From contig CM065648.1 of NCBI GenBank assembly GCA_033220425.1, positions 930,001-994,000 of the forward strand: a DNA stretch of 64,000 nucleotides. Direction: 5' to 3'. Of the stretch, positions 1-64,000 are shown piece after piece. The translations under genes were made by a program, and so were the position numbers. The notes below the pieces were generated by a model. The model saw only the letters and a list, made by a program, of their open reading frames with translations. It ran no database searches and was not told the DNA's origin. How positions within the stretch are numbered: the first letter of the stretch is position 1; the number at the start of each line of letters is the position of its first letter. This DNA is from Lepraria neglecta. Lineage: Eukaryota > Ascomycota > Lecanoromycetes > Lecanorales > Stereocaulaceae.

Positions 1-1
1 G

Positions 2-1132
2 AAAATGATGCACGATTTTGGCGTTTCCAGAACCCACACAATCATCATGGACCTTCCGCTTTCCCTCGACCCTCTGAACCTTGCAAAGAACACACCGGTG
101 GTAGAATACGACCCTTCTAGCCGTTCTCGCTTCGGCATCTTCCCTCGCTATAGACCACAAGAAGTCCGTTGGTTTGAGACGAATCCCTGCTGCATCTTCC
201 ACACTGCCAATTCTTGGAATTCCGTTGACCCTAGCCCCACGCCTGGGCTACCCGGGATGCGAATGGTAAACATACTTGCGTGCCGCCTGACCTCTGCCTC
301 GCTCGTATTCAGTGCCGGCAATCTGGCAGCGCCAACACCCGCCCGCAAAATCCCGGCTGGTTTGGAGGAAGAGGAGCAATGTCGTCTTTACTACTATCAA
401 TTCTGTCTCTCGCGATCGCTCGACCCAGAAGCCAGCAATGATAATTTGATAACGCACCAATGGGCCCTTTCTGCTATTCCATTCGAGTTTCCATCTCTTC
501 GCGACTCTGTCTCAATGTCTGCAGCAAAGTATATCTATGGCTGTTCCGTCTCCGGTACCTCGTTTGGTGCAGCACTCGGCCGAGCCGTCAAGATCAATGC
601 CCTCGTCAAGGTAGACGTGGAAACTCTCATTGAAAGAGGCATCACCAATCCACCAACTCAAATCACTGGCTGCGTCGATACCCGAACTATATCAGAGATC
701 CTAGCAAGCAAAGATCCCAACGACTCTATCAAAATCTTCAAGATGCCAGAAGGCTGGTACACACAAGAATCCCGCTTCGTCCCTCGTGCAAATAGAGTTA
801 GCGAGGATGATGGGTGGCTGCTCGCCTATGTGTTTGATGAGTCTCAACTTGCGGAAGATGAAGAATGTAATCCAGATGCTAAGAGCGAGCTCTGGATAAT
901 CGATGCGAAGAATATGACGGATGTTATTGCTCGGGTGTATTTGCCACAGAGGGTGCCGTACGGGTTACATGGTAATTGGTTCTCGGAGGCTGATGTCCAA
1001 GGGCAGAGGCCTGTGGAAAGGGTTAGGACCATGCCAGTCAGAGAAGGCAAGGAGAACGCTTCTGCTGCTGCTTCGCCGGCTTGGAAAATGTGGATGGCAA
1101 CACGCAGCATAGTAGAGGATTGGCTGCAATGA
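2..1132 (+). CDS. Carotenoid oxygenase (RPE65/CCD family), C-terminal part, 5' end outside window
   Basis: The frame is open at the left edge and ends in TGA at 1130-1132, so this is the last ~375 residues of a larger protein (family members are usually 500-600 residues). These enzymes cleave or isomerise carotenoid or stilbene double bonds with a non-haem Fe(II) held by four histidines on a beta-propeller. Three candidate iron ligands are visible: MHDFGVS at the start, IFHTANSW near residue 66, and PYGLHGNW near residue 320. The fourth should lie upstream, outside the window. The blade motif RVYLPQRVPYGLHGNWF is typical of the family C-terminus. I see no intron in this part. The substrate cannot be told from this fragment. 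Confidence 0.85.
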   Translation, partial: KMMHDFGVSRTHTIIMDLPLSLDPLNLAKNTPVVEYDPSSRSRFGIFPRYRPQEVRWFETNPCCIFHTANSWNSVDPSPTPGLPGMRMVNILACRLTSASLVFSAGNLAAPTPARKIPAGLEEEEQCRLYYYQFCLSRSLDPEASNDNLITHQWALSAIPFEFPSLRDSVSMSAAKYIYGCSVSGTSFGAALGRAVKINALVKVDVETLIERGITNPPTQITGCVDTRTISEILASKDPNDSIKIFKMPEGWYTQESRFVPRANRVSEDDGWLLAYVFDESQLAEDEECNPDAKSELWIIDAKNMTDVIARVYLPQRVPYGLHGNWFSEADVQGQRPVERVRTMPVREGKENASAAASPAWKMWMATRSIVEDWLQ

Positions 1133-1457
1133 TACTCGACTCACTCAGCTTTCTCGTACAACTTCTGGCAGCCTACCCTCCAAACGTGAGCATTCCTTAG
1201 CAACAAGCCCTCAGACGTGTGTCCTTTTTGCTCTCATCGAGCATTGATTGGTCAAAAACAACCAGAAGTAGAGCAGACACTAGCGAAAAAAGAGCTCTGC
1301 TACAGTCACGAAAACGTTATCCAGAACTCCATGTGCGGCCTCTTTGGCCACCATTTAAGGACAATCATCTTGCATTTATTACTCCTGGAAGCAACTTCTC
1401 TAAGACATTGACCCTTTGTTGCGTTTATGCCACTCATATTGATCCAATATCCGCTCG

Positions 1458-2272
1458 TCACCCCTCCATCTCTCCACTACCACCACTCTTATCTATCCCC
1501 AAACTAAAGGACAGCTTGATACTATGCCTAGGAGGTCCTCCCGCAGGGCCAGGCTCCTGATCCTCGTGCTGGCGCTTCAACGGGATGGTGACAATCTTGC
1601 TGCGTAATGATTAGATCATTGACAATCCTGTTCGTCATTGGAACGGGGTAGCATACGACTGAGTGTCCTGTTCTTTGTGCTCCACATCCTGCTTCGGAGA
1701 TCTGGAATCATCTAGCTTCTCGTAAAGCTTCTCCAACAGGCTGTTATTCAGCTCCTGGCTATTGATTAGCGCGAGTTGAGAACGCCATGTCTGAAAAGGT
1801 TAAGCCATACTAATAATTCCTTATTGTGTACTGTCAAGGCGTTGTTCTCCGCCTTCAAGCCCTCCTTCTCCGCTTTGCTAAGCTCATACTTGTGCTATCA
1901 TTAAGAACCACAGCGTCAGCGTACGTCGATCCACCCGCATTGCCAGGAGGATTAGGGAACTCGAGCTCCGCTACGGTGCCCTTCCCTGCCCAAAATTGCT
2001 TCTTCTCCTAGTGTATGAATATCAGTACATGAGCTAAAGATTTATCATGCTATTGAGACGCGACTAACCACCTTCAGCTCCTGCGTCTGCTTCTCGATCT
2101 CCACCATGCATTTCTCCCTAGTCGCCTTTATTGTCTTTTCACACAGCTGCTTTTCAAAGGGCGTGATCCCCATGTTTCCGTCGTTGTTCTCGGGAGATTC
2201 ATCTTTCTCTGTTGCTGGTGGTGGTGGTGGTGGGAACGCCATATTTGCTGTTGTGTTTGTTTTTGTTGACAT
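1458..2272 (-). CDS. Small coiled-coil protein of unknown function, multi-exon
   Basis: Reconstructed from several short pieces. Exon 1 (2272-2072) starts MSTKTNTTANMAF, has a Pro run, then an acidic/basic helical stretch (EKQLCEKTIKATREK). An intron 2071-2008 ends TACACTAG. The next exon gives KKQFWAGKGTVAELEFPNPP and later a strongly helical run (YELSKAEKEGLKAENNALT). Introns 1831-1791 and 1656-1600 keep phase into NSLLEKLYEKLDD and a C-terminal KIVTIPLKRQHEDQEP, with TGA at 1458-1460. The Glu/Lys/Leu heptad-like middle suggests a coiled coil. One junction, near 1885-1930, does not resolve: no good splice pair joins the frames, so there may be an unseen intron or a one-base lesion. I do not recognise the family. 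Coding on this strand is supported by three phase-consistent introns. Confidence 0.55.
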
Positions 2273-4453
2273 GTCGAATTCAGTGCGGCCGGGACGCGGT
2301 ATATACTCAAAACAAAGGCTTTCAGGCCGAAAAATAACCGGTCAACACCGCTCAAGTGGCAAATATATATATGTATCTGCTGCAAGGCAGAAAACTCTGA
2401 AAAGAATGACTAACTAAATGATAAGAATTCATGGAGTAATTATAGACGTCTCTGTCTATTTGCTAGCAATCTGCCTATTGGGCAACGGAGAAAGACAATC
2501 AAATCGTTGAATGGCAATCAGATTGCGACAGTATCACGGCTTCTGAGGTGCTAAATTTGGCAGATTAGTCATTCTACACATAGTATTCTCTAATGAGGTG
2601 GAGCCTATGGTTTCGATATACAAACCAATACGAGTTTTCTAAGCCGCTGAAGTCATTCAGAAAGAGGGTCTACGGAGTTCACTTTCTAGGAGGTTGGAGT
2701 TTGTAAACTCTATGTTGCAAGATGAGATGATTTCTTAAAGTTGCCGGAGCACGTGATAAGGAATGCTGCACTTCAGGATTTGCTTGTTTTGAAGTCCAAA
2801 CTTGCGAAAGCTTAGCTCCTCGAACGTCGAAGGTCCGACCTCTGAGACTTTGGGGTATTCGAAGGCTCTTGGCAATTAGGGTCGAGAACTTGGATTGTGT
2901 TAAACGATAGCCTGATGGAGCTTCGTGTGCCTCATGCTCATAGGGCATGTCCCCTGAAGTGGCGCTGGTCTGTCCCATCTTCGCGGTCTTCGGAATTGCC
3001 TCACCGCTGTAACATCTGCGGTTGAAACGCCATAGTCCAATGGCATTGAGAGCTTGCCTTGATGTCATCCTAGCTGCGTTCGAATTATGCTATTCTCAAT
3101 GCTAGCTTGCCTCGCTTTTGCGTTGTCCAGTTGATGACTCTGACAGGCGTCCGTATGTATCGGTCCAATGGAAACTTACCTCTACAATATTTTCAACAAT
3201 GTGTTTAGAAAGCCTGCATGAATTCTTCTTGAATTGCTTCTATACGACATTTTCATCAGGGTTCTAACCCCTGCAGAGTGGCGTTTTGATTGTCCCTGAG
3301 CCCAGCCTTGTTCATTTTTAATCTTTACAGGCCTCGAAGTCTGCTGATTCCCTGATGACAAGAAGTATTAACATGTTACCGCCCAATACTATTGGAGTTC
3401 ATACAGGTGGCGTGCTGTCACTACCAGCCAGCTGTGTATGTGATGAGCCTTTATAACTCAGAGCTGGAACGTTACTACTACGCTTGAAGCACTTTCACTA
3501 GGTGGAGACCGGGCTAGACTATGAAGTAAGCAGACAAATGTTATCAAACTCTGCTTCATACTTTAGAGTTAGACATCACTTTTATACTGGATATATAAAT
3601 AACCAGATAAAGGCCGTGCTAGGCCGTGAAGAGAACCAGCAAGTATTGTCCAGTTCTGCCTTCACGCGCGATCGGCATTGTTGTCACGGAGTAAGACTCT
3701 TCATTAGAGAGTCAGCAGCACCCGTTGTCACTGAAAATAAGTCCCTTCACAGTAAAAAACTTGTTATATGGGAGTTTAACGCCGGACTGGTGAGTCTTCA
3801 CGGTTGGGGGGTGGGGGGATTTCTGTTCTTTATCCACGACTATATATTCCCCGGTTCTCCCCCCAACTTTATTTCTCTTCTATATGCCGGAGCTCCAAGC
3901 TTGGGCTCCACCAACACCAAGGGCTTTGGCCTTCTGGTACTTGGTTAAATACAGCCTTCTTCTTCTTTTTTCTTTCTCCTACCTTGGTTAAGACCCATAC
4001 CTTCTTCCAATATCTACTTCGATACTTACCCTTCAGTACAACAAGTATATACACACATTGACACGTATGCTCGAAGACGCATACATATACTCTCTTCTTA
4101 TACTTGACCCTTCTACTACCTCTTCAACCTCTATTTTTTTTGTTGGATGAACACGTACATGAAAATATAGACACTGGGGACAATCCTTTGAGGCATCCCG
4201 GCCGTGACTATCTTCTATCCCACGTCGACCGGTATGAGGACAAAATCAATGCTACCGCTTTCTCCGGTCACATTTATTGACTAAGCTTAGCTCTTGATCT
4301 CGCTTATCGCTAGCACGATCAACATAACAAGCTCATCGTCCCATCACTTCGACCACAACACCCTTCCTAGCTCCCTGCCCCAACGACAATCCTCTTCCTC
4401 TCAGCCTCTACTTCCTCTGAGTCTTGATGGTCATCATCATCGTATTCAGCGCG

Positions 4454-5430
4454 TCGAGGTCATCAAATAGTTAACCTACCCATTGTCGTGGCTGGTCTTC
4501 ATCGTCTGAAGTGATGCAAGATTTCTAGCTCCCTTCACCAACGAGGGCCCTTTTGCTGTTCAGCTTCCATATCTTCGGAGTTTCGATCATCACCTTTCCT
4601 CAGTGCCTCAATTCCATCAAATGGACAAACCACCCACTATCATGGCTGGGAGCCGATGGAAGGCTTCTGTGAGCCCCGCGACCGAGGCCTTGTTTACGAA
4701 GCCATGAATTACGTTGACGTATTCTCACCCAGCGTTTCCGTCACCAGAATTGATGCAAGACTTTTCTCGATGCAAGACTTTTCTCGATGCAAGACTTTTC
4801 TCGATGCGAACACAACCAGCCCACACTTGAATAGCTCTCATCATTGGTCACAACGGAGACCGATATTGCACAATTCATGGTAGACTTTGGGCAATCACCA
4901 TCAGCGTTGCCTTGATTGGAAGTGCAGGTGTTGGTAAGGTCAGCTACCTCAAGCTCTATAATACACCGATACTGACTTCAAAAGCGCCCTCAACGACGGA
5001 TGTGGGCCTTATTTTCGCGGAAACTGGCGTCGCCCCTGCTCCAACCAACTGCACCGTAATGAATAGGCACAACATGAACACGAGTGCCAACGATATCAAA
5101 CATCTTCAAACTCAGCCGAATTGATTCTGACGCTGACCACGTCTCTATTTCTGATACAGCGGCCGATCCCTTGGGCAACGAGCCCACAATTTCTGATTAC
5201 CTCATGAGCGAGGAATTTACCTCGCCAAGTGTGTCTACCAGGAAGAGCGAGAACAACACCAATGCTGACTTCAAAATCCACAGCAGCGACAGACGTGGGC
5301 ATCAGCTTCCAATCCTTCTAGGTCTTGGTAATCATCACCATCCTCAAGGCTTCGAGGTCATCAAATGGACAACCTAGACACTACCATGGCTGTTCTTCAT
5401 CATTAGAAGTGATGTATGATTTTTCTCGAC
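4454..5430 (+). repeat. Three diverged copies of a short repeat unit
   Basis: Copies begin near 4454, 4609 and 5351. Each contains a variant of CATCAAATGGACAACC, then a CACTATCATGGCTG-like block. Copies 1 and 3 continue with TCTTCATCnnnnGAAGTGATG. A run related to the tail of the unit (GATGCAAGAnTTTCT) also lies at 4753 next to the 17-bp tandem repeat. Divergence is high, with many transitions, so these are old duplications. Confidence 0.6.
4754..4804 (+). repeat. 17-bp tandem repeat, three perfect units
   Basis: TGCAAGACTTTTCTCGA is repeated three times without mismatch (4754-4770, 4771-4787, 4788-4804), followed by a diverged fourth start TGCGAAC. It sits in the gene-poor interval. Confidence 0.95.
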
Positions 5431-5780
5431 GGGTGAACATAGCCCAATACGCTAATTCCAAAGACTGAGCGAATGTACTGCACTTGACCTGGATGGAAGA
5501 TGAATTAGCCAGAGATAGAACTCGTGGAGTCCGCGCAACCAGCCAAACTCTTGGGGTCGGAGACCTCGCACCTGCCGTTCCTGCTCAGGTGGGTACTATC
5601 ACCTGGACCAATGACTGGGATGCAAGAATCGTTTGGGAACTATAAACACAGCTACAAGCTCAGAGAAATGGATTTTCGCGCTGATCTCGGCTCTGCTGAC
5701 GCTGGGTTTGTCCATTCCACGCGCAACGAGCCCACTATCTCGGATTATTTGGGAGTGGAGGCGTTCAAATCACATCTGTG
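5175..5780 (+). repeat. Pair of diverged duplicates sharing an NEPTISDYL-coding segment
   Basis: CAACGAGCCCACAATTTCTGATTA near 5178 and CAACGAGCCCACTATCTCGGATTA near 5724 encode the same nonapeptide NEPTISDYL in open plus frames, followed by related E-x-F-x-S residues. The two lie about 545 bp apart. The preserved peptide despite silent changes hints that an ancestral duplicated segment was once coding on the plus strand. Confidence 0.55.
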
Positions 5781-6360
5781 GCTACCTTCTATGCGCCACG
5801 TATCGTGGTGATCTGGCTTCGGCAGCCGCAAAGAGTCACTCGCATGCGAATCTCTAAACGCCTGGCCATAAGCCAAGTGATCCTTGGGTATCCATACCTC
5901 AACGTTTCTACCCATTGCTACATGTGCGTGGCATCTTGAGTCTGTTTTAATCTCGACCAAATTGGAGAGTGGAATTGGTTCCTTGTCAGCACCAAAGAGC
6001 GCCTCCAATCGCCAAGAACATGTGAAGAGGACGAAGAAATTACCTAGAAATTCTTCTTCGATCCGGCTACATACCAGGAGGCTTTGGCAGTTCTCAAAGG
6101 AGGTAGCCATGAGAAACATAATTCCGGAGGGCAAAAGAGCTCGGATGTGCGCATGAGCAAGGGTTTCAAGCAGAGAACCGGAAAGATGTTAGGGAAGTAC
6201 GGCTCCAGACGAGGCCATTCAACTGCATGACATCCCTAATGCTCCATTGGCCCGCAATAACAGCCCTTAGATCGATGGCAGAGCATCCACCCGCGAACAG
6301 AAGTGTCAGCTGAATTCCGCGCAGTCCCTGGCTACGTCAGAGACTCAACCACTCAAACCG

Positions 6361-7815
6361 ACCACGAACGTGGGCAGAGACTCCTCCGTCCAGACATCCC
6401 ACTTTACCTTGGCTGCCAGTCCTGCTCCTGTTGGGCAGATAAACTGTAGTAAAGAGAGCGAGGCTCCAAATACACTTGCTGAGCTACTGAATAGAAAAAG
6501 TCGACCTTTTAAGTCAGCGACGGCCTCACTTTCTAATCGGTCCCCACTGGCCCCCGCAATACCAGCCCTCGGCAGAAGAACCAGCCGCGTACCAAAGAAT
6601 TTCGCAACAAGACACATTCCGTGGGGCTTGTCCAGATGAGAGAAGTCATCACTGTATCTCAGCGAGCAGAACAATGGATCAGGTCTACGATCTCAACCAC
6701 GAGGAGGACGCCTTCTGGGCAACCAGACTTACCATCTGATCTGCAGTCCAGAACATTGCATTGAATTAGTCAAAGGAATTCCTGCCACACATGAAGAGCT
6801 CCTATCCGGCGACAGTGGGATCATTCTCATTGAATACCTCGTTTCCCTGGAGGAAAATCCAACAAAGTCGGCTTTGTAGTCCACACTGGATCCGATATCG
6901 CCCAAATACCGAGAAACGCAATTGAGTCTTGGAAACCAGGCGCTCATTTCATCAACACCCCAGAACGTGAAACCACGCGCGGAAAGAATGTTTGTTCCGA
7001 CGGTATCAGAGGTGGGAGCGTATTCCTGAAATTGCACAGCCAACCACCTCGCTACCAAGATCACAGGCGGCACGACAGACAAGTTGATCAGAAGGAAGCA
7101 GCTACAGCACTGGCAGTTTATGACGGAGTATCCCATCGATGGCTGGGCACCTCGTTTCAGGGGTTCAACCGAGGTCCGCCCGCGCCGCATTTCCAACGAG
7201 ATGTATGGTCAGTACAAGCCAGATAAAACCATCCCGGTCAAGCGCTTGTTTTGGAAGAATTGGACGAGGTGAAGATGGAAACAATTGGGGGCGCGATCAT
7301 AGTGGCATTGCAGCAATCCTTGTATACGGGACGCAGTGTCTCGAAGTTATGCTACTAGCTGTATTACTGATCAACCTTATCACCACCATCACCTTTATTT
7401 CCGGATCGGCTGTATTCGACGATTCAATTCTCGGCCGCTCGGTATGTTCCAAGCCTCCAAATCTTCCTTTTCTTGTGTACGGGATACAGCGTCTCTCGAG
7501 CTACACCGTCAGTGATATACCTGATCAGTGTATCATTGCGAAAAAATGTGTATGATCTGGTGGCATGGGATGATTTCTGGATATGCTGACCTCATTCTAC
7601 ACCAACAGCCTGTGAGATGTTTGACTTTGTAATCATGTCTACCATCAATAACATCAGCGCGGAGGAATTTTCCATGCTTCTCCAGGTGCAGAGAGCAACA
7701 AGCACCTTGAGTAGGGCTGACGCAGAGTGTGCCTCCCCCACGAACGTGGGCAGAGAGTCGTCCGTTCAGACGTCGCACACTACTTTACCTGCCAGTCCTG
7801 GCCTTGTGGGGCAGA
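6361..7815 (+). repeat. Dispersed ~80-bp direct repeat, copies at 6361-6441 and 7735-7815
   Basis: Both copies start CCACGAACGTGGGCAGAGA and run through TCCGTnCAGACnTC and CCAGTCCTG to GGGGCAGA with scattered substitutions. A second pair lies inside the same interval: TTGTATACGGGACGCAGTGT at 7319 and TTGTGTACGGGATACAGCGT near 7474. Together they show layered duplication in the gene-poor region. Confidence 0.7.
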
Positions 7816-9079
7816 AGAATTGACCTATTGTAAGGAAGGGAAAATGGGCCTATGCCATCGACGTCCGAGCTGACCAGTGCTGGGACACTGCTACATACGG
7901 AAGAGGTTTACGTACAATAAGTGTGAGGAGGAAACACTTTCCATAGCAGGGTCATCCATTCAGATTACCGTCGATTTATCCCCAGTAATTCCCTGGCGAG
8001 TCCTTGGAAGGACTGCCTGGCATACCGAGCTACGTTGCTTCATCATCGCCTACAGCAAGATCGATGCCACGCTCATGCCCTCCCAGACCTCGATCGGCAG
8101 GATCTCGAGCTTCTAGTTGGGTTCCTACATTCCTCGAACCTGATGAGCTAGTTCACGGGCTACGTCTAGCAGCAAGAGCGACATTGTTGACTCATGCAAG
8201 ATGTTCTTTACGAGTCAGGGCTTTCAAGAATGGCAAATCATTGACCAGAAGCCCAAAGGAGATTGGAATTTAAAGAGCAAGAAGCCAGGGATACCCAATG
8301 AGCCAAGATACAAAAAGCTTACGAACGCAAGGCGTGGGAAGAGATGAATGAATTGATCTTATGGATGGCTTGGGTCTGCGAAGCAAACCTTGAATCGAGC
8401 AGGAGATTACCAGCGTCTGCGGAGATGGCGAGGGCAGCAAGGCGGTAAAGGTCTCGCGAGAGGCGAGACGACTTTAGGTGGTGGCTACCTATCACTCAAT
8501 TCCCTCATGGGTCGTAACTTCACGGCTCAAAGACCTCAATACCGATTGCATACTCTTCATGCACAATGTCAACGACGCCAGCTCCCGTGGAAAAGAAGAG
8601 ACTTGGGGCCGAAACAGTGAAGGTCTGCATAAGAATTGTGAAGAGTGCCGAGATCCGGGCGAGTTATGTGAAGGCCGGGCAGGATTCGGAGGTCCCAAGT
8701 GTACATAATTCATAGCTTACCTAGTGAATTGCATCGTTGATGTTTTGATCTCGGCCCTAAGGGGCTAGCGTCCGTAGGTATTTCAGTCCCACTTTTCCTT
8801 CGCTTGTTTTCTTTTCTTTCAAAACATTCAAACCAGATCTTTTTTCCTCCAACAAGAGTCCCACCTCAGGTCTCTTGTTTATCAAGTCATACAGGACACT
8901 ACAGTGTCCTCCGTGATCAAATCCCTTGCAGACAAAAGTCCGCATCAACAGAAGCAAAGGTACGCGGTCACCTCACTTGTGCCCATCTAATCTACGCACT
9001 TCCACACTCTTTCACACACCTCCACCTATCTCAGAGTCTTCTCATCCATCCATCCCATCTTCCTGAAGCATCAACCCAT

Positions 9080-9317
9080 CAATTCCACATTGTACTGCAT
9101 CAGCAGTTCCCTGCATCTCATCACCGGCGCATCAGCTTGATCTTGATTAACGGCGTCAATTGAGGCCAGAGCTGTCACACAAACAGACGCGACCAGATCG
9201 TTGCAAAATTCCTCATCATCTTCACCACCTCTCACCTCCACCCCCACCTTCTTATCAATTGCAAATTGTATTGTACTGCATCAGCACTTCCTTGCATCTC
9301 ATCACCAACGCCTCAGC
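9080..9317 (+). repeat. Duplicated ~60-bp block in the leader of the helicase gene
   Basis: Blocks at about 9080-9138 and 9252-9317 share ATTGTACTGCATCAGCA, then TTCCnTGCATCTCATCACC and GCnTCAGC. Both lie in a strongly CT/CA-rich tract upstream of the helicase ATG at 9486, as expected for a fungal 5' leader or core promoter of a highly expressed gene. Confidence 0.65.
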
Positions 9318-9485
9318 TCGGAAAATTTTCATCATCTTCACTGCCTCCAACCCAACCTCGCTTCTTTCACTTCGAACCGCTGTTGCAATTTCTGCAAGCC
9401 TTTCTACATTCGTGACACAACACCATCAACAGACCGACGTTGGCTAACTTGGTGCAACAGCCTGATAGACCAACGTTCTGTCACC

Positions 9486-11601
<2,116 letters not shown>

Positions 11602-12490
11602 AACTAGATGATCTTGACGTGGAGAAGTCTGCCACCCAGGCTCCTCTGGGTGAGTGTGCCACTCCTATTCTTTTGTGATCTACTCCGGATGGTCTGATCT
11701 CAGGCAAAGCCAACTAATCTTCGCTTGCGAGCTGATGGTGTGGTAGATGAGACGGGTGCCATGACATTTTCCTTTCTCCTATTGTAGCATAGCAGCAAGG
11801 GGCCGAGGTTGACAAATATGTTGCTTGCTTGCCTTTACGATCGATCTCTGCATCCCTGATTCGGCTTTTGGGCGATCTCCGAAAGCACATTGTTTACTGT
11901 CCAATTTTGCCCCTTTTCCCTTATCGCGACTTCATTCCGACGAAACACCTGCAATCTCCCACGCCTGGCCAAAATCCGGCTGCCAGAACCAGGCCCACCG
12001 CGTCAAATCACATAATCCACAATTCATCACCCTGGTGAGGACAACCGGCGAGCTAATTACGCTAGCATCTGGCTGTGCCCACAATTGCCCGTCCGCCTCA
12101 CCTCAGTTCTGGTAAACAACACACTCACTCAGCCGGTTGGGCTACTCATTGCATCCAAAACATTAGTAGCAGCTCTATTGGCACAAGCACAAGCATCAGA
12201 CGCACGTCAAGCCAGGGAGGGCTCAACTCTCGACACCACTCAGCCAGAGCCTAGCAAGGCTTTCGGTGAGGGCGTCACAGCACCGGCTGGTAAGCCCACA
12301 ACACAGACAAACGCCGGTCAGCCAGCAGCAACGCAGCCATCATCCACCGAGTTAAACATGACGGGTGAGAGTCCAAATAGACTGCAGTGCTTTGCTAGCA
12401 ACAATCAAGTTGATCACGTTGACGGTGAAGATAATACGCCATGGTAAGTCAAAGTCCGTCCATGGTGTAAGACCGCCTTGAGTCGATGTC
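11602..12490. other. Intergenic, helicase 3' flank
   Basis: No conserved domain on either strand. A plus frame at 12085-12447 (120 codons, Ala/Thr/Gln-rich) is open but has no family resemblance and no clear splice partners. It could be relict upstream sequence of the decayed transporter that follows. Confidence 0.5.
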
Positions 12491-12791
12491 ATGTCACTGA
12501 CGACTTTAAATTTAGATCAAACGCACAGATCACAGCTCCAAACCAGATGCAGCAGTTTACTAGCATCCCACAAAGATCTATGCATGGCTGGCGTCCTTAA
12601 AAAGCTCAATAGACACTGTCAAGAAATGCAGGACGAAATTGATGCGTGCTTAAAGCTGCCTGCAAATGTGAGCACAGAGCACGCCCCTGACCCGTACTAC
12701 CTCCGGGCACACTTTATAGCTCCAGTCGACAGCGGCCCAGCGGCATGGCGCTTCCTCTTCGGTGCCTTCATGATAGAAGCATTCCAATGGG

Positions 12792-12846
12792 GCAAGCGTA
12801 GCCTTCACGAACCACAACCCCTACGAAACTAACACCATGATAACAG
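12792..12846 (+). other. Apparent GC-AG intron in the MFS relict
   Basis: Removing 12792-12846 joins ...FQWG to FALSFGVFQ, the contiguous first helix expected in this family. The donor reads GCAAGC rather than GTAAGC, a CTAAC branch-like site precedes the acceptor, and the acceptor is ACAG. It may be a genuine minor-class GC donor or a GT to GC mutation after the gene died. Confidence 0.65.
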
Positions 12847-13302
12847 GTTTTGCCCTCTCCTTCGGCGTCTTCCAAAATTACTACTCCTCTCACCCTCCAT
12901 TTTTTGGCAACAAAGAATATCGCAGTCATCGGCATGCTGGGCACGGGCGTGCTCTATTTGGTGGCTCCGCTCATGGCACCACTCGTAAGCGCTGGCCGCA
13001 ATGGCGTAGGCAAATGATCTTGTTTGGCTGGGCCATCATCGTTCTAAGCCTGGTAGCAGCTAGCTTCGCAACTACAATCGGAGTGCTTATCGCTTCGCAA
13101 GGTGTGCTCTACAGCATTGGCTTCACAGTAATGTACTTACCAATAATCAGCATGCTAAACGAGTGGTTCGTGGCTCGACGCGGTCTCGCTTTCGGCATCA
13201 TCACCGCTGCTACCGGGGTCAGTGGGGTTGCTCTGCCTTTTATTCTCGACACACTACTAGACTCCTAAGGCTATCCGAATACCCTCCGCGCTTTCGCCGT
13301 CA

Positions 13303-13442
13303 ATCCGTTACTTGATTGCTTTCTATGCGATTCTAGAAGCCTGTTGCTAGCCGTTCTTTGTCTGTTTTGGCCATATATGGGGCCCTTGGGGGCCCCATTA
13401 GCTAGACATCCTTCCCAGCCTATTGCCACATTGCAACAGTCA
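13303..13442 (+). other. 140-bp insert flanked by GTCA repeats in the MFS relict
   Basis: GTCA occurs at 13299-13302 and 13439-13442. Deleting one repeat plus the intervening DNA restores an unbroken frame (AFAV joined to TLVTLTGPVLP), so the segment looks like a small insertion with a 4-bp target duplication. An intron reading (GTCAAT...CAACAG) leaves the wrong frame. The insert has no long terminal inverted repeats, but contains a GC-rich palindromic patch, GGGGCCCTTGGGGGCCCC. Confidence 0.55.
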
Positions 13443-14446
13443 CTCTAGTCACACTCACAGGACCAGTCCTACCAATGCTCAAAGGCAGACTCCCTGCCGC
13501 TCAATCGAGCGCCAGGTCACGGACAGATCAGTCATTTCTGAAGATTTCACTGTTTTGGTTTTTTGCCACTTCGGTGCTTCTGCGGCTACTTCTACCCCAC
13601 GCTTTATCTTCCTTCATACGCAAATTCACTGGTTACAGCCCTAACATCGGTGCGCTTCTGCTTGCTCTATTTTCGTTAATGCAGGTGCTTGGCCAGATTG
13701 GGATTGGCTACCTTTCAGACAAGCGAGTCTCAGTAGAGATGTTGGTGTTCTTTGCTTCACTAGTGTCTGCCATATCGATCCTGACACTCTGGGGCCTGGC
13801 ACGTTCGCTGGCACCACTGATTATCTTTTCGCTGCTGTATGGCTTCTTTGGAGGCGGGTACGTGGTCTTATCGGCGAAAATGGGGTTGAGGGTGAGTGAA
13901 GATCCGACTGTGGTGTTGGTGACTTTTGGGGTTTTTTGCTTCTTGAAAGGGTTTGGGGACGTGATCACTGGACCGATTAGTGCTGGGTTGATGTTGGAAG
14001 AAACGGTGAAGGGGGAGTATGGACCGTAGAGGTATGAGTGGATCGTCTGGTACTCTGGTGCTTGTATGTTGGTCTGTGCGAGTACAGTGGTCGTGCTATT
14101 CGTAGGCAAGACGATGCGGTTGAGACCTTGAGGAGGGGTCTTCGGTGTGTGAATGAGGCTCTAAAAGGTACAGGATCACCTGTGAATCTGACTTGCAAGA
14201 GTCTCGAATGGGTCATTTCGTATTCCAATCCTCGAACGGTGTCCTGTGCCAGCACTAATTTCGTGCTTTTCGCGCAAAGGGTCTTGAGAGAGGGTTGGAA
14301 TAAGGGATTTCCAACGAGCATGGATCGGAGAGCCACAAGTGGGCCTTTGGTATTCTGGAACGCAATCTGAGAACTTCTTACGGCCGTAACCGACTCTTTC
14401 GAGAACGATCTGGCTTCATAGGAGCGAATGTTACGCTATTGGGGGC

Positions 14447-16134
14447 GTGATTGGAGGGAATGCGCCGGTGCGACTGGAGACTTACGTGTTTAAGCTGCAT
14501 TTCACTGAAGTCGCCGCTCGGCTACTTCGATGGCGAAAGCATCATATGATCGAGATCCTCCTAGTCTTTCCAGTAATACGTGTCCTTCAGTATTCCTTCT
14601 GGGGTCTTCTCCAACTTCTGCAATCCTCCGAAGTTGCTTTATCATCCTCTTCACAGGCAAACACATCTACAAACGTTCCAATTTTGGAATCTTGCTCCCA
14701 ACCTGCGCACACAGCAGCAAACAAATACTTCACCCCAGACCTGATACATGATAGCTTGGAGCTTGCCGCTTTCTCGACGATATCCAGCAATCAGGTTGGC
14801 TGTTCCATGACGATTAGGAACCACGACGAGATCGAAGAATGGTCGGAAGGAGTGACACAAGCTCAAGCGGAACAGCAAGCAGCCCAATCGCAGGATCTCC
14901 AACAGCGTGTCGCTCAATTCAGAAGCCAACAACCTCAATTCACGCCAGGCCTTTCAGCAGACCATGCGCCCAGAGGGCTTGCCGAGGCCGAAGAGTACTA
15001 CAAATACCAAGATCCTCTATTCATACTGTTGTCAGCAGCTTCACGACCAGGTGCTACCAAGAAGCCATTCCTTACAGATGAGCTGGGAGAGAGGCCACTC
15101 ATTCCTGAGCTAGCGGAGCTCATCTTTCGGACTCGGGGCAATCGCGGTGGTTTCTGGACGCTCGACCTCGATGGGAAAAGATTCATAATGAAAGTATTCC
15201 AAAACCAGAAGCAAGTCCAGGGAGCCTGCAGGATCTACAAGGCTTGGTCGGGATCTGCCCTGCACTTTGAGCAGCGGCCACTTGCTTTCGTGACTGCCCA
15301 TGGTGAATACAACAGTAACAAGGAACCCAAACGACGCGCGAAAGCGGTACGCCATTCGGGTATTGCACCAAACAAGAGTCGTTCTAAGGGAAATTGCGAA
15401 ACCGAAAGTACTTGAAAAAGGAGGCCCAGGCTCCCAACGAGGCACTCGAATATGACTACTCCGTTGAAAGTGGCCCCAACGACGACAAGCACGCCTCAGA
15501 CAAGAGTTACCACCCACATCCCTCGCGGCTCTCCCGCAGCTTACCGCAAGACGAGGAGCAGAGGTGCGGAGCAGAGTTTAGCCAGTGGGGTCTCTGTTCA
15601 GGCTTCCCGGATCCGTCGACCTTTGCATTCGATGATGAACATGAGCAGGGTCTAAGGGATACTCAGCTCGAAGCCCCCAAATGAATGCACAATCAGATAG
15701 ATGGGAGTGAATGGTTTGAACCCGAATCGAGTATTATTAGAGCGGCGAGGAGCTCCAACATGTCTAAGAATGGGGCTCGCAAGTCTGGTTTTGCCGTTGT
15801 CGTTCCCAAAATACGCGTCACTTGGGCCGCTATGTAATCGCCCATCAGACTCAATTATGGTGTGCACGAGTCCCCAACGGCTCACGCTAGATTCTAGCGC
15901 CGTAACCTCAACAACGTCAGCCATGCCTATCTCCAAGAAGCGCAAGATCGACACCTATCTGCACCAAGCTGCCCATAGACCTCGCTTAGCGAACTCTCCA
16001 GTCTTCTCGTCAGCCGGCCACGATATGCTCTTTACGTCGAGTGTGGTAGAACCCAGCGTAGAAGACCAACCCGACCCTGACCCACCGCTTATGATCTCAC
16101 AATATAGGCCCGCACCACCTTTCGCGTTTCCTGT

Positions 16135-16170
<36 letters not shown>

Positions 16171-16460
16171 ACATCTCCAGCTTGAGTGCCGATCAAGGTC
16201 CGCTCCTGCATGAGCATGGAAATTTTCTTCAACTCGATCCTATCCGTCAGTGGACACTTGGATCAAGAAATTGAGACATCTGGTATCCGTGCAACGTTTG
16301 ATTGGAAAGAGATGGGCGATGTTGAGAAACTAACTTTGTGAGGAGAGATGTTCCGGATAGCTTTGAGGTATTTTTGCAGATTATTGATGAGGCGCCTTGT
16401 TGGGATACGAAAAGGGTATATGGAAGAAGGTGCGGCGCCGTTGTTGAGGTTATTACCGAG
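14447..16460 (+). pseudogene. Paralogous family copy A (decayed)
   Basis: The 322-codon frame 14447-15415 carries the family N-terminal domain: AEAEEYYKYQDPLF, GFWTLDLDGKRFIMKVF and WSGSALHFEQRPLAF align with FYRNRQPPF, IFWTVDVNHKRYIVKAF and WAGPGNDFQEPPLAL of the open copy at 16992-18488. A Gln-rich helix (QAEQQAAQSQDLQQR) precedes it. After several frame changes the basic motif SKKRKIDTYL appears (~15930), then a (Pro-Ala)n microsatellite. Remnants of the C-terminal domain follow: IRATFDWKEM (~16290) and IIDEAPCWDTK (~16380). The two halves are not in one frame and stops lie between them. No function is known to me for the family. Confidence 0.65.
16135..16170 (+). repeat. GGCTCC microsatellite, six units
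   Basis: Six perfect tandem GGCTCC hexamers encode alternating Ala and Pro in the linker of the decayed family copy A. Confidence 0.97.
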
Positions 16461-16470
16461 TGAGTGGAGC

Positions 16471-16991
16471 TGGAAAAGTGTGCTTTACGAGGAGTCAGGA
16501 GCGGGTGGTTCCTGGTTTATCTGCGTGAAGAGTCGATATTCGTGCAATTGGTTCAAGTCTAGAGCTAGAAGGGCATTGTTAGCGTGCTTCTCGATGTCAG
16601 ATAGTCATATAGCTGAAACTTCTCGAATTGGAATAGAGATTTGGGGCCTTTACTAGTTCAAGCAAAGATGAGGCCAAAATCAAGAGATGCTGATCACAAT
16701 ACTAGCAGCCTTGTGCCTCTATGAGAGAATGAATAAGCACAATTCGTGGTCTCTTTGAGCCATAGAAGTTGCATTTATAGCAGGCACTTAGCCGCATGAG
16801 CTATCGTAGAGAATTACATATCCTGAGTTCCCTAATGGATACAATCGAATGATATAACATGGGTATCTCCAAGCCTTCCAGGCAAATCCTTCGCCTCACA
16901 TGTGACATGCCAAGCTGTACCGATGTAGCCCAAGTAAACATTTCCGACACCGACCACATTAGCCAATATCAACCTCTCTGCAGACCCCGGA
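16471..16991. other. Intergenic between family copies A and B
   Basis: AT-rich, short frames only, nothing recognised. It is the shared 3' flank of two convergent family copies. Confidence 0.6.
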
Positions 16992-18488
16992 TTACTCCCT
17001 CAGCACAATCTCCACATCAAGCATACACTTCCCCCTCTCCTCATTCCAGCACGGCGCATCCTCTACCTCCTCGATCAAATGAGTAAAACACGCCTCTTGG
17101 TTAGGATTCATGAACATAACCCGCATCTTGTCGTCCACATCCATCCAATTGAAAGCAACGGTAACCTTTCCGATTTTGGCTTCCGCAAGAGCCCAAGCGC
17201 CAAGGACTTTGGTGAAGAAAGTAGATAGATCGGTACATTCGCTTAGTTTTAGTGGTTGGTACTCAGCCGAGGGCGCAACGCGGACAAACAACGTGGTGCG
17301 GTTCTGCTTGCTCTGATCCAGTATGGTGGGGCTGCCCGCTGGCTGCGGAGCGGGTTGTGCAGTGAAGGAGTTTGCGAACAAGCCTGTAGACGATGAAGTG
17401 CTCTGCTGTGCTGGCCTTGAAGTTAATTGTGTCTGCGAGGCAGGAGCGGCCGATCCGTTCAGTCGGTTACCAGATTGACGTAGAGCAGGAGGAGTCACGC
17501 TGTACAGACGTGATACCTCACGCGTATAGATGTCCGTCTTTCGGCGCTTCCTGCGGCCTTCGTGCGACTGGGATAAATGATGCGATGTTCGCGGTGGCAG
17601 CTCTGAATGCCGGGTAGGCTTTCTGCCCTTCTTCAGCGCGTTTTTGTTCGTGGTCTGTTGGCTTGCGCGGCCGGGGTTGGCATCATTGTCAATGGGTTGA
17701 AGAGTAGCTGTGGATGCTGTCAGAACTGGGGACCCTCCGATGCGAAGGCGCTTGGTGCGCGCGGAGATGGGCTCGTTTTCAGGATTTTCGTCGTCAGACG
17801 AGGTATCCACTGTGGCAGCACGGCGGCGGCGCTTCTCCAGCGGATCGGAAATGACCTCATCCTCATCTGCCGAAGAGGTGTAAACGACGGGAGCCCTTGG
17901 TGGTAGATTAACAGAAGAAAACTCCGAGAGAGCAAGCGGCGGCTCCTGGAAGTCATTCCCGGGTCCGGCCCAATGAAGATACTTCGCTCCGCTCTGACCC
18001 TTCCCTCCAGAGAATGCCTTAACGATGTATCTTTTGTGATTCACATCGACCGTCCAGAAAATCGATTTATCGTCCCAGGGTCTAGCGGTAATCTGGATCA
18101 TACTTGGATATTTCGGGCGGAGTCCATCCTTAGTGGGTACAACACATGTTTTGCTTACTTGGGAACGCTTACTCAGAACGAACGGGGGTTGGCGGTTTCG
18201 ATAGAACTTCCGGGCCTCTTCCAGTAGGTGAATGGGGTGATCGTCAGAGAGCGGGTCCGTGTTTACGGATGGTTCGCTATGCTGCGACGTGTCAGGCATA
18301 GCCATAGATGGGTTGGTAGAACCTTTCGTATCGATTTCAGCGTCGGTATCTGAATCTGAAGTGGTAGACACGGTTGATGGAGCCTTGGATCCTGAGGCGG
18401 AAGTGACAGGCGGAACAGCAGGAAGGCGGGGGGGCGACGCGTTGCTAATGCCGCTCCACAATTCTCGAAAAAGGGAATCAACTCCCAT
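16992..18488 (-). CDS. Two-domain nuclear-type protein of unknown family, the only open copy of five (copy B)
   Basis: An uninterrupted 498-codon frame without introns. From the N-terminus: a Ser/Thr/Pro-rich leader; an N-terminal domain (~90-215) with EEARKFYRNRQPPFVLSKR, RPWDDKSIFWTVDVNHKRY and WAGPGNDFQEPPLALS; a low-complexity acidic/Ser linker with KRRRRA; a basic motif RRKRRKTDIYTRE (~335) that looks like a nuclear localisation signal; a Gln/Ser/Pro-rich linker; and a C-terminal domain (~400-498) from NRTTLFVRV through FNWMDVDDKMRVMF to LIEEVEDAPCWNEERGKC. The same domain order recurs in four decayed neighbours, so both domains are conserved units. I do not recognise either domain and infer no biochemical role. 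The basic motif suggests a nuclear protein. It is convergent with copy A and lies next to the Fot1-like transposon. Confidence 0.75.
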   Translation of the reverse strand: MGVDSLFRELWSGISNASPPRLPAVPPVTSASGSKAPSTVSTTSDSDTDAEIDTKGSTNPSMAMPDTSQHSEPSVNTDPLSDDHPIHLLEEARKFYRNRQPPFVLSKRSQVSKTCVVPTKDGLRPKYPSMIQITARPWDDKSIFWTVDVNHKRYIVKAFSGGKGQSGAKYLHWAGPGNDFQEPPLALSEFSSVNLPPRAPVVYTSSADEDEVISDPLEKRRRRAATVDTSSDDENPENEPISARTKRLRIGGSPVLTASTATLQPIDNDANPGRASQQTTNKNALKKGRKPTRHSELPPRTSHHLSQSHEGRRKRRKTDIYTREVSRLYSVTPPALRQSGNRLNGSAAPASQTQLTSRPAQQSTSSSTGLFANSFTAQPAPQPAGSPTILDQSKQNRTTLFVRVAPSAEYQPLKLSECTDLSTFFTKVLGAWALAEAKIGKVTVAFNWMDVDDKMRVMFMNPNQEACFTHLIEEVEDAPCWNEERGKCMLDVEIVLRE

Positions 18489-18624
18489 GGAATTGAAGCT
18501 GGGGGTCGGTGAGCCTACTTCCGATGAGTATTGGAGTCAAAGTGGTGGCTGTAGCTGAGGGTGTAGATGTTTACGAGGTTTAGGTTTGGGGAAAGTGAAT
18601 TACGCGCCGGGAACGGCTTGGCGT
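18489..18624. promoter_or_regulatory. Short upstream region of copy B, truncated by the transposon
   Basis: Only 136 bp separate the copy B start codon from the TA target site of the Fot1-like element. Whatever promoter copy B has is either within this stretch or now lies beyond or inside the transposon. No clear core-promoter motif is seen. Confidence 0.35.
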
Positions 18625-18626
18625 TA

Positions 18627-18683
18627 CTCGTATTGCCCCCCCAACCGCCAGTCCCCCCAAACCGCCAGCCGCTAAACCTAATT
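18627..18683 (+). repeat. Left terminal inverted repeat of the Fot1-like element
   Basis: Starts CTCGTATTGCCCCCC and contains two nested copies of a CCCCCCAAACCGCCA-like box. It matches the reverse complement of 21022-21078 with only a few mismatches and a one-base indel in a C run. Confidence 0.92.
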
Positions 18684-18755
18684 AGGCAAGCTATTAAATG
18701 GTATGTCGAAAATCATACTCAAACTCCTCCATTCCACCCATTGCATGCCACCGTA

Positions 18756-20888
18756 ATGGCCATATCAACGCTCCACAGCTCTGACGACCCTGCCGACCTT
18801 CTATCTGATCTACCAGAGCAAGAAGACCTCCAGATAGGCCCTCTGGAGCTCCCGAAAGAGCAAAGGATCCTGTTAGCTATAAACTATTATCACGAAACCA
18901 TTAGAACACCACAAGCTGAATCGACTTGCCAGATCGCTACTCGATTCCAAATCAGTCGGACTACTCTACGAGATCGAATCAAAGGAGCCAGATCAAGGAA
19001 TAAAGTCAGCCAGGAGCAACAATTGCTATCACCAGCAGAAGAAGCCGCAATCACCAGATAGATAATACAACTCGAAAAATGGGGGTGGCCACCAAGGGTC
19101 ATACAATTACGGTCTATAGCCCAGCAGATGCTTCGAAAGAGAGGTTATACAAAAGACCTAGGCAATCACTAGGTTGAGAAGTTCTTCAATCGCTATCCTG
19201 ATCTAAAAACGAAATTCCTTTCGCCTATGGATAAAGACAGGAATAACATCGCCAGTAACCCTGAAACGATAGCTCATTAGTTCGAGCTCTACCATACAAC
19301 GAAGCAGCAGTACAAGGTGGAAGACCAGGATACGTACAATATAGATGAGAAAGGCTTTATGCTTGGAGTCCTGAAGAAGGTGAAATACGTTATCTCAAAA
19401 TACGCCATCCAACCATATATCACTCATTGCGGTAATCGGGAGTAGGTATCTCTCCTTAAGCTTATTTCACTTGATGGAAGGCTCTCTCGACCGTAGATTA
19501 TCTTTAAAGGAAAGCAGCAGCAAGTGGTCCACTGGGAAGCACTTAGCAAGGAGCAAGTGTTGGGCCATATTGCATACAGTGAAAATGGCTGGACTAATAA
19601 CGAATTAGGCCTGCTTTAGATAAAGGACTGCTTTCACGAAGTCACAAAGCGAGAAGGATTGGGAGATAAATACAGACTCCTAATTATCGACGGCCATCAA
19701 TCACATATCACTAATGAAGCTATCGAGTTCTGTGAAGCTCATAAGATCATCCTTCTATGCCTCCCTGCCCATTCAACTCATCTACTCCAGCCTCTAGATA
19801 TCTCATTCTTCGGGCCCTTAGCAAATATATATCGAAAGCAGCTTTTAGAGGTCACCCACTTCGCCAGCCATATTTCGGTAAATAAGCAGGAATTCATCGA
19901 ATGCTACTGTAAAGCGAGGAAAGCAGTTGGCAGGGAGCTCGTAATTAAGAACGCTTGGAAGAAGGCTGGACTGAGTCCCTGGGACCCTCATATAGTGATT
20001 GGAAAGCTTCCTATCAATATCGACATCAGTATTCCTCCAGTCACACTACCGAAAGCCGGGCTTATTGTCAACGGCGTCAAAACGCCTGTAAACCTCCAAC
20101 AAATCAATGAGCTCTTCCAAGTTATCAAAAACATCGACCCCCGTGTTGAAAAGCTAGGGAAAGCTGCTCTACATGCCGCCTCTTTTTCGGAGACCTAGGA
20201 AGCTGTCAACGAGCAGATAATAAAGGCTAGTTAACGAAATCAGAGGCGTAAAGGTAACAAGCAAGGCACGTATAGTAAAGCCCGAGTTATAAGCTCCGAA
20301 GTAGTAAAGGAAAGATAGCTTGCCAAGGAGCAGCAGGAAAAGGAAGATACTTTAAAATACTAACAAAAGGAAGAAGCGAAGAAGCAGAAAGTATTAGATA
20401 AGATTCAACAAGCGAAGATAAAGGAAGAAGCCAAAGTATATAAGCTTATCGCTTAAGCGAGAGAGAGAGGTCGAAAAGAGAATGAGAAGAAGGCGTTTAC
20501 AGTAACCGGATTTATTCGTCATTTATTCGAGCTTCCAATACGACCCCTAGTAACACCAAGAGTACCCCGAATAACAGCAGCTATACCTCATCGAGCACAT
20601 ATATCAGATACATTAGCGAGGCCGGAGCAGCCAGTCCTTATGCGAGAGCTATCGCCTACCCCAGTGGCTACATAGGGAGGTCGAATTATCAGGAAGCCAC
20701 GGCGACTCCTTGAATAGGCGCTATACCTAATGAAGAAGGAGGTACAGGTCGAGGAAAGCATTGCAATCGCGTTTTCAGGCCTGATTTCGAGTTCGAATTG
20801 GAATATGATATCGCAAGCAGAGTTATGTATTCGAGGATTCGGATGGATGTGCTGCACCAACCACATGAGATATGGCTTGTCTAAATAG
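18756..20888 (+). pseudogene. Fot1/pogo-type DDE transposase with in-frame stops
   Basis: One reading frame runs from ATG 18756 to TAG 20886-20888 (about 710 codons) with no frameshift, but is broken by about a dozen stop codons. An N-terminal helix-turn-helix (ATRFQISRTTLRDRI, then the CENP-B-like W..PPRV region) is followed by the DDE catalytic domain: YNIDEKGF (first D), LLIIDGHQSHI (second D), LPAHSTHLLQPLDISFF (third D). The 3' part is Lys/Glu-rich. At several stops the family has tryptophan (ITR*IIQL, NH*VEKFF, RE*VSLL, LL*IKDC). All are TAG, so TGG to TAG changes explain them. Others are TAA/TAG where CAA/CAG fits. This is the RIP pattern. The protein is inactive as written. Confidence 0.9.
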
Positions 20889-21021
20889 CAGGGCCTCTTC
20901 CACTACTAGTCCACTGCCTCCGGGCCTCTTATAGAGCTCCAATTGGGCCACATAGCCATGTAATGCAATGGAATAGAGGCATTGAATAGTGGCATTGATA
21001 AATTATTTATTAGCGCTCCCA

Positions 21022-21078
21022 ATTAGGCTTAGCGGCTGGCGGTTTGGGGGGGAGTGGCGGTTTGGGGGGCAATACGAG
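21022..21078 (-). repeat. Right terminal inverted repeat of the Fot1-like element
   Basis: Ends ...GGGGGGCAATACGAG next to the TA at 21079-21080. It is the mirror of the left repeat, including the nested CCCCCCAAACCGCC boxes. Confidence 0.92.
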
Positions 21079-21080
21079 TA

Positions 21081-21572
21081 GCGGCAGGGCTAAGGGGTTT
21101 AGCCACAACGTCTGGTGTCCGCGTGTCTTCTTTAAAGTAGCAGCATAGTTGCTCGCGGTGTTTCCGTGTCTGTTATATACAGGCACTGCTCAGGGTGCGA
21201 AGAAATTGAATGACGCTAAAACCATGTTCACGAGCTTATACCTTCAGCTTGCCGAGCCCAAAATGCCCTAAATTTCGACTACACCAATACATCCCCTGTC
21301 CTTGCATCAGCCCTGTTACCTTCTAAACATCTTCCATTTGAGCCATCATTGATCCATCGGTGGGAGACGAGTACTCGATAGGACTATGCAGCTGAGGGGC
21401 CTGAAAAGACACCTGATACATCACAGGGCTCAACCGTGGGCGAGTTCGGTCCCTGTAAGTCAGTAACAGCGGCTGATCGAATCAAGCACGGCTAACAGGC
21501 CTCTATGTGGCGAGACCTTTCCCTATTCGAGGTGTCAGTATGGAAATAAGATATTCAGCGATATGCACCCAC
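21081..21572. other. Intergenic right of the transposon
   Basis: No coding frame or motif recognised. The segment was contiguous with 18489-18624 before the transposon inserted. Confidence 0.5.
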
Positions 21573-22403
21573 CTAGTCAAGTTTCTGGCAGACTTTCATG
21601 TGGACGAAGCACCAGCCCTGCGAGTAATGCTCCCAGCAGGGATTTCCCTTAATTTCCCGAAACAAAGCCCCCAGGCAGGAGTCATCGCCCCGATCCATAT
21701 ATGTGTTTCGGGCAGGGTCCTCCTCCGACTTCCACTGGTATGTAACTTCGATTGTGCAATCCTCCTCATCGACCCCCTCTTCCATCCAGGCCCTAGTAGT
21801 TTTGGAGAAAAGCCCTGCAATACTGCTGCACCTCGCTAATGAGAGTTGCTTCATCCTCTGTAATTTCTTTCCGTTGACCGTGACCATGAGCGTCGTGCGC
21901 TCTCGCTTTTACACTGGGAGTGAGGTATCAAGATCATTGGCGTCGACTTTACGTTTCTTGTTGTTATGCTGTTGAGGTCGCTGTTTCGGGGATGACTCAT
22001 ATGAGTGTTTTCTTTTGGTTGCTCTTTTGGTAGATCGTCCAGATCTCTGTGCTTTGTTAGAGGTTGGCAAAGAGCTTTCGCCACGTCGCAGATCAGCGCC
22101 GGAGTTCGTAGATGTGGGCTCGCTATCCGCTTGATACGAGGGCACCTGTGCGCCTGAGTCCTGAAAATTGGATCAAGGAGTATGGCATGTGTTGGATCGA
22201 CTGCGTTCATCAGCACATTTCAACTCCTTTCCATCCGAGTCCTGATCATAAGCGGCTACAAGATTTAACAACACGCTGTCGAGCGAACTGTTCAGCGTGG
22301 ATTTATCAAGGTCGTAATATGCCTTTGAATCTGCGACTGCTTCATCCTGCTTGGTACTGAAACTACTGTGGCCATCGACGTTGATTGTGGTGGCATTATG
22401 CAT
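21573..22403 (-). pseudogene. Paralogous family copy C (decayed)
   Basis: Three minus-strand pieces in order. A piece at 22403-22173 (FSTKQDEAVADSKAYYDLD) has no clear match. A piece at 22145-21909 is rich in basic residues and ends NKKRKVDANDLD, matching the family basic motif. An in-frame TAA follows (LPV*KRERTTL, where CAA would give Q). The C-terminal domain is then TTLMVTVNGKKLQ, TIEVTYQWKSEED and LFREIKGNPCWEHYSQGWC, matching TTLFVRV, KVTVAFNWMDVDD and LIEEVEDAPCWNEERGKC of copy B. The N-terminal domain of the family is not visible here, so the copy is both truncated and interrupted. Confidence 0.6.
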
Positions 22404-22450
22404 TGCGGCCCTCGCGCATTAGATCTAGCCGGCTTCACATCCAAAGCACT

Positions 22451-23260
22451 CTAATATCTGCCATCCGTCGTCGGCTTCTCTTCATGGACGTCTGGCTCTG
22501 TAGCTGATACTGGACGTGCGAATTGTCGAAATATTGATCCTGGCGATGTTTCTTGAATCGCTTGGATAGATGTAGACACGTGTCGAGCAGGCCAATCTAG
22601 GCGCTGGGACCTTGGCTGGCCCCCATTTTGAGAGATCGTTGAGCCCTGGTCCTGCCTCGCGGGGAGCCCATGCTTTCGATGCTCGGCTACTGCTTTGTTA
22701 TCTTGGAACGGAAGTTCTTTGGAGAGCTGGCGTAGCAGCCCCTGACAGTCCTCCGTAGGGGATGTTCGAAGGGTCGTGCCGTAGGGTACAACTCTGGGAC
22801 TCTCATCAAGCTCCGACTCGAGCAACTGGTTGGCTATCTCGTAGAGTTCCTGAAGCTCCCGGTCAGCGTAGTTCTGCTGATCGGGTGATGGCGTCACTGA
22901 TGATGGCCGTGACCTTGCTTCGCCCGGTAGAGTGGACATTGAAGAACTCGCCCAGTGTCCGTAACTGACAAGGCTGAACGGTCCATCGCTCCAGTAACTT
23001 TCTTCCTCTAATTCTTCAGACTCTGGTGGCTGACGAGCAGACCGCTTCCTCTTTTTTTCGATACGCTCTGCCTCAGGGACCGGCGTATGAATACATTCTG
23101 CGTTTGCCTTTATGCACCTGGTGTAGACTCCTGGTTCATAGTTGTATCGGGATCTTCGCTTGCGAAATCTGCTGCACTACCAAAAAAATAATGTCAGCTA
23201 CCAGAGTCGCTCCAGTAATGCTGAGGTGCTTACAGCAATTCTGATAGTACGTTGGCTCAT
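22451..23260 (-). pseudogene. Degenerate Zn2Cys6-type DNA-binding protein, 250 codons
   Basis: Exon 1 (23260-23234, MSQRTIRIA) joins in phase over a 57-nt GTAAGC...GGTAG intron to exon 2 (23176-22451). Residues 10 onward read CSRFRKRRSRYNYEPGVYTRC, then IKANAEC. The spacing is exactly that of a fungal Zn2Cys6 binuclear cluster (C-x2-C-x6-C-x8-C-x2-C-x6-C), but the second, third and fourth cysteines are F, Y and Y. Two of these are explained by TGC/TGT to TAC/TAT. A linker (EKKRKRSARQ) and a Ser/Gln-rich region follow. The frame ends long before a fungal regulatory domain. With three metal ligands lost it should not fold as a zinc cluster. The frame itself is open, so it may still be expressed. 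Confidence 0.55.
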
Positions 23261-24714
23261 ATCTACTTTGACGCCTTTGTCTAAGGAGCACGTGGCTAAA
23301 GTTCAAATTCCAGTATAGTAAGGCACTCAACAATAGGGCCTTTGAGCAATCAGAAATGTCGACCGCCAAGCAGCTTCTGATGCGTAATTGCAAGTACATG
23401 ACGGATACTCACGTTACAGGACGCCGCGAGAATAGCCTAGTACAGTTGAGAACCATGATCACCCATGACTTAGCGAGACTAAGGTCGGTACAGGGGGAGA
23501 GAAACAGTTGACTCACAAAACTCTACCAAAGACTAAAAGTGGTCAGGGATCTGCTGTCCTAGAGCTTCTCTTTCGAATTTTGATCGCTCCGGATAAAGCC
23601 CATTGGACGTCTCTCAGAGAAGCCACGGCGATAGACCTAGTTTTGATCTAGCCAAGCATCTCACAGAATCCAGACAAGGCTTTATATACATCGAGCTCTA
23701 GAAAGCTCATCCTGAATGTTTGAGGGGAATTTTCACAGCAGGTGCTATGGGAAACCTTGATTTTTCGATATCAAAATGTTCCATTATCCTAGATCGAGCA
23801 TCGATTTCTTTCAAAGGAACGTGCCGAGTAAGGATTGAGTAAAAATCTCGCTCGTCGATCCTCGTATTACGGGTCTAACTAGTGCCAATCGCAATCTCTA
23901 TCCCCACCTCCTTTTGCAGAAATTTTCGCGGACAGCGGCATAGCCCAATGGCAGGCATCTTTCCCCTTGTACCAGTCGCTATCGCTCGACGGGTAACTCA
24001 GTAGTAGCTGTTCTGACGGTCAGCAGACCTCGCTAGGACTTGGGACGTCTACTAGTTATCTAAGAACCTTATCAACATTATTATAGGCTTCTGTGATTTG
24101 TAAGCCGGTCAGCGTTATGAATAACTCAGCAAAACGAAGGACGTCAAATGTTAGGCGAGGGTATGGAATTGGGTACTCAGGCATGGTATATTTTGATAAA
24201 TTAACAATAATGCACAACAGGATTAAACACGGTCGACAACTTGACCGAGTACTAGATGCGCAGATAGGCCATTCAAGGACGTATTCTAGCAAAATGCCAA
24301 AAAGTTTGTTAGATCAGGTAGAGCAGGGATCCCCGTGAATACACAGATGGTATTATCAAAGGAATAGATAATCCTTAAGACTTACCTAAAGCCGTTAGCG
24401 AGGCGCCAAATAGAATATTCTCACTCACAACTTTCCCTATCGTCCTTACTCGAAAATCAGATCCAAGCTTTAACCACTTCTTACAACGACCATGGATATA
24501 CCTAATCTTATTTAAACTTTACATGCCACTAGGGGACACGGCCACTGAGCCTCTGAAGTGATCTAATTCACATTAAGCCACGAGGACCCAAGTTCTAAAA
24601 ACCCTTGGTGCGCACCCAGTCCTCCAGAATCGCACCGCCGCTGCTTCGATTTTCACCTAGTCGTCCAAGCAACCAAGGCTATCAAGAAGCAGAGCTGCGT
24701 GTACTTGTAGAGAG
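23261..24714. other. Intergenic, no gene seen
   Basis: AT-rich DNA with short frames only on both strands. No domain, tRNA or repeat recognised. Confidence 0.6.
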
Positions 24715-26262
24715 ATGGTGTCCGCGGATGAGATACTGTTCAACAATTTGATGGGCAGATGGGAAGTGCCATTCCAATACCACAAGACTCTGCGCATTGC
24801 TATCCGAGGCAAAATGACCGCATCGCCTGATCTTTCTCCATGGCTTCTGATAGACAATAGAGAAGAAGTCTGGCGCACGGTCAGGATGCTCTGGAATATT
24901 GGCGGCCATCAAGATGCCTCTGCGAGTCAACACGGATCCCCGGGGGCACCACGACGGGTAATGTATCCATCCGGGGGACTCACATTAACCCTTCATCGGT
25001 GCCTACCACCCTATCTGAAGACTACCCCACGCACAAGCTGGATGAAGCACGACAATTCTATCGGGGGCGCAAGGAGAGCGTACCATTCCTACTCCAAAAA
25101 CGGAGGCCCGAGACCAAATACGTCGTCATCCCAACGCTCAACATGAAGCGCCCTGATATCCCGACAAAAGCGATCATTCGGCTGCGAGAGTGGGATTCTA
25201 ATTTTGTCTTCTGGACTTTGGATCTCAACACAGTAAGGCTCATCGTCAAACCCATGGGTGGAGCTCCACACGGGGGTTGCGGTTATTGCTACTGGTCAGG
25301 TCCGCATGGGGGCTTCGAGGGACCCATCCCTTTCTCCGACATGCAAGATAAGACAACGCGCGGTTCTCAGAAGCCCAAAATCGAGTACGTCGAGTGTGAG
25401 TCCGGTGATGAAGAGCAGGAAGTGGCGCTGACCGTCGGCTTGCGAAGTGGCCGAACACTCCACCAAGCCAGCAGTCCTGTGGATTCTACGGCGTCCGCGA
25501 GCGGAGAGCAAGAAGCAAGCAAGCCGGTACGACGACGCCCTGATTGGAACATGACCCCGAGCACCCCGAATACATCAGCACCTGTCAACAACAAGGCGAT
25601 GGATGCTCGCAGCAGGACAGCTCCAGCAGGAAGGCCGAAACCATCTTTGGGATTTACACCGCCGCAGTCATCCTCCGGTCGCCATCCTACTCCTGGTGGC
25701 TCCCAAAGCCCTCGATCTGTCTCAAAGAAAAGGAGGAAACTGACATATCTCACCCAGAACTGAACACGCTGAATGGTACATCATTCAGAAGGTCCCTACA
25801 GTCGCCCTTTTCCACAAAGGAAGAATTTTTCAGTATTACACACCCGAGGGTCACGACACAGGCTCCAGGAAGCCCTGGCGCTCAGCCACACCTAGCCGGC
25901 GATGTCACAGATACCATGAACATGCCACTCTCGAAGCACAAGCAAGACAACACCACGTTGTGGATTTGGCTCGACGATAGCGATGCTTGTAGAGGCAAGA
26001 AAATGCGCTCTTGCCCGACAATCTCTGCATTTTTCGCTTGCATATGTACGGCATGGGGAGTAGATCCGTAGAGTATTTCATTGGTGGAAGTCGTATCTGA
26101 CAAGGTGCAGGTCAGTTACAGGGGCAACAGAATGATCATGATGCCAGAAGACGAAGAATGTATGGAAACACTCATCGACGAAGTGAACAATGCACCTTGT
26201 TGGCGCCACGGGAATGACCGCTGCACTGTTGAGTGTATTCATTCATCGGAACGGCGATATGG
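24715..26262 (+). pseudogene. Paralogous family copy D (decayed)
   Basis: The frame 24999-25763 gives the N-terminal domain (SEDYPTHKLDEARQFYRGR, REWDSNFVFWTLDLNTVR, CYWSGPHGGFEGPIPFS), a Ser/Pro/Ala-rich linker and the basic motif SKKRRKLTYLT. The frame is then lost near 25745. The C-terminal domain continues in another frame: NTTLWIWLDD, FFACICTAWGVDP, an in-frame TAG at 26069-26071, VQVSYRGNRMIMM, and LIDEVNNAPCWRHGNDRC. One frameshift and one nonsense codon are therefore enough to explain its state, making it the best preserved of the four decayed copies. Coding-like sequence upstream of 24999 (from ATG 24715) is in a different frame. Confidence 0.62.
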
Positions 26263-27150
26263 TACGTGGAGCTTCCCCCGTGTATGTCGAGCGACTGCTA
26301 ACCAGTTCCATTCGCAGACGGCTTGACTGCATATGGTCCATGGCGATTAGTTATGGTGAACAGTGATGATGTATGAGAAATTGACAGGTTCTCCGAGGCT
26401 TCGGCGGAGAATGACTCGGTGTAGGGGCGAGTGTTGCTGGTTCATTTGGCTTCCCGTAAACTCCAGAATGAGTCCAATAAAAGGGCCTAGAACAACGTGC
26501 ATTAGATAGGCTTGATTGTGTGAGGCTGGCTCGTCTAGTCTGTTTCTGAATTCGACCGGTTGGACATGCCGTGATCCTTTCCCCCGAGTCCTAGTTAGTC
26601 CTTGGTGTTTCGATAGCTCGGTAATCCTGCGTAATCCATCATCAGTACAATGGTTCCCCAACGCTCAAATAATGCTTAGCCCTCAGTGTTCCAAGCCTTG
26701 TACAACTCAGGCTTCTAGAACGAGACTCAGCAGCGTAAGGCGTCGAGTTGTGAGTCTCATGCCTAGCAATATGGTGGTTCTCTGAGCGCCATGGTCATGC
26801 AGGAATCTAGGCTAGTATTGTCGCTATCGCGAAGGGCACGGAAGAGCCCAGCTGTAAGGTTGAGGTCCATTAACTTATATCTAGCAACCCGGACTGTCCG
26901 TCACTGGCAGATCCAATTCCATGTCAACCCCGTTGTTCGCAAGCCTTTTGCATCGAGCTCCTGTCTGGGCACAGCTTTGGTCGTCTCACAGTGCTAGTCA
27001 CGCCATCAATCCCTATAATCACTTTTGATCGAAAGATGGGTTCGGATGCAGTGAGTTCTCTCTCTTTTTGGCCTCGTCATTCATCCACGGACAGCCGAAA
27101 AGTAGTTACAGCCATTTCGAGTACGGTCCTGTCTGAATTGTGTATTAGAC
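26263..27150. other. Intergenic between family copies D and E
   Basis: No domain or consistent frame recognised on either strand. Confidence 0.55.
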
Positions 27151-27152
27151 CA

Positions 27153-28616
27153 TGTCACGTTCAATAATCGGCACTGAAGAGCAAGAACTCCTCTACAACT
27201 TGTTCCACCAATTCCAATACCTGTCACCGGACGAGAGAAAACTCATTCAAAGCCTCGTAGTCGACCGAATTTGAACCCAGCTCAATATCAGTGCTTGAGA
27301 ATCGAAATTTACAGGAGAAAGTCATGGATCTCTGGGAAACGAGAGCCACGCGCCTGTCTTTAGTGATCGTCGTCAGATCTGCAATGTTCCTGATGACAAT
27401 AAGTCTGCGTGCTGTCACCAGATCGACTGATATCCCTTATAGTAACCCGAGCCTCGGCATTACCGACCTACCCAATGACTACCCAGTTTACAAGCTGCAA
27501 AAGTCTCGAAATTTCTTTTGAAGTATCGGACTGTTGCTGCCTTTTGTGCTTCTGAATCGGGGTCCGGCCCAACGAACTATTTTAGTCCCATCACGAGCAG
27601 GACCCCATCCTAGCTTTCCGGTGACAGCAGAACTTGTCAAGAGACCTTGGGATATCAAGTATGGGTTCTAGACATTGGATGTTTCCAGTGGTGGCAAAGA
27701 CTATAGGGTTATAGTGGCACACCTGGAGGCAGGCCGATACCATCAATGGATTGGCGGCACCGACTTTTAACGAAAACCTATCGCGCTTTCGGCCCCGCAT
27801 GTTATTCCTTCACAAGAGTCTTCCGACGAAAGCGAAGGAGAAAAATTCGAAGACGACAAGAAGGATAGCATCGGTGGTGAAAGCGGACCATATCCAAATA
27901 CCCTGCGCAGCGGACGTCTGTTTCGCCGTGGCTCGTTGCGTGGTGACGGCTCCTCACATGGCGGCAGTGATACGCCTGGTACCTTACCAACCTCGCCGTT
28001 CGCCAGACTGCTGGAGCTCACACAGCGAAGCTTAGGTCCAAAGCCTGAGACGACAATGGGGCATGTATTGAAATCCGAATCGTCTGAGACTCCCACACCA
28101 ACGGAACCTCAACAACTACAGAGGTCGTACGATATCATGAGTTGCGTTTTACTACCATCGCAGATTCAAGAACACCACGTGGTGCCGTCCATATTGTCAA
28201 AGTCGAGCGCCAAAGCACTTTTTGTGGCATGCAAAGATGAACCCTCGGCGTTGGCAGAGTCATCTAGCAGTGTACCGCGCGTCCTTTAAAAGTATAAAGG
28301 CGACAGGACTTCGCTCAAATTCCGCGTCGAGTCTTCCGGCGACATCCGCAAGGCCGGGAGCAAAAGGTTGCGTTCTTGCAACATGATAGCTTCTTTCTTC
28401 CAGATCGTATGTCACAAATGTGACATTACCGAAGCGTCAATCTCTACAATCTCGGTAAAGTTCCCCTGGTTCCCCTAAGATCATCCTAGGCAGGAGATAC
28501 GTATCGACGCGACATCGAGTGCATCAAAACGTTGATCCATGAGGTGGACGACTCTCCCTGCTGGGAAGATGAAACGGATTACTGCAAGCTTCCGGTCCGA
28601 GTCGTAAAGAAGCCGG
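27153..28616 (+). pseudogene. Paralogous family copy E (heavily decayed)
   Basis: A short N-terminal frame at 27153 (MSRSIIGTEEQELLYNLFHQ) may or may not belong. The family N-terminal domain is readable from ~27460: PNDYPVYKLQKSRNFF, a stop, LPFVLLNRG, KRPWDIKYGF*TLDV (TAG where all other copies have W), and F*RKPIALS (TAA where CAA fits). The linker is open (27.8-28.28 kb). The C-terminal domain is RTSLKFRVE, then ISVKFPWFP with a stop, and LIHEVDDSPCWEDETDYC (~28530-28590). Several stops, at least two RIP-compatible, and frame changes separate the parts. Confidence 0.6.
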
Positions 28617-28987
28617 GATGGGACGAGGACCATAACCAGGCCGCCTGCCGCTGTGTCCCGGCACAGAAATCTAGGTGGTCATCGCGAGGTCTGAAAGGTA
28701 AGTCGGCAAGAGAGAGCCCAAAGTCTGAAGCTGATTGGTGGCAAATGCCAGGGTGTCCTAGTGGCAGTCGTCGTACATGTTTAGCTGTCATGGCTGGGTT
28801 GGAGGGTCTCTGTCTGGCCTTTATTGCAAGGATTCTGAGTGGTCGAGGCGGATGAATTGCATTCTAGTTTGTGTTTGGAGAAGCGGTAGAAGCCGTCTAG
28901 ACTTTCCGCTAAGCAATTGTTTGGGTGGTAAGTGTCTATTTAGGTAGTGCATTGAAAGATACAAATGGCCGTTTGATACTTAACTCG
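28617..28987. other. Intergenic upstream of elongin C
   Basis: No gene recognised. It contains the distal promoter of the elongin C gene. Confidence 0.5.
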
Positions 28988-29003
28988 TCACGTGCCCACG
29001 TGA
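28988..29003. promoter_or_regulatory. Paired CACGTG E-boxes upstream of elongin C
   Basis: TCACGTG and CACGTGA separated by CC, about 72 bp before the start codon. CACGTG is the core bound by fungal bHLH factors (Cbf1/Pho4/USF type). Its use here is an inference from position and symmetry. Confidence 0.45.
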
Positions 29004-29074
29004 ATTTGCTCCGCACCCAACTCCGCCCCTTAGTTTCTCCAACCATACTGGATGCCCCAGAACCACGACCCAGC

Positions 29075-29537
29075 ATGAATACCCCTTCGACCTCCCCCTA
29101 CGTCACCCTCATCTCCAGCGATGGCTTCGAGTTCATCGTCAGCCGCGACGCCGCCTGCGTCGCCGGCACCATCAAGAAGATGCTAGATCCACAGAGTGCG
29201 TTGCCTCACCCACCCCACTTCCCCTCCAATAAGGCTCCACAGCTCAAACGCTGACCAGATTTGGCAATATAGGTTCATTCGTCGAAGCAATCTCAGGACG
29301 GTGTACGCTCGGCACGATAAAGTAATCCACCTCCCCACAATCACCCCTCCATCGCCCTAAGGCCTTGTGATACTGCATGCTGATAGGGAACTCTGTAGTG
29401 GCGTCGTCCTCGAAAAAGTCTGCGAGTATCTCTACTACAACCTCAAGCATAAAGACGCGAAAGACGTGCCCGATATGGAGATACCGCCGGAATTGTGTCT
29501 TGAGCTTTTGATGGCGGCGGATTATTTGCATGTTTAG
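29075..29537 (+). CDS. ELC1: Elongin C (Skp1-fold, BTB/POZ-like)
   Basis: Three exons (29075-29195, 29273-29321, 29387-29537), all in phase, give 106 residues, close to the usual elongin C length. The protein begins [20 protein letters not shown], has [16 protein letters not shown], then [16 protein letters not shown], and ends [11 protein letters not shown]...[15 protein letters not shown], matching the family end to end. Elongin C bridges elongin A or SOCS/VHL-box proteins to cullin in a ubiquitin ligase and acts with elongin A on stalled RNA polymerase II. The earlier ATG at 29052 is out of frame and short, so 29075 is the start. It is convergent with Sen54, 344 bp between stops. Confidence 0.93.
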
Positions 29538-29881
29538 AGGAGCCTTACGAACACACATTGAAGCAGCTGTATGAGCAGAGGGAGGTGCTACAACAGGTCG
29601 GTCATCGGGCTGGCATGGTGATTTTTCGATCATGCGCGGGATACCCCAACTACGAAGTCAAGAATTTGCGAGCATGAAGAGCACATGGAAGAGCTTTTAT
29701 GGGTATCTCTCAGACTATTGAATATCCGCTGCATCACAGCAACTCCATCTGAGCATATGCGCTCTCCCCCTCTCCTCCATGGGGCGAACGTCTATAGATG
29801 ATGGCAGAACAACCACTCCCTTCTTCGTTCGAACCCTTCCACACCCCATGAAGGCGCCATATTGATAATGAGCGGAGAAAA

Positions 29882-31180
29882 TCATCTTCCCCCTCCTTTC
29901 CCTCCGCCTCTACCTCTCCCCCTACCACCCCTACCACCCCTCCCACCCCTCTTCCCACCACGCCCACCCCTCCCCTCATAAACCCTCTCCATCCCAAACC
30001 CCGCATCCCCAACCCTCAAATAACTAACAACCCCCTGATCCACAACCGCCAAAATCACATTCCGCCATCCATGCTTCAACCGTCTATAAACCTGTCCCTC
30101 ACTCCCCACAGGCGGCGGATTATACGGCACACTCTGCAGCAAATCATCCAATTGCTCTAACACCGGAAAACTCTCCTCTCTTGCGTTAATGACAGCAATA
30201 CGGAAATCCGGCGGAGGTGGAGCAGATTTCCTGAAATCGTGCGTATTGGTTGGTTTCCACGCGTAGAAGCAGCAGCGGATGCGGGGATGGGTGGGGGAGG
30301 TGGGATGGCCCATGGAGGCGGAAGAGCGGAGGGATTCCCGGTCGGTGGGGAGAGATAGGTCGTGGGTGGGTATGAGGGAGAGGAGGCGGTAGATGGAGTT
30401 GTAGCTGCGGTAGAGGCCTGGTGCGACTAGTGGGCCTGAGGGTGGAGGATCGGGGTGTGGGGTGTCGAAGAGGGAGTTGTAGAAGCGTGCGAAGAGGCCT
30501 AGTGGTTTAGAGTCTCTTTCGAGTTGGCGCGGTTTGATGAAGTCTTTGTTGTAGTCTTCCGAGTACCAGGCTGGGCCGCGCTGTACTACGTAGCCGATGC
30601 GTTTGAGGGATGTGTAGACCGTGTAGAGCTCCAGGGTCAAGCCTTGATCGCCTAGTAGGTGTGCATATGCCGCTTGTAAGCTCAACGGTATGCCTTCTAG
30701 CTCTTCGCTCCTCCATCTCAGGTCCATGGTCCCTCTCTCGATCAAGTATAGAGCCTCTTCTGGCAGCAGCTTCAGTCGACCTTGAGTATCACCCTTCCCC
30801 ATCGTCTTGGTCATGGGACCCTTGGGGTTCTCGATAATTGTAGTCCCATTGGTAGGGTCATAGAGCCCGACAATATTGTTCTTGGGATTATGGGTTCGAG
30901 GAACGGAGAGAGCGTTGTGCATAGCCTGCTGGGAAGCCTCGAGAGTAGAGGTCTGGGAGATGGTGCCATGGTGTTCGAAGTCCTTTTCGCCGCGGCGGGG
31001 GAGGGAGGGGTGGGATGTTGATGTTCTGGAGGGGGGTGTTAGAGTGAATATGTGGGCGGAGGGGAAGCAGGCTTACTGGGAGAGGGCGGAGAGGAAGCGG
31101 AAGTCTTGAGGTTCGTCTGAGAGGTCGGTGTCTGTAGTGTCTGGAGCGCGGATGGTGGAGTCTTCGTCTATGTCCGCCAT
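29882..31180 (-). CDS. SEN54: tRNA-splicing endonuclease subunit Sen54
   Basis: Exon 1 (31180-31077, MADIDEDSTIRAPDTTDTD) joins over a 51-nt intron to exon 2 (31025-29882), giving 415 residues. The Sen54 N-terminal block is clear: FRFLSALSQ, PRRGEKDFEHHGT, and LEASQQAMHNALSVPR, followed by LPEEALYLIERGTMDLRW and LTLELYTVYTSLKRIGYVV. The C-terminal endonuclease-fold part has RIAVINAREESFPVLEQLDDLL and WRNVILAVVDQGVVSYLRV. Sen54 is a structural subunit of the Sen2-Sen15-Sen34-Sen54 complex that cuts tRNA introns. The last ~30 residues are an RGG-type tail (YEGRGGRGGKRGGRGG and on) that is not part of the usual Sen54 core. It may add RNA binding or be low-complexity drift. Confidence 0.93.
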
Positions 31181-31580
31181 TTCGTTGAGTGATGATGGTG
31201 ATGGGTTGGAGTCACTCAGGGCCTAAAGACGAATTTCCGGGAGGCCTCTAGGTGGGGTAAGCCTAGAACTTCGGGCATCGCCCCGGGAAGGACGCCTAGC
31301 GGTCCGCGCCGTCCAGCCTGCCATAGAGGCTGGGTAATGGGGTATGTTTGAATGTATGTACAAGTAGTATTCATTGGGGAGGTTAAGGAAACATGGCGTT
31401 TATAGCTTTCCTGTTCTATGTTTGGTTGCGTGTGGCTCGTCTATGTACATCTAGCTTCAATGAACTTTTGGGGCATGGACAAATTCCAAACTCATTGCAT
31501 GAAGACTTTTTGTAACGAAAAGCCGCCTCCTGCACTCCGCTATTTGGTCACCATCCAGTATCAGTCGTCAGTATCAGTCG
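31181..31580. other. Sen54 promoter and URA2-type 3' flank
   Basis: About 400 bp with no coding frame. Includes a duplicated CAGTATCAGTCGTCA-like motif near 31556-31582. Confidence 0.5.
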
Positions 31581-34500
31581 TCAATTGGCCATAACCAGTG
31601 CAAGTAGTGCCATTCTGCAATAAAGACCGTATCTCATCTATACAAATATAGTCAGCATCGTTCTAGATTCCTAGCAAAAGAAGCGATGGTGCAAGCATAC
31701 CTGTCTAAAATACGCCGCCCTCTGATCAAAATCCACCTCCTCACCCACCTCCTCATTCCTAGGCAAAGGATGCATAACCACCATCTGAGCTTTCGCATGC
31801 TTTAGCACCGAATTATCAACCACCAGTTTCCCCTTCAGCATCTCATACTCCGCTGGGTCTTCAAATCTCTCCTTCTGCAGCCGCGTGCAGTACAAAACAT
31901 CGCTTCTCGCGACCACTTCTTTCGTAAGCTCTGTAGACTCGTGCACTAGCTGTCCTGATCCGACGAGTTGCTGACGTACGTCGGAGGGAAGCGCGAGGGA
32001 TGGAGGAGAGACGAGCTGGATGTGCACGTCGTAGTGTTGGAGGAGCTTGACGAGGGAGTGGACTGTGCGTCCGTATTTCAGATCCCCGACGAAGGTTATG
32101 TAGAGGCTATTTACTGTGCCGAGTTCTTCTCTGATAGTGAAAAGATCGAGGAAAGCTTGCGTGGGGTGTTCGACGCTGCCGTTGCCGCCGTTGATGATTG
32201 GTACAGGCGAGTATTTCTCAGCAATGGCAGCGCTATTAGGGTCCGGATGTCTCAGAACAACAGCATCACCATAGCAGCCCAGCGTGCGAATGGTGTCTTG
32301 CAATGTCTCTCCCTTTTGCGTTGAGGAATGAGGGGTTGCAATTGCAATTGTTCGGCCGCCGAGGCGCTGCATGGCTGCATCAAACGAGGCGGATGTGCGT
32401 GTTGAGGGCTCGTAGAAGAGGGTGCAGAGGAGGCGGCCTTTGAGAATGTCGAGGATGCCTTGGCGGGCTACACCCAGGATCATTTCTTGGGCTACTGTGA
32501 AGAGGAGATGGAGGTCTTGGCGGGTGAATTGGGTGACGGAGATGATGCTTTTGCCTTTGAAGGGGGATCGGGAGAGGAGGTCTTGTAGTGTATGGGAGGT
32601 GGATGGCGCCGGAGGAGGTAGGAGTGGTGGGCCGAAGTCTGCTGGTATGGCGGACTTTCTATCAACGGGAGACAGTACTTGGGCATCGGCGGGAGGCAGA
32701 GGAGTGGTAGTGGTACCGTCCAGCTGCCGTAGCCGAATAATAGGCCACGCTGACAACACGGATTGCCTTCGATCCCGGGAGCTCACCGGACGGAGTGCAG
32801 GAGACTGTGCTGGCTTTACGAGCGGCGATTGTACGGCCGATGAGTGCATCGAAATGGAGTGGGCCGACATGTCTCTTCCAAAACCCGTATCTTGCATCAT
32901 CTCGCCATCCAGACAGGCAGTCTTGTCCTGAAAGATGACTCTCTGGACGGATCCTTTCATAGTCTTGCCTACAAAGGGCGACCATACTGGCGAGGCCTGC
33001 ATTACATATGGTCGGTCAACCTCAAGCTCGATTGATGTTCCTGGTTGATCGTGTAGCTCAAATATGGCTTTTGGATTTTCGTGTAACTTTGCAATGATGT
33101 CGTCTATCGTCAGTCGGCCTTCTGATACTGCAGTAAACAGCAGGGGCAGTGTGTCAGCAATTCCAACTGCCGGTGTTGCTGCTTCGTTGGTCGCGATAGC
33201 TAGTTGGAAGGGAAGGCTTCCAATTGAGAAGGCATCTATGGTTGCCATGTGTGCCCATAGCGCTTCTTGATCCTTCGCCGTAGGTAAGAAAGTGCATTGT
33301 GGATAATCCTCTTGTAATAGGAACAGAGAGTAGACCGAAACGTCGCAAGTCACTCTTAGCCCTTTCGATTTACTCAGCGCGATAAGTTTGATGTCATCTT
33401 CTGTCGTGACACATGTGATATGTAGTTTTCGGCTATGTAGACTCGCAAGCAGAAGCACTGAAGCCAAGTCGGTGGTTTTAGCATCAGTGATGATTGTTTT
33501 GTCTGTTGGCCATGCAGCAAAATGAGATGTCACTGCTGCAACCTTGCTTATGTTGCCTGAAAGGTGGTTGAAGGGAATGTACAGAGAGCCGACGTCCGCC
33601 ACAACTTGACTAATCTGCTCCGCATTCGACGAAGTCGCCGCGACCGAGAAGTTGTAATCGCACAAGGCACCATGACGACTTCCCTGTTGAGCTATCTTCA
33701 GCGCTCTGGCGTCTGTCACTGAGCCTTCGACACCCAATGGCATTACACGGATCATGCTGAAACCTGCTGCGATTGAGGCCCTGGTAACCATATGGAAGTC
33801 TCGACTACCGCCTGTAACGACTCCAGGAACGAATGCTCCAATGTTGATCAAGCCAGGAAGGACGACCGTGCGATGGCCGGTTTGATAGTCAATGCTTAGG
33901 ATTTCGAGATCAAAATGCCTCGCGATTGCTTCGACAAGGATCTTCGCATTCTTGACATTTGTGACTAGTGGTGTGCCGTACTCCACCGCCATTCTTCTTG
34001 TTCTATAGCCTCCACTCATGTAATTTGCAGGCCGGCGATACCGGTTGCTTGAAGGTAAATTGATGTACAAATCAATGAGATTTTTGGCCAAGTGCGTCGT
34101 CAGCGAATACTCGGACTTTTGATTCTCTGACTCATGGTCGAGGAGTTCAAGATATTTCACAGGTATGTTGTGCTCTTGGAGGTAGTCTGACGTTCCAGCG
34201 GTGGCAAAGAGATTGTAGCCCAGACGATGTAGTTTGCCAATCGATGGCAACATCTCCTGTTTGTCTGAGAAGGAGCCAATAGAAAGGAGAATATTTTTCT
34301 GTGGAATCTTAAAGCCTGTCGAGATCAAAGCCTTGATGTACGCTTCGTATTTATCTCGGCCAAAGCAAGCGACCTCGCCTGTTGACGCCATTTCAACACC
34401 GAGGACCGGGTCAGCTCCAGCTAGCCTGGAGAAAGAGAATTGAGGCACTTTAACCCCAACGTAGTCAGTAGGTATGTCAGTAGGCGGGTATTCCTCAAAC

Positions 34501-37500
34501 GGAACGTTCATGATGGCCTTGGTTGCCATCTCTATCAGGTCGACACCCATTACTTTCGAGACAAATGGGAACGATCTCGAAGCCCGCACATTGCATTCGA
34601 TCACTTTGATCTCGTTGCCTTTCGCAATGAATTGTATATTGAAGGGCCCAGTCACGTTAAGTGCATCGCCGATCTTTCTCGTAGCATCCTCTATCCTCCT
34701 AATGGTTACTGGATCAAGGTCCTGTGGCGGAAGGATGAGTGTAGCATCTCCTGAATGCACGCCAGCGTTTTCGACATGTTCGGAGATAAAGTGACCCACC
34801 ATCGTACCGTCTTTGGCAACCGCATCCATCTCTATCTCTTTTGCGCCTTCGATGTACTTAGTGATCACCACCGGATGGTCTTGCGACACTTCCTCCGCTT
34901 GGCTCAGATAACTTGCCAGGTCATCCTCTGAATATACAATATTCATAGCCGCTCCAGAAAGGACATATGATGGTCGCACCAGAACGGGATACTTCTCATT
35001 GCAGAACTCCCTGGCCTCTTCTATATTGGTTAGTTCTTTCCATTTAGGCTGATCGACATCAATACGATCTAGCATGCGAGAGAACTTGAAACGATTCTCG
35101 GCCATATCGATCATCTCGGGTGAGGTCCCGAGAATCTTGACGTTGAGGCGATAAAGTGGTAAGGCAATGTTGTTGGGGGTCTGGCCTCCCATGGAGATGA
35201 TGACTCCACTAGATGACTCCACGGAATATATGTCAAGGACAGTCTCGAGATTGATGGTCTCAAAGTAGAGCTTGTCTGCCTCGTCGTAGTCTGTGCTGAC
35301 TGTTTCAGGATTGTAGTTCACCATGATTGTTTTCGAGCCTTGCTCCCTGAGAGTGCGGATGGCCCTCACGGAGCACCAATCAAATTCTACCGATGACCCA
35401 ATTCGGTAAACACCGGATCCAAGAACCATCACGCCTTTGTCGCCAAAGCTCACATCGTGCTCCATGCCATTGTAAGTCAGGTACAGGTAGTTGGTGACTG
35501 CGGGGAACTCGGCCGCTACTGTATCTATTTGTTTCACGAATGGCGTTATACCTGCTTCGATCCTTAGGCGGCGGACGGCCAACTCGTTAGAGCTCCAGAA
35601 CTTAGCTAGCTGTCTGTCGCAGAAGCCCATCTCCTTTGCTTGACGGATGAGATTTCCAGGGATCGTTGCGGCGCTGAAGGTACTCATGAACTTTCCGAAA
35701 TTGCTCAATCGTTTCAATTTTCGCAAGAACCATTTGTCGATCTGAGTCATCTCCCAGATCTTATCCACAGTGTAGCCGGAATGCATGGCGTTTGCAATGG
35801 CAAACAGCCGCTGATCCGAAGGGGTTTGGAGCTCGTTGTCAATTTCCATCAAAGCTTTGGTTTCGTTGAATCCAAGGTTGGAAAAGTTGATGGATCTAAT
35901 GGCCTTCTGTATTGCTTCTTCGAAGGTCCTGCCAATACTCATAACTTCTCCGACACTCTTCATGGATGAACCTAGCTGTGTGGAAACTCGAGTGAACTTC
36001 TTGAGATCCCATCTCGGTATTTTGACTACCACGTAATCTAAGGACGGTTCGAAGCAAGCACATGTGACTTTCGTGACGCTGTTGGAGATCTCATTCAATG
36101 GAATTCCCAGCCCTAGTTTGGCAGCAATGAATGCTAAAGGGTACCCGGTAGCCTTTGAAGCCAATGCTGAGGACCTTGATAGCCGAGCATTGACCTCAAT
36201 GATGCAGTATTCCTTCGAGAATGGATTCAATGCGTACTGTATATTACACTCACCAACGACACCGAGATGGCGGATGACATTGACTGCCGTTGTTCGAAGC
36301 ATGTTGTAATCCTCGTCGGACAGAGTCTGAGAGGGAGCCACGACGATAGAGTCACCAGTATGAATGCCCAGGGGGTCGAAGTTCTCCATGTTGCAGACAG
36401 TGATGCAATTATCTCTAGCGTCTCGCACAACTTCGTACTCGATTTCCTTCCAGCCTTTCATGCTCCGTTCTATGAGAACCTGTGGGCTTACGGCGAAAGC
36501 CTTGTCGCATAGGTCTAGTAGTTGCTGCTGATTTTCTGCAAAGCCACTGCCTAAGCCTCCGAGCGCAAATGCTGCACGCACGATGACTGGGAAGCCGATA
36601 TCTTTGACCACTCGTGCAGCTTCTTCTATTGAGCTTGCAGATGCTGACTTTGCACATTTCTCACCGATAGACTCCATACTACGAGCAAAGAGCTCGCGAT
36701 CTTCAGTTATGTTAATGGTCTCAATGGGCGTACCAAGGACATGGGCTCCTAGATCTGCAAATTCGTCTTTCAGGTCAATACCGACTTGCAATGCTGTCTG
36801 ACCACCAAAAGTCACGTAGATGGCATCTGGTCGTTCGTGCTTGATGACCTTTCGCACTGACTCGGCATTCACAGGCAGGAAGTAGACCTTATCAGCGAGA
36901 CCTTTCGACGTTTGAATAGTGGCGATATTTGGGTTGATTAGAACGGTGTAAATCTCTTCCTCCTTCAGAGCCTTGATCGCTTGACTACCGGAGTAATCAA
37001 ATTCGCCAGCCTGGCCAATACTCAGACCTCCGCTCCCAAGGACCAAGACCTTTTTTGCCATGATCCTCGGATGAAGTTTCTCGGCTTGGTCTGCCGTGCC
37101 ACCAGGGAATCTAACGGGCTGTAGCAGTGCTCCCACAGGCACAACGCTTTCTCTAACGGTATTGATGAACACATCAAAGAGAAATTCTGTATCGCGTGGT
37201 CCAGGTGTACTCTCCGGGTGGAACTGGACACTGAAGAAGGGACGAATTTTATGTCTGATTCCTTCATTGCTACCGTCGTTGGCGTTCACAAAGAGTTCAT
37301 CCCAGTCAATTGGCAGGCTCATGGCATCGACTGCGTAGCCATGATTTTGCGAAGTAATATAGCATTTTCCAGAGATCTTGTGAGTACATGGAATGTTGTG
37401 ACCACGGTTGCCAAACTTCATCTTCATAGTTTGCGCACCTGCAGCGCGCGCTAGAAGCTGATGACCGAGACAGATGGCGAAGATGGGTGTCCTGGCTTCT

Positions 37501-38601
37501 CGCATAGCTGTGGAGATATTCTGTACCGTCGTTGTAAGCATCGAAGGGTCCCCAGGACCATTTGAAATGAATAGACCATCGTAGTCATGACTCAGGAGGC
37601 GCGGAAAGTCGTAATCCCATGGAACCACTTGCACCTCTACACCTCGAGATACTAGACAACGAAGCTGATTGCATTTAAGCCCCACGTCAACGCAGACGAC
37701 TCTGATGGGACGCCCAGAAGGATGGAAGAGAGCGGTTTTCGCTGATGGAGAGTACAGACGAGGCTCTTGCACAGAGACTAGCGAGGGTTGTCAGAGCTAG
37801 GCGAAGGGCCGAATCGATGTGCAGGATAAGCTCACCATCAGCAACAAGGTTCTTGGTGTTTGGATCAAACCAGTCAATTGTCTCAAACGTGAGCTGGTAT
37901 GTAGGGTCTTCGTAAGCAGTATGCTCATTGACCATGCCTTTGCTCTGCTTGACTTCGAGCATCATCTTCCCAAGCATGCTCCCCTTCTCTCGTATCCTCT
38001 TCGTCAAAGCCCGAGTATCAACACCATACATGGCGGGAACACCTTGCTCTTTCAGCCATGTTCCCAATGAGGATGTTGCGAGATGATGAGAGTAGTCTTC
38101 TCCGGAGTATGAGGCCACAACGAGTCCTGAGACGTGTATTTGAGTAGCCTCAAAATGTGCAGGTAGTTCGGAAACAACATCATGCATGGTTTCTCGGGAA
38201 GGTACTCCATAGTTGCCCACGAGAGGAAATGTGATGACCAATATTTGTCCTTTGTATGAGGGGTCTGTAATGGACTCTGGATAGCCCACCATACCAGTCT
38301 GAAAGACCAGCTCTCCAGCTATGCTCTTCTTCGCTCCGAAACTGGTTCCCTGGTATTTGGTCCCATCTTTTAATTCCAGCTGCATGGCTTCCTCCTCTTC
38401 TGCAATACCACTACCAAAGAACCCAGCATTAGAGCCATTGCTGGTCCCACTTACCACCTTGGCCATTGGCACCCCATCTCTGCTTTCTCCGTCTGGCAAG
38501 CCCACAGAAGCTGCAACCTGTGGACCGTTAGAGAGGTTCTCGTTTGTTCGGATATTAGATATTAGCGGTGATGCAGCTTCTGAGCTCTGTAAGGAAGGCA
38601 T
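31581..38601 (-). CDS. URA2: Multifunctional pyrimidine synthesis protein: GATase / CPSase II / inactive DHOase-like / ATCase
   Basis: Exons 38601-37836, 37777-31701 and 31637-31581 give 2299 residues, close to yeast Ura2. It makes carbamoyl phosphate from glutamine, bicarbonate and ATP, then carbamoyl aspartate, the first two steps of de novo UMP synthesis. Domain order: CPSase small subunit N-domain (~75-250); class I glutaminase with Cys ~358 in FAICLGHQ and His/Glu in QFHPES (~442-444); two ATP-grasp halves ([37 protein letters not shown]); MGS-like domain; dihydroorotase-like domain; ATCase ([37 protein letters not shown]). The dihydroorotase-like part has [12 protein letters not shown] where active enzymes have the HxH metal motif, so it is structural only, as in other fungi. 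The last exon ([18 protein letters not shown]) is the normal ATCase end. UTP feedback is expected from the family. Confidence 0.97.
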
Positions 38602-38607
38602 GGCGGC

Positions 38608-38628
38608 TCAATGCTCTCGAAGCTCCAT
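38608..38628 (-). promoter_or_regulatory. Six-codon upstream ORF before the URA2-type gene
   Basis: ATG GAG CTT CGA GAG CAT TGA (MELREH) ends six bases before the main ATG. If it lies in the transcript leader, ribosomes translating it would have almost no distance to reinitiate, so it could lower or gate expression of the pathway enzyme. Whether the transcript includes it is not shown by the sequence. Confidence 0.5.
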
Positions 38629-38750
38629 GCCCTCGAAGACCAACTCGAGCTAGAGTTCTCAAGGTCAGTACAGTTCCAGGACTGAATGTCCAAGAGAGTG
38701 TTCAAACGCGATTTTCGTGATTGAAAAGTTCGCGCCTCGGCAAATGCGAG

Positions 38751-38762
38751 CTTATCGATAAG
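38751..38762. promoter_or_regulatory. Palindromic GATA pair CTTATCGATAAG
   Basis: Two overlapping GATAAG sites in inverted arrangement, about 150 bp upstream of the URA2-type start codon. GATAAG is the target of fungal nitrogen GATA factors (AreA/Nit2). Because the enzyme consumes glutamine, nitrogen control would make sense, but this is an inference from the motif. Confidence 0.4.
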
Positions 38763-39055
38763 CTCCCGGGGCTAAAGCGGGCAACCGCCATTAAAGCCGG
38801 GCTAAGTAATATATTACAGGCCCGGTAAGTTACACATGCACACGACTTGCTTTATAAGATGGCAAAAAATACTATAATCTTCTGAAGAGTCATACGGCTG
38901 AAATTTTAAGCACACTCGAGCTTTAGAGCTTTCCAGATCTTCTCACCAACCGCAAGTTGCAGCCAGGCCGAATTATGGATACCTTTCCTCAGGAAGTATC
39001 AACGACAACCTTGGCGGTGAAAGTAATGTTCAATGCTTATCCTAATGTCAAGACT

Positions 39056-41350
39056 TCAGAACCCCATTGGATTATTCCAATCAACACTATCAAACCAGTC
39101 CAGAAAGGCTTCGCTGTCCATAGGTAGTGTATCAGTCACATTAGGCTCAAGCATGAGCTGATCTTCGACCGGGCCAAGCGTTGCTTCGTTTCTGGCAGGC
39201 TCTAGAATTGGCTGGCTTGACTGAGCGTTACTGCTGGTGGTTTGTGGATCAAGCGCTTCATCAAGGATGCGTGCAAGCATCTTACTGGCCTCACTACAAG
39301 CGGCATGATTGCCATCCCCTGGCCGTGTGACCCATTCGAGATACGAAATGAGTACGGAGAGGTTTCTGATGAGTTCTGATCGTGACATCGAAGTCGGAAG
39401 CGATTCGCCCGTCCGCATGCTTCGACAGAGCTCAGTGACTAGCACCCCTGCGCTTGATACGCCGTAAAACAAAACCTTAGGCTGTGAGCCTCAAGTACAA
39501 AGACGAGGGAAAAGAGGAGGAAGAAGAGGAGATGGAGCTTACTATCCAAGCATAGTCTCTTTGCAACTTGTGCGTAAGGCTGTGTTGCTTAATCAGTATC
39601 ATGACGGTGGTCAGCATTTGGTTCGACGTCTTGAGTAGATCTTGAGTTGCGGCCTGAGAGAATCTGCATAAAAGTCTTTGAATATGGAATTCACTGTTCA
39701 GATAATCGAGATAGATGGCAAGAAGCATAAGACACTGTGTAGGTGGCCTATCTGTCTCCCAACAGCCGGGCTCGTAGTGGAGATGGCCTGGGAGAGACTC
39801 CCAAGTCAGCCGGCAGCGATGCGAGATGTCGCTATTGCAACGTAATTTAGCAAGACCTTATAGGAATAACGATTTACTCACATCAACTTGCTCTCTGTAT
39901 CCGTTCTTCCATTTCCTAGTGATAGCTCCAATATTTCTTCCCTAAAGTGGCTCATGATATATCGTACGCGTACGAAGCCGGCTGGCCATATCTTCTGCTC
40001 GGTGTTCCAGCCATTCTCATCAAGGGAAGAGAGCGCTGCGTCCATGTTTTGGCCCTCTGCCATGAGGCTTTCGTCACTGATATCCAAGGGCGGTCTGACG
40101 TCCGAATACTGTAAGGGGATCCTGGGAGGTCGGCCAAAGTAAGTGGCCAAGCTTTTGTCATTCCTATATGCAGCGGCAAACATCTTCCGTCTGCATTCCT
40201 GGAGGAAAAAGGGGACGTCGTCAGGATCCTCGGGTTCTCGATGGAGGCCCATGGCAAATAAGTCGGTAGAGAGATCACCAAGACGTTGCCAGACCAAGGG
40301 ACCTAGCACCTGTCAATTGATTTAGCAGGAGGAAACGGAAGCTATGGACGCACTAGAATCGCCATAATGCATGGTTGAGAAGAGCAGGTTGTCATAAAGA
40401 AGCCAGATGAGAATGTCGTTTACTGCTGCTCCATTCTGCCGGCATAGTGCAACGCAAGTTCGACTCGCCATCATCATTTCATGGATGAAAGCCTTACTGT
40501 CGACACCTCTACCATCTTTCTTCACAAATTGTAAGCTGTTCGTTTGCTTGGTCATGGCGGAGCGACCTGCACAAGCGAAAAGAAAGCCCACGAATTCCCA
40601 GCGAAGGTTTGGTCCCGTGAATAAAGTATGAAAGCTGGCAGCCGTCATTGACGCGGGTACAATCAACGGGCGAAGGGTGTTCTCGGTTATCATTCGAGAT
40701 AAACCTTCAAAGTCCCCACTTCCTTGTTCGAGAATCGTCTTCACATGTGGAAGAGATCCCGATATCAACGGTGCAGCAACAGTGAAAACTTGGCTGTTTA
40801 GAAAGTAGTGATCCATCAACTCTTCGATTATCGAAAAAGGGTACATAAGTGAAATGAGCTTGCTACCAGATGTTATTTGGATCAGATCAGGCTGCCCACG
40901 GCCCTTACTAGGAAGTAGAGTTGCAGCCTGGCAACTTAGCATTTCTGCCAGGCGTCCACTGGCAGCCATATTGACAGATGCATCATCCCAGATTTTTGAT
41001 TCCTTAGTCTGGGAACTCGAAAAAGCTGACGGGCAAGATGGAGAAGACCTGGAATTGGGTGTTGCTTGGACTGGTTCAGATCCATTGGCAGGGAACTCAA
41101 TCGCACTTGCCACTGTCTGTTAATTTAAGGGAGTTAAGGACTGTTTGTTATGTTGATAACATTACCTTCTTCTAACAAGAGATGCTTGAATCTCGCTGCG
41201 CGGTCGAGTCAATGGAGCCGGATGGTAAAAGCATCGATCAACGATACCACGAGATTTGCACTTCTCGCAATTAGGGAGAGTGTGGTCACATCTGATCTTT
41301 GACTTGCGGCAAGGCTCACAAGACTTTGGTTTTCCGTTACGTCGATTCAT
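39056..41350 (-). CDS. Zn2Cys6 fungal transcription factor with Fungal_trans domain
   Basis: Exon 1 (from ATG 41348-41350) encodes an intact binuclear zinc cluster: CEPCRKSKIRCDHTLPNCEKC, spacing C-x2-C-x6-C, C-x2-C-x6-C. Downstream exons cover about 41112-40330, 40309-39880, 39830-39540 and 39480-39056. They include the regulatory-domain signature (LGDLSTDLFAMGLHRE, QECRRKMFAAAYRNDKSLATYFGRPPRI), LLAIYLDYLNSEF, and the C-terminal MDSEAFLDWFDSVDWNNPMGF. Such factors bind CGG repeats and control metabolic or secondary-metabolite genes. Its target is not evident. The first two intron junctions are not certain: the clean donor AGAAG/GTAATG does not give the right phase, so a GTTAGA donor may be used, and the intron near 40320 is also unresolved. 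A Tc1-like transposon lies 260 bp upstream. Confidence 0.85.
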
Positions 41351-41611
41351 ACTTGCAAAAGCCTAAGTCTAGCATTATCCCAGACGTTGCCTGGTGGGCC
41401 GTGTGGCGGAGCACCCCGAGGATCGAGGACAATTCAAAAAGTCATCGTTATCTTATCACAGAAAGCACAAGAATGGACTGGACAAAGCCAGAGGGTCAAG
41501 GGAACCGTGACCAGAGCTGGAAGAAACCAAAAAGTCGTCAGGAAGATGGTAATCACTTACATCGAGGGGTCAATTAGTCAGCAGGTGCTTGGCAACATAC
41601 ATCATATTATA

Positions 41612-41655
41612 CCGAGGGTCATTTCCAGAAATACCCGCCACGCTAAAATAGCCAC
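41612..41655 (+). repeat. Left terminal inverted repeat of the Tc1-like element
   Basis: CCGAGGGTCATTTCCAGAAA, then TACCCGCCACGCTAAAATAGCC, matching the reverse complement of the right end with a one-base difference at the tip and a few substitutions. Confidence 0.92.
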
Positions 41656-41722
41656 ATGGGATGAAAATACTTCTTCAACTACTACATCCAGGATTTCAAT
41701 CGCAAATCACATACAAATCTAG

Positions 41723-42979
41723 CTAGAATTGAGTATTTAGACCTTGGCGCTCGTAGCACTGTTGCATACGAGCACGCATCCCGTATTTTTCAGACAAAAT
41801 TAACTTATTGATCTCATCATATGTGATCAGATCCTACTCTTCCAACAGCATACGTTTGAGCTCTTCTTTAAATTCAGGCTTCCTACGCTTGACACGCTGC
41901 TTAAGGATCCTCCATAAGTTCTCAATTGGGTTTAAATCCGGTGATTGAGGAGGCCAGTTATCCACATAGTCGAGATTTATTCGATCTTTGGCCATACGTG
42001 CAGGATTCTCAAGATTTGACGTAGCACCGTATCCTTTATCGTTGTCTTCTTGAAAGATAAACCGCCTTCCTTTAGTATCTAACTTATATTTCCGGGCTTT
42101 AACATGGGGAAGAATCAATTGAACGTATGCCTCTTAAGTAATATTACCCCCCTTCTTCCCTTTAGCTCTGCCTAAGGGATTCGATTTTATACGAGGAACG
42201 GCATCAATAGGATTCATCTCATCTAGATCGTAGAATATCAACTCGCTTTTATAGTTGTAGCCAATTATAGCCCAGCAGTGCTACTCCGCTTTGCCCCTTT
42301 TCAGCTTTTTCTGTATGCAATCACCACAGTTCCGCTCAGACGGGAGACGTATCACGTATTCTGTACCCCTTGCACTATATTCTGTATGGAACTCGTCTGA
42401 GAAATGCCAATCTTCCTACTCCCAATTGGGTAGATGTCGCCATTCCTCAGAGACATCCTATCTTTTCTGAATATTTTTATCGGAAAGCCACTTCTTTTGG
42501 CAGGCACGACACTTTCTATAGCCTAAAGCGTTCATTCTTCTCTTAATCGTGTGTACATCGACCTTATCAGGATCGAGATCGACCTCGATTCCCAATGCCT
42601 CCCAGTCTAAGGTACGTTTTTTGTAACGACCTTGTAAATGTCTCTCCATTTTGTGCACCGTTTCAAGATTAATTTTGGGGGGACAACCACGATTTGAACG
42701 ACCGGAACGGCGATCTGAATGGGGATTGTATTTGAGTATATCCCGTTGAGTTCTCGGAGGTACACCAAGCTCTTTGTGAACATCTGTAGCTGACTTTCCA
42801 TCTGATCGTGCCTGTCGAACCCGTGCAATCATTGGTGTAGGCCATTCTTGACCTGGACGGTGAGGTAATTGAGGTCCTGCAGTAGTGGGAGGGGGTATGT
42901 TTGGTCGTTCGTATTGAGGTAGCTGCTCTATACGAGCTTTGTGAGGCTTACAGCCTATACGAGGCCTACGTCGTGCCAT
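41723..42979 (-). pseudogene. Tc1-type transposase with five in-frame stops
   Basis: A single 419-codon frame from MARRRPRIG (42979) to TAG (41723-41725) without any frameshift. It has a helix-turn-helix N-terminus (KSATDVHKELGVPPRTQRDIL) and a DDE domain ending in the Tc1 hallmark NWPPQSPDLNPIENLWRILK, preceded by FQEDNDKGYG. Stops are at 42458-42460, 42416-42418, 42281-42283, 42134-42136 and 41834-41836. Four are TAG, at places where W or Q fits, and one is TAA before EAYVQL, where CAA fits. Undoing simple C-to-T or G-to-A transitions in the RIP context would account for all of them. Inactive as it stands. Confidence 0.9.
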
Positions 42980-43019
42980 AATATGAAGAAAAAACAAAAA
43001 ACAATAGAAAAAGGGTTAG

Positions 43020-43063
43020 TGGGGCTAATTTAGCGTGGCGAGTATTTCTGGAAATGACCCTCG
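43020..43063 (-). repeat. Right terminal inverted repeat of the Tc1-like element
   Basis: GGGGCTAATTTAGCGTGGCG, then AGTATTTCTGGAAATGACCCTCG, followed by TA. It mirrors the left repeat. Confidence 0.92.
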
Positions 43064-43065
43064 TA

Positions 43066-44974
43066 CCTACCTTCCAGTGCTTCCATAGCTTGCACTTTTG
43101 CATCTCATCCACTAGACACAACCAGGACTTTTTTGTGAAGTATTCGTTCCTAGTTCTTTCACCACCAAGAAGACAGAAATCCTGCGCCGGCCTTACCGGG
43201 CGCCTATCGTCGCGCGACCTGGGTGACTGCGCCCCCTTGTGGGGGTGAGCTGCTGTCTGATTCCCTGCTTACATGCATCAGAAACTGTTAGGTTTCCCTT
43301 TCACGTCTGGGGTTAGCAAGCTCCTCAGCGCGTCGTATATCTACCGCGGTCAGACCAATGGCTTAGCCCAGAGCGTTCCAGAGCCAGGCTTTCGGGCGTC
43401 TGTCTACTGGAAAAGCGGCAACAATAGACTGGATATAGACGTAGCCGTACAAGCCTTACCACCTTCCAATTTTGTCGAGTGCCTTCTCTCCCGTGAATGC
43501 AGGATTCCGCGAGCCAGCTCTCATGTATGGTCATGCATCAAGTGTGGCTCCTTCCTTCTTCATCACATGCAGGGATTTCACCTTTCTTGGGCACCGATGT
43601 TCGAGCTGATGATAAGAAAACCATTGGCTCGACTGTCATTTTGCACATTTCAGCGAGTCATCTACTGAACTGACGTTTTTGCTGACGGGCAAAATATAGT
43701 GGAGTTTTCGCAGCAATTACCTGGAAGAGTAGCCAAGTGCAATGGCTTGTCGGACCAGCACTCAGTGCATGCTTCTTGCCCGTCTCCACTTAGGAAAGAT
43801 CTGTCTTGCTTCAGGCCGAGCGTTCCTTTGTGGTTGAGTTCTAGAACACGTGCAAAACGTGACCCGACCATTGATTCATGATCATGGGTAGACCAGGCCG
43901 ACCAGCTACGTCGCCATTGCAACATGCAGGGTGCACATTAAATGACTTGGAAACCACTCTGGCATTTTCTATTGGACACCGCACTCATCAGCAGCTACAA
44001 AATAGCTGATTGCAAAGGTCATCGTCCCTACGGCGAGCTATCAGACCACAGTTCTTATAAGGTGTTCAAAATTGTGCTTGCCAACCAGCTACTTGAGCGC
44101 TCAGAGAGACTGAAGAAGTCCCCAGCCGAAGAGCTCTCAGCGCTTACTTAATACATCCACCCAGCACTTCCAGTCGACCGTGAAAGCCTAGTTCAGGTAA
44201 TAGCGAACTACAACACTATAAGGCTACTCATGTGCTGGTAGACAGACACAAAGGATAGATCAATACGAGTCCCTCACGGCAATTCATCTACCAACACACT
44301 GGGAGCAGGCAAGCGGCGAAAGCGGTAGCCAAGAAGTCTATTTGGATCTCGGCTCTGTGGAATACATCTATGTAATCAGTTGAGTGCCAAGAATTCAAGC
44401 GCCCATCTCGCCAGGCCATGGAATACGTATCACCCCACACGAGCATCTTCACGTGCAGCGAGCTCCCGCAGACATGCTGCTGCATTTGACTTGCGGCTGG
44501 AGGCTTAAGGTTTCCGCAAATATGGTCTTTCTCTCTTTCCTCGGATCCTTATCCAGCTGAAATGCATGACGGCACGTAAGCATCCAATCATCAATTGTCT
44601 CTAAACACCGACCACTTCCAGAATCTTCTGCTTCTCCTTTGCCTGAAATAGATTCATGCGGCTTGACGCCTTGTCCCTGCTTGTCATCTGGATGGTCAAG
44701 CAAGATGGTGTGTAGATACTACCGCACCATGGAACATACAATTGCTGGATCCTTCATGGGTCTCAGCCCTTTGCCGTACCAGTTACCCAATGTTACTCGA
44801 TGCTCCCACAAGGTCTTTCAATCCTATATAGCTCCTCATTTTCACTTCTATACTCCTATCAACTTGTTCGCTACTCTGCTTTGAACTACGTTCTAGTGTG
44901 CTTGAAGCTGTATTCCCTCATTTAAATTAGATATTCGCAGGATTGTGAGCGCGCCACAGTGACATCTAACAGTG
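43066..44974. other. Intergenic, no gene recognised
   Basis: About 1.9 kb without a domain I can name. Minus-strand frames around 44.3-44.7 kb (e.g. TIDDWMLTCRHAFQLDKD) have a coding look but are broken by stops. They may be a dead gene of unknown type. Confidence 0.45.
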
Positions 44975-46290
44975 ATGGCAAGCCAGGGAGGCAGGATTCC
45001 AGAGTTCGCTTTCAAGGTCATTCCTATAAGCTTTCTGTTCATTATCGGAGCCTCTAACTAATGTACCGCAGGTAATAAGCGGCACATTCTTTGGGATTGC
45101 AATCTTAGCTGCAATAGCTCGGACAGTCATACGTGTCCATCTAAACCAACGGCTAGAGCTGGATGATGGATTCCTCTCTCTGGCATGTGTCTGCTTCATC
45201 GCGACTACTATTCTTCTATACAAGATGATGCCAGACATCTACCTCTTCGAAACTTTAGAGACAGAGCCCGGATCTGTCACCACTGTGATACCCCCTGTTG
45301 AGATATTCCATAAAGTCGTGTGGTTCGAAAACTGCGACTCTGCTTATCTATTTGTGACATGGACTGCTATATTTCTGGTCAAAGCTTCCTTCTTGACGTT
45401 CTTCAGACGCTTGATTGATCGAGTGGGGAAGATGGTGACCTACTGGAAAGTCGTCGTGGCGATCACAATCGTTGTGTTCGGTTTCTGTGCTTGCATTGGC
45501 TTTATTGGTTGCCCCAAAAGCGGTCTTGAAGCAAGTAAGTAACTGTCGAAACCGTGGCTACGTATCGGTTTGCTAACTGGTAGACTGATAGCTGGTTGTG
45601 CACGCGGTGCATTGCTAAGCAGGGCACTACCACTCGGGGCAATATCAATATCTTTAGATATCATGACTGATATTATGAGTATGGCTTTCCACCTAATTCT
45701 TTTCAACTTGAGCTAACGGCTCTGCAGTTGTAGCTATCCCAGTGTGGGTCCTTTGGTCGGTCAAGATCACACGTCGTCAGAAGATCGGCATAGGTACATT
45801 CCTCTGCTTGAACATCGTCATGGCCATCATTGCCATTGTCAGAGTTGCCGGCATTCGCCACCGCGGGACCATCGACTATACCTGGATCTTTTTCTGGCAA
45901 CACATCGAGGTCTGTGTTGCTGTATCAATGGTTTCCTTCACCGCCTTCCGCTCGTTGTTCGTCTCCACCGGCCAAGAGGCGGCTGCCAAGAAAGCGAAGC
46001 CGTGGTATTCCTCACAAGCTCGAAAGCTGAGGGGTGCTAAGGGAGAAAGGCTACGAAATGGGGGCCACGAGAAGCTTCCAAGTATACCGGGCGCCATCAT
46101 GACTGGAATGCGTACATTCATTCGTGGAAGTCGAGGGGTGAGCACCATAGACTCCGAGGCTGGACAGGAGCATTCAGAAGGCTTCCCGCTGCGAGATCGG
46201 GATCATATCACCGTGACGAACGTCTTCTCTTCTGAACTAAAGGAGGTATGCGAAGCAATCATCTCGAACTCTTTAGCTGCTGACGAATAA
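44975..46290 (+). CDS. Integral membrane protein, fungal rhodopsin-like (Pth11-related) seven-helix type
   Basis: Four exons (44975-45016, 45072-45534, 45592-45678, 45728-46290) give 384 residues. Hydrophobic helices appear in order: GTFFGIAILAAIARTVI, FLSLACVCFIATTILL, FVTWTAIFLVKASFLTFFRR, WKVVVAITIVVFGFCACIGFI, a segment after the GCARGALLSRALPLG loop ending MTDIMIVAIPVWVLW, TFLCLNIVMAIIAIVRVAGI, and TWIFFWQHIEVCVAVSMVSF with FRSLFVS. This order (including the conserved LDDGF, C-rich loop 5 and P-x-W in helix 5) is that of the large fungal family related to Pth11 receptors. No CFEM domain precedes it. The ~100-residue tail is cytosolic, basic then acidic. The ligand is unknown. Confidence 0.87.
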
Positions 46291-47983
46291 TGTTAGGTAC
46301 CAAAGCATCACGAATCCTCGGCAGCCGATTTTGTGTGAACGGCTCCGTATGGATCGATTTGTAAAGAGTTGGTCGTGGTAGAAAATGCGGTCGAGCACAT
46401 CCGCAGGTCCTATTACTTTAAAAGAAGGGTTAACACCCACAAGGTACTACTCGAGGTACAAAACTTTACTACTATCATTTCTCGAGCTATTAGTGGAACC
46501 ATGATGAGGAGCGAATCTGTACAATGCTAGCTTTCAATTTTCCAAAAAGTAACGGCTTTCTCGCTAGTTCGTCGTCCACGGAATTTTGCTTCGTCGTATC
46601 CAGAAGTTATACGGCCAGTTCAATGAAGCAACTATTATTTTTGGGGCATTGTTCTCATTCCTGTGTGCAGGGATTTGGATCCATAATTCTGTGACAAGTA
46701 ACATCCTTACTAGCTTCGAGCCGTCCTAGCATGAACTGAAACGTTCAGCTTGAGGCTGAGGTGCTTTACGCCGGCAGACTGCATATCGACTTATGCGTGC
46801 GTGTGCGTACATAAAATACGGGCTGAGAGACGTGATGTATATCTATAGTAGCAACATGAGTTTCAGTTTTGCAGCCCTTACAACCTACCAACGCTCGATT
46901 GCGAGCCCAACAGGGTGGACGCATGTGACATGAAAATTGGCTTGCGTATCCTTCACGCCATGATATGTATAGGGATACAGCCGTGGTGCTGACACAGCCC
47001 TCCTACTATCTTTCCGGGATAGAGTAAAACTCACCTCGCACACACACAATTCGCGCTAAGGAAGTGGCGCAGCAAATCCGACAAAAACAACTGTCTTTGA
47101 ACTCAAATGACTATGACCGGAGTGATGCTTGAGATCCTCGTATTTCTGTGCCACATTTTTCGCTATATGTACCAGAGTTTGATCTCTAGATGGATTGCCA
47201 CATACCATATCACGAAATGCCTATGGCCTGAGGATCTCTACTCTTTCTTATACGACGCTGGGTGGTAGGGTTTATTGCTGACATGCTGAAAGGTCAAATA
47301 GGGCTGGAATCTGCGTCTGCGTATGCATAAGGCCGAGACCGAGACCCACAATAATGCAGCCGCTCCAACGAATGAATTCCGAGGCTCCAACAGATACCCA
47401 CTAGGGTGCTGCCATATCCGTTCGTAATGCAGGCACCCACACGGAGGAATTTCCTAGCCGCTCCAACAAATCAATTAATTGTGACACCTACGCACAATGT
47501 CATATTTGCCTCTTCCTACGGAAGACGCTGCAGTAAGTGAAACGGCTCCAAAATACTTTAAATGTTATATTCACTTTGCAGGAAGGCTACTACGACAATG
47601 GGATCTGCCACCTTCAGCTTTCAACGAACCCACCAAAATACTGCCATGTCCGTCTGCATTTGCATGACGTAGGCTTCCCACCGGGTTTAAAGCCGCTCCA
47701 ACCGCAGTAACGCACACCCACAGATAAACACCTCTTTTAACAGAACACTGCGCGAGGACTGCAGTAAGTGGAACAGCCCCAAGATACTGGAATATCATAT
47801 TGATTTTGTAGGAAGCCAGGGAAATAATTGTTTCTATCACCTCAACGGTGTCTCTCCCACCTTCAACTTTCAACAAATGTATTTAAGTTAAAGGTACCCA
47901 GTGCACATACGTTACGCTTTCAGTCTGGAATAAGGCTATTGATCAAGTCACACCAGGCCAGGTATACTGCAGCCATCTTCACC
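46291..47983. other. Intergenic and P450 upstream region
   Basis: No gene seen in 46.3-47.9 kb. The last ~650 bp hold diverged repeats, listed separately, with the word CCGCTCCAAC recurring at 47359, 47460 and 47693. Confidence 0.6.
47522..47817 (+). repeat. Two diverged ~66-bp blocks, 232 bp apart, upstream of the P450
   Basis: The blocks at 47522-47587 and 47754-47817 share GCAGTAAGTGnAACnGC, then CCnAnATACT and TATnTTnATTTTGnAGGAAG. The surrounding word GCCGCTCCAAC also repeats, so a ~232-bp unit was probably duplicated. Confidence 0.65.
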
Positions 47984-49735
47984 ATGAAGCTAGACGTGGC
48001 TTTCATCAGGCCTCTGGCACTCAGTCTGGGTCTGCTAGTTCTAGCATATGCCACCATTTTCTTGGTAAAACTCATCTCGGTTCGAAGAAGGATGCTTGAG
48101 TTGAGGAGGCAAGGTCTGGTGAGATTCCATGGCTACATACGAAGAGACGCTCGTCGCTTTGGACAGTGACAGAGCTGACTACAGACAGCCAATGCCGCCA
48201 TACAACCCGATCTTTGGCCATCTGCTATTCTGCAACAAGATAATGTCGGGCGTGCCAAGAGATGCGCACCTGCAGTATCTGCCAGACCAGATCAGACGAG
48301 CACTGCCTGAACTGGGACCCAACTACTATATCGATACTTGGCCTTTTGGGCCTGTCATCTTGGTGGTCTCCTCGCCTTCAACGATGTCCCAAATTACACA
48401 AGAGCACTCTCTTCCCAAACACCCTGGCTTGAGGAGTTTCTTACTCCCTCTGACTGATGGACTGGATATTGTGACGATGGAAGGCCAGCAATGGAAGCAT
48501 TGGAGAAACATATACAACCCTGGCTTCAGCGCCAACCATCTCATGGCCTTAGTTCCCGACATTGTTCAGGAGACGGCCACGTTCTGTCAGATTCTTCAGG
48601 AGCACGCAGATGCAGGGGATATATTCCCCATGAAGGACCACACTGACAACCTTGCTGTGGATGTAATGGGCAAAGTTGTGCTGTAAGTCCTTTTATAACC
48701 GCATTCCTCAGCATCTGCATGCTAAATCTCACCAGGGATTCTCGACTGAACTCGCAGCGGTCGTATAACAAGATGGTTGACGCCCTTCGAAGCCAAGTAC
48801 GCACGCTGACTTTTGGGGCAAACATCAAACCTTTCGCTGCATATGACCCAATGAGGCCGTTGCTGCAATGGCATAATTCCTATCGAATGAACAGCCATCT
48901 TTCTCAAGAGCTGGACCACCGATTTAAGATATCTCAGACCGGAGAAAAGAGACTTACGAAATCGATAATAGATCTTGCGCTACAGACTTACACGGCCGAG
49001 AAGCCGAGAGACGAGCTTGATGGAATGGACGCCACCTTTAAAAAGTTTGCGATGAGCCAGGTCAAGCTTTTTCTCTTCTCGGGTCATGATACAACAAGCA
49101 GCTCGATATGCTATGCTTTCTACCTCCTTTCGACGCATCAATCAGCACTCGATTCCGTTCGCAGGGAACATGATGCCGTCTTCGGTTCTCCCCTCGAACA
49201 AAGGAAAGAAAAGCTAGAGCAAGAACCATTTCTGATCAATCAGTTGCCTTTCACTTTGGCTGTGATCAAAGAATCACTGCGCCTCTTTCCTCCCTTATCA
49301 AGTCCACGTGCCGGCGAGCCAGGATTCCACGTCAAAGATACGGACGGTCACTCCTTCCCTACGGATGGGTTCCTTATATGGTCGATTTCCCAAGCTATGC
49401 ACCGCGACCCGGAATTTTGGCCTCAGCCCGACACCTTCTTGCCCGAACGATGGCTCGTTGCAGCTGGAGATACTCTAGCTCCGGCCAAAGGCGCTTGGCG
49501 GCCATTCGAGTATGGACCTCGGAATTGTATTGGGCAGGAGTTGGCAATCATTGAGATGAAGATCGTCTTGGTGATGGCATTGCAGGCTTTTGACTTTGAA
49601 GCAGCTTATGAAGAGCTTGATCGGCTGGCACCGATTGCGGGTCGGAGTACGGTGAATGGGGAACGAGCTTATCAGGTGCAACTTGCGCAACCTAGCGGGG
49701 ACTTTCCTTGCAGAGTCAAGCCAGCTAGGAAGTAG
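47984..49735 (+). CDS. Cytochrome P450, microsomal class E, CYP59-like
   Basis: Exons 47984-48118, 48189-48682 and 48736-49735 (542 residues). An N-terminal anchor (LALSLGLLVLAYATIFLV) is followed by the proline-rich hinge LPMPPYNPIFGHLL, WKHWRNIYNPGFS (helix C, W-x3-R), FSGHDTTSSS (I-helix, A/GGxD/ETT variant), ESLRLF (ExxR), PERW, and the haem loop RPFEYGPRNCIGQEL with the axial Cys. All core residues are present, so an active ER-bound monooxygenase is expected. The hinge and C-helix blocks resemble CYP59-type enzymes (AflN/StcS relatives) that oxidise polyketides, but no polyketide synthase lies in this window, so the substrate is open. The first intron ends at ...TACAGACAG; the upstream AG in ACAG would break phase. 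Confidence 0.92.
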
Positions 49736-49935
49736 ATCATCGAATATGAAAAGCAGCGGATGTTATCCTACCTTTATTAGAAGTGTGTTCTTGGGGAGCT
49801 CTTTAGGGGCCGCTCCCGGGTACATTAGCCCCGGATAGTTCTGCGCCAAGAGCGCGCGCGCTTACGTTAACGGCCGATCTGTATGCGAGAGGTATTTGGG
49901 TTCTTGACGCTTCTCAACACCACTGACAGCGCACC

Positions 49936-51153
49936 ATGGACCGCTCAGTGGCCCAAGCACTGACTAGCCTAGTGCCCAGCTTGAATGGACCTCTGCCGCC
50001 AGAGCTGGTCGAGCTGGCCGTGTCTCTACTGGCACAATCTCGCAGCAGAGCAAGCAGCCTCAAAGCAGACGAGGAGATAGCAAGAGCCTACGCGTGTGCA
50101 AACATAGCTTGTGAAAGGTGTGAGACTCCCTCAATTGACCGGCGAGTTGGACGCAAGAGCTAATTGATTTGTCTAGACTCAAGCAGACCCTAGCTCTCCC
50201 CAAAATCCAACCTCGTCCACCATGCCCTCCCAGGGTTTACCAGAAGCTCTACAAGTACCTCGACGGCGCTCTGCCATCTAGGGAACGACGAAGCAGTAGA
50301 CCTGCTAGACACAATGGCAATGAGTCAACAAGAACGTCCTCGCCGGCCAAGATAAGAACACCATCGAGACCAGCGCATATCAGGCCTGACACGCTCAGAA
50401 GAAAGATACCCCAGAGACTGGCTGCCGGCACCTCAGAAGCCCCACAATGGATGATGTCGATTATTCGCCAGCTGTGTACGAAGATGGGAGCCCCTGCTGC
50501 ACCACACCATATCTTTGCCGGAGTATCCTCCATTCTCTCCTCACAGGATACGGTCTCCAGCAGTAAAACAGTGGCTCGGTCTAGCGCAACCAAGACGCCA
50601 GCCTTGATCGTCGCGGTATACGTCTGGGTAACAACGCGCTTAGCATGGTCCGAGACGCCAGCCGTAGAATACCAGCAGCAACGAAATTCGGCGGTGGAGA
50701 TCTTGAAGGGGCTTGCTCAAGTAGTGGACGAGATGAGAAATTTCGATCATGACGATGTCGACATCTGCATGCGCCAGATTGTGGACAATCAGTGGATCAA
50801 ATTGGACTGGTTTGAGAATGTTCCTGCGGGGACTGGCCTGGGTGTAGGTGATGGCTTAGAAGATGAAGCAGAACATTATGACGGACTTGACAATGCGGAG
50901 GAAGGGCTTCTGCTTCCAGTGGAGCAGAGGGAAGTCGGCAAAAGTGGGGCTGCAGACCAGGACTACCTCCAAGCTGGCCTGGGCACAATGGTATGGTCTT
51001 GTTCAGCCCGCCTTGAACCATCAGCTAACACTTCGTCAGATGCAAGATCGGGTGGACTACCTAAGCGACGACCGAAGACGCGAATACCAGGAATGGAAGA
51101 TGCATATTCTTTTTCGGATCGAAGAGCTGGAGATGGACGTTGAGGCTGGATGA
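49936..51153 (+). CDS. ORC6: Origin recognition complex subunit 6
   Basis: Exons 49936-50117, 50177-50990 and 51040-51153 (369 residues). The N-terminal cyclin-like (TFIIB-type) half begins QALTSLVPSLNGPLPPELVE and contains AVSLLAQSRSRASSLKADEEIARAYACANIACERLK. The middle holds a basic Ser/Thr/Pro segment with many S/T-P sites (SSPAKIRTPSRP), as in CDK-regulated Orc6. The second half has ALIVAVYVWVTTRLAWSE and EYQQQRNSAVEILKG. The last exon (MQDRVDYLSDDRRREYQEWK) is the conserved C-terminal helix. Orc6 is part of the six-subunit complex that loads Mcm2-7 at origins in the nucleus. Its stop lies only 27 bp from that of the next, convergent gene. Confidence 0.88.
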
Positions 51154-51180
51154 GACCCGTATAATCAAACGCCATAACTC

Positions 51181-51804
51181 TCAGGACTGTTTCATCAAGT
51201 CCAAAAGATCCAGCCCAAACCCGGAGGAAGGGATCGAAGAGGCCTTCGACTTCTCGAGCATGGCTTGCAGCCCGCCATGTTTCCTGGCTTTTGCTCGCTG
51301 TTTGCTACTAGCGTTTGTGGTTGCCGGCTTTAGAGACTGCGGCGAAGCTGGGTCAGTTACGCCAGCTCTAATGACCATTAGAGGCGTTGGCTGAGCCGTG
51401 GCCTTGCCTGATTTTTTGATAGATGAGTCTGTAGGCCATTGTAGAGGCCTCTTCTCGAATCGATGGCAGACTAGACAGTCAGTCTTCACAAATTTAATTG
51501 GCTTCTCAACCTCTCTTTCTCCACGGTGCTTTTTGGATCGAGCTTTACTTTTGGAGACTTCCCCCGAAACGATGCTAGTCCTAGACGTCCTTCCCGGAAT
51601 TAGAATACTTCCGCATGCCCTACAACTGCGATCTCCCTCTTCTTCTCTTAGAACCAGCCCATTATCAGCTACCCCGAGGTTGCGCTGCAACATCAAATGC
51701 GCAGAAGTAGCAGGCGCACTAGTCGAGTAATGATGCGCAGAAGCGTTCAGGAATCGCAACTTTGCCGCAGTCGCTGCATCAGCCATCGCCCGAATACCTT
51801 CCAC
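51181..51804 (-). CDS. RNase P/MRP subunit of the Rpr2/Rpp21/Snm1 family
   Basis: Single exon, 207 codons. Helical N-terminus (AATAAKLRFLNASAHHY), then LVLREEEGDRSCRACGSILIPGRTS and FVKTDCLVCHRFEKRPLQ. The two C-x2-C pairs make the zinc site of the Rpr2/Rpp21/Snm1 family, and R-N/H-L-rich helices before them are typical. The C-terminus is basic and Ser-rich. It would act in the nucleolus/nucleus in tRNA 5' processing (P) or rRNA/mRNA processing (MRP). Which of the two cannot be told. A second in-frame Met at codon 7 is also a possible start. Confidence 0.8.
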   Translation of the reverse strand: MEGIRAMADAATAAKLRFLNASAHHYSTSAPATSAHLMLQRNLGVADNGLVLREEEGDRSCRACGSILIPGRTSRTSIVSGEVSKSKARSKKHRGEREVEKPIKFVKTDCLVCHRFEKRPLQWPTDSSIKKSGKATAQPTPLMVIRAGVTDPASPQSLKPATTNASSKQRAKARKHGGLQAMLEKSKASSIPSSGFGLDLLDLMKQS

Positions 51805-52716
51805 TTAAGGGAGCGACAGGCGCTTTCTAAATTAAAAAAAACCCCTTCGTTTGGTAAGTGTCCCGGCAAATGTTGGGGAAAGTCTTGATAAAGTACGGAG
51901 TAGAAGAATCGTACCAAACTAGCGCTCCAACCGCCCCAGACGCGCCGAAAACGTATGAACTTGTGCAGCATTTGACATCTTTGCTGAGACACTCAGTCTG
52001 AAAATGTGGCCCCTCAAGCAAAAAGAACCCCCACTCTTGCCTACGACCAATACGAATCCGGCTACAGACGACGAATACCAAATTGTACCTTTCCTCTCCG
52101 ACTCTAATCCCTGTACGCTATCTTGACCAGCCCTGTAGGTATTGAAGAATCTCCAAAACGCCAGGAACGTCTTCGGAGAGGGAAGCGAGCAGTACACGGA
52201 ATGCAAACAGATAGCGCAATCCTACCTCGCCAGCAACAAAAACATGCCAGTGTCCAAGAATGATAGCCACGACGAACTTATAAGCAAATTGCAATCCATG
52301 GCTATAAAGTCTTAAGCCGTCCCTCGAGAACCCATACTCTCTATGAGATTCGGTAAACATAGAATCTTAAATCGCTTTAAATTGGCACCGAGAGGCAGTA
52401 AGTAAGCTACCTACCTAAAAATTTCTTCCCCGAGAAACGAACTAAGCTGAAATAGCATCCACCGTGTGTGCAAGGAGGGTCCTTTACCCATCGGGAATCT
52501 TTATTTCGAAAACGCCTTAATCAGAGCGCGCTCGCTTTATAGACATGAATGCTGGAAACGTCACCTCGTAAATTCCTGAACGCCCTTTAATCCCACTGAC
52601 CCCACTGGAAGAAGATGCGTGGTGTTACAAAAGTGTTGGCCTGGTAGTTCGGTCTAAATGTTCGGCCTTTCGCCTGAATCCACGCGCAGGAGTTGGATTT
52701 TTCAGCCTCTCAGGCC
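51805..52716. other. Intergenic, no gene recognised
   Basis: AT-rich. The longest frame is an 80-codon minus frame at 52118-52360 with a hydrophobic middle (FAYKFVVAIILGHWHVF) but no homology I can name. It also holds the promoter of the RNase P/MRP subunit. Confidence 0.5.
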
Positions 52717-54071
52717 TTACTCAATCAAAGGCTTCCTTTCATGTCCCACCATGGTCATTCCCAGCGAATGCAGAGCGTTATAGTCATTGACTCGCACTAC
52801 TGTTGGCGCGGGCAACATCGGGTTATCAGGTCTGATGTGTCCGGCATCTTTGGCGGCTTGCTCAATAGCTTCCATTTCAGCCTTGCAGGCGGTGTGGTCG
52901 AGCGGGCAGACGACAATAGGTTGGCGGAGGAGAATGTCTTTTGCTGAGGTCATGTGGGCCTAGAATAACACACATTAGCTTGCTGGCATTCTCCGAGGCC
53001 TTTTCACAAAGAGCTTACCTTGACAGTCAAAAAGTACTCAACCTTGTACAAACTCCCCGTAGTCGTAAAGCCGCTCACCGAATACATAGGGAAAGCCTGC
53101 TTTCCTCTCGGTATTATGCCATCACTATCCCTCAAATCCTTCGCGGGAAACACCAGTCCCAGATTCGTAAAGTATCCCGCCTCCGGCATTTTGACGCCCA
53201 CCGTCTGCGTCTGTTTCGCCAATGTCTTGACCTTCCGTTGTGGTTCATCGCCTTCGTGATTGTAGATGATTTCTTCGTCAATGCCAATCGTAATCTTGTT
53301 AATCGTAACTCGTTTCGCCTTGTTCAACCAATCCGGATTTGGCGACAGTTTGATGTAGACGCTCACTGGGTCTAAGGGACCGTATGACCAGCGTGGTAAT
53401 GATATACCCAGCGTTACTAGGTGGTCTGTTATTCTCTCTGCTGATTCGGGCCGGTTGTACATGCCGAATGTGGAGAGGGTGTCGTATCTTGATATAGGGA
53501 CTGGGAAGGCGTGTTTTCTCTGGTCTGTGGCACCTTGTTGGACCGTGACCACCATCTCGTAGTATGTCTCAGCCGTCCTGCTGGCTAGCTGTAGACTGGC
53601 TGGGGGGACTCTCCGTGCGGTCTCTTCTCCTCCTCTTCCAAATGGGATGAATAGTACGAATGGTAGGTCCATCGAGAATACCTTCTCGTCCTCCTTTCCT
53701 GCAGGACATCGGAATAGCAGCATTTCCTTCCCCACTATATCCGTGATCTCTTTCCTCGGTGCTGCTAGGTGCTTCTTTGTGACCGAGTCCGCAGATGGGT
53801 GGATCGTTTCTCGCCGCTGGAGGCATATTGTGACCAGGGAAACCGAGACTGGTGCTGAGACTCCCACTGTAGGCCGTATTTCAACCTTACCTTCTATTCG
53901 CGGCTACATTGATCGCAAGTTAGTATGCTTCTCAGACGACTTCGTGGGCCCACTGGGAGCCCAATTCCTCCATTTTGGTGATGTTCCACTTACTAGAGTC
54001 GCTGATATGCCCGGATACCCCACCAAGAAAGCGCTGTTTGGCGGGCCACAGACGCGGACGAAGGCTGTCAT
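52717..54071 (-). CDS. Arrestin-like (alpha-arrestin) domain protein
   Basis: Exons 54071-53994, 53903-53019 and 52959-52717, all phase 0 (401 residues). It begins MTAFVRVCGPPNSAFLVGYPG, then PRIEGKVEIRPTVGVSAPV, SLVTICLQRRETIHP (arrestin N strands), MDLPFVLFIPFG, SLQLASRTAETYYEMVVTV, and the second lobe RWSYGPLDPVSVYIKLSPNP, KVTTITIGIDEEI-like strands and SLYKVEYFLTVK. Proteins of this type act as adaptors linking plasma-membrane transporters or pH sensors to Rsp5-type ubiquitin ligases. No PPxY motif is obvious in the translated parts, so an adaptor role via Rsp5 is uncertain. It is divergent from the cyclophilin gene with 448 bp between starts. Confidence 0.85.
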
Positions 54072-54519
54072 TGCGGCTTAGACAATGGCTTAACCCGCCC
54101 ATAGCATGCTGTGTCGACTGTCCGCAATGTTGTCATCCAGTTCGGCGATTGTGATTCGATGTTGTATAGTCCCAATCCGCAACGGCTGTCTTTGTCCTGC
54201 CACCCCAGCTGCTGTGTTTCACTGTCCTACAAGGCTCCGCCGAGGTAAAAAGACGTCAAGTAGCGGAGGAGGAGTTCGTGGTGAGTCGGGAAATAAGTAC
54301 GGCGGCTATAGTTTCGCAGGTTATGGATCCCTTGCATCGAGGTTGTTGATATCCGGTGACCTGTAGATTGCGTTGACCGCCGCCAAGACCTGAGCTCCTC
54401 CGCTGGCTGCTGGCCGCTTCTAGGCCGCAGATCCGCCTAAGCCCTACGATCTGATATCAAAGCATCTACAACTCTCCAACGGCGCGTATAAGCTTAAATC
54501 ATGAGGCTGGTATCCAACA
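54072..54519. promoter_or_regulatory. Divergent promoter region between the arrestin-like and cyclophilin genes
   Basis: 448 bp between two start codons pointing apart. No coding frame of interest. Specific elements were not identified. Confidence 0.5.
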
Positions 54520-55079
54520 ATGTCCGTTACGCTCCACACCACCCTCGGTGACATCAAGATTGAAGTCTTCTGCGAATCAGTGCCTAAGTCTGCAGAAGTA
54601 AGCCCTGTTTAAACCTACAGATCTGATATTGTTCACCAAGATCTTGACTGACGGTACTCCAGAACTTCCTCGCACTCTGCGCCTCAGGAGCTTACGATGG
54701 CTCCCCCTTCCACCGCTCCCTTCCAACCTTCATGATCCAAACCGGATCGCCCGCCTCAGCCACCCCCAAAGTCAGCACCTCGATCTGGGGCAACGACTTT
54801 GCAGACGAGATCCGCCCTTCTCTGCAGCACAATGCCCGCGGAATAGTATCGATGGCGAATAAAGGTCCGAATACAAACGGCAGTCAATTCTTTATATGCT
54901 ATCGATCGGCGCCGCATTTGGATGGGCAGAATACTGTGTTTGGGCATGTCATTGGAGACGAGGGCATGAGTACGTTGGGGAAGATGGAGGAGAGGGAGGT
55001 GGACAAGAAGGGAAGGATGAGTGGGGAGGCGGTGAGAATTGAGAGGGTTACGATGCACGCGAATCCGGTTGCTGGATGA
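54520..55079 (+). CDS. Peptidyl-prolyl cis-trans isomerase, cyclophilin (PPIL3/Cyp10-like)
   Basis: Exons 54520-54597 and 54663-55079 (164 residues). A minimal single-domain cyclophilin: MSVTLHTTLGDIKIEVFC, NFLALCASGAYDGSPFHRS, FMIQTGSP, SIWGNDFADEIRPSL, RGIVSMANKGPNTNGSQFFI, and LDGQNTVFGHVI. The catalytic Arg (FHR), the QTG and the GSQFFI surfaces are present. Length and the loop SPASATPKVSTSIWG match the PPIL3/Cyp10 subfamily, which associates with the spliceosome. The short intron has a GTAAGC donor and a TCCAG acceptor. Confidence 0.92.
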
Positions 55080-55488
55080 AAGGGAAATTCTTGGAAGGGA
55101 GATCAATGCCTTGGGTTGAGATATGACTTTATGTGAGACGGCTAAGACAACGAGTCCTCAGATGAAGCTCTAATCCATTCTGTTAGTAACACAAGTGCAA
55201 TGCTAATGCGAATTGTTGGACCGTTGTTTGCCAACCACAGTCCATACTATTCTTTGACCTTGTAGTACTTGTGCCGTTTCTCGTATCCTGGCCTTCTCGC
55301 GTCAGTCATGTCCATCTTCCTGTTAATTTTGGACATTACCCTCTGCTGCGCTGTATCCTTTCATGCTGAAGATACCGCTGAGGCTCCAGCTCATGTTCCT
55401 CCTGTGCATGCTGCTCATGAGACCAATCGGATGTCTCATCATATCTGTGGTCTGCCGTCTTATCAAGACCTCCCATGTTGAGCTTTAT
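55080..55488. other. Convergent 3' flanks of the cyclophilin and ZPR1 genes
   Basis: About 410 bp. A plus frame at 55269-55481 has a hydrophobic, signal-like start (LLASVMSIFLLILDITLCC) but lies in the 3' flank, and I do not support it as a gene. Confidence 0.5.
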
Positions 55489-56999
55489 TTATGACTCGGC
55501 AGTTGCTGTCTTGGTCGGCTCCTTGACATATTCGCCATCCTCATTGCGGTGAGTCTTCATGTCTGCCAGCCCAAGGTCCTCGTCTTCCTCCACTGTGCGC
55601 TCGTATTCTTCGGTGCGCACCTGGGGATCTTTGCCAGGCTCGTCGAGAAGTTGACAATAGCTATTACCCAACGGATCCTCCATGAGTATGGTATACTCGA
55701 TCTCCGCTTTGATTGCTTTGTTCAAATGACCAAAGAATTTGTTCCACGCCTTCTTACCCGCTTCAGGCATCGAATCTGAAGGTGCATCATTGTCATCGGT
55801 TTCAAAGATAGACCCTCTGAGATCATCGCGAATTTGCGTTAAGAGCCCTTCCACGGTAGTAAAGCGACCACCCATTGTTCCCGGCTGCACGTCGACGGCG
55901 CACTCAGGGATCTTCAGTAAGCAGGTCTCAGACTTCAAAATATCTCTTGAAAGGTCCGCCTTGTCCTTCACATCAAGCCATATTCGCTTGCCTTTTTCAG
56001 GTATCTCTCCTCCGGTCTTGACATCGTTTGTATGATAATCACACTTGTTGCATTGAGTCGTAGAAATAATGACTTGCTTGAAATGGGGAATGTTGACCAT
56101 CTGCAAAAGCATGTGCGCGGCCTTGGTACATCCAGGACATGCAATGGGCAGGTCATATGTCTGACCCTCGATAATGTCCACGTCCTCCATGCCTCCACCC
56201 TCTTCGTCTGTTGGTGTAGCTGCCTCGCCGAGGCCGAGCGCTTCATTCTGTGCAGAGGACCTAGGGTAATGCTTGATCAGGTATTTGCCTTTGGTAGATT
56301 CCTCCTCGGCCGATGGTTCGATCCAGGAGTTGCCTGCGGGATCGTCCAGAGATATGGTGAATGGGAATTTGGCACCGTTCAGCATCTTGATCAACGGCTG
56401 CACAACACCATCGATCTTTTCATACAGCTCTGAATCATCTTTTTTTCTCTTCTTCTGGCTTCCCTCTAAGTCTTGGTGTACCTCACTTAATATACCTTCC
56501 ACGTTAGTCAGCCGTCCTCGTCCAGGCGGGACCTCAATGTCCAATTCCTCGATTCGCAGGATGGCAGTGTCACTCTTGACGACCTGTCGTTCCAAGTCAT
56601 CCATTTGATCGAGCTTGAAGGTATATTTGGCGCCTTGCTCTTGGATTTCGCCCGCGGGTTGTATCTCGTTGTTCTTGAAATGGCAATGCTCGCAGTAGAA
56701 AGACATCAGAATGACTTCGCGGAAGAAAGGGATCTTGGTAAGAAGTAATCGAGTCGTTCCCTTCGAAAGTCAGCGTGTGGACCAGTTGCTGGATGACATT
56801 GGTGACCTACGTTCTCTTCACAGTTCATGCAGAGACTCTCGATCTGATCCACAACTTTGACACGGTCATCTTCGGGAATATCGTCTCCATCTTGGACGCT
56901 AAGACCGAGGACCTGCTTGCCGAGCGCTGCAAACAGATCATTGGGGTCGTTCTGAGCTCGCTCGGAGTTCAAATACTCGTTGGTAGCACGGTCTGCCAT
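55489..56999 (-). CDS. ZPR1: Zinc finger protein ZPR1
   Basis: Exons 56999-56811 and 56760-55489 (486 residues). Two tandem ZPR1 modules, each a C4 zinc finger followed by a beta domain. The first finger is CMNCEEN plus CEHCHFKNNEI with GTTRLLLTKIPFFREVILMS between. The second is CPGCTKAAHMLLQMVNIPHF plus CNKCDYHTNDVK. The paired motifs EIQEQGAKYTF...LERQVVKSDTA and EIPEKGKRIWLDV...LSRDILKSETC are the family repeats, and EVPPGRGRLTNVEG and VQPGTMGGRFTTVEG close each. ZPR1 is a conserved chaperone for eEF1A folding. The C-terminus is acidic. Length is normal. Confidence 0.96.
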
Positions 57000-57449
57000 T
57001 ATGTTGCTTTGAGCACGGATGTCGATGGTAATGCTTTATGATCTGGAAAGAGTGTCCACCTGCGGCTTAAAAGGAACCGTTGGTCCAGATATCAGTCATC
57101 AGACATTCTGAGTTATGAAACAAAACTCACTGGATAATGTAAAAGTACACAACGCCCCGCGGATCAATTATTAAAATGCTGTATGAGAAAAGGGTTTCTT
57201 GCTCGAAGATTTGCCTGTGAATTATGTGCCGGTCTCGTGTAGCAGGCTGAGATCTGTACAGAAGGCGAAAGTCGAGTGCTGTCCTGGATTGTTGAAATCA
57301 AAACAATTCTTGGGGCAGCCTCGGTATGACGATATGACCGACCGTTAGCGGGAGCTAATCTAAGCGAGCTTTTAGCTCAGCCTCGCCAATTCGTAGCATT
57401 TCCATTGTAAAGAAGAACAAAAAAGCTTTTGGGCAAGCACAAAAGGCGC
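57000..57449. other. Intergenic between ZPR1 and tRNA-Leu
   Basis: ZPR1 promoter region. No gene seen. Confidence 0.55.
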
Positions 57450-57455
57450 AAAAAA
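57450..57455 (-). terminator. Pol III terminator of tRNA-Leu
   Basis: A run of six T on the tRNA strand, about 5 bases after the tRNA 3' end, the standard RNA polymerase III stop. Confidence 0.75.
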
Positions 57456-57502
57456 GATTTTGAGCGGAGTGGGATTCGAACCCACGCGGTCTCCCACTAC
57501 GG

Positions 57503-57529
57503 GGGCATTGAAGAGAAGCTCTACATTTA
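57503..57529 (-). other. Canonical anticodon-loop intron of tRNA-Leu
   Basis: 27 nt inserted after position 37 of the tRNA, the normal site cut by the Sen2-Sen34-Sen15-Sen54 endonuclease (Sen54 is encoded in this window). Confidence 0.75.
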
Positions 57530-57552
57530 CCTAAACGTAGCGCCATAACCAC

Positions 57553-57599
57553 CTGATTAAATAGTTAGAAATTTTCGATGAAAAGACCGGTTAACTTAC
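57553..57599 (-). other. 47-nt spliceosomal-type insert in the D-loop of tRNA-Leu
   Basis: Begins GTAAGT, contains TTTCTAACTATTT with the CTAAC branch consensus 11 nt before the end, and ends TTAATCAG. The length equals that of the pre-mRNA introns in neighbouring genes. The sequence right after it starts GT, so GT flanks both sides. Confidence 0.75.
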
Positions 57600-57613
57600 T
57601 CGGCCATCCGCCC

Positions 57614-58535
57614 AGAATGAAATATTAATATTCTTATTTCAATTTATGTTTGCAATTTGAAGGAGTATATCTACAAACTGTGTGCCAAAATATAGATCGC
57701 CTAAGGAAAGCTCTGTGCCGTTTCCACAGCCGTTGAAGGCTAGTCAAGCTCGGATGATACATCTTCATACTCGACCTACTTTAAGAGCAGCCAGTTCTAG
57801 CTCCAATGCTTGTGAGTACCTACGAACCTTGGGTTCAGCCACTCATAGTGTTGACGCTCATATAACTCAAATGACATCAATAATTAGAAGGTTTTCTCTT
57901 CGATCCTTCACGAGACTGCCGCTGATCAGGCTTAATTGCCAGTAGCAATCAACATGTTCGCTGCTCAATCTCTTACACTAATGACCAATTCACGGCTAAA
58001 GAGCTAGGTGAACATTTTTGTCGCTGTTTTGACAACAGCGGTTTGCTATCAGTTATCGTAATGGAGTGCTTTCGAAAGAGCAAACATTCTGACATAGATG
58101 TTTCCGATTACTAACAGCGAAGAGACAGCAGCGTGCGTAACGCAGCCTCTCCAGCTTCAGATGGCCGAGAATAAAGGCTTTAATTGAGGCAAAGACGCTG
58201 CTGGAGAAGGTTCGGTAGTCTCAAAGCAATTGACAGCGTCACGCTCGAACAGGCTGAGAAGCTGGCATGTCCTTCTTAACGGCAAGATTAAAGTATTATT
58301 CGGCTGTGATCTGACCTCTGACTGCTATAGTTCACACTTCGAATTTCAACATACAGACGCAACAGACTGGTGGTCGCATTGAAGTTTCGAGTTTGACCGC
58401 TAAATTAGACGTCCAACAACCAAAAACACAGAAATATTGCTTGACCGCTATCTCAACTTCGAAAATGCAACGCCCAACGGCCAAAGTCAAGAAACCCCAG
58501 AAATGGATAGTAGCAAAAAAGCTACATGGCCTACA
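57614..58535. other. Intergenic, no gene seen
   Basis: About 920 bp, AT-rich beside the tRNA. Near 58395-58500 a TTGACCGCTA...CCAAnnnCCAAA...CAGAAAT segment is imperfectly duplicated (about 62 bp apart). No coding frame is supported. Confidence 0.55.
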
Positions 58536-59186
58536 TCAAGGCCTAAATCTTGTTGCAAAGTTGGTGACTATTGCTGTTGGCGCCAAGTTCGCTGAATAGA
58601 TGGGCCTAAGCAGCAAGTTTAGCAATACCGAAGGTATAAATCGACTCGACAATATTTTCTTACAGTCCTTCTTGTGGTCCCAAGTCCTCGCTTTCGTAAT
58701 GCATCCAATGCACCGATGACAATCCGCGCAAAAATACACTTGAATACTCAAACATCCACCGCAAAGGACTGCTGGTGTTGATCCAGCATACTTTTCCCCA
58801 GCAATATACAATAGACTTTCAGGTTTGAATTCACCGCTCTTGACACCGCAGTCTAAACAAAAGCGCTTCGTGGAATAAACACCATTCCAGCTATATTTCG
58901 TACCGGTCTGGGTGTCAGTAAAGGAAGTAACATGCTTCAGACACAGGCAAGAGTAGCATGCGTAGTCGTTCTTATGCTGAGGCTGAAGCTCCAGGCAATG
59001 GAGATACTTTCGAACTTCAACGCGGTCAAGGCGGTGGAGAGAAACATAGGCATTGAACCAGCGACTTGTTTGTCTTAGTGCAATGGCGGCTGATGGGTCA
59101 AGCTTAGGAATAATGAGTTCCAGCAGCTCTGCGGGCAAGCTGCATAGCCCTATTTTGCTCCCCATCTTGGTGACTTTTGTAGGCAT
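58536..59186 (-). CDS. F-box protein with Cys-rich C-terminal region
   Basis: Single exon, 216 codons. An N-terminal F-box is readable as LCSLPAELLELIIPKLDPSAAIALRQTSRWFNAYV, followed by a basic helix and a cysteine-rich module: CYSCLCLKH, RFCLDCGVKSGEF, LCGGCLSIQVYFCADCHRCIGC. The Cys pairs are spaced like zinc-binding treble-clef sites. F-box proteins recruit substrates to SCF ubiquitin ligases through Skp1. The substrate region here would be the Cys-rich part. A second Met at codon 8 is a possible start. Confidence 0.72.
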   Translation of the reverse strand: MPTKVTKMGSKIGLCSLPAELLELIIPKLDPSAAIALRQTSRWFNAYVSLHRLDRVEVRKYLHCLELQPQHKNDYACYSCLCLKHVTSFTDTQTGTKYSWNGVYSTKRFCLDCGVKSGEFKPESLLYIAGEKYAGSTPAVLCGGCLSIQVYFCADCHRCIGCITKARTWDHKKDCKKILSSRFIPSVLLNLLLRPIYSANLAPTAIVTNFATRFRP

Positions 59187-59371
59187 AGAAGGACGTTCGA
59201 TTAGATGTTAGGCTGCACTTGATATTTCCACGAAGGTGTGAATTTAGCAATGTGTGTGTGATTTTATCAAACGCGTGTCCCGCGAAGCGCTCCAACTTCT
59301 ACAACTCAATGCCAGGTTACCTCAAGCCGAGCGCTGCAATTGTGATCCGTGCTGCAGAGGCTGTGCTAACC

Positions 59372-61251
59372 ATGATCATCTCAAGTGAACCTCCAACGTC
59401 GTCATTGCTCGCTCTACCACCTGAGATCCCAGGGTTGATAGCTAGTCATGTAAGTCTGACATTGCTCTTACAGAACATGGGACGACAAATGGTGCTATTT
59501 CAAGACACTGATGATTGTCACAGCTTGTTCAATTCCCAGATCTCAACAGCTTGTGCCGTACATGCAAGACCTTCAAAGCAATCGGCCTCCCACGTCTCTA
59601 CAATACCCTGGAGCTGAAAGTGTCTTTGCGATGGAATAGATTAACAACCCTGGAGAGTCTATTAGCCTCACCTTCTGAACGTTTACGTCATACTTGGTCT
59701 CTTAGGATTTTAACGAGGCAAAGCCGCTTTGCAGACGACGACTTTGGAGAATGGAATGGCGCTCATGATACAGATTATGAGGAGGACGAAAGAAGAGATG
59801 ACAATGAACCATTCAGGATATACACTCCGTGCAAATGGGCTTCCAGTGCTCTAAATGCATTAATCCGTCTGCTCATATCAAAGCTTCCGCCGCAACAACT
59901 GAAGTTGTTTAGGTGAGTTTCAACCCACGTTTTGGTGCTGGTTGGATGGCGTCTAATCACTGGCCTGTCTCCTTGCAAAAGATGAGACCACATTTACTCG
60001 CTGGCTGCGCCCGCTCCAAGATCTAGGCTTTGGGCGGCACACCAAGTCTTTAACCGTTCAGATACCGAGCTATTGAAAATCGACGAGGGTCTCAATTCGC
60101 TTCGCATTGCTTCGTTAGATACCAGCATAGCCCTTTGGCCGGTACTTGTCCTCATAAGAAACCACACCACGCTGCGCGAACTACGCGTTGGAACGGAGTC
60201 AGATATAGCTGTTGGATACGCCGACACGGGGAGAATGGACCCCAGTGGCGAAAGTCGCAATGCGGAGACACACGGTCTTGTCCAAGCATTCCAGGAGAGC
60301 TTCACCGCCTCGGATGAGCTTCCTTCCCTTGTGCTGTTGCTAGCTTCGTTGTGCGTTTGTGGCTTCGACTTCGATGTCCTGATTAATAATCCTGACGGAC
60401 TTTTATTCAATTTCAGCAATTTGAGGACGCTGAAACTTGAATCATGCTCAGGTCTAATGGAGGCTTTGCCGGGGCTTGCCAGCACAGAAGTGCCTGAACT
60501 ACATAGCTTTGTCCTAAGGCATGAGAACGCTACTGACGCCTTCATGCAAGTCCTGGAAATTTCCTGGCGTCACTGAAGCCGCTCACGGATCTCCATGTCC
60601 TCCTAGTCGGCGAGATTAGATGCGCCAAGTTGATCAAACTGTTGAAGGTTCACGGAAATTCTTTATGATCATTCATTTGGGATCAAATAATTTCCCCAAG
60701 AACAACCATGGAGCAGGACACCTCAGCATACCCAAGTGAATCCGACGACTTAAAACAAATCACCAAGTATTGCACGAGACTGGAAGCGCTCGGTATTTCA
60801 CTAGACTGGAAAGCTATGGCGGAGTGCAAGCACCGCCAGGGAGGCCGCCTAGCTATCCTACGCTCAATTGTGTGCTCATTTATTCATTCAGGTCATACTT
60901 TCTCTTCAAAGACTGCGCCATCTCCGAACATTGAACGTAAGAAATCTTCCTGAAGGCTCGGTGGCCAAGACATGGCTGCCTGTTGAGGAAATGCTGTATG
61001 GTCTAGCGGCAATGTTCCTCAATAATACTTGTATACGAGATTCACCGTGGCCTCGGGTACTCAGCACTATCGGCATTGGCTCACTGACCTATGGCGACGT
61101 CAAATTAGGCACGAGCTTTTACCGTTCTCACGACTTCGCCGAGTTTCTTCATCTCCGTATCTACCATGACAACCACGACTGCCATTATCACAGTACTCTG
61201 GCCCCAAAGCTACATCTTCTAGGCAGTAGTCTTGTGGACAACATGGCTTAA
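59372..61251 (+). pseudogene. F-box/LRR-type protein gene, decayed
   Basis: Exon 1 (MIISSEPPTSSLLALPPEIPGLIASH) joins in phase over intron 59450-59521 to LVQFPDLNSLCRTCKTFKAI, a fungal F-box with following LRR-like strands (LYNTLELKVSLRW; NHTTLRELRVG; FSNLRTLKLESC; LASLKPLTDLHVLL; LRHLRTLNVRNLP). Lesions: a frame change near 60065-60075, a one-base loss near 60558 (EISWRH* where EIFLASLKPL fits), and TGA at 60666-60668, after which coding resumes. The TGA fits CGA to TGA. The long exon/intron structure is otherwise preserved to TAA at 61249-61251. Function lost or at best truncated. Confidence 0.6.
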
Positions 61252-61452
61252 TGGCCCCCTATTCAGCAGCAATTTCATGGTCATTTCTCACAACCCAAGC
61301 GATAACGGGATCAACAGACCGAAAATTGCATGAACTTTTTTCCTCTGGGAAGCTCTATCTCGCAAGCGAAGAAGTAAATCTATGCACGCAAGACGTTGAT
61401 GCTCCTGCATCTCCTTCCCTTTTGCCCTCTCCTTCCACCTTCGTCATCATCT

Positions 61453-64000
61453 TTAGATGGCAGTCCCTACCATTCTTACTCCACTTCCATCCTTGCCCAC
61501 CCAATCTTTAATATCTCCCTCACAATCACACCCATACCGATGCTTAAACTCACGCGACGAAATACCCTGCAACAACTTCCGCGCATTCTGGCTAGCCTTG
61601 ACCTTGGCATTCTTCCCACTACTAGCCTGCCCTTCACAAACGATCTGATTATGTATCATAACCACAGCGACGGAAGTGACCGGACCGCCAGGGACGATGG
61701 AGGGAATTTCACTGGCCATGAGACGGTAGTTGGTGCAACCGAACGACAAGCCCATGAGGTTGTGGAGGTATGTCTTTGCATATCAGTTAGAATTGCAGTA
61801 GTCGACGAGTGATTCATCAAGCTTACCGTTGGATGATTGTTGGCGAAGGTATCGTAGATCGACATGTCTTCGAAGAACCAGCGGATGTGAGCGTCGAAGA
61901 AGCGCTCGACTTCCTTGTAATTGAACTCAGAGTCGACGAAGATGGCGCCGATGTAAGCTTCCGCTATGTCAGAGAGGTTCTGCAGCCGTGAGTCAGCATC
62001 TGGATCTGGATTTTAAGCTGAGTTTCATACCTTGGGGGGCTGTTTGGTGTTCATCCAATAGTCACGGGCACCTTTAGCTTCTCTCTCAGCCTCTTCAAGC
62101 TCGACGACGTATTCTCGATTTTGGTACTCGATAACGGCGGTACTGGACCTCACATGCTTATTGAAGCCAAGCTTTACTGACAGGGCTGCGAGAAATTTGT
62201 TTGAGACCATCGCCATCTGCGAATATCAGTGGGTTTTCTTGCTATGCGGATACGAAAGTAGAGCTTACCTTGTGCTCTGTCAGCCACTGCGGGTCTTTGT
62301 CCGGATGGCGGTGGAACAGGAAATTGATGGACGCCATATCGAGCAATGAGTCGCCCAAGAATTCGAGTCTCTGGTAGCATGGGATTTTCTCTGCTGCAAA
62401 GGTATACGACGGGTGTATGAAAGCTGATCTGAGTAGCCTTGGGTACTTGAAGTGGTAGTCGTGGATCTTTTCGACTTGCTTAGCAAGATCAATCTGGGAC
62501 GCTGTTGCCTGAGCCAATTGATACTTCGGCTTCGCGTACAATGGGTAGTAGTCTGCCCATTTAGTCACGTTATGGTGCTCGTTAGAAACCAATGTTGACA
62601 CAGCCTGGACAGCCATGTCCATGTTGGCCAGTTCACCTGGGTTGTTGGGAGAAAGTAGAGCGGCTCCAATTAGAGCTTCGCAAACATCGGCGACCGACTT
62701 ACCACCTAGATGATGCTTTCCAAATTCTTCCAGAGGCTTGTTCCAGTCCCTTCCCTCGAGCTGCTTCATTCCCTGCGGGTTCCAGGTGCACCTATCACTT
62801 TCAGCATAGCTATAATCACTTCAAAATTACCGTACTAACCTCGAGAAACCTTGGGTTCGGATGAACTCGTACATCTTAAGATCCAGCGCAGTCTCAAGTA
62901 GGTTCTTATTGCATATCATCATCATTCGGTTGACGTGGAACTCGAATTCGCTGTCATCTGGGTTTGAGGAGAAGAGAGGAATTGAGGTTGCCATCTTCAG
63001 AAAGCAATCTCCAATGAACTCAAGTCGCTCGTAGTTCTTGCCCATACCTGTAAGTATTCTAGAGTCAGAATCGATTTGTCTTCAGGTCCCTTCCTGGCTA
63101 ACAAGACAGATCTCAGGAGTATAAAAGGGGAAGGTTCCCACAATTTACTGACGAAGCATGATCTAATCACTCAAGTTGCGATGTGTGCCAGGAGAAACAT
63201 GTTTCAAGAATGTACATACCTCGTTGAAGCTGAATATGATTGTTCCTGTGTTCTTCTGTATTGTCAGAATCCTTGGTCATTGCTTCAAGAGCCAATTCAG
63301 GCTTCACGGACAGACCAAGCAGGTCGCATCCCTCTAGTGCAATGAGATACGATTCGAGACGGTGAAAAATAGACGGGAACAAATAAGCCATCGATACTAC
63401 GCTGACAGGCAACTATAACATTGTCAGTAGGCGGAAGCGGAGACATGGAGTACTATGCTTACTGCGGAGAATTTCAAAGGCTCTGGACAGACGTAACAAG
63501 TAGTCTGCTCCTTTTTGTTGTCATCAGTCATCTCGTCGAGGAAGTTTCGGCGCGTTGGAACTTGGTAAGTCCTCATGACTGGTTGATCCTCACTGAATTT
63601 TTGATTTTTCCTAGAATTGCCATATAGGTTGATACTGTGATCTAGAATATCGTTCGTGAATTTCTTGTTGCGTATAGAGCCATCAGGGATTGGATCGCGC
63701 GGCCGCATTGTCGGCTCCACCGCTTCCGAGAAGAAACGTCTTGAGCCAGCCCATCGATCGATAATATATCGATTGAGAAGCTGATCGTGAGGTATATCAC
63801 GCGTCCACCTGAATTCCTGCTGATTTTGATGAACGAACTTCACGATAGTCCAATCGATGAGCATTTCGGGATTTTGCTTTGTAGCCGATTGCATCCAGCC
63901 TGGAAGTACCGGAGCAAGCCAATAGGACATCACAGCTTGATCCACCTCGTATATCTTGTTGAAAATGTCGTTGTAGATGCGATGTGTGAATTCGGTAAGC
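61453..64000 (-). CDS. DCL1: Dicer-like protein, C-terminal half (tandem RNase III plus dsRBD), N-terminus beyond window
   Basis: Seven in-phase exons: 64000-63463, 63412-63220, 63047-62840, 62791-62269, 62216-62031, 61979-61827, 61773-61453. The first reads into [19 protein letters not shown] and a PAZ-like region. RNase IIIa: [17 protein letters not shown] with [15 protein letters not shown]. RNase IIIb: [16 protein letters not shown] with [18 protein letters not shown]. The acidic catalytic residues (E, D, D, E) of both are present. A C-terminal dsRBD ([31 protein letters not shown]) ends in FKHRYGCDC, a Cys motif seen in Dicer-like 1 proteins. The enzyme would cut dsRNA into siRNAs in RNAi/quelling-type silencing. 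The helicase half is off the right edge. Confidence 0.92.

Follow-up and report, generated by a model that had tools for sequence, protein, structure and literature searches.

In the Lepraria neglecta genome, no fewer than 17 nuclear tRNA genes carry at least 26 inserts that are, very probably, U2-type GT-AG spliceosomal introns of working genes. We base this reading on the sequence signals of the inserts, on the exact restoration of a cloverleaf when they are removed, on their recurrence, and on the lack of an uninterrupted copy of any of the 12 sequences tested. By the established teaching, only the Sen endonuclease deals with nuclear tRNA introns. Here the type of intron is a known one and its host is new: as far as we have seen, these are the first introns of this type in tRNA genes. 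Because at least 17 tRNA genes, including that of the initiator, carry mRNA-type introns, the organism probably needs its spliceosome for many of its tRNAs. It seems likely that the spliceosome acts here, and perhaps across the Lecanoromycetes, as an essential tRNA-processing machine, and that many isoacceptors (initiator Met and Asn among them) would arise only once one to four introns have left a Pol III transcript, so that the capacity for translation would depend on that for splicing.

Split tRNA genes and the signals of their introns

The window, which is the whole 64-kb stretch of DNA analysed (contig C3, 930001-994000), holds on its minus strand a tRNA-Leu(UAG) gene of 153 bp (57461..57613) with a mature form of 79 nt. 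Its first exon (57600..57613, 14 nt) runs from the acceptor 5′ strand to A14. Between A14 and G15, in the D-loop, lies a 47-nt intron of the GT-AG spliceosomal type (57553..57599; GTAAGT...CTAAC...CAG), whose branch-site-like CTAAC (57564..57568) is found 11 nt from the intron end. Exon 2 (57530..57552, 23 nt) comprises the remaining D-arm down to position 37, with the anticodon UAG. It is followed by an ordinary 37/38 intron of the splicing-endonuclease type (57503..57529, 27 nt; ARAGORN also sets a 27-nt intron there) and by exon 3 (57461..57502, 42 nt), which supplies the anticodon 3′ strand, the variable arm, the T-arm and the acceptor 3′ strand. On the same strand a T6 run resembling a Pol III terminator (57450..57455) stands 5 nt downstream of the gene.

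This architecture, a tRNA-Leu(UAG) with a 27-nt intron at 37/38 and a 47-nt GTAAGT/CTAAC/CAG insert in the D-loop, had been described in the first-pass annotation and is confirmed, on the minus strand. Its further claim that exact GT...AG removal restores a leucine tRNA holds as well, as ARAGORN calls the spliced 79-nt sequence tRNA-Leu(tag) once both introns are removed. With the gene unspliced, neither ARAGORN, run on the 64-kb window, nor Rfam at its gathering score reported a tRNA, and a lax Rfam search matched part of the gene only weakly, to tRNA-Sec (18 bits, E 0.7). The adjoining gene is ZPR1, for which the nearest among the named matches belong to lichen-forming Lecanoromycetes. When the 1909 internal deletions of 35-80 nt that this gene allows (12 of them GT...AG) were scored for cloverleaf fit, the proposed intron was among the 21 best-scoring, which taken alone is modest evidence. 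The strong evidence for the insert is the same pattern in 16 further tRNA genes.

Indeed, in the genome (42,023,604 bases in 11 contigs) we found 26 GT-AG inserts in 17 tRNA genes, one to four per gene, which supports the earlier proposal of a pre-mRNA-type intron in a Pol III-type gene. Giving each position as the last nucleotide of the mature sequence before the intron, single introns are found in Leu(UAG) (after 14), Glu(CUC) (48), Arg(CCU) (50), Arg(UCU) (44; L024), Tyr(GUA) (31), elongator Met (23; L097), Val(AAC) (27), Pro(UGG) (23), Ala(AGC) (58), Trp(CCA) (60; L028), initiator Met (4; L017) and Gln(UUG) (3). Two are found in Ser(GCU) (28 and 56) and Thr(UGU) (13 and 64), three in Ser(AGA) (24, 32 and 48) and Asn(GUU) (18, 27 and 46), and four in Leu(AAG) (11, 16, 28 and 58). 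Across the 17 genes they touch every arm of the cloverleaf, the acceptor stem included, and all the genes and inserts are present verbatim in the genome or the window. The genes outside the window were reached via T-arm and A-box matches, via B-box patterns and via the sequence on either side of weak Rfam tRNA matches. Heavily split genes are under-counted, because the search favoured whole T-arms and A-boxes and not every match was followed.

After intron removal, ARAGORN returned the expected isotype and anticodon for 17 of 17 genes, Pro(UGG) being recognised only with the end of its 37/38 intron shifted by one base. For the first 12 genes found, the unspliced sequence gave nothing in five cases and a wrong identity in seven; with the GT-AG introns out and the 37/38 intron kept, ARAGORN was right in ten of the 12 and misread Val and Pro. 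By manual reading, an ordinary 37/38 intron is also present in ten of the 17 split genes, the window gene among them. Several intron boundaries, including those of the initiator Met and Gln 5′ exons, were set by a reader aware of the GT-AG rule. The shortest internal exon measures 5 nt and lies between two GT-AG introns of Leu(AAG); the 5′ end of the second intron of this pair could be either GTACGC or GTGTAC. Compared by eye, spliced Ser(AGA) keeps in step with the genome's uninterrupted Ser(CGA) gene through the variable arm. The D-arm of Arg(UCU) is weak, and this gene might be decaying.

Two further features of these genes were noticed. In the anticodon stem of the spliced elongator Met (L097) and Arg(UCU) (L024) tRNAs, T seems to stand opposite T at 31-39. 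The Leu(AAG) 5′ exon, GGACAGATGGC, occurs twice, 135 nt apart, in L032 (C1:4272965-4273265, minus strand) and in an upstream copy; the two copies continue into different GT...CTAAC...AG stretches, an arrangement that amounts to a partial duplication involving exon 1 and an intron.

All 26 inserts begin with GT and end with AG. At the 5′ splice site, A or G is found at +3 in 21 of them, G at +5 in 25 and T at +6 in 17. The branch-site consensus of U2-type introns, CTRAY, is present 7-20 nt before the end of 22 introns, compared with a mean of 2.04 and a maximum of 8 in 5000 shuffles of the intron interiors; the other four are without it in the stretch tested. The Val intron and the second Ser(AGA) intron terminate in AAG. 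Intron length ranges from 47 to 63 nt, with a mean of 52.6. In size and ends the inserts match the mRNA introns that could be inferred within the window (n = 2), one from the reading frame of a pyrimidine-synthesis gene (37835->37778, minus strand; 58 nt, GTGAGC...CTGAC...TAG) and the other from proteins homologous to a P450 gene (48683-48735; 53 nt, GTAAGT...CAG, without CTRAY). The inserts are not copies of one another: among the 20 that belong to the first 12 genes the best pairwise match is only 10 nt, so that these give no sign of an introner family. Group I and group II introns were rejected as candidates, the inserts having 47-63 nt against a catalytic core of hundreds of nucleotides, such as that of group II introns. 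For group I introns, a passage of PMC10964413 gives a length of 250-500 nt.

In the deletion test, every internal stretch of 35-80 nt was removed in turn from the 12 single-insert genes and the remainder was scored for cloverleaf fit with our own scoring function, both ends of the gene and its 37/38 intron being fixed by hand. The GT-AG deletion was among the best-scoring in 11 of the 12 genes (best sets of 1 to 23 deletions). For Pro, Trp, initiator Met and Gln it was the sole best of 2323, 2875, 2829 and 2967 deletions, respectively, with 12, 22, 16 and 25 GT-AG deletions available. The equal-best sets held two deletions for Glu and for Val, four for Ala, seven for Tyr, 13 for Arg(UCU), 21 for Leu(UAG) and 23 for Met. 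Arg(CCU) is the exception, as three other deletions scored 36.3 versus 36.2 for the GT-AG one. The RNAfold minima of three spliced sequences were not cloverleaves (z -3.2, -2.4 and -1.3), which is common for unmodified tRNAs.

Probable transcription and proposed maturation of the split genes

The working split genes are probably transcribed by Pol III. All 17 are followed, 0-18 nt downstream, by four or more T in a row, and none of the 26 introns contains a run of five or more T, against a mean of 3.3 in shuffles, 2.3% of which likewise have none; both features fit Pol III transcription. The usual substrate of the spliceosome is Pol II RNA, and the introns could instead be spliced from Pol II transcripts, the tRNAs being excised from longer capped RNAs. 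The damage that the introns do to the internal promoter speaks for this alternative, since the A-box is split in the D-loop of Leu(UAG) and the T-loop (B-box) in Ala. We nevertheless consider it rather unlikely, given the T-runs behind every split gene and the introns free of T5 or longer. Furthermore, passages of two papers describe U6 as a Pol III RNA (PMC5709842) and as often interrupted by introns in fungi (PMC5832005).

If Pol III is indeed the polymerase, the broken A- and B-boxes pose a problem for TFIIIC, and expression must therefore tolerate the breaks or use upstream signals. Upstream A+T-rich stretches exist at the split genes, and loose TATA-like motifs are found within 60 nt upstream of 12 of 12 split genes and of 16 of 18 other genes, in a count made without a background control. 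We propose that Pol III would transcribe a split gene to the downstream T-run, that the U1 and U2 snRNPs and the spliceosome would excise the GT-AG intron or introns from this precursor before any cutting by Sen, and that the tRNA would fold after this removal. RNase P and RNase Z would then trim the ends, and the Sen endonuclease and a ligase would take out the 37/38 intron. As to their origin, the introns may have arisen by insertion such as reverse splicing, which is conjecture.

If the spliceosome must mature essential tRNAs in this way, its substrates would form a new class of tRNA intron. Spliceosomal introns would be able to spread through Pol III genes with a product of 72-82 nt, and the genes would offer a test of how the spliceosome handles exons of 3-12 nt. 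The same would explain why tRNA finders overlook genes in lichen fungi, and would make intron insertion datable in a setting without reading frames. It would also couple splicing directly to translation in organisms that grow slowly and tolerate desiccation, a connection that a passage of PMC8527467 puts forward for the rDNA introns of lichens.

Uninterrupted genes and known systems

The first-pass annotation had kept a dead tRNA copy as the alternative for the window gene, and had advised counting the other tRNA-Leu(UAG) genes. Genome searches with the T-arm, the A-box and the whole sequence brought up none, four A-box places being without a recognisable tRNA, and the 16 further split genes are equally tidy, so the dead-copy alternative is disfavoured. 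The Leu(UAG) T-arm has no second exact match in the genome, and the one match with three mismatches is that of Leu(AAG). A search for the Leu/Ser A-box with up to two mismatches gave 14 places in the genome and none in the control. We recognised none of these 14 as an intact gene for Leu(UAG), Leu(AAG), Ser(AGA) or Ser(GCU), and four of them (L041, L042, L043 and L045) are without an assignable tRNA.

Whole-sequence searches of the genome with the first 12 mature sequences brought up no uninterrupted copy, the only other match being Ser(CGA). Ten of the 12 queries recovered their own exons; Leu(AAG) and Ser(GCU) recovered nothing because their exons are short, so that this search, whose queries were without Ala, Trp, initiator Met, Gln and Thr, is imperfectly sensitive. 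Six yeast tRNAs used as bait (including Ala, Trp and Thr(AGU)) had no match in the genome.

We recognised 16 sound genes without a GT-AG insert (L002-L010, L012-L015, L018, L019 and L101), all accepted by ARAGORN; in L014, L015, L018 and L019 the 37/38 intron was placed by hand to obtain the stated isotype. One of them, L015 (C2:5471768-5471879), is Trp(cca) for ARAGORN and reads as Ile(UAU) once its 37/38 intron is placed manually. GT-AG introns are found in 17 of the 33 sound tRNA genes recognised, or in 17 of 36 when L011, L020 and L021 are counted as well. These three, uninterrupted and read by ARAGORN as Met, Gly and Tyr, respectively, were judged to be degenerate copies. L021 has the same anticodon as the split Tyr and a mismatch in the T-stem. 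L011, which likewise shares its anticodon with the split Met genes, has an initiator-like T-loop without the GGG/CCC anticodon-stem pairs that are present in the split initiator Met, and it adjoins a degenerate Asp-like copy. L021 and L011 weaken the claim for Tyr and Met. For Lys, Phe, Ile(AAU) and Asp, these searches of the genome gave no convincing gene, and we predict that their genes are also split.

Could the introns have entered genes that then died, while intact genes elsewhere serve in their place? The genome does contain degenerate-looking tRNAs as well as the uninterrupted Tyr and Met that ARAGORN accepts, and the 11-contig assembly may be incomplete. However, paired stems, anticodons and T-runs are kept in all 17 spliced products, the A-box places yielded no intact Leu or Ser gene of the four kinds sought (with the four places lacking an assignable tRNA), and a whole copy was found for none of the 12 mature sequences. 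Furthermore, no substitute is known for the Asn(GUU), Trp and initiator Met tRNAs, and a cell cannot do without Asn and Trp. That all 17 genes decayed at once is not credible, unless the assembly lacks some copies or the searches missed them, and we regard dead copies as a very unlikely explanation.

Working genes with spliceosomal introns, our preferred reading, can be set against several known systems. The nuclear rDNA introns of lichen-forming ascomycetes are likewise short GT-AG introns in a structural RNA that is not made by Pol II, and yeast spliceosomes excised a 57-bp intron of Cladonia grayi rDNA from Pol I transcripts (passages of PMC8527467). Those introns interrupt multicopy rRNA genes, whereas here many tRNA genes are affected, with up to four introns per 80-nt RNA and an internal exon of down to 5 nt. 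The introns of fungal U6 snRNA and U3 snoRNA are also spliceosomal introns in small structured RNAs, and a passage of PMC5832005 presents U3 and U6 as the only such RNAs known as often interrupted; there two kinds of gene are concerned, and in this genome a wide section of the tRNA set. The canonical eukaryotic 37/38 intron is shared by ten of the 17 split genes, but it stands beside the GT-AG introns and does not take their place.

Cyanidioschyzon merolae and archaea also have tRNA genes cut at several non-canonical places, but through bulge-helix-bulge motifs for the tRNA splicing endonuclease (a passage of PMC3978253), while in our inserts the motif is no commoner than by chance and GT-AG and branch signals are present. 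It is extremely unlikely that our inserts are ectopic introns of this kind, cut by Sen and GT-AG by accident: their D-, anticodon- and T-arm positions do resemble those described for C. merolae in passages of PMC9602550 and PMC3978253, but a crude 4-bp central-helix test at the exon-intron borders succeeded in 4 of 26 (about 4.3 expected by chance, at ~0.165 per intron), and GT-AG in 26 of 26 and CTRAY in 22 of 26 would be left unaccounted for.

A passage of the tRNAscan-SE 2.0 paper (PMC8450103) has eukaryotic tRNA genes limited to one intron. Among the top matches in open PMC papers, to which this search was confined, none reported tRNA genes with spliceosomal introns, and the word 'spliceosom' is absent from a review of tRNA introns. 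A table in PMC11353741 lists 47-65 tRNAs across seven lichen genomes, and 72 are reported for Endocarpon; published lichen tRNA counts may well be too low. The references of PMC11353741 include a chromosomal genome paper for Lepraria neglecta.

Search patterns and tRNA-like relics

Several patterns were without yield. A class-I D-arm pattern gave 17 matches (18 in the control), nine of which were inspected: three were known (Tyr, the Tyr-like L021 and Cys) and six (L105-L110) showed no tRNA. A pattern for the first half of the D-arm gave 30 matches (control 49), two in known genes and 28 with no new tRNA. Three B-box patterns matched no more often than their controls and only hand-picked matches were inspected; another gave 98 matches (control 79), a minority of which were inspected. 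The initiator-Met pattern had no match in the viral contigs searched, and ARAGORN finds no tRNA in L016.

About a dozen tRNA-like places, ambiguous or degenerate, were excluded from the gene counts (L016, L025, L027, L029/L037, L030, L041, L042, L043/L045, L079, L080, L099, L100 and L102). In L042, also recorded as L089 (C7:4489994-4490012, minus strand), a plausible acceptor strand leads into a good A-box of the Leu/Ser type, with no recognisable tRNA downstream; this place is possibly another split gene, or a relic. L079 (C6:2832472, minus strand) has a good T-arm and a long hairpin like a variable arm, without a recognisable anticodon arm, and is not resolvable as a GT-AG case.

Pairs or clusters that look like decaying copies or tRNA-derived repeats are found at L011 (C4:1152178-1152350), L020 (C8:2264667), L025/L027 (C5:1909226-1909632) and L029/L037 (C3:4629875-4630205). 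They consist of Asp- and Met-like, Gly-like, Cys-like and Leu-like copies, some of which ARAGORN accepts. A repeat family with GGTTCGATTCCTAATGGCGCTGGTACAATGGTGTTGCTG, a mimic of the B-box that does not look like a tRNA, occurs at about 20 places (e.g. C2:3011846, C4:1987215 and C7:92914), at times as two copies about 200 nt apart. Finally, L099 (C3:2212790-2213250) and L100 (C4:424410-424870) are related, partly degenerate tRNA-like copies, whose likeness seems to extend past the tRNA-like part, as if they had been duplicated.
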